Shown here: positions 1-42,480 of the stretch, piece by piece
Layout of the letters: every line of letters begins with the position of its first letter
Numbering within the stretch: the stretch's first letter is position 1
Source: Spirochaetes bacterium ADurb.Bin133
GTDB taxonomy: Bacteria > Spirochaetota > GWE2-31-10 > MWDO01
DNA length: 42,480 nucleotides
NCBI GenBank assembly: GCA_002070605.1
Contig: MWDO01000023.1
Coordinates: 1 to 42,480, forward strand
Reading direction: 5' to 3'
The notes under the pieces: generated by a model
Database searches by the model: none
What the model was told of the DNA's origin: nothing
Seen by the model: the letters and a program-made list of their open reading frames with translations, nothing else
Program-made: the position numbers and the translations under genes

Positions 1-61
1 CTAATATTCTTCAAAGGATATTTAAAATATGCGCAGGCGAAATCTAAATTTATCTCCACTT

Positions 62-250
62 GGAAGGGAGTATGTCGCGTCGCGCCGCTCCCCGATATAA
101 TTTGACACATATGGAGCTGTATGCACCGCGTCGCTCCCCGATAGAAATTGACACATATGGAGCTGCATGCGCCGCGCCGCTCCTCGAGAGAAATTGACAC
201 ATATGGAGTATGCGCCGCGTCGCTCCCCGATGAAAAATGACACATATGCG
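62..250. repeat. Tandem array of about 46-bp palindrome-bearing repeats
   Basis: Copies of TTGACACATATG start at 102, 148 and 194 (spacing 46 and 46). A diverged copy starts near 237, and a unit missing its left end covers 62-101. Each unit has the TTGACACATATG box, then a GC-rich stretch resembling TATGCGCCGCGTCGCTCCCC, then GATAGAAA. Within units, GGAGC (113-117, 159-163) can pair with GCTCC (133-137, 179-183), so each unit can fold into a small hairpin. The third unit keeps GGAG/CTCC at 205-208 and 223-226. No coding function is supported. The units are contiguous, with no unique spacers. Confidence 0.85.
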
Positions 251-269
251 TTTCTTTTCATCTAGAAAT

Positions 270-318
270 GTATGCGTCTCATATGCGTCAATTTCCCAAA
301 GAACCGACGGGTCGCGCG
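270..318 (+). repeat. Dispersed palindromic module, copy A
   Basis: CATATGCGTCAATTT (280-294) is a half of the consensus palindrome TTGACRCATATGYGTCAA. It is followed by CCCAAAGAACCGACGG (295-310) and a GC-rich tail. The same combination, CATATG half-site plus C-run, A-run and CCGACGG, recurs at 2252-2300 and, inverted, at 42397-42436. This defines a composite repeat family found only between genes in this window. Confidence 0.7.
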
Positions 319-336
319 AACTATATTGAAAAATAT

Positions 337-364
337 TTGATTATGATAAAAATTATTGTATGAT
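337..364 (+). promoter_or_regulatory. Candidate promoter for the hydro-lyase beta subunit gene
   Basis: TTGATT (337-342) and TATGAT (359-364) are separated by 16 bp, giving a predicted start near 371 and a leader of about 90 nt. The region is AT-rich, so chance matches are possible. No other good match was seen between the repeats and the gene. Confidence 0.4.
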
Positions 365-460
365 AGAGGTAGATTTCAAATTGTTTGCGGGAAACGGTAG
401 GTTTAAACCCGCTGTTTTCTATAATGGTTTGCGAGTTATTGTAAATAGAGGACAGTCGGT

Positions 461-985
461 ATGGTTATTAAGATAAATTTAGAAACGGATTTTGACAAAT
501 TATTAGAAGCGCGGTCGGGCGATATGCTGGAATTAAGCGGAACTATTTTATCCGCCAGAGACGCCGCGCATAGCAGGATTCGCGAGTTAGTCGAGAGAGG
601 CGGCGGCATTCCTTTTTCTGTCAAAAATAAACTGATTTACTATATGGGACCGACGCCGGCTCGCGAGGGGTATCCCATAGGGAGTTGCGGGCCTACGTCG
701 AGTTATCGTATGGACGAGTTTTTGGAGACGGTTTGTAAACTCGGCTCGATCGGGTCTATCGGGAAAGGGGAGCGAAGCGGATATGTCGCCGATATTGTAC
801 AAAAATATAGAAGCCCGTATCTGGTTACTTTCGGCGGCGCGTCGGCTTATTTGGCAAAAAGGGTGAAAAACTCAAAAATTTTAGCGTTTCCCGATCTTGG
901 AGCGGAGGCGGTTTACGAGTTGGAAGCGGACAATTTTCCGGTAATCGTCGCTATGGATATTTACGGGAATTCCGTTTTTTCTTAA
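461..985 (+). CDS. Class I fumarase/tartrate dehydratase-type Fe-S hydro-lyase, beta subunit
   Basis: This 174-residue protein matches the C-terminal (beta) subunit of two-subunit class I fumarases and L-tartrate dehydratases, which reversibly hydrate fumarate (or dehydrate tartrate) using a 4Fe-4S cluster held by the alpha subunit. Family signatures seen are SARDAAH (31-37), GPTPA near 63-67, GSCGPTSSYRMD (74-85), GKG (101-103), LGAEA (146-150) and a C-terminal FPVIVAMDIYGNS. Length is normal for a separate beta subunit. The ATG follows an AGAGGACAG ribosome site. No alpha subunit lies next to it: upstream are repeats and downstream is a fic gene. The active enzyme would need an alpha subunit encoded elsewhere. 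Sequence alone does not separate fumarase from tartrate dehydratase. Confidence 0.88.
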   Translation: MVIKINLETDFDKLLEARSGDMLELSGTILSARDAAHSRIRELVERGGGIPFSVKNKLIYYMGPTPAREGYPIGSCGPTSSYRMDEFLETVCKLGSIGSIGKGERSGYVADIVQKYRSPYLVTFGGASAYLAKRVKNSKILAFPDLGAEAVYELEADNFPVIVAMDIYGNSVFS

Positions 986-1014
986 GTTCTCCAATTTTTG
1001 TATTACTAATTTTT

Positions 1015-1064
1015 ATTTGAAAAGCAACCTAAGGTTGGGCGGCTAGGTAAAAATATTTTCAAAT
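1015..1064 (+). terminator. Nested inverted repeat after the hydro-lyase gene
   Basis: ATTTGAAAA (1015-1023) and TTTTCAAAT (1056-1064) are perfect 9-bp inverted arms. They enclose a second hairpin, CAACC-TAA-GGTTG (1025-1037). It could stop transcription of the upstream gene, although it lacks a classical GC stem followed directly by a U-run. It ends just before the -35 box of the fic promoter. Confidence 0.4.
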
Positions 1065-1069
1065 ATATC

Positions 1070-1098
1070 TTGATTTATGAACTTAATACGAATATAAT
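1070..1098 (+). promoter_or_regulatory. Promoter of fic, placing the transcript start at the ATG
   Basis: TTGATT (1070-1075) and a perfect TATAAT (1093-1098) are separated by 17 bp. The expected transcription start, 7 nt past the -10 box, is 1105, exactly the A of the fic start codon. No ribosome site precedes that ATG, so the mRNA is predicted to be leaderless. Confidence 0.62.
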
Positions 1099-1104
1099 AC
1101 GCGC

Positions 1105-2190
1105 ATGTTCAAAAAAGAGAATTACAAAGCGCTTGAAAAAAAACTGGAATTTAACCCTAATATATATCGGCAAATATTAAAGAAAATCGGTTTTATCGAT
1201 TCTTTTAAAGGCGAATGGAGCGTTATAGAAAAACAGGAAAACCGTTATCTAAAAGAACTTAAAAAGATCGCGACTATCGAAAGTATCGGGTCTTCAACCA
1301 GAATCGAGGGGGCAATTTTAACCGACGACGAAATAAAACAACTTCTAAAAGATGTTAAAATAACCAAATTTGAAACTCGCGACCAGCAGGAAGTTGTCGG
1401 GTATTATGAGGCGCTCTCAATAATACTCGATAATTACGATAAAATCCCCATCGCCGAAAATTATATCAAACAGCTTCATAAAATTTTACTCGGGAAAAGT
1501 GAAAAAGACGCAAGGCATAGAGGGGATTATAAAACTTCTTCCAATGCCGTCGTTGCCAAGTATCCCGATGGAACGGAAAAAACAATATTCAAAACGACAG
1601 AACCTTTTTTAGTTAATAAGGAAATGTCGGAATTAATTGAATGGACTAACAACAATTTCAACAAAGATGATTTTCATCCTCTAATTGTCGTCGCGCTTTT
1701 TGTCTATGAATTCCTCTCAATTCATCCATTCCAGGATGGAAACGGTAGATTATCCCGACTTTTAACAACAATTCTTTTGATGAAAGCCGGCTATCAATTT
1801 GTCCAATACGTCTCATTTGAACGCATCGTCGAACAACGAAAAAAGGAGTATTACGAGGCTTTAATGGATGGACAAAAAAACCGCTACGGCGAAGCGGAAA
1901 AAATTGATCTCTGGTTGCTCTTTTTTTTAGACTCGCTGGAGACTCTCATAAAAAAATTACAGATAAAATATGAAAATTACTCAAATATAGGCGGTTATCT
2001 TAATAAGCGGCAAAAAGATATTGTCGATTTTATAACAAATAACCAGCCGGTAAAATTACAGGATATTTTAGAAAAATTGCCGGACTACTCAAAAAATACA
2101 ATTAAAAATGACCTGATCTATCTTAAAAATGAAAACGCCATTGAGCAGGTGGGTAAATATAAAGGGGCGACATATATTTTGAAGAAATAG
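1105..2190 (+). CDS. Fic-domain protein adenylyltransferase with N-terminal inhibitory helix and winged helix
   Basis: The 361-residue protein has the Fic core motif HPFQDGNGR (207-215) with catalytic His207. Fic enzymes transfer AMP from ATP to hydroxyl side chains of target proteins. The N-terminal region carries SSTRIEG (63-69), matching the (S/T)xxxE(G/N) inhibitory-helix motif, with Glu68 as the predicted autoinhibitory residue, so this is an inhibition-helix-in-cis Fic. Residues from about 299 resemble a winged-helix DNA-binding domain, a common arrangement in bacterial Fic proteins that may self-regulate. No separate antitoxin gene is adjacent. No usable start lies between the ATG and the inhibitory motif, which supports the 1105 start despite the missing ribosome site. 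The target is unknown. Confidence 0.9.
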   Translation: MFKKENYKALEKKLEFNPNIYRQILKKIGFIDSFKGEWSVIEKQENRYLKELKKIATIESIGSSTRIEGAILTDDEIKQLLKDVKITKFETRDQQEVVGYYEALSIILDNYDKIPIAENYIKQLHKILLGKSEKDARHRGDYKTSSNAVVAKYPDGTEKTIFKTTEPFLVNKEMSELIEWTNNNFNKDDFHPLIVVALFVYEFLSIHPFQDGNGRLSRLLTTILLMKAGYQFVQYVSFERIVEQRKKEYYEALMDGQKNRYGEAEKIDLWLLFFLDSLETLIKKLQIKYENYSNIGGYLNKRQKDIVDFITNNQPVKLQDILEKLPDYSKNTIKNDLIYLKNENAIEQVGKYKGATYILKK

Positions 2191-2195
2191 AAACC

Positions 2196-2300
2196 GTCGC
2201 ATATGCGTCGAATTTACATAAGAGCTCATATGTGTCAAAAATAAATTTGACGCATATGGGCTAATATAGAAAAATCTTCCTCGCCCCAAAAAACCGACGG
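2196..2300. repeat. Dispersed palindromic module, copy B, with long hairpin
   Basis: GCATATGCG lies at 2199-2207. CATATGTGTCAAA (2227-2239) and TTTGACGCATATG (2246-2258) form a 13-bp stem with one G-U pair and the loop AATAAA. GCCCCAAAAAACCGACGG (2283-2300) completes the module shared with copies A and C. It starts 6 bp after the fic stop codon, so the hairpin may also trim or stop the fic transcript, but no U-run follows it. Confidence 0.72.
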
Positions 2301-2325
2301 ATTACTAAATTTTATTTAATAAAAG

Positions 2326-2355
2326 TTGAATTTTAGTCGATTATTGTAGTAGAAT
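2326..2355 (+). promoter_or_regulatory. Candidate promoter for the hydrogenase-like/MCP gene
   Basis: TTGAAT (2326-2331) and TAGAAT (2350-2355) are separated by 18 bp. The predicted start near 2362 leaves a leader of about 22 nt. It lies immediately downstream of the palindromic repeat block. Confidence 0.42.
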
Positions 2356-2383
2356 AGAAAATTTTTTACGCAAGGTCGTTTCT

Positions 2384-4189
2384 ATGAATTTGGTTAAAGT
2401 TGATAAAGATAAGTGCGTTAATTGTTACAGATGTATAGCCGTATGTCCGGTTAAGTATTGCTTAAACGCCGGAGACGAAACGGTAGAGATAATCGGCTCT
2501 TCATGCATATATTGCGGCAAGTGCATCGAAGTTTGCAGTCGCGGGGCGATTAGTTATGCGGACGATTTTGCTCTGTTTTTATCTAAGCCCCATGAAAATT
2601 TGGTTTTTATTATATCTCCGGCGATTGTCGGTTCGTGGGGAGGGGAGTACCGAAGAATAATCGCATATCTTCGAAGCAACTTAAAGGCAAAAAAAGTTTA
2701 CGACGGGGGATTTGGCGCCGAACTTACCGCTATGAAATACGAGGAGTTTATTAAGGAAAATAATCCGAAATGCGTTATTTCGCAAACTTGCCCGGTTGTC
2801 GTTAAATTCATAGAGACCTACAAACCTCAATTAATGCAATATTTGGCGCCGGTCGATAGTCCCGCTTTATCCTTGGCGAGATATCTGAGAGAGACGGAAA
2901 AATTCAACGGCGAAATCGCTTTTTTGGGCTCTTGTATCGGAAATACTTTTGAATTTAAAGATCCAAATACAAAAAACTACATTGATTACAACATAACTTT
3001 TCAAAAACTACTCAAGTATATCAAGAAACGAAAAATCGACGTTATGAATATGCCTGAGGATGGTTTTGACGACTTTGAAGCCGAAAGAGGCGTCGCTTAT
3101 TCAAGACCGGGAGGAATGAGGGAGGTAATTCTTAGAGATATGGATATACCGCTTCGAGCCCGGCGAATCGAAGGGGATATAATATATGAAGAGTATTTTG
3201 ACGAATTAATAAAAAACATAAACGAAAACCGGGACGTTCCTCTTTTTATAGACGCTCTCAATTGCGAAAAAGGATGCGCTTTCGGTCCGGGATATATCAA
3301 AGGATTTACCCTGGACGACGCCGATTATTTTTATAATAGAAGGATTAAAGAACAACAGAGAGGTTACGGCGGAGTAAAGAACTTTAAGAAAAAATTTAAA
3401 AAATTACAAGAAGATCTCAAAGATAAAACTTTTGAAAGAAAATATACCAGAAGAAATTCCGAATTTGATCCGGCTATCGTAAATAACGAACAATTACAGA
3501 AAATTTATCAAGATATGGGGAAGAGTAAACCGGTCGATTTTAAGAATTGCAACGGTTGCGGATATTTCAAATGCGAATCAATGGCTCGGGCTATTTACGG
3601 CGGTTTAAATAAAAAGGAGAATTGTCATTTTTATTTGAGCGAGTTATTGAATTCTAAAAGCGCAAATTTAACCGATATTTCAAACAAACTTTCAAATTCG
3701 TTAAAAAATATGAGCGAAAAAGTTGATAATATAAAGATGATTTTTGCGGAAATAAACAATTCTTTTTCAATAACTCACGACGCTCTAAGCAACGTCGGCA
3801 AATCTAACGACGGTCTTGTGAAGTTGTCGCAAAATTTTACGCCGATAGTAGACGCTATTACCGAGATTTCCGATCAAACGCACCTTCTTTCGCTAAACGC
3901 CGCGATAGAGGCGGCTAGAGCGGGTTCGGCCGGTAAAGGATTCGCTATAGTCGCTCACGAGGTAGATAAGTTGTCGTCTCAAACGGCGGAAGAGGTTGAA
4001 AAAATTACTCCGATGGTTAAAGATCTGATCGCTAGAATTAATCAAATTAATCAGCGCGGCGAGATAGTTCTTCAAGATTTGGAGTCGGTTAAGAACAGTT
4101 ATCAGGAATTTTTTGAATCAATTTTTGCCGTATCAAACATTTTAGAAGAATTAATTGAAGAATCTTCAAAATTAATTGAATCCGTTTAA
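2384..4189 (+). CDS. FeFe-hydrogenase-like sensor fused to a methyl-accepting chemotaxis signalling domain
   Basis: Domain order in 601 residues: two 4Fe-4S ferredoxin clusters (C11/14/17/21 and C41/44/47/51); an FeFe-hydrogenase large-subunit-like domain (about 70-345); a further Fe-S domain of the CxxCGxxxC type (C389, C392, C397, C414); and a coiled-coil MCP signalling domain (about 430-600) with the conserved hairpin tip [17 protein letters not shown] (498-514). No signal peptide or membrane span is visible, so it should be cytosolic. H-cluster motifs are altered: L1 is SQTCP (C136), L2 is SCIGNTFE (C184, with Asn where Lys is usual), and L3 keeps both cysteines (C294, C298). The likely role is redox or H2 sensing passed to CheA, not bulk hydrogen turnover; that is inferred. 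The ribosome site (AAGG) is modest. Confidence 0.85.
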
Positions 4190-4212
4190 ACAAAATTTAA
4201 TTTAAAATTTTA

Positions 4213-4241
4213 TTGACAACTATTAAATAATCTTGTATATT
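4213..4241 (+). promoter_or_regulatory. Promoter of the tRNA-Thr/rpmG/tRNA-Trp/secE/nusG cluster
   Basis: A perfect TTGACA (4213-4218) and TATATT (4236-4241) with a 17-bp spacer predict a start near 4248, ten bases before the tRNA. The same pair of boxes with the same spacing precedes rpsL at 15665-15693. Confidence 0.78.
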
Positions 4242-4257
4242 TATCAGACTTTTTTTT

Positions 4258-4330
<73 letters not shown>

Positions 4331-4373
4331 ATGAATTTTGTCGGTTTAATATTTAGAATAGACAGGGGTTTTT

Positions 4374-4547
4374 ATGGCTGTAAAAAAAGGTACAAATGAG
4401 AAAATTGCGTTAATGTGTACGGAATGCAATAGAAAAAACTATACGACTATGAAGAATAAAAAAAATATACAGGGTAAGATGGAAAAGAGTAAGTATTGCA
4501 AATGGGATAGAAAGCATACCTTTCACAAGGAAACAAAAATAAAATAA
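4374..4547 (+). CDS. rpmG: 50S ribosomal protein L33, with three of four zinc cysteines
   Basis: This is a 57-residue ORF starting MAVKKGTNEK, with CTEC (C15, C18), the NYTT segment and YCKWDRKHT near the C-terminus, all typical of L33 of the large subunit. Zinc-binding L33 usually has a second CxxC pair; here C42 is kept but the fourth ligand is Asp45. Position between tRNA-Thr and tRNA-Trp, just before secE and nusG, is the classical context. AGGGG upstream of the ATG serves as ribosome site. Confidence 0.95.
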   Translation: MAVKKGTNEKIALMCTECNRKNYTTMKNKKNIQGKMEKSKYCKWDRKHTFHKETKIK

Positions 4548-4567
4548 ATTTTATTTTTTTTAATTTT

Positions 4568-4640
4568 AGGGCAATAGTTCAGTTGGTAGAACGTCGGTCT
4601 CCAAAACCGAATGTCGTGGGTTCGAGTCCTGCTTGCCCTG
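4568..4640 (+). tRNA. tRNA-Trp (CCA anticodon)
   Basis: A 73-nt cloverleaf. AGGGCAA pairs with TTGCCCT, the anticodon stem TCGGT/ACCGA encloses loop CTCCAAA with anticodon CCA, and the T-loop is TTCGAGT. The discriminator is G, as expected for bacterial tRNA-Trp. It lies between rpmG and secE, a widely conserved position. Confidence 0.96.
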
Positions 4641-4700
4641 GTTTATTTGTCGGTTATCCGTATGGGCGATTGATAGGATGTTATTTAAAAGGGTTGATTT

Positions 4701-4892
4701 ATGAAGAAGATAATTGATTTTGTTAGGGAGAGTTTTGCCGAGTTAAAGAAAGTAAGCTGGCCTTCTAGAGAAGACGTTGCGTCTCAGACGGTTGTCGTGG
4801 TGGTTTCTCTTATTATAGTATCCATGCTATTAACGGTTATTGATTTTCTGTCTTTGGAAGCGATATCTAAGATTATTACTTTGGGAATGTGA
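4701..4892 (+). CDS. secE: Preprotein translocase subunit SecE
   Basis: The 63-residue short-form SecE has an N-terminal amphipathic helix with the conserved ELKKVSWPSRED segment (about 14-25) and one membrane span (about 30-52). It clamps SecY in the inner-membrane SecYEG channel. It lies directly upstream of nusG, the standard pairing. The ribosome site AAGGG is about 8 nt from the ATG. Confidence 0.96.
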   Translation: MKKIIDFVRESFAELKKVSWPSREDVASQTVVVVVSLIIVSMLLTVIDFLSLEAISKIITLGM

Positions 4893-4903
4893 TAGGGGTT
4901 TTG

Positions 4904-5458
4904 ATGAGCAAGGGGTGGTACGTTCTACATGTTTATTCCGGCTATGAGAAGAAGGTTGAAGAGGCTGTCAATAAACTGATCGACGAGAAGGTTCTCGACG
5001 GAATTCTTTATCAGATAAAAGTTCCGATGAGAGACGTCGCCGAGATGAAAAACGGGAAGAAAAAAATTCAGAAAAAAAAGGTTTTCCCCGGTTACGTTCT
5101 CGTAGAGGTTGATATAGATAAACGTAGATGGAAGGAGATATATTCCGTTATAAAAAGCATTAATGGCGTTACGGGGTTTGTCGGAGCGGATAAGTTGAGG
5201 ATACCGTTTCCGTTGGCAAACGAAGAGGCTAAGGCGATGTTGCAGACCGCCGGCGATTCTAAAACGGACGTTTTTACGAAACAGAAGTTTGATTATAAAC
5301 ATGGGGAGACTATTAAAATTATCGACGGGCCTTTCAATACTTTTACCGGCGTCGTCGAAGAGATTAATAGAGAAAGAAATAAAATGAAGGTTATGGTAGG
5401 GATATTTGGCAGATCCACTCCCGTGGAGTTGGATTTTAATCAAGTTGAGAAAATTTAA
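4904..5458 (+). CDS. nusG: Transcription elongation/termination factor NusG
   Basis: The 184-residue protein has an NGN domain beginning KGWYVLHVYSGYEKKVE and a C-terminal KOW domain (about 125-184) around GETIKIIDGPFNTFTGVVEEI. NusG binds the RNA polymerase clamp and, through KOW, Rho or ribosomal S10. The ATG at 4904 is chosen over one at 4889, which overlaps the secE stop; AGGGG (4892-4896) sits at proper distance from 4904. Confidence 0.95.
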   Translation: MSKGWYVLHVYSGYEKKVEEAVNKLIDEKVLDGILYQIKVPMRDVAEMKNGKKKIQKKKVFPGYVLVEVDIDKRRWKEIYSVIKSINGVTGFVGADKLRIPFPLANEEAKAMLQTAGDSKTDVFTKQKFDYKHGETIKIIDGPFNTFTGVVEEINRERNKMKVMVGIFGRSTPVELDFNQVEKI

Positions 5459-5495
5459 AAAATAGTTATAGATTTTATTTAAGAAGGGAATAATT

Positions 5496-5921
5496 ATGGC
5501 TAAGAAAATTAAAGCGATTGTAAAGCTGCAGGCTCCGGGCGGGCAGGCAAATCCGGCTAAGGGAATAGGACCCGCTTTGGGACCCCACGGCGCGAGCGCC
5601 CCGGATTTTTGTAAACAATTTAACGATAAAACAAAAGATCAACCCGGTTTGATTTTACCTGTGATTATTACTATATATCAGGATAGATCTTTTACTTTTG
5701 TAATTAAGACTCCGCCCGCGGTAGTTTTGATAAAGAAAGAGTTGGGGTTGGAGAAAGGATCGGCGGTTCCTCATAAGGAAAAGGTTGGTAAAATTTCTAA
5801 AAGTTTGGTTCGAAAAATCGCCGAGATCAAGTTGCCTGATCTTAACGCTAACGATGTAGACGCGGCTATGAAGATTGTCGCCGGTTCGGCTAGAAGTATG
5901 GGCGTTGAAGTTGTAGATTGA
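5496..5921 (+). CDS. rplK: 50S ribosomal protein L11
   Basis: The 141-residue L11 has the N-terminal signature [20 protein letters not shown], including the proline-rich helix that meets thiostrepton and factor G, and a C-terminal RNA-binding domain ending [10 protein letters not shown]. It forms the GTPase-associated centre with 23S rRNA and L10/L12. Length is normal. AGAAGGGAA precedes the ATG, and rplA follows after 33 bp. Confidence 0.97.
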
Positions 5922-5954
5922 TAATTTGTATATATAATGATATAAGGAGATTGT

Positions 5955-6638
5955 ATGTCAAAGTCGGGTAAAAAATATAGAGAGGCTCTAAAGAAATATG
6001 ATAAAACTGAGATGTTTGATCTTGATAGCGGGGTTTCTCTATTGAAGGAGTGCGCTTTTGCGAAATTTGACGAAACCGTCGAGATGTCGTTAAGATTGAG
6101 ATTGAAGAAAAGTCATACCGTTAGAGATACCGTAGTGCTGCCTAATAATTTTGGAAAAGAAAAAAAGATATTAGTTATAGCTAAAGGCGATAAAGTTAAA
6201 GAGGCTTTGGAGGCGGGAGCCGCTTATGCCGGAGACGAAGAGTATATTGATAAAATCAAAGGGGGATGGATTGATTTTGACGTCGTCGTCGCTACTCCCG
6301 ATATGATGAAAGAAGTCGGTAAATTAGGACCTGTTTTAGGTAAAAGAGGATTGATGCCCAATCCAAAAACCGGCACGGTTACGCAAGACGTTAAAGGCGC
6401 TATAGGCGAATTGAAGAAAGGGAGAGTAGAGTTTAGAGCCGATAAAACCGGCGTCGTGCACCTCGGCATCGGAAAGATTTCGATGGATAAAGAAATGATT
6501 AAAGAGAATCTTAAGGCGGTTTTTGAAGAGGTTTTAAAGAAAAGACCAAGCGATCTTAAAGGGGATTATATAGGTTCGTTATATATATCCTCAACGATGG
6601 GTCCCGGTATTAAGATTAATTCAAAAGTACTAATTTAA
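5955..6638 (+). CDS. rplA: 50S ribosomal protein L1
   Basis: The 227-residue L1 of the mobile stalk shows the family signature [21 protein letters not shown] and [15 protein letters not shown]1 binds 23S rRNA at the E-site side and in many bacteria represses its own rplK-rplA mRNA. AAGGAGA precedes the ATG. rplJ follows only 13 bp after the stop codon, so no separate rplJ leader of the E. coli type can fit here. Confidence 0.97.
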
Positions 6639-6651
6639 AAGGGGGCGTTAT

Positions 6652-7173
6652 ATGGCTCAACAGTATAAGATTGATAAAGTTGCAGAATTAAAAGAGTTGT
6701 TTGATTCAAAATCGGAGTATGTTTTTTCGGATTATAGAGGGTTGTCGGTTGAGAAAATGACCGACTTAAGAAGAAGATTAAAGAAACTTGATTCGAAATT
6801 TGTCGTTATAAAGAATAGTTATATTAACATAATCGCTAAGAATAATAATATGCCCGAATTAAACGATAACACGAAAGGTCCTACTGCCGTTACGTTTTCG
6901 GATTCGGACAACATAAGCGAAGCTATAAAGACGTTGTTTGATTTTTCAAAGGGGACTACTTTAAAAGTTAAAGGCGGTTGGATAGACGGAATCGTTTACG
7001 ACGCTAAAGGTATAGAGGTAATATCAAAACTTCCCGGAAAACCGCAAATGATAGCTATGTTAATGGCGACGATGAACGCGCCTCTGCAGAATTTTGTTTA
7101 CTCGTGCAACGACGTTATCGGTAGATTTGTCAGGGCGGTAAACGCCGTTGCCGAACAGAAAAAAGGGGCTTAA
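6652..7173 (+). CDS. rplJ: 50S ribosomal protein L10
   Basis: The 173-residue L10 has the N-terminal RNA-binding domain with SDYRGLSVEKMTDLRRRL (about 26-43) and VIKNSY. The C-terminal helix (about 145-170) binds L12 dimers. It anchors the L12 stalk. Its gene follows rplA closely and precedes rplL by 86 bp. GGGGGCG precedes the ATG. Confidence 0.96.
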   Translation: MAQQYKIDKVAELKELFDSKSEYVFSDYRGLSVEKMTDLRRRLKKLDSKFVVIKNSYINIIAKNNNMPELNDNTKGPTAVTFSDSDNISEAIKTLFDFSKGTTLKVKGGWIDGIVYDAKGIEVISKLPGKPQMIAMLMATMNAPLQNFVYSCNDVIGRFVRAVNAVAEQKKGA

Positions 7174-7259
7174 CGAGATATTAAAACGGCGATGTCTTCC
7201 AAATTTTGGGCGCTATGCATTGTCGTTGTAATAAATATATTAAATGCGAGGGAGAAAAT

Positions 7260-7652
7260 ATGGCGACTATAACAAAAGAACAGATATTAGAAGCTATTAG
7301 CGGTATGACCGTGTTAGAATTGTCCGAATTAGTTAAGGCTATGGAGGAGAAATTCGGCGTAAGCGCGGCTCCGATAGCCGTAGCTGGAGTAGGCGCTCCG
7401 GTAGGCGGCGCGGCGGCGGACGCGGCTCAGGTTGAAGAAAAAGATGAATTCTCAGTAGTGCTCGTTGCCGCGGGGGCTAAGAAGATAGAAGTCATCAAAG
7501 AGGTTAGAGCTTTAACCGGGCTTGGCTTAAAAGAGGCTAAAGATATCGTAGACGCCGGGAACAAAGTCTTAAAAGAGGGAGCTTCGAAGAAAGAAGCTGA
7601 AGAGATTAAGGCTAAGTTGGTTGCCGCCGGCGCGACTGTAGAGTTGAAATAA
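7260..7652 (+). CDS. rplL: 50S ribosomal protein L7/L12
   Basis: The 130-residue stalk protein has an N-terminal dimerisation helix, an Ala/Gly/Pro/Val-rich hinge (about 37-59) and a factor-binding C-terminal domain with [20 protein letters not shown]. The ATG at 7260 follows GAGGGAG; an in-frame upstream ATG at 7206 would add 18 residues unlike L12 and is rejected. An intrinsic terminator follows directly. Confidence 0.97.
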
Positions 7653-7655
7653 TAT

Positions 7656-7695
7656 TTTCGCCGAATTGTTGAAATTCGGCGAAATATTTTTTTTA
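7656..7695 (+). terminator. Intrinsic terminator/attenuator between rplL and rpoB
   Basis: TTTCGCCGAATT (7656-7667) pairs perfectly with AATTCGGCGAAA (7673-7684) around loop GTTGA, followed by TATTTTTTTTA. The stem starts 3 bases after the rplL stop codon. In this position it probably reduces polymerase-subunit expression relative to the abundant L12, as the rplL-rpoB attenuator does in E. coli. Confidence 0.9.
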
Positions 7696-7811
7696 TGCGG
7701 ACTATTCTTTTTATAAACGAGCGAGTAGTTGTTAATTAAGTTGAGCAAGGAAACAAGCATAATAAATTCTTCATTACGCAATCATTTCTTTAAAAAATTT
7801 TCTTTTTTTGT

Positions 7812-7834
7812 TAATCCTAAATTGTATAGGATTA
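7812..7834. promoter_or_regulatory. Inverted repeat upstream of rpoB
   Basis: TAATCCTA (7812-7819) and TAGGATTA (7827-7834) are perfect 8-bp inverted arms with a 7-base loop, centred about 37 bp before the rpoB ATG. It could be an mRNA hairpin in the rpoBC leader or a protein-binding operator. A -10-like TATAAC (7833-7838) overlaps its right arm, but I see no well-spaced -35 box. Confidence 0.4.
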
Positions 7835-7859
7835 TAACGCTTTTTACAGGAGTATATAG

Positions 7860-10800
7860 ATGAAAATTGGCAAACCAAAAAGAGAGTTAAAAAATTCCCG
7901 CGTTTTAATCGGCTCGGCGAAGAAAATTGAAGTCGAAGATATGCCAAATTTAATTCAAATTCAGATATCGAGTTACGATTGGTTTTTACAAAGAAAACGA
8001 AAGGCGAATAACGAACCCGTTTTAAAACAAGGGTTGCAAAGTCTATTTGAAGAAATATTCCCGATTATAAGCAGCGACGAGAAGATGTCGCTCGAATTTG
8101 TAGAGTATACTCTTGGCGAAAACGATATAAAATACGACGAATTCACGGCAAAACAGAAAGGGCAGTCGTATTCTATTCCTGTGAAGGCTCTAATAAATCT
8201 AAAAATTCACGATACCGGCGAAATCAGACAGAAAGAGATATATTTAGGCGAATTCCCTTTGATGACCGATAGAGGGACTTTTATTATAAACGGAGCGGAA
8301 AGAGTAGTCGTTAGTCAGATACATCGATCTCCCGGCGTCGTATATAGTCTGGACGATAAAACGAGAATTTTTAACGCTCGAATTATTCCATACAGAGGTT
8401 CGTGGTTGGAATTTGAAATAGAAGAGAAAAAAGGGCTTCTTTTTGTTCGAATTGACAGAAAGAGGAAGATCTTGGTTACCACTTTCTTGAGAGTTTTGGG
8501 TTACGATACGCGGGAGAGAATTATAGAACTTTTTTATAAAGACAAAGTAGTGAAAATTGAAACTCAAGAACAGCAAGAGGACGTGGCGAGAAAGGTAATA
8601 AGCAAAGACGTTTATATACAATCTGAAGGCGGCGATCAAAGAGAAAAAATTGTGCAAGCCGGAACGAGATTGACTCCGATAGAGATAGATAAGTTGGTTC
8701 AATCAAAAATTACCGAAATATCGGTTATAGATTTTGATAACGAAGAGTCCACTCATATTCCTATTATTATCTCTTGTCTTGAGAAAGAGGACGTCGCAGT
8801 TACGAAAGACGAGCCTTTCAAGGACGAGCCTACAAAATTTGACGCGATAAATAAAATATATTCGGTATTAAAACCCGGAGAGCCGACTACCGCCGAAAAT
8901 GCCGAAAAAGAGATCAGAAATATGTTTTTTTCTGAAAAGAGATACGATCTCGGAGCGGTTGGAAGGTATAAAATTAATAAAAAATTCGGTTTTGACCTAA
9001 ATATTACGGATTGCGCGTTGAGAGACGAAGATATCGTAGGAACTATAAAATATTTGATAAAAGTATACAATAATGAAGGTTTTATCGACGATATAGATCA
9101 CCTCGGCAATAGACGAATAAGATCCGTCGGAGAACTTTTATTGAATCAGTTAAAAACGGCTTTTACCCGACTTGAACGAATCGCTAAAGAGAGGATGTCG
9201 TTAAAAGATATGGAAAATGCAAAACCGTCCGATCTAATTAGCGTTAAACCGATAACCTCTTCGCTCAATGAGTTTTTTGGTTCTTCTCAATTATCTCAAT
9301 TTATGGATCAAGTTAATCCGCTTTCAGAGTTGACCCACAAAAGGAGGTTAAACGCGCTCGGTCCCGGAGGGCTTTCCAGAGATAGGGCGGGATTTGAAGT
9401 GAGAGACGTTCACTACTCTCATTACGGTAAGATGTGTCCGATAGAGACGCCGGAAGGTCCCAACATAGGGTTGATAGTATCTTTGTGCAATTTTGCAAAA
9501 GTGAACGATTTTGGTTTTCTTGAGACGCCTTATAGAAAGGTTGAAAAGGGCAGGGTTACGGACGACGTTCAATACCTCTCTGCGATGGACGAGGATAAAT
9601 ATTTTATCGCTCAGGCAAGCGCCCCTATCGACGAAAACGGGAATTTTAAAGAAAATCAAATCGCGGTTATGAAATTGGGCGAATATACTACCAAAGAAGC
9701 CGACGAAATTTCTTATATGGATTTTTCGCCGCGTCAAATTGTGTCGGTATCGACCGCGTTGGTTCCGTTTCTTGAGCACGACGACGCTAACAGAGCGCTC
9801 ATGGGTTCAAACATGCAGAGGCAAGCCGTGCCGTTAGTTAAACCGGAAACGCCGTTGGTTGGGACGGGTATGGAAGAGGTGGCGGCTTACGATTCCGGAG
9901 TATGTATTATTTCGAAGTATAACGGAACGGTAGTCTACGTGTCTTCCATAGAAATCCATATAAAAAGAGAAAATAGCGAAGAGGTTGATATTTATAGGCT
10001 TTTGAAAAACAAAAGAACAAATCAGGATACCTGTTTTAATCAAAGACCTACCGTTAAACTGGGCGAGTATGTAAAAACCGGTCAGGCGATTGCAGACGGT
10101 CCTTCCGTCGATCAAGGCGAACTCGCTCTTGGAAAGAACGTTCTGGTCGCGTATATGCCGTGGAACGGGTATAACTTTGAGGACGCTATTATTCTATCCG
10201 AAAGGGTCGTTAAGGAGGACGTTTTTACCTCTATTCATATAAAAGAATTTTTCGTCGAAGTAAGAGAGACGAAACTCGGAGCGGAGAAGATAACAAGAGA
10301 TATACCAAACGTGTCCGAGTCGTATCTGAGGAATCTCGACGAAGACGGGATTGTAAGAGTCGGAGCAAAGGTAAAATCCGGCGACATACTAGTCGGCAAA
10401 GTTACTCCTAAATCGGAGACGGAGACCACTCCCGAATATAGACTGCTAAACTCAATATTCGGCGAAAAAGCAAAAGACGTAAAGGAGACCTCGTTAAAAT
10501 TACCGCACGGGGTCGACGGGACTGTCATTGAGATATTAAGACAACGAAGAGAAGAGGGAGAAGAGCTAAATCCGGGCGTAGACGAAGTCGTAAAAGTTTT
10601 TATAGCGACAAAGAGGAAGATCAAGGTCGGGGATAAGATGGCCGGAAGGCATGGAAATAAGGGCGTCGTATCTATTATTTTACCGGAAGAGGATATGCCG
10701 TATATGGCGGACGGTACGCCGATTGATATAGTGTTAAATCCGTTGGGCGTTCCAAGCCGAATGAATATAGGGCAGATTATGGAGGCTCAATTAGGCTGGG

Positions 10801-11375
10801 TCGCTAAAGTTTTAGGGGTAAAATTTGCAACTTGCGTCTTCGAATCCGCCACAAGCGATCAGATATCCGAACAGCTTGTAAAGGCGGGCTTGCCGAAAAA
10901 TTCTAAAGTCGAGCTTTACGACGGAAGAACCGGCGAAAAATTTGTTAATCCCGTATCTGTCGGGATAACGTATATGCTGAAATTGGCTCACTTAGTCGAC
11001 GATAAGATGCACGCTCGATCGACGGGTCCGTATTCGTTGGTAACTCAACAACCCCTGGGAGGAAAGGCTCAATTTGGGGGACAGAGATTGGGAGAGATGG
11101 AGGTTTGGGCGTTGGAGTCTTACGGGGCGGCTCATACTCTGCAAGAACTCCTTACGGTTAAGTCCGACGATATGAACGGAAGAACTAAGATGTATGAGAA
11201 TATCGTAAAAGGGGAGTACTCTTCCGCGCCGGGCGTACCGGAGTCTTTCAACGTATTGGTGCAGGAGTTGAGAGGGTTGGGGTTGAATATGAAGATATAC
11301 GACGCGCGCGGGAAGCAGATACCGCTGACTGAGAAGGAGGAGGAGCTCCTTACGCGGTCGGATAAGAATTTTTAA
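7860..11375 (+). CDS. rpoB: DNA-directed RNA polymerase subunit beta
   Basis: The 1171-residue beta subunit forms half of the polymerase active-site cleft. The rifampicin region includes [20 protein letters not shown] and continues [11 protein letters not shown]. Asn498, codon AAC at 9351-9353, stands at the position of E. coli Ser531, and Val replaces Asn at position 518 (E. coli numbering). The active-site segments [34 protein letters not shown] and the C-terminal [14 protein letters not shown] are intact. AGGAG lies upstream of the ATG. The stop is 45 bp before rpoC. Confidence 0.98.
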
Positions 11376-11420
11376 TTATAAAATAGCGGCTTTTATTATA
11401 AATATTTTAGAGGAGGCTCT

Positions 11421-14400
11421 ATGAGGGATATTACGGATTTTGATTCTATAAGCATAAATATAGCGTCGCCTGAAACGATAAAGTCGATGTCGTACGGCGA
11501 GGTTAAGAAACCTGAAACTATAAATTACAGGACTTTGAGACCCGAGAAAGACGGTCTTTTTTGCGAAAGAATTTTTGGAACGACCAAAGAGTGGGAGTGC
11601 TATTGCGGAAAATTTAAATCAATGCGCTACAAAGGGGTAATTTGCGATAGATGCGGAGTCGAAGTAACGAGTTTTAGGGTAAGAAGAGAGAGAACCGGTC
11701 ATATAGAACTGGCGAGTCCCGTATCGCATATTTGGTATTACAGATCCGTCCCCTCAAGAATCGGGTTGTTGTTAGATATACCTATAACGGCTCTAAGATC
11801 CATACTCTATTTTGAAAAATATATAGTATTAGACGCGGGCGATACGGATCTTAAAGAGAAGCAGATACTGACCGAAGAGGAGTATTTTGATTTTAGAGAG
11901 AGATTTGGATTGGGATTTCAAGCGGGGACCGGAGCGGAAGCGGTTAGAGTTCTTCTTGAAAACATCGATTTAGAGAAAGAATCTCAGAGATTGAGAGAGA
12001 TTATGCTCGAAAAAGGAAAAAAAAGCGATAGAAGATTGCTGAAAAGAATCGAAATTATCGACGATTTCCAAAATTCGAAGAATAAACCGGATTGGATGAT
12101 GTTGGACGTTGTGCCGGTAATTCCTCCGGATTTAAGACCGATGGTGCAACTTGACGGAGGAAGGTTCGCTACCTCTGATTTAAACGATTTATATAGAAGA
12201 GTTATTAATAGAAACAATAGACTGAAAAGACTTCTGGAGCTGAACGCTCCGGATATTATCGTCCGCAACGAAAAAAGAATGTTGCAGGAGGCGGTAGACG
12301 CGCTTTTTGATAATTCTAAGAAAAGAAAAGTTGTAAAGGGTTCTTCTGCAAGACCTTTAAAATCGTTATCGGATTTGCTTAAAGGAAAACAGGGGAGATT
12401 TAGACAGAATTTACTTGGAAAACGAGTCGATTATTCGGGAAGAAGCGTTATTGTCGTTGGACCCGCTCTTAAAATGCATCAGTGCGGTTTGCCGGTTAAA
12501 ATGGCTTTAGAACTATTTAAACCTTTTGTGATGCATAAATTAGTAGATAAAGAGATAGTGTTTAATATAAAAAAAGCAAAACAGATGATCGATATGGAGA
12601 GTTCCGAAGTCTTTCATATATTGGAAGAGGTTATTCAGGAGCATCCCGTTTTGTTAAACAGAGCTCCGACTCTGCACCGCCTCGGTATTCAAGCGTTTGA
12701 GCCGGTTTTGGTTGAAGGCAAAGCTATACAGCTGCATCCTTTAGTTTGTAAGGCTTTCAACGCGGATTTTGACGGAGATCAGATGGCTGTTCACGTTCCG
12801 CTCTCGATCGAAGCCCAAACGGAGTGTTGGACGTTGATGTTATCCGCTAAGAATCTTCTTGATCCGGCTAACGGTAATCCCATCGTAGGTCCTTCGCAGG
12901 ATATGGTTTTGGGTATAAACTATATGTCCAGAATTCAGCCCGGCGTGAAAGGGGAAGGGAAGGTTTTTAAAGATGCCAACGAGGTTATGATAGCGGTCGA
13001 AGCGCAAACGGTTCATTTACAGGCAAAGATCAAGGTTAAGATAAACGGAGAATGGATCGAAACTAGTCCCGCCAGAGTAATTTTAAACGACAATCTGCCA
13101 AAAGGTATCGATTATATAAACGAACCTCTAAACGACAAAAAAATAGCTAAGATTATATCGGATATTTATAAAGAGAAAGGAACGGCTGTAACCGTCAAGA
13201 TGCTCGACGCTATTAAAGACGTCGGATTCAAATACGCAATGAAGTTCGGCGCAACGATAGGTATGGAAGATATAATTGTTCCGGAAGAGAAAAAGAGTAT
13301 TCTTGAAAAAGCTCAAGAGAAAGCGGACACTCTATATAAAGAATATAGAGAAGGTATAATATCTTCGGAAGAGCGGTTTAATAAAATTCAAGATATATGG
13401 ACAAGAGCCGGACAGGAGATATCTACCTCCCTGCTGGAATCCTTGAAGAATGATAAAAACGGTTTTAATCCCGTATATATGATGGCGGACTCCGGAGCGC
13501 GAGGATCCACGACGCAGATTAGGCAGCTTGCCGGTATGAGAGGTCTTATGACGAAACCCGGAGGCGACATTATAGAGCTTCCGATCAAATCAAATTTTAA
13601 AGAGGGCTTGTCGGTAATAGAATTTTATATATCTACAAACGGAGCTCGAAAAGGTTTGGCGGATACGGCTCTTAAAACCGCCGACGCCGGTTATCTAACA
13701 AGAAGGCTTGTAGATATAGCTCAGGACGTAATAGTTAACGACGAAGACTGCGGTACGATTAACGGCATAGAGATGGCCGCGATTAAGGACGGCGACGAGA
13801 TAATCCAGCCTTTAAGAGACAGAATTATCGGCAGGTACGCCGTCGAAGACGTAAAAGATCCTATCGCCGGCAACATTATTATTGCCGCTAACGAATTGAT
13901 AACCGAAGAGGTTGCCGACCAGATAGATTCGCATATTATAGAGTCGGTTCGAGTCAGGACGGTTTTGACCTGCGAGTCCAAAAAAGGCGTTTGTATAAAA
14001 TGCTACGGTCGAAATTTGGCGACAAACCAGACCGTCGATATGGGGGAGGCTGTCGGAATAATAGCGGCGCAGTCAATCGGACAGCCGGGAACGCAGCTTA
14101 CGATGCGTACCTTCCACATAGGAGGCGCGGCTACCGGTATAGCTCAAGAGAATACTGTTAAATTTAACTACAAAGTTTTAATAGAAGATATAAAGGGTTC
14201 TACGATAAAGTTGAAGAACGGCACTGTTTTGTTCGCTAGAAAAGGTTATTTGCATCTTAGCAGAGTTAATCATGAAGCGGATATAAAAGATTGCGAACTA
14301 AAAGTAAACGACGGAGAGAAGATATTTAACGGGAAATTGTTGTATGTCGATAGAGACGGTAAAGAAGTACGCTCGTCTGAAGTAGGTTTTAGTAAGATTT

Positions 14401-15644
14401 TTGGAGATAAATTGTTTATCAAAACTATTACGCAAGAGATTGAAGTCGCGCCGGGATCGATTCTTTTTAAGAACATTGGGGAGTCGTTTGAAGCCAAAGA
14501 GGTTATAGTACAGTTTGATCCGTTTGTTCAACCGATGATTTCTGAAAAAACCGGAAAGGTTAAGTTTGCGGATCTCAAAATAGGCATCACAATAAAAGAA
14601 GAGATTGACGAAACGACAAGCACAAAGAAACATAGGGTTGCGGAAAATTTTATAGACACTTTGCAGCCGAGAATAGCTATTCTTAACGAAAGCGATATTG
14701 AAATTGCCTCTTATATATTGCCGGGCGGGGCGTATTTGAACGTAAAAGACGGCGAATTTATAGAGGCGGGACACATTATAGCCAAAATTATAAAGAAAGC
14801 CACAAAAGCGGCCGATATAACGGGAGGTCTACCGAGAGTCGCCGAGTTGTTTGAAGCGCGTAAACCGAGAGATGCGGCGGTTTTGGCTAAAGTAAGCGGG
14901 ACCGTTAGGTTTAGAGGCAAGTTAAAAGGGAAAGATATAATTGTCGTTGAGGATAATTTTAAAAATGAATTTAAACATACCGTTCCGACCGGATCGTTCT
15001 TGTTAGTTAGAGACGGGGATATGGTAAAAGCCGGCGAACAGTTATCGGAAGGTCCGATAAATCCGCACGACGTCTTGCAGATATTAGGCGAAAACAAACT
15101 TCAGGCGTTTATGATGAACGAAGTGCAAGCCGTATATAGACTTCAGGGGGTTAATATCAACGACAAACACATTGGTATTATTATCAGACAGATGATGCGA
15201 AAAGTAGAAATAGCCGATATTGGCGACACCAGATTCATAACCGGTCAGATAATCGATAAATTCCAATTTTACGATGAAAACAAAAAAGTAATGAAAGAAG
15301 GCGGTCAACCGGCTATAGCTAGACCAATATTGCTTGGCATTACTCGAGCCTCTTTAACGATAGATTCATTCTTTAGCGCCGCTTCGTTTCAGGAGACTAC
15401 AAAAGTTCTAACGAATGCGTCGATTAAAGGTATGTACGATTATCTAAACGGATTAAAAGAGAATGTTATTATCGGACATCTTATACCGGCCGGTTCGGGA
15501 ATGAGACTTTATAAAAATATAAAACTATACGATGAAAATATGGAGGATCTGGACGTTTCGTTGAATAGGATAATGGAAGAGAAAAATAGACTAATCGGAG
15601 AGAATGCGATAAAAGATAGGGAAGGATTAGGTAATATTTTTTAA
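11421..15644 (+). CDS. rpoC: DNA-directed RNA polymerase subunit beta'
   Basis: The 1407-residue beta-prime subunit has the N-terminal zinc ribbon with C60, C62, C75 and C78; the catalytic NADFDGD (447-453) whose three Asp residues hold the catalytic magnesium; the trigger-loop region ([20 protein letters not shown]); and the second zinc site C777, C851, C858 and C861. The start follows GAGGAGG. It is co-transcribed with rpoB. No terminator is visible after it; a new promoter for rpsL begins 21 bp downstream. Confidence 0.98.
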
Positions 15645-15664
15645 AACCGAGAAATAAAAAATTA

Positions 15665-15693
15665 TTGACAATATGAATATTTTTTGATATATT
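15665..15693 (+). promoter_or_regulatory. Promoter of the str cluster (rpsL-rpsG-fusA-tuf)
   Basis: TTGACA (15665-15670) and TATATT (15688-15693) have a 17-bp spacer, predicting a start near 15700 and a leader of about 39 nt before rpsL. The boxes match those of the tRNA-Thr promoter at 4213 exactly. Confidence 0.78.
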
Positions 15694-15738
15694 TGCCGTC
15701 AATATATTTATAATTTGAGAATTGAATGGAGAATGGAA

Positions 15739-16113
15739 ATGCCGACAATTAATCAATTGATTAGAATTGGAAGAGAAAAGGTTAAGACTAAAACAAAGTC
15801 GCCAGTGTTGAAAAGCTGTCCTCAAAGAAGAGGCGTATGTACAAGAGTAATGACTTTAACGCCAAAAAAGCCGAATTCGGCTTTAAGAAAGGCTTGCAGG
15901 GTTAGATTGACCACGGGGTTTGAGGTAACTTCATATATACCGGGCGTAGGACATAATTTACAGGAGCACTCCGTCGTTTTAATAAGAGGCGGAAGAGTTA
16001 AAGATTTGCCAGGCGTTAGGTATCACGTAGTAAGAGGGGCGCTGGATTCTATCGGAGTAGAGGGAAGAAAGAGAAGTCGATCTAAGTATGGCGCTAAGAA
16101 ACCAAAGGCATAA
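15739..16113 (+). CDS. rpsL: 30S ribosomal protein S12
   Basis: The 124-residue S12 of the decoding centre starts [14 protein letters not shown] and contains [17 protein letters not shown] and [11 protein letters not shown]. The lysines equal to K43 and K88 of E. coli, the usual streptomycin-resistance positions, are unchanged. The ATG at 15739 is preferred to in-frame upstream starts because GGAG (15728-15731) is correctly placed and the protein then begins as the family does. Confidence 0.97.
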
Positions 16114-16127
16114 GGAGAATATAGATT

Positions 16128-16598
16128 ATGGCTAGAAGCAGATATATACCAAAGAGACAAATATTGCCGGACGAAAGGTACAACAACTTGTTAGTCTCAA
16201 AATTCATAAACGTAATGATGTCTAGAGGAAAGAAATCGGTTGCGAGGAAGATATTATACTCCGCCCTGGATCAGTTGGCTAAAAAAACCGGTAAACCTCA
16301 GGTGGAGTCCTTTACGGAGGCTATTGATAACGTAAGACCGTTGGTAGAAGTTAAATCAAGAAGAGTCGGCGGGGCTACTTATCAGGTGCCCGTTGAAGTT
16401 CAAGAAGATCGCGGTAGGGCGTTGGCGATTAGATGGCTCATATCTTATTCAAGGAAAAGGTCTGAAAAGACTATGGATCTTAAATTAGCCGGAGAGTTGA
16501 TAGATTCTTTCAATAAAACAGGAACTACGTACAAGAAAAAGGAAGACACGCATAAAATGGCGGAAGCCAACAAGGCTTTCTCTCATTTTAAATGGTAA
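16128..16598 (+). CDS. rpsG: 30S ribosomal protein S7
   Basis: The 156-residue S7 nucleates assembly of the 30S head by binding the 3' domain of 16S rRNA. Signatures are [42 protein letters not shown] (two adjoining stretches) and [14 protein letters not shown]. It lies 14 bp after rpsL with AAGGAGA before its ATG, and precedes fusA. In E. coli S7 represses this operon; no equivalent site was identified here. Confidence 0.97.
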
Positions 16599-16625
16599 CG
16601 CGGTAGGGATATAGAGGAAAATTTG

Positions 16626-18704
16626 ATGGCTAGGACTGTTTCTTTAGAGAAAACAAGAAATATTGGTATAATGGCTCATATAGATGCGGGTAAAACTACT
16701 TTGACCGAGAGGATACTGTTTTTTACCGGTAAGTCCTATAAAGTCGGCGAGGTTCACAACGGCGAAGCTACGACGGATTGGATGGATCAGGAAAAGGAGA
16801 GAGGTATTACTATTACTTCGGCGTGTATTACCACCTCGTGGTTGCAACATAAAATAAACGTTATAGATACTCCCGGACACGTAGATTTTACCGTAGAGGT
16901 TGAAAGGTCTTTAAGAGTATTAGACGGAGCGGTCGGGGTATTTTGCTCGGTTGGCGGAGTTCAGCCGCAATCGGAAACGGTTTGGCGGCAAGCTAATAAG
17001 TATAAAGTTCCGAGAATGATATACGTTAATAAAATGGATAGGATGGGGGCGGATTTTTATAACGTTCTTTCTCAAACTAGAAAGAAGTTGGGAGCTAATT
17101 CTGTTCCGATTCAAATTCCGATAGGAGCTGAAGAGAATTTTAAAGGCATTATCGATCTTGTCGAAATGAAAGCGTATTTTTTTGACGATACTTCGGTTTT
17201 AGTAAATTACGAGATTAAGGATATACCCGACGAGTATTTAGAAAAAGCTAAAGAGTTTAGAGATCAAATGGTTGAAGCTTGTTCCGACGCAGACGACGTT
17301 GTTATGGAAAAATATCTGGAAGGGGAAGAGGTTACAAAAGAAGAGATAAAACGCGCTTTACGGAAGGGTTGTATAGATTGTAAGTTGTTTCCTATGGTTT
17401 GCGGAACTGCGATGAAGAATAAAGGGGTTCAGTTGTTATTAAACGCCGTAGTGGATTATTTGCCGGCTCCGACGGATGTTCCGAATATACAAGGGGTTAA
17501 TCCGGCAGACGGCGCCGCTTTGGAGAGAAAATCGAGCGATTCGGAGCCGTTTAGCGCGCTCGCTTTTAAGATAATGACCGATCCTTTTGTTGGAAAACTT
17601 ACGTTTTTTAGGGTATATTCGGGGACTTTGGTAAGCGGGTCGTATGCGTATAACTCTACTTCCGGTAAAAGAGAAAGAGTTGGACGAATTTTACAGATGC
17701 ACGCCAATAAAAGAGAGGAAATTCAAGAGGTGTATAGCGGAGACATAGCCGCGGCGGTTGGTTTGAAATTTACAACTACGGGGGATACTCTTTGCGACGA
17801 ACAAAATCAAGTTATTCTTGAATCGATGGTTTTCCCCGAACCGGTAATCTCTATAGCTATTGAGCCAAAATCCAAAGGGGATAGCGATAAATTGACTAAC
17901 GCCCTTCAGAAGATGGCTGAAGAGGATCCGACGTTTAAAGTCAACGTAGACGTTGAGACGGGACAAACCATTATTCGCGGAATGGGCGAGTTGCATCTTG
18001 AAATAATTGTCGACCGAATATTTAGGGAGTTTAAAGTTGCGGCTAACGTTGGAGCTCCGCAGGTGGCTTACAGAGAGACTATTACGGGGAGTTCGGATAT
18101 AAACAATAAATACGCTAAGCAAACCGGAGGTCACGGACAATACGGTCACGTAATGATAAAATTTGAATCCGTACCGCCTGGGACGGGATTTGTTTTTGAA
18201 AACAAAATTGTCGGCGGTAAAATTCCAAAAGAGTTTATACCGGCTGTAGAAAGGGGGCTTGTAGAGGCTTCGCAAAACGGCGTTTTAGCCGGTTATCCCG
18301 TTGTCGATTATAAAGCTATATTATACGACGGGTCTTATCACGAAGTAGACTCGTCTGAAATGGCTTTCAAGATATGCGCGATTCAGGCTTTCAAAGAGGG
18401 TATGGCGAAAGCTAAACCCGTATTGCTGGAGCCTATTATGGATGTAGAGGTTGTTTCTCCGGACGATTACACGGGAGATATAATTGGCAATATAAATTCA
18501 AAAAGGGGTAGGATAGAGAGCATGGAAGATAAGAGGGGCGAGAAGACTATAAGAGCAAAAGTTCCTCTAGCTAATATGTTTGGTTATTCTACAAGTTTGA
18601 GATCGTTATCTCAAGGTAGGGCGAATTATACTATGCAGTTTGATCGCTATGAAGAGGCGCCAAAAAATATTGCGGAAGAAATTATTAAGAAATATTCTAA
18701 ATAA
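16626..18704 (+). CDS. fusA: Elongation factor G
   Basis: The 692-residue translocase GTPase has G1 AHIDAGKT (17-24), switch [11 protein letters not shown]4 NKMD, domain II, and domain IV/V segments including [13 protein letters not shown] and the C-terminal [17 protein letters not shown]. It drives tRNA-mRNA translocation and, in many bacteria, ribosome recycling. The ATG at 16626 is favoured over the TTG at 16623 because AGAGGAA is 8-9 nt upstream. Spirochaetes often carry two EF-G paralogues with divided functions (family knowledge); this is the copy in str context, and its functional type cannot be settled here. Confidence 0.96.
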
Positions 18705-18734
18705 TAAAATAATAAATTTTAGGAGGAAAATTTA

Positions 18735-19925
18735 ATGGCAAAAGAGGTATATAACAGAACAAAACCTCACATCAATGTTGGGACCATAGGGCACGTAGAT
18801 CATGGTAAGACTACTCTTACTTCGGCATTGTGCGTTTATTCGGCGGGTAAGGGGTTCGGTAAAGCTTTGAAATACGAGGAGATCGATAACGCCCCGGAGG
18901 AAAAGTCTAGAGGTATAACAATTAATACCAGACACGTTGAGTATGAAACTGAAAAACGACACTACGCTCACGTTGATTGTCCCGGACACGCAGACTACAT
19001 TAAAAACATGATTACCGGAGCGGCGCAGATGGACGGCGCTATATTGGTAGTATCGGCCGCCGACGGAGCTATGCCTCAAACAAGAGAGCATATTTTGTTG
19101 GCAAAACAGGTGAATGTTCCGTATATAGTTGTTTTTATAAACAAAGTAGATATGGTCGACGATCCTGAATTGCTAGAGCTTGTCGAGATGGAATTGAGAG
19201 AGCTTTTGAGTTCTTACGATTTTCCGGGGGATAAAATTCCTATTATAAAGGGATCCGCTAAGGTTGCCGGCGAAAATATGAACGATCCGGAGGCTACAAA
19301 ATGTATTCAAGAACTTTTGGACGCTTTGGATAGTTATATTCCTCAACCGGAAAGACAAGAAGATAAAGATTTTCTGATGCCGGTAGAGGATATTTTTACT
19401 ATTTCCGGAAGAGGAACCGTAGCGACCGGTAGAATAGAGAGAGGAACCATAAACATTGGAAACGAAGTTGAAGTAGTCGGTATCAGACCTACTCAAAAGA
19501 CTACCGTTACCGGCGTCGAGATGTTCAACAAAACTCTCGATAAGGGTATCGCTGGGGATAACGTTGGGTTGCTTCTTAGAGGTATTGATAAGAAAAACAT
19601 AGAGAGAGGACAAGTTATTGCAAAGACCGGATCGATAACTCCGCATAAAAAATTTACCGCTACGACCTATATTCTTAAAAAAGAAGAGGGGGGAAGACAT
19701 ACGGCGTTTTTTGACGGATACCGACCTCAATTCTTTTTCAGAACTACGGACGTTACCGGTTCGGTTAAATTACCGGAAGGGACCACTATGGTTATGCCGG
19801 GAGATACCGTAACCATCACGGGCGAACTCATTACTACAATAGCGATGGAGAAAAATTTGAGATTTGCTATTAGAGAAGGCGGAAGAACGGTTGGAGCTGG
19901 CTCGATAATGGAAATTATCAAATAA
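18735..19925 (+). CDS. tuf: Elongation factor Tu
   Basis: The 396-residue GTPase delivers aminoacyl-tRNA to the ribosome. It has GHVDHGKTT near the N-terminus, [31 protein letters not shown], and the domain II/III barrel ending [17 protein letters not shown]. Length is normal. TAGGAGGAAAA before the ATG is the strongest ribosome site in the window, matching the expected very high expression. A strong terminator follows. Confidence 0.98.
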
Positions 19926-19943
19926 TTTAGGATTTATAACCAA

Positions 19944-19982
19944 AGATATTATACTTTTATAAGTATAATATCTTTTTTTTTG
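19944..19982 (+). terminator. Intrinsic terminator after tuf
   Basis: AGATATTATACTT (19944-19956) pairs perfectly with AAGTATAATATCT (19961-19973) around loop TTAT, followed by nine T residues. The stem is AT-rich but 13 bp long. It separates the str transcript from the S10 cluster. Confidence 0.88.
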
Positions 19983-20043
19983 AAAACTTCTTCAATGAGG
20001 CGGTTTTTTAAAAAAAATATCAGCGTTAAATTTCTAAATTTAG

Positions 20044-20072
20044 TTGCTTTTTTTTGGAAAATGTGATAGTAT
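20044..20072 (+). promoter_or_regulatory. Promoter of the S10-spc-alpha supercluster
   Basis: TTGCTT (20044-20049) and TAGTAT (20067-20072) with a 17-bp spacer lie after the tuf terminator. They predict a start near 20079 and a leader of about 47 nt before rpsJ. The leader is too short for an E. coli-like L4-binding S10 leader, so that control is probably absent. Confidence 0.52.
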
Positions 20073-20125
20073 CTTTAAACTTAAAAATAAAGATAATTAT
20101 AGTATATAAATTAAGGATTTTAAAG

Positions 20126-20428
20126 ATGGTTGCAAATAAGATTCGAGTGAGATTGAGAGGTTATGATATTGAGCTTGTCGACCAAGCGGCTAAGTCTATC
20201 GTTGGCGCGGTAAGAAAGACCGGCGCGAAATTTTCAGGTCCTATTCCTTTGCCGACAAGAGTAAATAAATATACGATCTTAAGGTCTGTAAATATAAACG
20301 TTAAATCGAGAGAGCAGTTTGAGATGAGGACGCATAAGAGATTGATAGATATTGAGCCGGTTGAAGGCACTTTAGAGTCTTTGATGAAGTTGGAGTTAGC
20401 GGCCGGCGTAGACGTAGATATAAAATAA
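20126..20428 (+). CDS. rpsJ: 30S ribosomal protein S10
   Basis: The 100-residue S10 (also NusE, partner of NusG in transcription-translation coupling) begins [20 protein letters not shown] and contains [19 protein letters not shown] and [16 protein letters not shown]. The ATG at 20126 follows AAGGA. An in-frame ATG 72 bp upstream would fall before the predicted transcription start and add a non-homologous hydrophobic tail, so it is rejected. First gene of the S10 cluster. Confidence 0.96.
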
Positions 20429-20446
20429 TTTAATTGAGGATTTGAT

Positions 20447-21082
20447 ATGTTGGGTTTAATTGGAAAAAAAGTTGGGATGACTCAGATTTTTGAAGTAAAC
20501 GGAGATGTTGTTCCCGTGACTATAATAAAAGTTGATAAAAATACCGTAATAAGAAAAAAGACAAAAGAGAGAGACGGTTATAACTCGCTTGTTTTGGGTT
20601 ATGAGGATTTAAAAAAGGGAAAAGTTCTGAAGGTTATTGCGGGGCAATTCAAGGATGATATAAAACCGAAGAAGTTTTTGAAAGAATTCAAAATTGAAAA
20701 TTTGGATGAATATAATATAGGTTCTGAGATTGGGGTAGAGCTTTTTCAAGACATGAAATTTGTTGACGTTACGGCTAATTCAAAAGGTAAAGGGTTTCAG
20801 GGCGTCGTTAAGAGATATGGATTTGGCGGCGGAAGAGCTACCCATGGTTCGAAGTTTCATAGACAAAACGGTTCGACTGGGCAAAATTCTTATCCTTCAA
20901 GAGTGTTAAAAGGCGTTAAAAGAGCCGGAAGAATGGGCAACGATACAGTTACCGTTCAGAGTTTAAAAGTGGTTAAAATTGATAATGAAAAAGGGGTTAT
21001 GTTAGTTAAAGGCGCAGTGCCGGGCACTAAGAACTCTTTAGTTTACATAAATAGCGCAAAAAAGAAAACTGCGGCAAAATAA
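20447..21082 (+). CDS. rplC: 50S ribosomal protein L3
   Basis: The 211-residue L3 has the N-terminal IGKKVGMTQIF and the conserved GKGFQGVVKRYGFGGGRATHGS loop (split here at the peptidyl-transferase-reaching tip), plus RAGRMGNDTVTVQSLKV. L3 is an early assembly protein of the 50S subunit near the peptidyl-transferase centre. TTGAGGA precedes the ATG. rplD follows after 30 bp. Confidence 0.97.
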   Translation: MLGLIGKKVGMTQIFEVNGDVVPVTIIKVDKNTVIRKKTKERDGYNSLVLGYEDLKKGKVLKVIAGQFKDDIKPKKFLKEFKIENLDEYNIGSEIGVELFQDMKFVDVTANSKGKGFQGVVKRYGFGGGRATHGSKFHRQNGSTGQNSYPSRVLKGVKRAGRMGNDTVTVQSLKVVKIDNEKGVMLVKGAVPGTKNSLVYINSAKKKTAAK

Positions 21083-21112
21083 TTAAGGAAAATATTTTTT
21101 TAAGGATAGTTT

Positions 21113-21760
21113 ATGAAAGCGAGCGTAATTGATATAAATGGTAAAAAAGTAAAAGAGATAGAAATTAGCGATTCTGTTTTTTTTATTAAACCAAACAAAG
21201 ATACGATTTACGAATCTATAAAAAACGAATTGGCTAATAAAAGACAAGGGACGTCTTCTGTAAAAACTAAAGCCGAAGTATCCGGATCCGGTACGAAACC
21301 TTGGAAACAAAAGGGGACTGGTAGTAGGGCTCGAGTTGGTACAAAAAGGAATCCAGTTTGGACGCACGGCGGCGTCGCTTTTGGGCCAAATCCAAGAGAT
21401 TTTTCTTATAAACTTCCTAAGAAGGTTAAGAATTTGGCTTATAGATCTATTTTTTCATTAAAAAATAGCGAAGGCAATGTAATAATTGTTGATAAGTTTC
21501 CTTTGACTGAAGGTAAGACTAAGGAATTTCTTGATATGATTAATAATGTTGTTACAAAAAACGGAGTTAATGATAGAGTGGCTTTGATTGTTACAGATAA
21601 TGATAAACTGGTTTATCGAGCTTCTAGAAATATTTCGTGGATAAAGAATTTAAATTCGGCAAGATTGAACATCCATGATCTTTATTATTCAAACAAACTT
21701 GTTTTGACAGAAGAATCTGTAATGAATATTGATAATAATTTTAAAGTAAACGAGGCGTAA
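21113..21760 (+). CDS. rplD: 50S ribosomal protein L4
   Basis: The 215-residue L4 has the extended loop with GSGTKPWKQKGTGSRARVGT, which lines the peptide exit tunnel and is a site of macrolide-resistance changes; no such change is evident. The globular part follows with VNDRVALIVTDNDKLVYRASRN. Start ATG follows AAGGATAG. The rplW start lies 1 base after its stop, so the two genes are translationally close. Confidence 0.95.
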   Translation: MKASVIDINGKKVKEIEISDSVFFIKPNKDTIYESIKNELANKRQGTSSVKTKAEVSGSGTKPWKQKGTGSRARVGTKRNPVWTHGGVAFGPNPRDFSYKLPKKVKNLAYRSIFSLKNSEGNVIIVDKFPLTEGKTKEFLDMINNVVTKNGVNDRVALIVTDNDKLVYRASRNISWIKNLNSARLNIHDLYYSNKLVLTEESVMNIDNNFKVNEA

Positions 21761-21761
21761 A

Positions 21762-22049
21762 ATGGATTTGGATCAAGTAATAATAAAACCTGTAATAACA
21801 GAAAAATCAACTTTAATTCGCGATAAACAAAACAAATATGTTTTTATTGTCGATAAAAAAGCGGACAAAATATCTATATATAAGGCAATTAAAAATATGT
21901 TTAACGTTAGTCCGTTGAAAATCAATGTTATTAACGTTGGCGGAAAACTAAAAAGAGTTAGATATAAATACGGTTTTACATCTTCTTTTAAAAAAGCTGT
22001 AATAACTTTAAAAAAAGGCGATAAAATCGCAATATTTGAAGGTGTGTAA
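21762..22049 (+). CDS. rplW: 50S ribosomal protein L23
   Basis: The 95-residue L23 begins with the typical IIKPVITEKST and contains NKYVFIVDKKADKISIYKAI. L23 sits at the tunnel exit and docks trigger factor and the signal recognition particle. Its ribosome site (GAGG) lies in the end of rplD, with only 1 base between the two genes. Confidence 0.95.
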   Translation: MDLDQVIIKPVITEKSTLIRDKQNKYVFIVDKKADKISIYKAIKNMFNVSPLKINVINVGGKLKRVRYKYGFTSSFKKAVITLKKGDKIAIFEGV

Positions 22050-22060
22050 GGGAGTAGATA

Positions 22061-22888
22061 ATGGGAATCAAAAGATATAATCCGACGACGCCAAGTTTAA
22101 GAAACATGACGGTCTTGACATACGAAGAGATCACCGAGGTAAAACCCTTGAAAGCGCTTACCAAAGGAAAAAAAAGAGGGAGCGGAAGATCCGGAGCAGG
22201 TAGAATATCTGTAAGGCATAAAGGCGGCGGAGCTAAAAGAAAATTTAGAGAAGTTGACTTTAAAAGGGATAAGTATGGTATAGAGGCGAAAGTAGCTTCT
22301 ATAGAGTATGATCCAAACAGAAGCGCTAATATTGCTCTTTTGTTTTACAAAGACGGGGAAAAAAGATATATAGTTTGTCCAGATAAACTGAAAGTGGGCG
22401 ACGTTATTAAATCAGACGATACGGTTGAGGTTGAGATAGGCAACTGCGCTAGATTGAAAAATATTCCCGTAGGAACTATAGTTCATAATATAGAAATGGA
22501 GCCAAACAAAGGCGCTCAGATAGCTCGATCAGCCGGAGCTTACGCTCAAATATCAGGTTTTGAAAACGGCAAAGTAATTATGAAGATGCCGTCGGGCGAA
22601 ATGAGATATATAAATGAAATGTGTTTTGCTACTATCGGGCAGGTTGGCAATATTGATTTTAATAAAGTAAACATTGGTAAAGCCGGTAGAAAAAGAGATT
22701 TGGGTATTCGTCCAAGCGTTAGAGGTACCGCTATGAATCCTATCGACCATCCGCACGGCGGAGGAGAAGGTAAGACTAAAGGCGGAAGACATCCAGTTAC
22801 GCCATGGGGCAAACCGACAAAGGGTTACAAGACAAGACAAAAAAAGAAGCCTTCTTCTAATCAGATAATAAGAAGAAAAAAGAAATAA
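22061..22888 (+). CDS. rplB: 50S ribosomal protein L2
   Basis: The 275-residue L2 begins MGIKRYNPTTPSLRNM and carries the conserved C-terminal block GTAMNPIDHPHGGGEGKTKGG with the histidine near the peptidyl-transferase centre, followed by the basic tail. It is required for subunit joining and peptidyl transfer. Spacing to rplW is 11 bp. Confidence 0.97.
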   Translation: MGIKRYNPTTPSLRNMTVLTYEEITEVKPLKALTKGKKRGSGRSGAGRISVRHKGGGAKRKFREVDFKRDKYGIEAKVASIEYDPNRSANIALLFYKDGEKRYIVCPDKLKVGDVIKSDDTVEVEIGNCARLKNIPVGTIVHNIEMEPNKGAQIARSAGAYAQISGFENGKVIMKMPSGEMRYINEMCFATIGQVGNIDFNKVNIGKAGRKRDLGIRPSVRGTAMNPIDHPHGGGEGKTKGGRHPVTPWGKPTKGYKTRQKKKPSSNQIIRRKKK

Positions 22889-22915
22889 TCGATAATATAG
22901 GATAAGGAGAATAAA

Positions 22916-23194
22916 GTGTCAAGAAGCGTAAAAAAAGGTCCCTTTATAGATAAGCATTTATATAAAAAAGTTATAGATATGAAAAATTCCGGTCAAAAAA
23001 AACCGGTTAAAACGTGGTCGAGAAGATCGACTATATTTCCTGAGATGGTTGGTTTAACTTTAAACGTTTACAATGGAAAGAAATTTATACCCGTTTATGT
23101 TACTGAAAATTTAGTTGGTCATAAATTGGGTGAATTTTCTCCTACGAGAACGTTTAGGGGACACTCAGGATCTGAAAAAAAAGCAAAGGGGTAA
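22916..23194 (+). CDS. rpsS: 30S ribosomal protein S19
   Basis: The 92-residue S19 has [19 protein letters not shown] and [16 protein letters not shown]. It lies in the 30S head and contacts S13 and the A-site tRNA region. It starts with GTG at 22916, preceded by AAGGAGA; no in-frame ATG near that position gives the family N-terminus. Confidence 0.96.
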
Positions 23195-23197
23195 AAA

Positions 23198-23542
23198 ATG
23201 ACGTCGGTAGCAAGTTTGAAATATATTAGAATCTCTCCTTATAAAGTAAGAAGAGTGGCAAACGAATTAAAGAATAAAAATGTCGTCGACGCCGAGTCTT
23301 ACTTATCGGTTTTGACTAATAGAGGGGCGGCGATACTGAAACAACTTATACATTCCGCTAGATCTAATTATTTGAATAAAGATAAGAATGTAGACGAACA
23401 AGATTTATATATTAAGAAAATATTAGTCGACGGCGGTCCAACGATGAAAAGATTTCATCCAATATCAAAAGGACGAGCTTCGAAAATATTAAAAAGAACT
23501 TGTCATGTTCAGATAGAAGTCGGCAATAGGGGAGATGAATAA
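23198..23542 (+). CDS. rplV: 50S ribosomal protein L22
   Basis: The 114-residue L22 contains KYIRISPYKVRRVANEL and the tunnel-lining hairpin MKRFHPISKGRASKILKRTCH. It starts 3 bases after the rpsS stop, and its own TAA stop abuts the rpsC ATG, which implies tight translational coupling across the three genes. Confidence 0.96.
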   Translation: MTSVASLKYIRISPYKVRRVANELKNKNVVDAESYLSVLTNRGAAILKQLIHSARSNYLNKDKNVDEQDLYIKKILVDGGPTMKRFHPISKGRASKILKRTCHVQIEVGNRGDE

Positions 23543-24274
23543 ATGGGACAAAAAGTTAATCCGGTAGGTTTAAGACTTGGTATAAATAAAACTTGGGACT
23601 CAGTATGGTTTGTAGATAAAAAGAATTATGCAAAATCCTTGCATGAAGATCTTAAGATAAAAGATATTATAGAAGCGTATAATTATAGTAACGAAGATCA
23701 AAAAAAGGGTAAGAAAGTAACGGCCGAAATATCCAAGGTTGAGATTTATAGAAAACCCGATAGAATAACGATTTTAATTAGTTCTTCCAGACCCGGCGTA
23801 GTTATAGGTCCCGATGGTAAGAACATACAAGACTTAACGGCCAAAATTGCTAAAATGACTTCATCAAAAGTTGATATAAAAATAAAAGAGATTAAAAAAC
23901 CGGAAGTTAACGCTAAACTTATAGCAAATAACGTAGCAAAACAGCTTATGGGTAGAGTTCCTTTTAGAAGAGCTATGAAGAAAGTAATGGCGGACGCTAA
24001 AAAAGGCGGAGTAAACGGAATTAAAATACAGTGTTCGGGGAGATTGGGCGGAGCCGATATGGCTAGAACCGAATGGTATAGAGAAGGTAGAATTCCTCTT
24101 CATACTTTAAGAGCCGATATTGATTACGGCGTATCAACTGCTTCTACAACTTATGGAGCTACGGGAATTAAAGTGTGGGTTTTTAATAAAGAAATATTGA
24201 AAAAAGATATTAAAGAAGATGCGGGGCAGTTAATTAAAAAACAAAGAAAAGGCGCTAAAAAGGGCGAAGAATAA
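23543..24274 (+). CDS. rpsC: 30S ribosomal protein S3
   Basis: The 243-residue S3 begins MGQKVNPVGLRLGI, has a KH domain with SSRPGVVIGPDGKNIQDL, and the C-terminal GRLGGADMARTEWYREGRIPLHTLRADIDY. It lines the mRNA entry channel and has helicase-related roles there. The ATG follows the rplV stop with no gap; GGGGAGA in rplV is the ribosome site. Confidence 0.97.
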   Translation: MGQKVNPVGLRLGINKTWDSVWFVDKKNYAKSLHEDLKIKDIIEAYNYSNEDQKKGKKVTAEISKVEIYRKPDRITILISSSRPGVVIGPDGKNIQDLTAKIAKMTSSKVDIKIKEIKKPEVNAKLIANNVAKQLMGRVPFRRAMKKVMADAKKGGVNGIKIQCSGRLGGADMARTEWYREGRIPLHTLRADIDYGVSTASTTYGATGIKVWVFNKEILKKDIKEDAGQLIKKQRKGAKKGEE

Positions 24275-24301
24275 AAATAATAACTAATTTGGAGTATATA
24301 T

Positions 24302-24715
24302 ATGTTAATGCCGAAAAGACAAAAATTTAGAAAACAACAGAGATGGAGATTTAAAGGCGTCGCGCACAGAGGCAACAAAGTAGTATTTGGCGATTTTGGA
24401 ATGATGGCGTTAGAGCCAAAACTTATAACAAATAGACAGATTGAGGCAACGAGAAGAACTATATCTAGATCTTTAAAAAGAGCCGGTAATATATGGATTA
24501 CAGTTTATCCCGATATTCCATATACAAAGAAACCAGCTGAAACTCGTATGGGTAACGGTAAAGGAAACGTAGAGTATTACGTAGCAAAAGTATTACCGGG
24601 GAAAGTTCTTTTTGAAATATCCGGTGTTACAGAGGAAATTGCAACTAAAGCGTTTTGGTTAGCCGGACAAAAGCTTCCAATAAAAACAAAGTTAGTAAGA
24701 AGAGAAACGTTATAG
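24302..24715 (+). CDS. rplP: 50S ribosomal protein L16
   Basis: The 137-residue L16 starts [14 protein letters not shown] and contains [20 protein letters not shown] and [16 protein letters not shown]. It helps position the A-site tRNA near 5S and 23S rRNA. GGAG lies upstream of the ATG. The position between rpsC and rpmC is classical. Confidence 0.96.
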
Positions 24716-24733
24716 AAATAATGAGGATTTTAA

Positions 24734-24958
24734 ATGAAAGTTAAAGAATTAAGAGAAAAAACAATTGCGGAGTTAATATCAGAAAGAGATAAGTTAAAAA
24801 AAGTTTATAACGAATTAAGATTTAAGAAAATTGTTAGCGTTGTTGAGAATCCTTTGCAATTGAGAGCTATTAGAAGAAATATAGCGACAATTTTAACCGT
24901 TTTACATGAAAGAGAGTTGGAAAAAATAAAAGAAGAAATAAATAAACTGGAGAAATAA
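24734..24958 (+). CDS. rpmC: 50S ribosomal protein L29
   Basis: The 74-residue two-helix L29 begins [21 protein letters not shown] and has [19 protein letters not shown]. It sits at the tunnel exit next to L23. The rpsQ GTG start follows 1 base after its stop. Confidence 0.93.
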
Positions 24959-24959
24959 A

Positions 24960-25226
24960 GTGAGCAATCAAGTTAAAAATAAGATTATTAAATCTATGAT
25001 TGGCGTCGTGAAAAGCGACAAAATGGATAAAACAATTGTAGTCAGCGTTGAATATAAGTATTTGCATCCATTATATAAAAAATACGTAAAGAAGACTAAA
25101 AAATTTAAAGCTCACGATGAAAATAACGAATGCAAAGAAGGCGATACCGTAATGATAGAGTCGAGTAGGCCGATTAGTAAAGAAAAGTGTTGGAAACTTG
25201 TAAAAATAATAAGTAAAGCGAAGTAG
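24960..25226 (+). CDS. rpsQ: 30S ribosomal protein S17
   Basis: The 88-residue OB-fold S17 contains [25 protein letters not shown] and the [22 protein letters not shown] segment. It is a primary 16S rRNA-binding protein of the body. It starts with GTG at 24960, directly after rpmC; a GGAGA ribosome site lies inside the end of rpmC. Confidence 0.95.
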
Positions 25227-25236
25227 GAGACGGCAA

Positions 25237-25605
25237 ATGATACAGATGGAGACTATGTTAAAAGTAGCGGATAATAGCGGCGCTAAAATGGTAAAGTGCA
25301 TAAAAGTTATAGGCGGTTCGAAGAGACGATACGCTTCTATTGGCGACGTTATAGTCGTTACCGTGAAAGAGTGTATTCCGAATAGCCCGATAAAAAAAGG
25401 AACGGTTTTAAAGGGGGTTATCGTCAGAATTAACAGGGAGTACAAAAGATCCGACGGCTCGTATATCAAATTTGACGATAATGCGATTGTTATAATAGAC
25501 GCAAATAAGAATCCAAAAGGCACGAGAGTTTTTGGACCGGTCGCCAGGGAGTTGAGAGAGAAGGATTATATGAAAATTGTATCCCTAGCGCCTGAAGTAT
25601 TATAG
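25237..25605 (+). CDS. rplN: 50S ribosomal protein L14
   Basis: The 122-residue L14 begins [24 protein letters not shown] and ends with the conserved [23 protein letters not shown]. It lies at the subunit interface, where it contacts 16S rRNA and is the target of ribosome silencing factor RsfS in other bacteria. TAGGAG precedes the ATG. Confidence 0.97.
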
Positions 25606-25619
25606 TTCTGGAGAAAAAA

Positions 25620-25946
25620 ATGATAAAATTTAAAAAAATTAAAAAAAACGATATGGTTAAGATTATAGCGGGTAAGGATGTGGGGAAAAGCGGTAAGGTG
25701 CTAAGGGTCGATAGAGCTAAAGGGACGGTTTTAGTAGAAGGTTTAAATTTAGTGAAGAAAACTATTAGAAAAAGTAATAAAAATCAAGTCGGCGGCATCA
25801 AAACTATCGAGGCGGGTATAGATATATCTAACGCTCAAGTAATATGCCCAAAATGCAAGAAAAGCGTAAGAGTAGGGATTTTAGTTAAAGAAAATGGCGA
25901 TAAAGTAAGAATATGTAAAAAATGTTCCGCCGAGATTGTTTATTAG
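25620..25946 (+). CDS. rplX: 50S ribosomal protein L24, with C-terminal zinc-ribbon cysteines
   Basis: The 108-residue L24 has an N-terminal KOW motif ([17 protein letters not shown]) and the [10 protein letters not shown] segment. It is an assembly initiator near the tunnel exit. The C-terminus has two CxxC pairs, C76/C79 and C99/C102, which could hold zinc, as in many bacterial L24 proteins. GGAG precedes the ATG. Confidence 0.95.
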
Positions 25947-25954
25947 GAGAGAAA

Positions 25955-26500
25955 ATGGAACCAAGATTAAAACAGATGTATAAAGATACGATAGTTAAGG
26001 AATTACAGAAAAAATATGAATATGAAAACGTTATGGATATTCCTAAAATCGAAAAGATAGTTTTGAGTATGGGCGTTGGCAAAGCGATTCAGGATAAAAA
26101 AAAGGTCGAAACAGCGGCGGACGATTTGACTTTAATTGCCGGACAAAAAGCCGTAAAAACAAAATCTAAAAAATCTATCGCCGCTTTTAAATTGAGAGAC
26201 GGCATGGAGATCGGTTGTATGGTTACGTTGCGAGCGTCGAGAATGTACGAGTTCTTAGATAGACTTATAAATATATCTCTTCCTCGAGTAAAGGATTTTA
26301 GGGGGGTAAAAGCTACCGGATTTGACGGGAGAGGAAATTTTTCGATGGGAATTCAAGAACACCTTATATTTCCGGAGATAAATTTTGATAAAATAGACGA
26401 AATTAAAGGTTTAAATATAACAATTGTAACTACGGCAAAAAATGACGACGAAGCGAAGACATTGTTGCAATTATTTAATATGCCCTTTGTAAAAAGATAG
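25955..26500 (+). CDS. rplE: 50S ribosomal protein L5
   Basis: The 181-residue 5S rRNA-binding protein shows [42 protein letters not shown] and a C-terminal [19 protein letters not shown]. It forms part of the central protuberance and bridge to S13. The ATG at 25955 follows TAGGAGAG; an upstream in-frame ATG at 25922 overlaps the end of rplX and is rejected. Confidence 0.96.
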
Positions 26501-26513
26501 GAGTAAAAATATT

Positions 26514-26699
26514 ATGGCAAGAAAAGCGATGATTGAAAAATACCGAAGAAAACCTAAATTTGAGGTTAGGATAAAGCATAGGTGTAATATTTGCGGTAGA
26601 CCGAGAGGGTATTTGAGGAGATTTGATATGTGCAGAATATGTTTTAGAAAGTTGGCTAATCAGGGTAAAATACCCGGCGTAGTTAAATCGTCTTGGTAA
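26514..26699 (+). CDS. rpsN: 30S ribosomal protein S14, zinc-binding type
   Basis: The 61-residue short S14 is of type Z, with the CNICGRPRG and CRIC motifs supplying C24, C27, C40 and C43 as zinc ligands. It completes the 30S head. The zinc form agrees with the zinc-type S4 and L36 encoded nearby. Confidence 0.96.
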
Positions 26700-26719
26700 T
26701 TTAAAAATAGGAGAGAAGA

Positions 26720-27118
26720 ATGGCAGTCCATGATACAATTGGAGATATGTTGGCTAAAATTAATAACGCAATTTTGGCTAAACACGAGAAAGTAAATATT
26801 TTTCCTTCCAAGGAGAAGTTGGAAATAATAAAAATTTTAAAGAACGAAGGGTATATTAAAAACTTCAAAAAAGTCGTTGAAGACGAAAAAAGTTTTATAA
26901 GATTGTTTTTGAAGTACGACGACGACGGTAAGTCCGTCGTAGAAGGATTTATGAGAATAAGCAAACCGGGGAGGAGAATTTACAAAGGGTATAAAGATAT
27001 ACCAAGATTATATAACGGTATGGGAACCGTTATCGTCTCTACTTCCACGGGGCTTACTACCGGGAAAAAGGCTGTAGAAAGAAAAGTCGGCGGCGAAATA
27101 TTATGCAGCGTTTGGTAA
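26720..27118 (+). CDS. rpsH: 30S ribosomal protein S8
   Basis: The 132-residue S8 begins with the typical HDTIGDMLAKINNAI and ends with ISTSTGLTTGKKAVE-like residues (here VSTSTGLTTGKKAVERKVGGEILCSVW). It binds the central domain of 16S rRNA. In E. coli S8 represses the spc operon at the rplE leader; no such site was recognised. An unusual 86-bp gap with a promoter follows. Confidence 0.96.
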   Translation: MAVHDTIGDMLAKINNAILAKHEKVNIFPSKEKLEIIKILKNEGYIKNFKKVVEDEKSFIRLFLKYDDDGKSVVEGFMRISKPGRRIYKGYKDIPRLYNGMGTVIVSTSTGLTTGKKAVERKVGGEILCSVW

Positions 27119-27123
27119 ATTTA

Positions 27124-27152
27124 TTGACAAAACGCGTTTAATATATTATATA
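27124..27152 (+). promoter_or_regulatory. Internal promoter between rpsH and rplF
   Basis: TTGACA (27124-27129) and TATATA (27147-27152) with a 17-bp spacer lie in the only long gap inside the S10-spc-alpha gene train. The predicted start is near 27159, about 46 nt before rplF. It would raise expression of the distal genes (rplF to rplQ). Confidence 0.52.
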
Positions 27153-27204
27153 CGAGTACGTTTATTATCGGCGATATAAACTGTAAAAAATAAAGGGGAT
27201 TATA

Positions 27205-27744
27205 ATGTCAAGAATTGGAAGATTACCTATAGAGATACCCGCTCAGGCGAAGGTTACGAGTTCCGGAAATAAGGTAGTTGTCGAAGGACCTAAAGGCAAA
27301 ATGGAATTAGATATAAATAGCGACATTTTAGTTAAGAATGAAGCGAATAGATTAATAATAGATAGAAAAAGCGATGAGAAGAGCGTTAGAGCGGCTCATG
27401 GGTTATATCGAATGCTGATTCAAAATATGGTTAAGGGCGTTACTACGGGATTTGAAAAGAGACTTGAAGTAAGCGGAACCGGATTTAAAGCCGCCGTCGA
27501 GGGGCAAAATTTAGTGTTGAATCTGGGGTATTCGCACGTAATAAAGTATCCTATCCCAAAAGAGGTAAAGGTTGCGGTAGAAGAAAATGTTAAAATTATC
27601 GTTAGCGGTATAGATAAACATTTAGTTGGATTTGTCGCGTCGGAAATAAGGAAATTAAGAAAGCCGGAGCCGTATAAAGGTAAGGGGATTAAATATTCCG
27701 ACGAAAAGATCAGAAGAAAAGCGGGAAAGGCGGCTAAGAAATAA
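27205..27744 (+). CDS. rplF: 50S ribosomal protein L6
   Basis: The 179-residue L6 has two similar domains. The first begins [11 protein letters not shown], and the second ends with the family signature [25 protein letters not shown] (spread over about 152-176). It lies near the sarcin-ricin loop and factor-binding site. AAGGGGA precedes the ATG. Confidence 0.97.
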
Positions 27745-27772
27745 AAATTATTATGAATCTAATGGAGATACT

Positions 27773-28138
27773 ATGTTTAAAAAAAATTGGGTTATAGAGA
27801 GAAGGTTAAGAAGAAAAAAATCTATAAAGACGAAAATATTTGGGACTGTAGAGAAGCCGAGACTTTCGGTATTTAGAAGCAATAAATATATATACGTTCA
27901 GGCTATCGACGACGATAGCGGGACTACTTTAGCGAGCGCCTCTAGTATCGCTTATTTTAAAGATAAGAAAGCGGTAAAATTGAACAAAGAGATTGCGAAA
28001 AAAGTCGGGCAAGATATTGCCGAAGAGTTGAAAAAAAAGAAAATAGAAACCGTCGTGTTTGATAGGAACGGTTATCTGTATACCGGTAAGGTAAAAGTTC
28101 TTGCCGACGCCGCAAGAGAAAATGGGATTAAATTCTAA
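27773..28138 (+). CDS. rplR: 50S ribosomal protein L18
   Basis: The 121-residue 5S rRNA-binding protein has a basic N-terminal tail followed by [23 protein letters not shown] and the C-terminal [26 protein letters not shown]. The position between rplF and rpsE is classical. GGAG is upstream of the ATG. Confidence 0.96.
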
Positions 28139-28164
28139 TAAACAAAATAATAGCGAGGTAAACG

Positions 28165-28695
28165 ATGTCTGATATAGAGAGTAAAAATATAGTTTTGGAC
28201 GATATGGAGTCTCCCGAGATTTCGATGAATGAGAAGGTCATAAAACTAAGTAGAGTCGCTAAAGTTGTAAAGGGCGGTAGGAAATTTAGTTTTGCGGCGT
28301 TGGTTGTAGTAGGCGATAAAGCCGGTCAAGTCGGAATCGGATTTGGTAAAGCAAACGAGGTCGCGGACGCAATATCGAAAGCGGGGCAAAACGCCAGGAA
28401 GAAGATGTTTAAGGTCGTTTTGACTAAGAAAAAAACTATTCCTCACGAAGTTATAGGAAGATATAAAAGCTCGAAGGTTATTATGAGACCGGCCGCGCCC
28501 GGTACGGGAGTTATAGCCGGCGGAGCCGTAAGGTCTTTAATGGACGTTGTTGGAGTAAACGATATATTGGCGAAAATACTGGGATCGAAAAATCAATTAA
28601 ATGTAACAAAGGCGGCTTTGAACGGTCTCTTGTCTTTAAAAAATATTAAAGACGTAGCTAATAAAAGAGGCAAAAAAATGAGCGAGTTGTTTTAG
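28165..28695 (+). CDS. rpsE: 30S ribosomal protein S5
   Basis: The 176-residue S5 has the double-stranded-RNA-binding-like domain ([25 protein letters not shown]) and a C-terminal domain with [24 protein letters not shown]. It shapes the mRNA entry tunnel and decoding accuracy. The first 22 residues form an acidic N-terminal tail. The ribosome site GCGAGG precedes the ATG. Confidence 0.96.
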
Positions 28696-28724
28696 CAAGT
28701 ATTATAGGTTATAAAGGGTTAAAA

Positions 28725-28904
28725 ATGGCTAAAAAGATTAAAATAAAATTGGTAAAATCTATTTATGGGGTATTGGAAGATCAAAGAGCTACTGTTAAGG
28801 CGTTGGGATTAAGGAGAATTAATCAGATTAGAGAACACAACGACTGTCCGGTCATTCAAGGAATGATTTTTAAAGTAAAACATTTAGTAGAAATTGTAAA
28901 ATAG
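28725..28904 (+). CDS. rpmD: 50S ribosomal protein L30
   Basis: A short ORF of 59 residues reading [15 protein letters not shown], then [15 protein letters not shown], ending VKHLVEIVK. This is the L30 fold with the usual LGLRRINQ segment. It lies between rpsE and rplO, its standard place. AAAGGG precedes the ATG. Confidence 0.95.
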
Positions 28905-28914
28905 GAAGGGTGTT

Positions 28915-29367
28915 ATGAGCATTGAACTATTGAGACCGCCGAAAAATTCTGTAAAAAAGAGAAGTAGAGTGGGAAGAGGTCCGGGATCGGGCAGCGGTAA
29001 GACGTCGGGAAAAGGTCATAGAGGACAAAATTCAAGAAAAGGCGGCGGAGTCAGACTTGGATTTGAAGGGGGACAAACCCCTCTTTACAGAAGATTGCCT
29101 AAAAGAGGTTTTAAGAATTTTCATTTTAAAAAGAATTATAATGAAGTAAACGTATATATTTTGAATCAATTTGAAGACGGCGCGGTAGTCGATAGAGAGT
29201 TGTTAGACAAAGCCGGATTGATTCCATTATCAAGAAGCGGAGTTAAAATATTAGGTAACGGCGATTTGAATAAAAAACTTGAGGTTCATGCCGACGTTTT
29301 TTCTAAATCTGCAAAAGAGAAAATTGAAAAAGCCGGCGGAAAAGTCGTTGAGTTAAATAAAAACTAA
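28915..29367 (+). CDS. rplO: 50S ribosomal protein L15
   Basis: The 150-residue L15 has a glycine/arginine-rich N-terminal arm with [20 protein letters not shown] and [18 protein letters not shown], and a globular C-terminal part with [13 protein letters not shown]. It is a late-assembly 50S protein. The stop is 35 bp before secY, consistent with the spc order. Confidence 0.97.
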
Positions 29368-29402
29368 AACAGCCGATTTAGATTGGGCTAAGGAAAAATG
29401 TG

Positions 29403-30728
29403 ATGGCAAATGCTTTTGTAAATATTTTTAAAATAAAAGAGTTGAGAAATAAAATTCTTTTTACAATAGGAATACTTATTGTATATCGAATTGGCGCTCA
29501 AATACCGGTTCCCGGGATAAACTTTACCGCTCTAAAGTTGTTTTTACAGTCGCAAAGCGGCGGCGGAAATCCTCTGTTTGAATATTTTAACTTTTTTGCC
29601 GGCGGCGCGTTTGATAATATGTCGATTTTCGCTTTGGGGATAATGCCGTATATTACTACTTCAATTATAATGCAGCTTTTATTGATGATTATGCCTTCGT
29701 TGAAGAGATTGTCGGAAGAAGACGGCGGAAGAAAAAAAATTAACCAGTTTATTAGATTGGGCACTTTGCCGGTATGTATTTTACAAAGTTTTTTAACGAT
29801 AAATTTTATAAATTCCTTGCCGGAAGAAGTTGTCGTTATGTCTCCAAAAATACTTTTTTATATTTCAACCGTCGTTATTACGACGACGGGAACGATTATA
29901 CTTATGTGGCTAGGCGAACAGATTTCTCAAAAAGGTATCGGAAACGGTATCTCTTTGATAATATTTGCCGGTATAGTGGCGCGAGTTCCCGGAGCTATCA
30001 AGCAACTATTTGATAAAGTTCAGAGAGGAGAACTCGATATTCCCGTCGTTTTGGCTATCCTTATTATGTTTATCTTTGTAATCGCTTTAGTAATTTACGA
30101 ACAACAGGGACAGAGGAAGATTCCGGTTAATTACGCAAAGAGAATAGTCGGTAGAAAGGTTTACGGGGGCGCTCCAAACACCTATTTACCTTTAAAGATT
30201 AATCCCTCGGGCGTTATTCCGATTATATTTGCGAACTCCTTACTAATAGCGCCTTCAACTTTGTCTTCTCTGTTTGCCGGAGTGGGTTGGATAGAGGCTA
30301 TTGGAAGAGCTATGACGCCGGGCAGCGTGGTATATATGATCGTTTATTCTTTATTAATTATATTTTTTGCGTACTTTTATACTCAAGTTACGCTTAATCC
30401 AAAAGAGATAGCGAAAAATATAAGAGAAAACGGGGGATCTATTCCCGGAGTACCGGTTAATAAAGTTGAAGAGTATTTAACTAAGATATTAAATAGAATA
30501 GTTTTACCTGGATCGATTTTTCTGGCTTTCATTGCGATTATTCCTACTATAATAGTCGCTTTGATACCGGAATTTCCGGCTAGTTTTGCTTATCTGTTAG
30601 GAGGCACTTCCTTGATAATTATCGTCGGAGTAGACCTTGACACGATGAGTCAAATTGAAAGTCACTTAAAAATGCATCATCAGGATGGTTTGGTAAAAAA
30701 AGGTAGAATTAGATCAAGAAATATTTAA
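29403..30728 (+). CDS. secY: Preprotein translocase subunit SecY
   Basis: The 441-residue inner-membrane channel protein should have ten membrane spans. Signatures include RIGAQIPVPGIN in the first periplasmic/plug part and GIGNGISLIIFAGI mid-protein, and the C-terminal loop has YLTKILNRIVLPG. It forms the SecYEG pore with SecE (encoded at 4701). The ATG at 29403 is 8 nt after AGGA; the GTG at 29400 is a weaker choice. adk, map and infA, often found after secY, are absent, and rpmJ follows directly. Confidence 0.97.
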   Translation: MANAFVNIFKIKELRNKILFTIGILIVYRIGAQIPVPGINFTALKLFLQSQSGGGNPLFEYFNFFAGGAFDNMSIFALGIMPYITTSIIMQLLLMIMPSLKRLSEEDGGRKKINQFIRLGTLPVCILQSFLTINFINSLPEEVVVMSPKILFYISTVVITTTGTIILMWLGEQISQKGIGNGISLIIFAGIVARVPGAIKQLFDKVQRGELDIPVVLAILIMFIFVIALVIYEQQGQRKIPVNYAKRIVGRKVYGGAPNTYLPLKINPSGVIPIIFANSLLIAPSTLSSLFAGVGWIEAIGRAMTPGSVVYMIVYSLLIIFFAYFYTQVTLNPKEIAKNIRENGGSIPGVPVNKVEEYLTKILNRIVLPGSIFLAFIAIIPTIIVALIPEFPASFAYLLGGTSLIIIVGVDLDTMSQIESHLKMHHQDGLVKKGRIRSRNI

Positions 30729-30758
30729 TTGCTGAAGAGGTAAAGAAAGGGGTTAGTT

Positions 30759-30872
30759 ATGAAAGTTAGGGCGAGCGTTAAGCCTATATGCGATAAATGT
30801 CGCGTAATAAAAAGAAAAGGCGTTATTAGAGTAATATGCGAAAATCCAAGACACAAACAAAGACAAAAATAA
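30759..30872 (+). CDS. rpmJ: 50S ribosomal protein L36, zinc-binding type
   Basis: A 37-residue ORF reading [17 protein letters not shown], then [10 protein letters not shown]. The zinc ligands C11, C14, C27 and H32 are all present, making it the zinc form of L36. It lies directly before rpsM as in most bacteria. AAAGGGG precedes the ATG. Confidence 0.96.
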
Positions 30873-30887
30873 AAGGAGATTTTATAT

Positions 30888-31253
30888 ATGGCGAGAATTG
30901 CCGGTATTGATTTACCAAATAAACCTATAGAGATATCGTTAACTTATATTTATGGAATAGGAAGGTCTCTGGCGCTTGAAATATGCGCAAAAGCAAAAGT
31001 AAAACTTGGAACCAGAGCGAACGATCTTACCGAGTCCGAGATTAACGAATTAAGAAAAGTTATCGAAAACGAATATAACGTCGAAGGTAGACTTCGAACA
31101 ATCGTTAATATGAACATAAAAAGATTAATGGATATTGGTTCGTACCGAGGACTAAGACACAGGAAAGGGCTTCCGGTTCGAGGACAAAGAACTAAAACTA
31201 ACTCAAGAACGAGGAAAGGTAAAAAAAGAACTGTTGCCGGAAAGAAGAAATAG
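30888..31253 (+). CDS. rpsM: 30S ribosomal protein S13
   Basis: The 121-residue S13 starts [21 protein letters not shown] and has the [19 protein letters not shown] segment with the basic C-terminal tail that reaches the P-site tRNA. It forms bridges to L5. AAAGGAGA precedes the ATG. First member of the alpha cluster after rpmJ. Confidence 0.97.
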
Positions 31254-31299
31254 TAAAAACATAAAACTTTAATTGTGATTTTATAAAAGGAGAATAAAT

Positions 31300-31698
31300 T
31301 TGAGCGCGAAAACAGTAGTAAAGAGCAAGAAAAAAGAAAAAAAGGTAGTAGGATACGGAAGAGTTTACATACAGGCTTCCTTTAACAATACAATAGTAAC
31401 GGTAACCGATCAAAAGGGAAACGTTCTTTCATGGGCTTCCTCGGGCGCGTTGGCGGGATTTAGAGGCGCAAAGAAAGCGACCCCATTCGCCGCCCAATTA
31501 GTAACGGAGAAAGCCGCTGCTAAAGCTAGAGATAATTATGGATTAAAAGAGGTTGAAGTATACGTTAAAGGACCGGGAGTGGGTAGAGAGTCTGCAATAA
31601 GAACGCTAGATAATCTGGGTTTGAAAGTTTCTATTATTAAGGACATTACCCCGGTGCCGCATAACGGCTGTAGAGCGAAGAAGAGAAGAAGAGTTTAG
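31300..31698 (+). CDS. rpsK: 30S ribosomal protein S11
   Basis: The 132-residue S11 contains [35 protein letters not shown] and the C-terminal [18 protein letters not shown]. It lies on the 30S platform near the mRNA exit. The start is TTG at 31300, preceded by a strong AAAGGAGA; no ATG exists before the conserved core, so the rare start is well supported. Confidence 0.95.
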
Positions 31699-31709
31699 GA
31701 GAATAGAAG

Positions 31710-32360
31710 ATGGCTAGATATTTACAAGCAAAATGCAGAAGATGTAGAGCGGAAAATCAAAAGTTGTTTTTAAAAGGCGAAAGGTGCTCTACCGTTAAAT
31801 GTCCGATAGATAAGAAGGATAGTTTGCTGAGAAAAGGACCTCCCGGGAAAGCGACCGGTTTTAGAATGAAAAAAATGTCTGTTTTTGGAATTCAACTTAA
31901 AGAGAAACAAAAAGTTAAGCAGATGTACGGCGTTTTGGAGAGACAGTTTAGAAGATATTTTCGTCTTGCAAACGCTCAAAAAGGCGTAACTGGCGATAAT
32001 TTAGTTAGAATATTGGAGTCAAGGCTCGATAATATCGTTTATAGGATGCATTTTGCGACTTCTAGAAGTCAAGCAAGGCAGATAATATTGCACGGACACA
32101 TCAATGTAAACGGTAGAAAAGTAGATATACCTTCATATAACGTAAAAGAGGGCGACGTTATATCCGTAAAAGAAAGAAGCAAAAAATCTGTCGTTATACT
32201 GGACGCTTTGAAATTGATAAATTCTCAGGGAGTAGTTCCTTGGTTAGAGGTGGATATTGATAATGGTAAAGGCGTAGTTAAACAATTACCAAGAAGAAGC
32301 GAAGTACTGGACCTTGCAAATATTAACGAGCAATTGATAGTTGAGTTGTATTCAAAGTAA
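31710..32360 (+). CDS. rpsD: 30S ribosomal protein S4, zinc-binding type
   Basis: The 216-residue S4 has an N-terminal zinc site with C9, C12, C26 and C31 and an S4 RNA-binding domain (RLDNIVYRMHFATSRSQARQ, HGHINVNGRKVDIPSY). It nucleates 16S 5'-domain assembly and, in other bacteria, represses the alpha operon. It lies between rpsK and rpoA, the ancestral order. Confidence 0.97.
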   Translation: MARYLQAKCRRCRAENQKLFLKGERCSTVKCPIDKKDSLLRKGPPGKATGFRMKKMSVFGIQLKEKQKVKQMYGVLERQFRRYFRLANAQKGVTGDNLVRILESRLDNIVYRMHFATSRSQARQIILHGHINVNGRKVDIPSYNVKEGDVISVKERSKKSVVILDALKLINSQGVVPWLEVDIDNGKGVVKQLPRRSEVLDLANINEQLIVELYSK

Positions 32361-32383
32361 AATAATGTTGTTAGGAGTATATA

Positions 32384-33409
32384 GTGAATTCAAGGGCATT
32401 AGTAAAAGGATTTAAAAAACCGAAAGGGATAAGTTACGAAAAAGAAGAGGAGACTCCTAATTATGGAAGATTTATAATTTATCCGTTTGAAAGAGGTTTT
32501 GGACATACTATAGGCAATACTTTTAGGAGAGTGTTGTTGTCAAGTATCCCGGGATACGCTATATCGGCCATCGTGATAAAAACAAAGTCCGAGGGGGGCG
32601 AATTTAAAGCTCTATCTTCAGTTTTTGAACCGATTCCGGAAGTTCTTGAAGAGACGCACGAAGTAATTAGTAATCTGAAAAACGTTAAGTTGAAATTAAT
32701 CGACGAACTGGAATCCAAAACAATTAAGATTGAAAAGAAAGGAAATTATTCTTTAAAGGCGGCCGATTTGGAAGTCGACGACACTATCGAAGTGTTTAAT
32801 AAAGACTTACATCTATTGACTTTAAGCGAAAATGGAGATATTGAGATCGAACTTCAGATTGATCTTGGAAGGGGTTATATCGACGCGGAGAGACAAGAAG
32901 AGTATGTTGAAAATATCGAAACGATTCCTATCGACGCAATGTTTAGCCCCATAGAAAAAGTGAAATATGAAGTTACGAATACAAGAGTAGGACAAAGAAA
33001 CGATTACGATAAGTTGACGTTTGAAGTTTGGACTAACGGTTCGATAAAGCCGGAAGACGCTATGGCCGGGGCGGCGAAAATATTAAAAGACCACTTGCAG
33101 ATATTTATTAATTTTGAAGAGGAAGACGAAGTCGAAGAGATGGAGCAAAACAAAGAGGACGACGAACTTAAGGCTCTATTAGAGACTCCCGTCGACGAGT
33201 TGGAGTTATCGGTAAGAGCTTCTAATTGCTTGAGAACGGTAAATATCAGAACTATCGGCGATCTGGTTTCTAAGTCGGAAGAATATATTTCTAAGATAAG
33301 ACACTTTGGTAAAAAATCTCTATTAGAGATAAAGGAAAAACTTGCTAAGCATAAGTTATCTTTTGGTATGGAAGATGTTGTAGCCAAAGTTTTTAATAAA
33401 AAGAAATAA
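32384..33409 (+). CDS. rpoA: DNA-directed RNA polymerase subunit alpha
   Basis: The 341-residue alpha subunit has an N-terminal dimerisation domain (FERGFGHTIGNTFRRVLLSS) that assembles beta and beta-prime, an acidic linker (about 242-262), and a C-terminal domain with PVDELELSVRASNCL that contacts UP elements and activators; Arg278 corresponds to the DNA-binding R265 of E. coli. It starts with GTG at 32384 after TTAGGAG. Confidence 0.97.
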   Translation: MNSRALVKGFKKPKGISYEKEEETPNYGRFIIYPFERGFGHTIGNTFRRVLLSSIPGYAISAIVIKTKSEGGEFKALSSVFEPIPEVLEETHEVISNLKNVKLKLIDELESKTIKIEKKGNYSLKAADLEVDDTIEVFNKDLHLLTLSENGDIEIELQIDLGRGYIDAERQEEYVENIETIPIDAMFSPIEKVKYEVTNTRVGQRNDYDKLTFEVWTNGSIKPEDAMAGAAKILKDHLQIFINFEEEDEVEEMEQNKEDDELKALLETPVDELELSVRASNCLRTVNIRTIGDLVSKSEEYISKIRHFGKKSLLEIKEKLAKHKLSFGMEDVVAKVFNKKK

Positions 33410-33422
33410 GAGAGGGATACAA

Positions 33423-34268
33423 ATGAATCATATAAAATCTTTTAGTTCCTTAAATAGGACTAAAGCCCATAGAAAGGCTCTATATAGAAATATGACGACT
33501 TCGCTTTTAAAATATGGGAAAATTGAAACGACTGTAGTAAAAGCAAAAGAGCTTAAGAAATTTGCGGAAAAAATATTAACCAGAGCGAGAGTAAAAAATC
33601 TTCATAATATCAGACTAATAAGCAAAGTAATTCAGGAAAAAGATATTTTAAAAAAACTTTTTGACGAAATTGCTCCCAGATATGTCGGCAGGAACGGCGG
33701 ATACACGAGAATTATTAAGTTAAAAAAGAGAAAGGGCGACGGAGCCGATATGGCTTATATCGAACTGTTAACCGACGAGATACAAACGACAAAGAGAAAG
33801 AAGAGAAAAGATACGGGCGTCGGCAAATCGGTAAAATCGGATAAATCTGCGGATGTGAAAGATACGCAAAAGAGCGAAAGCGCCGTTAAATTAACGTCGC
33901 CTCAGTTTCAAATAAGCTCAAAAAATGATGAGGAATTTAAATATGAATTGAAAGACGCCGATAACAATACGTTGATCTCATGCGACGTTCAAAAAGATAA
34001 AACTGCCGTAACGGGATTGATCGAGTCTGTTAAAAAGTATGGCGCGGATGCAAAAACCGTTAATTTAGATAGCGACGAAGAGGTTAACGTAACCGGCGCT
34101 AAATACGAAATATATTCGGATAAAGACGGCGGCGTTAAATATAGATTGAAGTCGGAGAGCGGCGAGATAATAGCGGTTAGCTCGGTTTACAAAACTACGG
34201 AAGATTGCGTTCAAGCCATAGAAAAACTAAAGAGTATCGTAAAAACTGCGGAAGTTAATGAAAAATAG
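33423..34268 (+). CDS. rplQ: 50S ribosomal protein L17 fused to two DUF1508 (YegP-like) repeats
   Basis: Residues 1 to about 118 are a complete L17 core (LNRTKAHRKALYRNMTTSL, RNGGYTRIIKLKKRKGD, AYIELL). After a Lys/Asp-rich linker (about 120-156) come two similar units, about 159-213 and 226-275. The second reads YEIYSDKDGGVKYRLKSESG, then EIIAVSSVYKTTEDCVQAIE, a close match in pattern to DUF1508/YegP domains (a strand pair plus helix with an E-I-I-A-x-S core). The first (EFKYELKDADNN) is more diverged. Total 281 residues against roughly 115-180 in usual bacterial L17 proteins. The reading frame is continuous. The tail would sit on the 50S surface near the tunnel exit; its function is unknown. 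Confidence 0.9.
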   Translation: MNHIKSFSSLNRTKAHRKALYRNMTTSLLKYGKIETTVVKAKELKKFAEKILTRARVKNLHNIRLISKVIQEKDILKKLFDEIAPRYVGRNGGYTRIIKLKKRKGDGADMAYIELLTDEIQTTKRKKRKDTGVGKSVKSDKSADVKDTQKSESAVKLTSPQFQISSKNDEEFKYELKDADNNTLISCDVQKDKTAVTGLIESVKKYGADAKTVNLDSDEEVNVTGAKYEIYSDKDGGVKYRLKSESGEIIAVSSVYKTTEDCVQAIEKLKSIVKTAEVNEK

Positions 34269-34273
34269 ATAAA

Positions 34274-34903
34274 ATGCAAAGCAAAAGAAAAATGCTTCCA
34301 TCAAAAGGGAAGCATTTTTTATTTTTAACGTCGTCGATTATACATCTTATTATTATTGCGTCGATTATATTTATAAAAGAGCTAAGTTTTATTGTCGTTT
34401 ACGAGTTTATCTTTTATTTGGCTTTTAAAAATTTCAATGCTAAGCAATTTTTAAGAATACTTATAATTTTTTTCATTATTTTTATTTTAAATATTTTTGG
34501 CGCGGACGGTAAAATTATAAAAGAGTTTTGCGGATTTTATATAACGGATAAAGGCGTTCTCAACGGATTAGTAAGAATATCCGCCCTTTTTTCAACGGCG
34601 TTTTTTACGGTAAACATATTAAAGGAGAATAAAGCGCTGTTTTTTTCAAGTCTTAAAAATGAAAAAATTGCGTTGTCAATATCGTATTTTTATTATTTTT
34701 TTGAGCTGATACAAAATAAGTTTAGTATAAAATTGTTTTATCGGAAAATACTAAAATCTCTTCAATCGAAATATTATTCTCAATCTAATACTATATACGA
34801 AGTAAAAATTAAAACAAAATATTTTATATACAACGGCTTAATCAGCGCTATCGGCGTTGCGCTATTAATTTATAAAATAGTTATCGATATACGCAGCCGT
34901 TAA
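34274..34903 (+). CDS. Small multi-span membrane protein, possibly EcfT/CbiQ-like
   Basis: The ORF encodes 209 residues with likely membrane spans near 14-34, 36-51, 59-76, 97-115 and 184-204. The segment TDKGVLNGLVRISALFSTAFF loosely recalls the G-x-x-x-G-x-x-x-x-x-R pattern in T components of energy-coupling-factor transporters, but no ATPase or substrate-binding gene is near, and the match is weak. Its first codons (ATG at 34274, alternative at 34292) overlap the rplQ terminator hairpin, so its expression by read-through would be low. Its end overlaps the opposite-strand DUF115 gene by 39 bp. It is probably real given its consistent membrane character, but this is not certain. Confidence 0.55.
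   Translation: MQSKRKMLPSKGKHFLFLTSSIIHLIIIASIIFIKELSFIVVYEFIFYLAFKNFNAKQFLRILIIFFIIFILNIFGADGKIIKEFCGFYITDKGVLNGLVRISALFSTAFFTVNILKENKALFFSSLKNEKIALSISYFYYFFELIQNKFSIKLFYRKILKSLQSKYYSQSNTIYEVKIKTKYFIYNGLISAIGVALLIYKIVIDIRSR
34288..34326 (+). terminator. Terminator after rplQ, inside the next ORF; possibly bidirectional
   Basis: AAAAATGCTTCC (34288-34299) pairs perfectly with GGAAGCATTTTT (34308-34319) around an 8-base loop, followed by TTATTTTT-like bases. It begins 20 bases after the rplQ stop. On the minus strand the same stem is followed by TTTTTCTTTT, so it could also end the leftward DUF115 operon. Both candidate starts of the membrane-protein ORF lie at or just before this stem. Confidence 0.87.
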
Positions 34904-36349
34904 ATCTTGTATGTCAGTTTTAATATTCTTAGAAAGAATAAGAGGCAACATAGGGGTTATGTCTCTATTTATAAAATCATTTATTATATTTTTAAAATAT
35001 ATTTTCTCTATTTGACGGAATCTAAAAGGCAATATCTTCGCGTTAACGCTGTTTTTAGATAACAACTCTTCTCCGGAGATAAAAACAAAGTTTGTAAAAG
35101 GCGAAGCGGAAATGGTAAAAACTTTTTTAGAAATACGATATTCTGAAAAAGATTGTAAATAAGAATTTGTTTTCCAGTTATTTTTTTCTATAGTTGAAGC
35201 GTTTTTATACAATATTTTTGAATATAAGAGATCGGGGGATTTTATAAAATCTTGAGCGGTAATAAAAATATCGTTTAAGTAAGAGTTTTTTGAATACAAA
35301 TAATCGTCAAAAATCGCATAGTCTATGCCGACGGTAACAATATCAAATTCTTCAAAATATTTAGTAAAAAATTCGACGATCGCCATACCTATGTTGCGGG
35401 ATTGCGAAGATAAACTATATGTTTTCCACCCGGCTTTTTCAAAAATATTTTTGAAAGGGTGATCTGAAAAGAGTAAAGTATGCGTAAACGGAGCGCTAAG
35501 ATAAATCGGCGACGTAAAGCAAGAAAATACTCTAATTTTTGATTTTCTAAGAAAATGCATATTTGTAAAATTCTGACAATCAAAAGAGAAAATTGAGTCG
35601 GGAATTATCTTGTTTTTTAGCAAAATCAAAGCGGAAGTATCGGTTGCCGCTATATAAAACCTATCTCTAAAATCTCTTATAAAATCAAGATTTTGATCTA
35701 AAGAGTATCCGGCTCCGGTTATTAAAATAGTTTTATCCGAGATAGCAAGATCGTCAAAATTAAAGTAATTATCGTAGTATTTAACGACGTTTTTCATAAT
35801 ATTGCGGTGCCACAAATAACCAAATTTTTGTATTGTGTTTTTTTCAACAAGATAGTTATTAAAAACATCCGCTATAAGCCGCTTTATTCGAGCTATATCT
35901 TTGGTAAAATTATTATTAAAATATTGAGCCGATATAACGTTTATATGAGATTTATACTCGGTATGTATAACATTGGAAATTTCGGAAATATCTATTAAAA
36001 AAAGATTGTCCGTAAAATATAACGACAGATCGACGTTAGACAAAATGTTTTTGATCAAAGGATAGTTAAAAACTATCGAATACAATTTTGTCGTTTTTGA
36101 AATATTAAAGAGATGATATCCCGCTCCAAAACCTATATCGAAGGTTAGATACGAATCGGCAAGTTGAACGTTTTTTAATTGCTCGGACTCTTTAAAAGGA
36201 TAATATGAAGAGCATAGAGATACGTTATTAAAAAAAGGGACTTTGACTCCGTCTTTTGAAAGTTTATAAAACACGTCGACGTTTTCTGCGTTTTGTAGAA
36301 GATTAAATAGTTTTTTTGAAACATATCTGACGTTATTTGCTAAAATCAA
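34865..36349 (-). CDS. DUF115 (MptE/Maf-like) protein, last gene of the leftward operon
   Basis: The 494-residue protein has a Rossmann-like N-terminal segment DIGFGAGYHL (71-80) and a central DUF115 domain with TGAGYSLDQNLDFI (211-224), a DTSALILL helix and PDSIFSFD (250-257). DUF115 proteins include archaeal 6-hydroxymethylpterin diphosphokinase MptE and bacterial Maf flagellin glycosyltransferases; the length and N-terminal region fit the Maf group better. The start is TTG at 36349, overlapping the preceding gene by 17 bp with AAGAG upstream, so it is translationally coupled. It may transfer a nonulosonic acid or other sugar to flagellin or a surface protein; that is inference. No ATG lies near the N-terminus. 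Confidence 0.78.
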   Translation of the reverse strand: MILANNVRYVSKKLFNLLQNAENVDVFYKLSKDGVKVPFFNNVSLCSSYYPFKESEQLKNVQLADSYLTFDIGFGAGYHLFNISKTTKLYSIVFNYPLIKNILSNVDLSLYFTDNLFLIDISEISNVIHTEYKSHINVISAQYFNNNFTKDIARIKRLIADVFNNYLVEKNTIQKFGYLWHRNIMKNVVKYYDNYFNFDDLAISDKTILITGAGYSLDQNLDFIRDFRDRFYIAATDTSALILLKNKIIPDSIFSFDCQNFTNMHFLRKSKIRVFSCFTSPIYLSAPFTHTLLFSDHPFKNIFEKAGWKTYSLSSQSRNIGMAIVEFFTKYFEEFDIVTVGIDYAIFDDYLYSKNSYLNDIFITAQDFIKSPDLLYSKILYKNASTIEKNNWKTNSYLQSFSEYRISKKVFTISASPFTNFVFISGEELLSKNSVNAKILPFRFRQIEKIYFKNIINDFINRDITPMLPLILSKNIKTDIQDLTAAYIDNYFIN

Positions 36350-37772
36350 TTGAAGCGCTCTTAATCTTTTTTAAAAATATTTTATGCATATCCGAATCGT
36401 CGGAATAGTATAAATAATCTTTTAACATATTTTTATCGTTATATAAAATACTATTTAGTTTAATTATTAATTCTTGATCGATAGTTTTTTGTTTTATTTC
36501 TAAAAGATCGCGTAGGTCGGATTTGTTTTCAAACAGATCAAAATACTCCGCGCCGACTTTTTTGATTTTATCGGACAAAGGGTTGTAACATTTGTTAGAA
36601 GTTAATATTTCAAGATCGTATTCTCTATCGATAAAGTGTTCGTAGTAAATTTTTAAAGAGATGTCGGCGTAAAAAGATTTATCCCCTACGGAGTAATAAA
36701 ATTTATCTTTTTGAGCGGAAATTCGCTTGAGATGAAAATCTATCGATTTGAAATAATCGGCTTGAGAGTAGTATTCTTTTTCAAAATAGCCTTCGTTGAT
36801 ATGACTTCTGTTTTTATAATATGAAAAATCAAGCCCGACGATTATGGAGGTATCAAAGCCTAGCTGAGGAAGAATGTTCAAAAGATTAAAAATTACGCTT
36901 CCTTCCGGAGGAGAGGAAACGGAGTTTGCGTCGTCAAAAATAAATTTATCCGGAAAATTTTGGTAGTTAAAAAAGATAAATTTATAGTTGTTTAATGAAA
37001 CTATCGTCGGTTGGATAGAAAGCGGGGCGATAGCTAAAATATTTTTTTTAAATTTCGCCATATGATAATACGAAGGATAACCCGGATCTGTAACTATCGC
37101 CAAATCCGGCGTAATCCCCGACGCCTCCAAAAAAGGGAGAGCCGAAGGGAGAGCGCATAGGTAAGCTTTTTTCATCGCGGATTTGATAAAATCAATATTA
37201 TCTATCAAACTATAGCCCGACGCGATAATTAACGCCGGGTTAGTCTTTTTAGCGGATTTGCATAGAATATTAAATTTATTATTAGCGTAAATATTTCTTA
37301 AAAAATTTCGCGTTTCGACAAATCCAAAATGCTTCTCAGTTTTATTAGAAAGCGTAATTTTATTCAAAAGATTTTTTATCTGTTTTAAATATTGTAAAAA
37401 AATCGGAGCGTTTGTCTCTATAAAAGGAAGCCAAATGAAAAGTTCTATTTGAACCGGATCGATATTGTTTTGTAAGATGCGCGCTTCAAGTTCGTTTAAC
37501 GAGCGGCATCTTAAAATTTTTGAAGAGTCCGAAGCGTCGTCAAAAATTATCGGCTCAAAGGATAGTATAGTTTGATACCCTTTTTTTAACAGGGCTGCGT
37601 TAACGAAGTCGGCGCCGCAAAACGTAAGCGCAAATTTACCGGATTTACGCTCAGATTTTTCAATAAAAAGCGCCGCTTCTTGGTAAGGATCGTAATTAGA
37701 ATATAAGTATTTATCGGCGAATTTGTACGTAATAAAACCTTTTCTACCGGTTACTTTTAGGTAGTCAGTCAT
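36333..37772 (-). CDS. DUF115 (MptE/Maf-like) protein, second paralogue
   Basis: The 479-residue protein has the same core as its neighbour: ALIIASGYSLIDNIDF (180-195), SALPFLEASGITPDLAIVTD (210-229), and a later conserved block with FDTSIIVGLDFSYYKNRSH. Here the second Gly of the nucleotide-loop motif is Ser (ASGYSL against GAGYSL). The two proteins are clearly diverged, so they probably act on different substrates or as a heteromer. It starts with ATG overlapping the preceding gene's stop by 8 bp (ATGACTGA), a strong sign of coupling. Confidence 0.78.
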   Translation of the reverse strand: MTDYLKVTGRKGFITYKFADKYLYSNYDPYQEAALFIEKSERKSGKFALTFCGADFVNAALLKKGYQTILSFEPIIFDDASDSSKILRCRSLNELEARILQNNIDPVQIELFIWLPFIETNAPIFLQYLKQIKNLLNKITLSNKTEKHFGFVETRNFLRNIYANNKFNILCKSAKKTNPALIIASGYSLIDNIDFIKSAMKKAYLCALPSALPFLEASGITPDLAIVTDPGYPSYYHMAKFKKNILAIAPLSIQPTIVSLNNYKFIFFNYQNFPDKFIFDDANSVSSPPEGSVIFNLLNILPQLGFDTSIIVGLDFSYYKNRSHINEGYFEKEYYSQADYFKSIDFHLKRISAQKDKFYYSVGDKSFYADISLKIYYEHFIDREYDLEILTSNKCYNPLSDKIKKVGAEYFDLFENKSDLRDLLEIKQKTIDQELIIKLNSILYNDKNMLKDYLYYSDDSDMHKIFLKKIKSASIDFSK

Positions 37773-39774
37773 TAATTAAGTTTAACAAAAGCGTTAGCGC
37801 GTTTTCCGCATCGTTTGGATAGGAGGCGGTCTTAAACGATATTTCTATATCTTTAGAGCCGACCGCCTCAAGAAAAATATTTTTTATCCCTTCTATTATG
37901 CTTTCAGATTTTTCAATAGCTTCTTCTTTATTAGTATTAGGCAGTATAGAGATTATGTCTAAATTGTCAAAAACATTGACGTATCCGTCGGGATCAATCG
38001 AGTTTATGACTAAAAATTGCGCTTCGTTGCGAAATGAAGGTAGATCAAAATTTGGGTGCGCGTCTTTTAGATCGTCGAGGTTTGAAAAAGACAATTTAAT
38101 CATAGAAATAGTATTTACTAAATCTTTTGAGATTTTTTCTTCTAAGAAGTATAAAAGTTTTTGGTACTTCGGATCTATTAATGAATCAATATCGTCAACG
38201 TCGCCGGAGTTTTCTTCATCTAAAATTTGAGGATCTTCCGGTAGAGTCGTCTCAATATCCGGCGTATAAAGTTCTACGTCGTTTTCTGAATTTTCTTCTA
38301 ATTCTAAAGTTTGAGTATCGCTAAAGTTGTCGATGCTATTAGAAATATCAAGATTTATTTGATTGTTTTCATCATCGGAAATTTCTTCAAATTCAGTTTC
38401 GTTCGGCGAAATGTTGTCGTTATCTTTTTCAAAATCATCAATCGCAGAATTAATTGAAGCCGATTTGTTGGATTTAAGCGAGTTGTGTTGAAAAAGATTG
38501 TAAAGCAGAGGTCCGTTAAATCTGCCGAAAATCGCTAAAGACTTGATACATTCGGAGTCGGGAATGTTGCCGGAAATCATTTTAAAACCAAGAAAAACGC
38601 CGATAATCCGAGCTGAAAAAATAAAAGGCGCATAAAGCTGAAATTCCGAATCAGATTTGTCGTTATCTGATAAAAGATCGTTAATTATATCAAAATTATT
38701 ATGCTCCGGCAATATGAGATAAGACTTCTCTTTTGCTAAAGTTTTATAAATATTATTGAATTCTAAGTCGAAAGATAATTTTTGTTTTGATTGTTCGTCG
38801 ACATTTTGACCGCTCAAGAAAACAAATTTTTTAACAGGCGGCGAAAAAATTAATAAAGCGGATTTGGAAAAACCAAATTTCTCAGAAATTATCGATAAAA
38901 AATTGTCGTAAGAATCCGAGCCTATCTCAAGAGTCGCCGTCTCTTTCGAAGCGGCGTTTAATATTTCAAGATAATCTACTTGTTTACTAATTATCGGTTT
39001 AAAATTTTTTAACTCATTATTCGCCGTAAATTCATTATAGTTTTCATCATTAATTTTTTTAAGGATTTCGCTGTTTTTTTCGGCGTCGTCGTCTTCGTTA
39101 GAAGAGTCTGAAGAAAACGGAATGTCGGAGTCTAGATGCGAATCGGCTTCGCTTAAAATTTCTATGTTTTCATCTTCTAAATTTGTAAAATCTGCGTCTA
39201 TTAGACTATCTTCGTCTTCAACCTCTTCAACAAGAAGAGCGTCCGCGTCGGTCTCTGAAAAAGAGCGTTCGTTTTCAACGGCGCTATTCTCTTCAGCGTT
39301 ATTAAGAAAGTTGCTCGACTCTTCCGTAATAATATCTTCTATTGAGTCGCCGTCTAAAGCGACGGCGGATTGAAAATCGTCATCTTCTTCTATTTCATCA
39401 TCTATTTCATTATCTATTTCATTATCTATTTCATTATCAAATTCTTCATCATTAAATTCGCTAGTATCGTCGATACTTATATCAACTTCTTCGATTTTAT
39501 CGTCTTCTAAATACAACTCCGGTTCGTAGTCGCCGTCTAAAATATCTTCGTCGTTATCCGAATCGACGTCCATAACGGCTGGTTCGGGTTGTAAATTTAA
39601 GGTCGCGTCTGCCGGATTGTCTAAAGAATCCTCGGTATTATCCTCTAGTAAAATTTTTTCATCGCTCAAAATGCTTGACGCATACTTTTCAGCTCTTTTT
39701 AATAAACCAATTTTAGGTCTATTGAGAAATTTTTCTCTGTAAACAGCCGCTTTTTTATATAATCCTAAGCCCAT
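37765..39774 (-). CDS. Acidic protein with GAF-like and degenerate GGDEF-like domains
   Basis: Three parts are visible in 669 residues. Residues 1-40 are basic (MGLGLYKKAAVYREKFLN); about 42-250 are low-complexity and rich in Asp/Glu/Ser, including DNEI repeats (113-124); about 264-430 resemble a GAF sensory domain (YAPFIFSARIIGVFLGFKMI near 381-400); and 545-669 have the outline of a GGDEF domain (IISILPNTNKEEAIEKSESI, TASYPNDAENALTLLL), but the GGDEF loop reads FDNLD, so diguanylate cyclase activity is not expected. It may sense or bind a ligand or scaffold the two DUF115 proteins, whose genes overlap and follow it. The domain calls are by pattern only. Confidence 0.65.
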   Translation of the reverse strand: MGLGLYKKAAVYREKFLNRPKIGLLKRAEKYASSILSDEKILLEDNTEDSLDNPADATLNLQPEPAVMDVDSDNDEDILDGDYEPELYLEDDKIEEVDISIDDTSEFNDEEFDNEIDNEIDNEIDDEIEEDDDFQSAVALDGDSIEDIITEESSNFLNNAEENSAVENERSFSETDADALLVEEVEDEDSLIDADFTNLEDENIEILSEADSHLDSDIPFSSDSSNEDDDAEKNSEILKKINDENYNEFTANNELKNFKPIISKQVDYLEILNAASKETATLEIGSDSYDNFLSIISEKFGFSKSALLIFSPPVKKFVFLSGQNVDEQSKQKLSFDLEFNNIYKTLAKEKSYLILPEHNNFDIINDLLSDNDKSDSEFQLYAPFIFSARIIGVFLGFKMISGNIPDSECIKSLAIFGRFNGPLLYNLFQHNSLKSNKSASINSAIDDFEKDNDNISPNETEFEEISDDENNQINLDISNSIDNFSDTQTLELEENSENDVELYTPDIETTLPEDPQILDEENSGDVDDIDSLIDPKYQKLLYFLEEKISKDLVNTISMIKLSFSNLDDLKDAHPNFDLPSFRNEAQFLVINSIDPDGYVNVFDNLDIISILPNTNKEEAIEKSESIIEGIKNIFLEAVGSKDIEISFKTASYPNDAENALTLLLNLIND
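39400..39435 (-). repeat. In-frame 12-bp tandem repeat (three perfect copies)
   Basis: ATCTATTTCATT is repeated at 39400-39411, 39412-39423 and 39424-39435, with degenerate copies on both sides. It encodes (D-N-E-I)n in the acidic region of the GAF/GGDEF-like protein. Copy-number changes would keep the frame. Confidence 0.9.
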
Positions 39775-39786
39775 ATATAACCCATA

Positions 39787-42192
39787 CTAGTTCTTGATAT
39801 TTAATTCTTCAAATAATTTTCTATAAGTCTCAAACGCTTTAGACTCGGCAAATTCTTTAATTTTCTCTTCCGGCAACGAGTCTAAAAGCTGATCTAAGTA
39901 CGATAATACCGACTTGACTTCGGATTTCAATAGTTCAGAATCGCCGCCTACCCGGATAGACGCGTCGTCCTCTTTTGATTCCATCTCGTTTCTTAAATTG
40001 TTGTAAATCTCCTCCTCTTCGGCAGAAGATAACCCTATAATTTGAGTGGAATCTTCCGCTTCAGTCAAATCCGACTCGTCGACTTGCTTCAAATCGGCGT
40101 CAAAACTTGACATATCGATGGTTTCCGATTCTTCTTCGATTGTCTGAGGCTCTTCAGATAGATCGACGGAGTACTCCTCTTCCATTTCTTCGTCGGATAT
40201 TTCGTTTTCTATTTCTAGGGCGTCGACCTCTTCCTCTACGACGCCTACATCCTCTAAAGAGTCGGGGATTTCTTCGTCTAACATAGCGTTGTCTTCCGAA
40301 GAAGTTTCTATGATCTCGGTGCTGTTCAAAATATTGTCCAGTTCGTCGTTGGAAAGCCCTATAACCTCTTCCTCCGTCTCTTCGTCGATAGGTTCCACGC
40401 TCGGAATATTTTCAAGATTAATATCTTCCACGCTTCCCAATTCGTCTTTGGCGGTCTCTTCTTCTTCTGTAGATAAAGTTTCCCCTTCAATATCTAGGAG
40501 TTCCGAGTCTTCTTCAATATCGATATCGGAACCAAAAATGTCTTCGGTATCAGTTAGCGGCGATATAGAGGCGGAGGTATCGTCTAGCGAGGCGTCTAAT
40601 CCGACGTTTTTTATATCGTCGTCGATCTCCGGCATATCGTCGTCGCCCGGAAAAATGACGTCTTCAACGTCCTTCAGTTCCGTTTCGTCTAAAGAAATAG
40701 CGTCCGTGGCGGACTCGTCGACGTCTATATCGTCTATGTCGTCTATATTTATCTCGTTCAGATCGGAATCGTCGATCTCTTCAATGTCCAGATCAAGTTC
40801 GCCGTCGGTTGATATAGAGTCTCCGGACGGCGTGTCGGAAAAATCGTCCTCGTCGGATAGATTAATCTCTTCTTCCGCCATTCTAGCGAGCTCTATTTCA
40901 GAGTCGGAAATTTGATCTTCCGACAAATCTACGTTAGAAGAAGCGTCTTCCGATAGTTTTAACAGATCGTCGTCGGATACTAAGTTGTCGTCTATATTTG
41001 ATAAGGCTTCGTCTTCCATCTCTTCTATGTTAAAATCTTCAAAGTCGTCTGACGTATCAAGATCGGAAGCTAGGTCGTCGCCAAAATTTTCTGAAACCGA
41101 AGCGCTATCCTCGTCTAAATTATCCAATTCGAAATCGTCGTCCAATGAAATATCTTCATCTTCGGAAGTTATATCGGCAAAATTGTCGTCGATAGAAGAC
41201 AAATCGTCGTCAGAACTTGATTTTAAAAATTCGTCCTGTTCGTCGTCGATTGTAAGAGGTTTTCTTTCCGGCAACGATATATTGAGAATCTCTTCGTCGT
41301 TACTCATTCGTTCTTCGATTTCATCAATATCAAGTTCGGTTTGATCGATAGTTTCGGACTCGATATCGTCAAAACTGTCTAACCCGGATAAATTTGGCGT
41401 TAATTGGACGTCGTCGTCGTATCCGGAGTTAGTAAAATCTATAGTTATCGGACCTTGTTTAAGATCGACGCCAAATTCGTCATCCAGACTCTCTATCGCT
41501 TCCCCTTTATCGTCGATCATATCTATGCTAAAATTGTCCAAATCTTCTTCTATAGCCGCGTCGTCTTCGGCGTAAGATAACGACAATTCGTCTTTGAGTC
41601 CAAGGTCTTCTTTAAGATTCAATTCTTCGTCCAAAGAAAAATCATCATTTGAAATTTCTGAATCTATCTCGTTAAAACTCTCTTCTAAGGATAAATCTAA
41701 ATCGTCGTCTTCCAACGTCGACCCGGTATCGTCGAGGTTTAAATCGTCCAGTTCGTCCGTCGAATCCATAGTAATCTTATCTTCCTCAAGTTCTCCGTCT
41801 AAAGAAAAACTGTCGGTTTGAAAGTCTTCGTCGGTATCTTTTCTTTCCAGATGAGAATTTTCAAAATTGTCTATATCGCCGTTTAGATTCATATCTTCTT
41901 CCTCGATACCTTCCAGTTTTATATCTTCCGAATCAAAATCGTCAAAATTTACGTCAATATCGTTATTCAAATCCTCTTCCGAACTGAAATTTTGATAATC
42001 TTCGGAAGATATTTCCGACTCCATCCCGTTGAGATCCAAATCTTCGGTATTTAATAAATCGTCCTCGAGATTATCGATAGAACTTAGATTATCGGAGTAA
42101 TCATCCTCATTGATTAAAAGAGTATCCGATTCTAAATCGTCCAAATTTAAATCCAAATTGTCTAAGTTTGAGTTATTAATATTATTTGACAT
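39787..42192 (-). CDS. Long, highly acidic low-complexity protein with conserved C-terminal motif
   Basis: Nearly all of its 801 residues are Asp, Glu, Ser, Leu, Ile and Asn in irregular repeats such as DLNLDDLESD, DNLEDDLLN and EEDLDNFSID. The only globular-looking part is the C-terminus, SVLSYLDQLLDSLPEEK, then FAESKAFETYRKLFEELNI, a helical motif that I recall at the ends of several treponeme proteins. No signal peptide or membrane span is visible. It is probably disordered, with the C-terminal helix pair as a docking element. First gene of the leftward operon, with AGAGG before the ATG and the next gene 12 bp downstream. The function is unknown. Confidence 0.72.
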   Translation of the reverse strand: MSNNINNSNLDNLDLNLDDLESDTLLINEDDYSDNLSSIDNLEDDLLNTEDLDLNGMESEISSEDYQNFSSEEDLNNDIDVNFDDFDSEDIKLEGIEEEDMNLNGDIDNFENSHLERKDTDEDFQTDSFSLDGELEEDKITMDSTDELDDLNLDDTGSTLEDDDLDLSLEESFNEIDSEISNDDFSLDEELNLKEDLGLKDELSLSYAEDDAAIEEDLDNFSIDMIDDKGEAIESLDDEFGVDLKQGPITIDFTNSGYDDDVQLTPNLSGLDSFDDIESETIDQTELDIDEIEERMSNDEEILNISLPERKPLTIDDEQDEFLKSSSDDDLSSIDDNFADITSEDEDISLDDDFELDNLDEDSASVSENFGDDLASDLDTSDDFEDFNIEEMEDEALSNIDDNLVSDDDLLKLSEDASSNVDLSEDQISDSEIELARMAEEEINLSDEDDFSDTPSGDSISTDGELDLDIEEIDDSDLNEINIDDIDDIDVDESATDAISLDETELKDVEDVIFPGDDDMPEIDDDIKNVGLDASLDDTSASISPLTDTEDIFGSDIDIEEDSELLDIEGETLSTEEEETAKDELGSVEDINLENIPSVEPIDEETEEEVIGLSNDELDNILNSTEIIETSSEDNAMLDEEIPDSLEDVGVVEEEVDALEIENEISDEEMEEEYSVDLSEEPQTIEEESETIDMSSFDADLKQVDESDLTEAEDSTQIIGLSSAEEEEIYNNLRNEMESKEDDASIRVGGDSELLKSEVKSVLSYLDQLLDSLPEEKIKEFAESKAFETYRKLFEELNIKN

Positions 42193-42282
42193 AAAAACCT
42201 CTTTCCCGTCTATAAATTACGTTAGAATTCCCTATATATATAAATCGACAATACAATTAATTAAATTACTATTATTATTAAA

Positions 42283-42311
42283 ATTTTAATGAATTATTTT
42301 TTAATTGTCAA
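42283..42311 (-). promoter_or_regulatory. Promoter of the acidic-protein/DUF115 operon
   Basis: Read on the minus strand, TTGACA (42311-42306) and TAAAAT (42288-42283) have a 17-bp spacer, giving a predicted start near 42276 and a leader of about 84 nt. The -10 box lies inside the perfect palindrome ATTAAAATTTTAAT (42277-42290), which could be an operator. A weaker TATAAT occurs further upstream on the same strand. Confidence 0.62.
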
Positions 42312-42396
42312 TAACAACTGTAAAAAATAAAAAAAATATTTTATTGTAATAAAAATTATACAAATATAGCGCAAAAATCAAAAAACAAAGCGCGTC

Positions 42397-42480
42397 CCGT
42401 CGGTATTTTGGGGCGGGGAATCGACGCATATGTGTCAATTTTATCCTTAACGCCATATGTGTCAAACCAAAGCCGCATAT
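42397..42480. repeat. Dispersed palindromic module, copy C (inverted), running off the window
   Basis: The strand-reversed CCGACGG/CCCCAAAA block is at 42397-42414. It is followed by GACGCATATGTGTC (42423-42436, near-perfect palindrome), another CATATGTGTCAAA at 42454-42466 and a truncated GCATAT at the end of the window (42475-42480). It is the same family as the blocks at 62-318 and 2196-2300. Confidence 0.75.

Follow-up and report, generated by a model that had tools for sequence, protein, structure and literature searches.

The ordinary bacterial ribosomal protein bL17 (PF01196, TIGR00059) is encoded as a single copy in the alpha operon after rpoA, and its core is followed by a charged disordered tail or by none. 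The eukaryotic 'L17' is a different protein, uL22 (PMC3130931), and the 'universal' ribosomal protein of the first-pass annotation should be read as 'bacterial'. An L17 with an added domain has already been catalogued in NCBIfam (NF051448, '50S ribosomal protein L17, sunset domain variant'), as has a DUF1508-like end on tryptophan--tRNA ligase (NF008923/PRK12284). DUF1508 itself belongs to the widespread, functionally unknown YegP/UPF0339 fold, represented by 2k8e, 2k49, 3bid, and 6q2z.

The rplQ gene described here was identified in a window of 42,480 nucleotides (contig MWDO01000023.1) from Spirochaetes bacterium ADurb.Bin133 (genome G000). It resembles ordinary bL17 in its core, its place in the operon, and its single copy, whereas its frame encodes 281 aa, compared with 116-237 aa in the other L17s examined, and its C-terminal part is a folded module. 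NF051448 likewise joins L17 to an extra domain, but the domain is a different one, and the protein scored 132.8 bits over residues 13-166 only, against a cut-off of 280 for this SUNSET model. The tail has the fold of the YegP/UPF0339/DUF1508 proteins, in tandem, but differs from them in being fused to a ribosomal protein, in its acidic charge, in the degeneration of its first unit, and in the partial loss of the family signature. PRK12284 is likewise a protein of translation whose C-terminal region is DUF1508-like, but it is a tRNA synthetase and not a ribosomal protein, and is linked to the fusion by the domain only. No description of an L17-DUF1508 fusion was found in the open-licence literature, including that on bL17 extensions and the SUNSET domain, in agreement with the first-pass annotation, to which none was known.

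Domain composition of the fused rplQ

The rplQ ORF (33423-34268, + strand) is an unbroken frame that closes the segment rpsM-rpsK-rpsD-rpoA-rplQ, and it is the sole L17 match of the source genome; both the place after rpoA and the single copy are as expected for bL17. The encoded protein consists of a bacterial L17, a disordered linker of about 40 residues, and a tandem DUF1508/YegP module (Table 1). The first-pass annotation had described the same in-frame succession of L17, linker, and two YegP-like units, which is borne out, in a spirochaete host, by the continuous frame and by profile, fold, and alignment evidence. The interval that it gave, 33780-34268, correctly runs from the linker across the two units to the end of the stop codon.

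Table 1. Features of the fused rplQ and its 3' flank, in positions of the window
Feature	Position	Strand	Evidence
bL17 core, rplQ, residues 1-116	33423..33770	+	PF01196, TIGR00059, pLDDT ~95, position after rpoA
Flexible linker, basic, Lys-rich, residues 117-160	33771..33902	+	Low pLDDT, pI 10.0
DUF1508/YegP-like unit 1, degenerate, residues 161-212	33903..34058	+	Predicted fold, own-YegP alignment
Inter-unit linker, 'long' type, residues 213-224	34059..34094	+	GAKYE end resembles L092/L093
DUF1508/YegP-like unit 2, residues 225-280	34095..34262	+	PF07411, own HMM, 3bid/2k7i by sequence
Stop codon, fused rplQ	34266..34268	+	
Probable intrinsic terminator directly 3' of rplQ	34287..34320	+	13-bp stem + T-run

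The core matched Ribosomal_L17 (PF01196) over residues 20-115 (E 7.1e-35; 120.2 bits, cut-off 27) and TIGR00059 with 139.9 bits (curated cut-off 70). For DUF1508 (PF07411), the whole protein scored 52 bits (E 6.6e-14), over the gathering score of 22; the match was carried by unit 2, with its best stretch at residues 233-280. With our own HMM, built from spirochaete YegPs, unit 2 scored 44.1 bits and unit 1 scored 8.2 bits (i-E 0.88), which is not significant alone. Aligned to the genome's own YegP, unit 1 reached a score of 63, against 47 for the best of 500 shuffles (z 7.6). The solved relatives of the tail by sequence were the UPF0339 proteins 3bid, 2k7i, and 2k8e, and the score for the HVO_2922 equivalog NF041908 was below its cut-off (29.5 and 90 bits, respectively).

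The fold of the tail was predicted with AlphaFold2 from an alignment with 17 homologues, giving two beta-beta-beta-alpha units with a pLDDT of 90. Comparison of this model with the PDB identified the YegP fold, with E. coli YegP 2k8e as the best match (E 1.4e-8, TM 0.74, probability 1.00), followed by 2k49. A full-length model, in whose alignment the only tail homologue was the second fusion described below, without any stand-alone YegP, repeated the element pattern of the tail and contained a well-folded L17 core (pLDDT ~95). In this model, the pLDDT was below 50 over residues 138-158 of the linker, and the pTM of 0.46 indicated no fixed arrangement of tail and core. The disordered linker and the separately folded tail suggest that the tail would behave as a tethered separate module. 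The tail is tandem but uneven: fold prediction and alignment support the pair claimed at first pass, whereas the degenerate unit 1 is not called by a profile on its own.

The probable terminator immediately 3' of rplQ suggests that the operon ends past the tail; four terminator-like sites were found, against 1.2 expected in shuffles. Additionally, a hydrophobic ORF of 209 aa (34274-34903, + strand), without a Pfam match, begins 6 bases past the rplQ stop. The probable terminator overlaps its first codons, and its true start may therefore be downstream. Genes similar to this membrane-protein-like ORF were also found 3' of rplQ in two related genomes (G002 and G003).

Distribution, coding constraint, and probable origin of the tail

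The search for further fusions covered 393 Spirochaetota genomes and, from a second phylum, 200 genomes (the phylum of the Rhodoferax record, G399). The full-length query was matched in 377 of the 393 Spirochaetota genomes, and DUF1508 was present in 76. Among the long DUF1508-bearing open frames examined, L17 fusions were identified only in the source genome and in G002 (JAFYAI010000144.1, Spirochaetales bacterium RGIG6909, sheep rumen), an independent assembly from another genus of the same family. Among the best matches listed for the 200 genomes of the second phylum, no stop-free L17 match reached the DUF1508 part. The long L17 frame of another genome (G030) proved to be an ordinary L17. 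The L17 of the family's third genus (G003) is 162 aa long, ends in a charged tail, and lacks the fusion, and no L17 was found in the 86% complete assembly of G001, which belongs to the same genus as the source genome. From these results, the fusion is confined, within the genomes searched, to two genera of one family of uncultured spirochaetes. In a tree of rpoA and the L17 core, the two fusion-bearing genomes were grouped (bootstrap 87), apart from G003 and the rest; given this sister placement and the shared architecture, one gain in the common ancestor of the two genera suffices.

The two fused proteins are 51% identical over residues 1-273, and the tails alone match with an E-value of 5e-19. 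In G002, too, the fused gene is the sole L17 match, and the gene order is the same, including the downstream membrane-protein-like gene. LDSDE and TGAKYE are common to the inter-unit linker region of both proteins, and in both genera the frame is kept and the stop codon lies near the same place. The same fusion in a second genus rules out an assembly chimera or frameshift artefact, and we regard this explanation as extremely improbable: the window is one contig of a draft assembly of 103 contigs, but an independent assembly shows the same architecture and gene order, and the frame shows coding constraint. Identity at codon positions 1, 2, and 3 was 0.49, 0.62, and 0.26 in the tail and 0.71, 0.87, and 0.35 in the core, a pattern that marks the tail as translated and under purifying selection. 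Amino acid identity was 48% for unit 2, 23% for unit 1, and 28% for the linker; on this comparison, unit 2 is more constrained than unit 1, while two fused sequences are too few for selection on particular residues to be mapped. Unit 1 of G002 was undetectable by alignment to YegP against shuffles.

Stand-alone tandem YegPs were of two types that differ in the length of the inter-unit linker, short or long, and both fused tails are of the long-linker type. The best-scoring stand-alone relatives of both tails were the long-linker YegPs L092/L093 of another spirochaete family. The YegP encoded elsewhere in the source genome is an intact tandem with a short linker that scored below the long-linker YegPs, which makes it the less likely source. 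The tail therefore likely derives from a long-linker tandem yegP joined to the 3' end of rplQ, a call based on short alignments; a mixed L17 and YegP alignment misplaced the YegPs and was left unused.

Possible roles of the tail

The fused tails are acidic (pI 4.9 in the source genome and 4.5 in G002), whereas 15 of 16 stand-alone tandem YegPs have a pI of 8-9.7; the direction of this change presumes a basic ancestral module. Of the conserved YegP positions, 13 of 26 are kept in unit 2 and 4 of 17 in unit 1, and the missing residues include the N-G and N-G-I-x-S motifs. The units had been called well conserved in pattern at first pass, which these counts bear out only in part. An acidic module with much of the conserved YegP surface lost would probably not bind rRNA and has probably not kept the ancestral YegP activity.

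We propose that the L17 core would anchor the YegP-like module to every 50S subunit and that the linker would keep both folded units at the solvent side. Tethered in this way, the tail would most likely act as a contact domain for another protein close to the surface of the ribosome; candidate partners are processing factors, targeting factors, and basic proteins. As a whole, this reading, a single fusion from a long-linker yegP giving a tethered protein-contact module on the solvent side of the 50S subunit, has in our judgment somewhat less than an even chance of being correct. The fast evolution of unit 1 (23% identity) counts against it, as this also fits weak constraint.

The main rival is a near-neutral accretion, in which additions are tolerated at the C-terminal end of L17 and the YegP module would stay folded and soluble without serving a specific task. 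Across phyla, L17 tails come in very different lengths, often with a KE- or KA-rich composition, unit 1 is eroded as well as fast-evolving, and the related genus G003 lacks the module, all of which are consistent with accretion. However, unit 2 and its coding pattern have been kept across two genera, the frame and the stop position persist, and the fold is still confidently predicted, and we consider accretion rather unlikely. It is improbable that the tail retains the activity of YegP itself, which the fusion would concentrate on ribosomes, with the DUF1508-bearing tRNA synthetase as a second case of such targeting. The tail does match the TrpRS model PRK12284 in its C-terminal part (E 8e-6), and the YegP fold is predicted to be kept, but about half of the conserved positions of unit 2 and most of those of unit 1 are lost, the charge is opposite, and the genome carries an intact tandem YegP at another locus. 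Post-translational cleavage of the linker, which would leave a normal L17 and a separate YegP-like protein, is very improbable. A basic linker that is predicted to be disordered would be accessible to proteases, but no cleavage signal was identified in it, and cleavage would be an odd route to a second YegP in a genome that already has one.

A role in factor recruitment or nascent-chain handling had been suggested at first pass, from the position of L17 by the exit tunnel. bL17 itself is generally placed on the outer rim, close to uL22/bL32. The proteins listed around the ribosome exit are uL22, uL23, uL24, and uL29, without bL17 (PMC5071890), which weakens the argument. It is doubtful, with a small chance of being correct, that this lineage has made a YegP-like pair permanent on every 50S subunit and that the pair brings in a specific factor or changes the handling of nascent chains by the exit rim; if true, it would be the first defined translation role for YegP-fold domains. 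A tail that stays on the ribosome would amount to a permanent ribosomal domain specific to this lineage, and would offer a rare natural hint at the role of the YegP/DUF1508 fold. Together, the fusion and the DUF1508-bearing TrpRS model point towards translation. The fusion also shows that folded domains can be added at the C-terminal end of L17.

Other DUF1508 architectures and neighbouring genes

The other spirochaete DUF1508 frames examined that exceed about 210 aa were not L17 fusions; they were YegP with ankyrin-like repeats, YegP with a Lys/Ala tail, or over-long frames. A YegP/DUF1508 unit followed by ankyrin-like repeats was found at six loci (L091, L094, L095, L096, L187, and L188) in the spirochaete genomes G169, G111, G046, G106, G101, and G126. 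A tandem YegP extended at its C-terminus by a long, histone-H1-like tail rich in Lys/Ala was found at three loci (L086, L087, and L088, in G293, G384, and G282), and G293 and G384 also carry an ordinary tandem YegP. Additionally, four DUF1508 matches were identified in one open frame of 530 aa in Bacillales UBA3206 (G403:C4:11328-12002; L178, L180).

Elsewhere in the window, two adjacent proteins with MptE-like domains (PF01973) are encoded on the - strand (34865-37772). Such domains occur in flagellin-glycosylation (Maf) proteins.

Follow-up and report, generated by a model that had tools for sequence, protein, structure and literature searches.

A conserved spirochaete locus with two Maf-like proteins, an acidic protein and a putative GAF/degenerate-GGDEF sensor as a candidate module for flagellin glycosylation

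The locus described here is closest to the Maf transferases, as known from Magnetospirillum (5MU5), C. botulinum (CbMaf) and Aeromonas (Maf1), and to PelD, the Pel polysaccharide system's receptor for c-di-GMP, which combines a GAF domain with a degenerate GGDEF domain. We know of no Maf system with acidic and GAF partners. Maf is described as working ahead of chaperone binding and export (PMC4065374), CbMaf as having been co-expressed in E. coli with a supply of CMP-sialic acid or KDO (PMC11339370), filament assembly and motility of T. denticola as depending on the FlaB glycan (PMC9481697), VEVSQL and DRIAS as flagellin acceptor-site motifs (PMC7431986), and glycan-like densities as lying between core and sheath in Leptospira (PMC13144727). 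A literature search, conducted mostly at the level of listings, found no paper on spirochaete transferases for flagellin glycosylation.

The window analyzed here is a 42,480-nucleotide stretch of contig MWDO01000023.1 of Spirochaetes bacterium ADurb.Bin133. Four ORFs lie on its minus strand between 34865 and 42192, and the coordinates and junction sequences confirm the layout given by the first-pass annotation. The first operon gene, which we call ACID (39787-42192), encodes an acidic, largely disordered protein of 801 aa. It is separated by a 12-bp gap from gene 2 (37765-39774; 669 aa, 25% D+E), which is predicted to carry a GAF domain, a degenerate GGDEF domain and two acidic disordered arms; gene 2 overlaps by 8 bp with DUF115A (36333-37772; 479 aa), which in turn overlaps by 17 bp with DUF115B (34865-36349; 494 aa, TTG start). 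A promoter-like site 5' of ACID (TTGACA-17-TAAAAT; 42283-42311, minus strand) is a consensus match of a kind that occurs many times by chance in the region.

Together with 79 named spirochaete loci, the window forms a set with 71 untruncated loci and nine further, truncated ORFs. At least two DUF115 genes lie within 4.5 kb downstream of ACID in 68 of the 71 untruncated loci, and the other three have one. The order stays while the flanks differ, with L17 here, genes that are presumably tpp15 and troR-like in G058, and presumably GAPDH/PBP-like genes in G307; furthermore, a gap of -1, i.e., coupled starts, occurs in 29 of the 77 loci compared. The locus goes beyond chance, since genomes from across the phylum show its genes in this order. 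That unrelated genes were merely brought together by chance synteny is a reading that could draw on the few genomes with a broken order, but the constancy amid different flanks (here, in G058 and in G307) and the coupled starts make it very improbable. The locus is also present in the 1.14-Mb genome G058 (1,139,633 bp), which keeps DUF115 fourfold; judged by neighbors that are presumably troR, gpm and tpp15, this genome is presumably T. pallidum, and we place the locus approximately near TP0172-TP0180. The part of the literature on TP0172-TP0176 that we draw on deals with gene fusions. Some genomes break the arrangement: ACID-gene 2 and the DUF115 pair are on separate contigs in G005, DUF115B lies apart from gene 2-DUF115A in G003, ACID-gene 2 of G338 is followed by no DUF115 detectable with the window queries alone, and no DUF115 was seen beside ACID in G042, G032 and G017 or adjoining the Brachyspira-like ACID proteins. 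The first-pass annotation had read the four genes as one functional unit and had named their unlinking in relatives as the observation that would count against it; the order conserved across the phylum supports the unit, whereas the implied inseparability of the four genes is not supported, since ACID/gene 2 and DUF115 pairs are found apart in several genomes.

Both DUF115 proteins match PF01973 (formerly DUF115, now MptE-like; cut-off 34.6 bits), with 74.9 bits (8.5e-21) for DUF115A and 57.4 bits (2e-15) for DUF115B, and their MptE-like domains are encoded at 36813-37310 and 35312-35803 on the minus strand, respectively. The model of DUF115B aligns with Maf 5mu5 over the whole chain (Z 19.3, rmsd 7.0, 447 residues aligned), and among the matches listed in the PDB fold search no family ranked above Maf, which was followed by an archaeal HPPK (Z 13.9) and then by the sialyltransferase CstII (Z about 9). 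Of the two proteins, DUF115B is the one with a modeled structure, and DUF115A is placed with Maf by profile searches, in which 5mu5 was the top match for both DUF115A (1.4e-10) and DUF115B (1.8e-15). Against NCBIfam PseD (NF050051), with a cut-off of 670 bits, DUF115A reached 23.6 bits (1.8e-5) and DUF115B had no match. The same genome has two more, longer DUF115 proteins (open frames of 611 and 595 aa) that are nearer to PseD (3e-17 and 3e-14); either of them could be the flagellin enzyme.

One alignment column holds H in 72 of 72 DUF115A and Y in 73 of 73 DUF115B sequences. Two further columns are D and Q in 99% and 96% of DUF115B and in 92% and 92% of 13 other DUF115 proteins, whereas DUF115A has S (69%) and G (96%). 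The conserved residues of the MptE-like domain, among them putative catalytic ones, are split in the same way in the window, where DUF115A keeps H and has lost D and Q, and DUF115B keeps D and Q and has Y for H. In the tree, 72 A and 70 B sequences separate with support of 0.87 and 0.77, with one outside sequence within each group. By alignment and tree, DUF115A and DUF115B are two ancient, reciprocally altered paralogous subfamilies.

ACID is 37% D+E with a pI of 4.05, and a search of Pfam and NCBIfam up to E 1 gave no family match except PKK at 0.95. Its C-terminal conserved module of about 46 aa, KSEVKSVLSYLDQLLDSLPEEKIKEFAESKAFETYRKLFEELNIKN, is encoded at 39790-39927 on the minus strand; its profile is present in 271 of 392 phylum genomes and matches a single place in the own genome, with no second module there. 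A short FliM/FliY-like motif, ETEEEVIGLSNDELDNILNSTEIIET (40303-40380, minus strand), is conserved in distant ACID proteins. With patterns that were devised after inspection of the sequences, as was the case for ACID, gene 2 and the FliM-like motif alike, the ACID motif is found in 65 of 80 ACID sequences vs. 2.9 in shuffles, and the strict FliM-like pattern in 34 of 80 vs. one of 909 other ORFs. The single match outside ACID, an 856-aa ORF of L079 with LTGDELDNIL, is taken as the missed ACID of that locus. The disorder and the conserved short motifs suggest that ACID may be an acidic scaffold. In T. putidum and G193, a divergent DivIC gene lies upstream of ACID, a hint at cell division, and some loci have a penicillin-binding protein gene nearby.

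The predicted structure of the gene 2 protein was built on 10 sequences and has a mean pLDDT of 59, the folded parts being mostly at about 70-94. It shows a GAF domain (38470-38991, minus strand; 3ci6_B, Z 16.4, rmsd 3.4, 163 aligned) and a GGDEF-fold domain (37768-38169, minus strand; 4iob, Z 14.8, rmsd 2.5, 132 aligned), and PelD is among the fold matches. The GGDEF domain is called degenerate because its signature loop reads FDNLD, the GG(D/E)EF signature being absent; judged by this signature, it is predicted to be no cyclase. These two folds and the FDNLD loop bear out the domain reading that had been made from the letters of the window. The window protein itself matches neither the GAF nor the GGDEF model of Pfam, and its relative in L189 has a Pfam GAF match (4.2e-11). 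The modeled GAF fold suggests that gene 2 may be a ligand sensor. At the N-terminus, a repeated motif (GLYKKA, GLLKRA; 39679-39774, minus strand) falls in two predicted helices; among relatives, the loose form of the post hoc GLLxKA pattern is found in 55 of 62 sequences vs. 2.3 in shuffles, and the strict form in 48 of 62 vs. 0.11. A second protein with a Met-GLLxKA start was considered and rejected: the degenerate pattern matched several genomes, and its flagellar-operon matches fall within ORFs read as FliR, with the reading frame checked for one of them.

Among the 392 genomes, 263 have both the ACID module and FliG, 8 the module without FliG, 85 FliG alone and 36 neither, counts that ignore kinship. 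FliS lies immediately before ACID in G032 and G042. In G361 and G370, neither FliG nor DUF115 was found, yet an ACID of 206-212 aa is retained, and therefore ACID cannot be solely a flagellin factor. DUF115 was found in one of ten f49 genomes without FliG and in none of three f36 genomes; we take f49 to be Sphaerochaetaceae-type, f36 Borreliaceae-type and f11 Brachyspira-type, partly by FliG pattern. With respect to the sugar donor, a full-length NeuB (E 1e-48 or better) is present in 8 of 8 genomes in which DUF115 was found vs. 3 of 17 in which it was not. The own genome has a NeuB family match of 1.6e-73, under the NCBIfam NeuB and PseI equivalog cut-offs, and, like G058, a cytidylyltransferase domain protein; by NeuB family and cytidylyltransferase domain, it has a nonulosonate donor pathway. 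NeuB-type enzymes serve surface polysaccharides too. With respect to the acceptor, both serines of the VEVSQL/DRIAS sites are present in 26 of 30 flagellins from 11 non-f36 genomes and at least one in all, and 3 of 3 f36 flagellins have E and D at these positions. The glycosylation machine envisaged by the first-pass annotation is thus supported by the Maf and CstII folds and by the co-occurrence with NeuB; its assignment to flagella gains indirect support from the FliG association, the FliS neighbor and the acceptor serines.

We propose, with about even chances of being right, that this conserved spirochaete locus encodes a module for cytoplasmic glycosylation of flagellin, made up of a Maf-like pair, an acidic hub and a sensor. 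DUF115A and DUF115B would work as a pair, each retaining conserved residues that are missing in the other, and the pair would modify serines of flagellin with a sugar of the nonulosonic acid type taken from a CMP donor. Three parts of ACID, namely the C-terminal module, the FliM-like motif and the long acidic arm, would tether the enzymes and gene 2 and might also hold nascent flagellin or a component of export or switch. Gene 2 would dock via its GLLxKA motifs, and a small molecule bound by its GAF domain would let it regulate the complex. Of the earlier reading, unit, glycosylation and, indirectly, flagella are supported, and inseparability is not.

Alternatively, the pair might glycosylate a target other than flagellin, such as a surface polysaccharide or a sheath or motor-collar protein, with the longer Maf-like proteins serving flagellin and with ACID and gene 2 organizing an envelope enzyme. 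The better PseD scores of the two other DUF115 proteins and the full-length NeuB in three of 17 genomes without detected DUF115 would fit such a role, which we nevertheless consider rather unlikely, since DUF115 is found in just one of the ten f49 genomes without FliG and was detected neither in the three f36 genomes nor in G361 and G370, is retained fourfold in a genome of 1.14 Mb, and since FliS adjoins ACID in two genomes. Another possibility is that ACID and gene 2 are the true unit, a hub at the cell end or division site that acts in the manner of PopZ or FimV/HubP and positions flagella or the septum, with the DUF115 genes as frequent but optional passengers. The ACID genes of G042, G032, G017, G338 and the Brachyspira-like genomes with no DUF115 detected adjoining, the ACID of G361 and G370 without FliG, DivIC upstream and a penicillin-binding protein close by, and the long acidic disorder with a single conserved C-terminal module all point in this direction. 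However, at least two DUF115 genes are retained in 68 of 71 untruncated loci and ACID matches no Pfam or NCBIfam family, and we regard this hub as unlikely.

An extension of the flagellin glycosylation module is quite unlikely as a whole. In it, ACID would be a disordered protein that serves as a flagellar hub throughout the spirochaete phylum. Its FliM-like motif would reach a CheY-type or switch protein, and its C-terminal module or acidic arm would bring the GAF/pseudo-GGDEF sensor together with a Maf-like pair whose two chains form an obligate heterodimer and share one active site. Flagellin glycosylation would then be tied to motor state or a second messenger, and in genomes that lack the machinery (f36, Borreliaceae-type) acidic residues would have replaced the acceptor serines.

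The operon supplies candidate enzymes for spirochaete flagellin glycosylation and leads to the prediction that a Maf-like enzyme is built from two chains. It also contributes two partner proteins, which are conserved down to the 1.14-Mb genome. If the proposal is true, a largely unstudied gene cluster gains a testable job, and the identity of the enzymes that glycosylate flagellin in spirochaetes, together with their regulation, becomes experimentally approachable.

Compared with known systems, ACID resembles the polar hubs PopZ and FimV/HubP in its long acidic disorder and small conserved C-terminal part, but it has no noteworthy match to any Pfam or NCBIfam model. Its LSNDELDNIL resembles the N-terminal CheY-binding peptide of FliM/FliY, represented by LSQDEIDQLL and ISQAEIDALL from spirochaete flagellar-operon ORFs that we take to be FliM and FliY; by contrast, the ACID motif lies within a disordered arm and has G/N for Q and I/L swaps. 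Gene 2 has the two folds of PelD in one chain and likewise adjoins sugar-transfer genes; it differs in its acidic arms and GLLxKA motifs, and no RxxD I-site was seen ahead of the FDNLD loop. Relative to the Maf transferases, with chains of 632-666 residues, DUF115A (479 aa) and DUF115B (494 aa) are shorter, and here two diverged paralogs are adjacent, each without some of the conserved residues. What this locus has in common with Maf systems is the whole-chain fold of DUF115B, the MptE-like domain in both proteins, the nonulosonate pathway in the genome and the acceptor serines of flagellin.

The four open reading frames lie on the minus strand exactly where the first-pass annotation had placed them, namely a first gene for an 801-residue acidic protein (ACID, 39787-42192), gene 2 (37765-39774, 669 amino acids) and two DUF115 genes, DUF115A (A, 36333-37772, 479 amino acids) and DUF115B (B, 34865-36349, 494 amino acids), and the 12-bp gap followed by 8- and 17-bp overlaps agrees with both the coordinates and the junction sequences. 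The claimed acidity of ACID is borne out (37% D+E, pI 4.05); Cys and Trp are absent from the 800 residues analysed, and no family was matched in Pfam and NCBIfam searches. A promoter-like TTGACA-17-TAAAAT precedes ACID in a region where chance matches are abundant. Near the contig end before ACID, TTGACACATATG is present in two copies (42423-42480). At the other end of the operon, ribosomal protein L17 (33423-34268), a variant near the NCBIfam 'sunset domain' L17, carries a C-terminal extension with two DUF1508 stretches (Pfam, 6.6e-14). Between L17 and DUF115B, a convergent 209-aa membrane-like ORF (34274-34903), which overlaps DUF115B by 39 bp and weakly matched only CbiQ (0.18), holds the same position in genomes G008 and G001.

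Conservation of the gene order in spirochaetes, proposed earlier as a check, was found both in close relatives and in loci across the phylum, and the operon is real and phylum-wide. Within the same taxonomic order, G008 has the four genes in identical order beside L17, and the run gene 2-A-B occurs in G007 and G004. A profile built on the C-terminal ~48 residues of ACID was detected in 271 of 392 phylum genomes (146 of 167 by genus), nearly always once per genome; among the best 80 of the 271 candidates confirmed in a named-genome scan, all titles were spirochaete (Treponema, Breznakiella, Gracilinema, Spirochaetales and others). Neighbours were counted for 80 ACID ORFs from 79 named loci and the window, nine being set aside for having less than 5 kb of contig left and fewer than two DUF115 genes; of the remaining 71 loci, 67 carry a pair of DUF115 genes within 4.5 kb, 1 carries three and 3 carry one. 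G058 (1,139,633 bp), which we take to be T. pallidum, has a consecutive series in which ACID and an MGL-start protein are followed by two DUF115 proteins and then by a degenerate GGDEF protein with a membrane anchor. In G245 (L207:5434-11694), an acidic protein without the C-terminal module is followed by a pair of DUF115 proteins and one membrane protein; gene 2 was not seen.

A Pfam search with gene 2 returned nothing up to E 1. Two regions of its structural model are folded, one with a GAF fold (3ci6_B, Z 16.4, rmsd 3.4, 163 aligned) and one with a GGDEF fold (4iob, Z 14.8, rmsd 2.5, 132 aligned), as the first-pass annotation had proposed; the signature loop is the degenerate FDNLD, and therefore cyclase activity is not expected. 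Motif patterns in ACID and gene 2 were written post hoc, after looking at the sequences: G-L-L-x-[KRH]-[AIT] occurs within the first 90 residues of gene 2 at 48 of 62 loci (shuffles 0.11), a looser form at 55 of 62 (shuffles 2.3), frequently repeated, including in the window, and a loose pattern in ACID (DETIALTGDELDNILNTADFTEE or close forms) at 65 of 80 vs. 2.9 in shuffles. The ACID motif DETIALTGDELDNILNTADFTEE is similar to MTEVLSQDEIDQLL and ISQAEIDALL, N-terminal peptides encoded in flagellar operons by ORFs that are presumably FliM and FliY.

Both DUF115 proteins score above the cut-off of PF01973 (the former DUF115, now MptE-like), in line with the original assignment, but below the PseD score, and thus are not classed as PseD. 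The Magnetospirillum Maf structure (5mu5) is the top match for both profiles, and the DUF115B model (pLDDT 81, 36 sequences) matches it over the whole length (Z 19.3, rmsd 7.0, 447 aligned), followed by archaeal HPPK (Z 13.9) and CstII sialyltransferase (Z about 9). Judged from sequence, A and B represent two subfamilies of ancient origin. In a tree built from 155 domains, which includes some duplicate loci from one genome, one group holds 72 A domains plus a single other sequence (support 0.87), and a second holds 70 B domains, again with a single other sequence (0.77). One alignment position is H in 72/72 A and Y in 73/73 B, and at two further positions B keeps D (99%) and Q (96%), where A has S (69%) and G (96%); 13 other DUF115 proteins have D in 92%, Q in 92% and H in 62%. 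From these reciprocal differences in conserved residues, we infer that A and B form a pair with a predicted division of labour.

The ACID module and FliG co-occur in 263 of 392 genomes, with ACID only in 8, FliG only in 85 and neither in 36 (Fisher p 1.4e-13, kinship among genomes ignored). Of the eight ACID-only genomes, six are incomplete or fragmented assemblies and two (G361, G370) are sound. High-completeness FliG-less genomes listed by family are nearly all f49, with 24 further FliG-less genomes outside that listing, and many f36 and f11 genomes are among those with FliG only (we take f49, f36 and f11 to be of Sphaerochaetaceae, Borreliaceae and Brachyspira type). Among 25 chosen genomes, DUF115 was present in eight (three f11, two f50, one f51, one f49 and G058) and was not found in 3/3 f36, 9/10 f49, G361, G370 and three f44. 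Full-length NeuB was found in all eight genomes with DUF115 and in 3/17 without. In a set of 32 genomes it was found in 30 (E 1e-48 or better), and not in G075 (none) or G223 (partial, 1.1e-9). The window's own genome and G058 encode a cytidylyltransferase-methyltransferase fusion, a candidate enzyme for producing an unusual, methylated CMP-sugar. The fusion has 822-862 amino acids (C7, L223:6131-8599, and L224:6328-8916, respectively), and in the own genome its gene sits behind those for a SPASM-domain and a CheW-like protein.

The glycosylated sites of T. denticola FlaB are VEVSQL and DRIAS (PMC7431986, in excerpt). Of 33 distinct flagellin copies read across 14 genomes, 30 come from outside f36; of these, 26 have serine at both sites and four at only one (D/S in G000, S/K in G032 and G042, N/S in G077). 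The own genome gave four matches, and two of the three copies read there have both serines. All three f36 copies (L225-L227), from genomes where DUF115 was not found, have E and D at these sites, possibly a charge substitute for a lost glycan.

The gene directly before ACID in both G042 and G032 encodes FliS (Pfam 1e-38), and in G032 gene 2 is followed by one of FapA type; no DUF115 gene was found beside ACID in these two genomes or in G017, and none was detected after gene 2 in G338, searched with window queries only. ACID/gene 2 and A/B lie on two contigs in G005, and B is separate in G003. G361 and G370, without FliG or DUF115, retain a short ACID of 206-212 amino acids (L193:9007-9645, L198:8774-9394) in surroundings similar to those of the full operon in G307, and have apparently lost gene 2 along with both DUF115 genes. 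In T. putidum and G193 a DivIC gene is oriented divergently from ACID, and the own genome has elsewhere two longer Maf-like proteins with higher PseD scores than the A/B pair. Because of these broken linkages, the ACID genes without FliG or DUF115, DivIC and the better-scoring proteins, we only infer a flagellin role for A and B.

A literature search (PMC9481697, PMC11339370, PMC3265458, PMC3105029, PMC13144727, PMC7431986 and PMC4065374, each in excerpt) found no functional study of the operon and no match naming DUF115 together with Treponema. Taken together, the operon is best interpreted, at even odds, as a flagellin-glycosylation module in which an acidic hub and a GAF/pseudo-GGDEF sensor accompany a pair of Maf-like proteins. 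Compared with known systems, it reads as a variant of Maf-type glycosylation.
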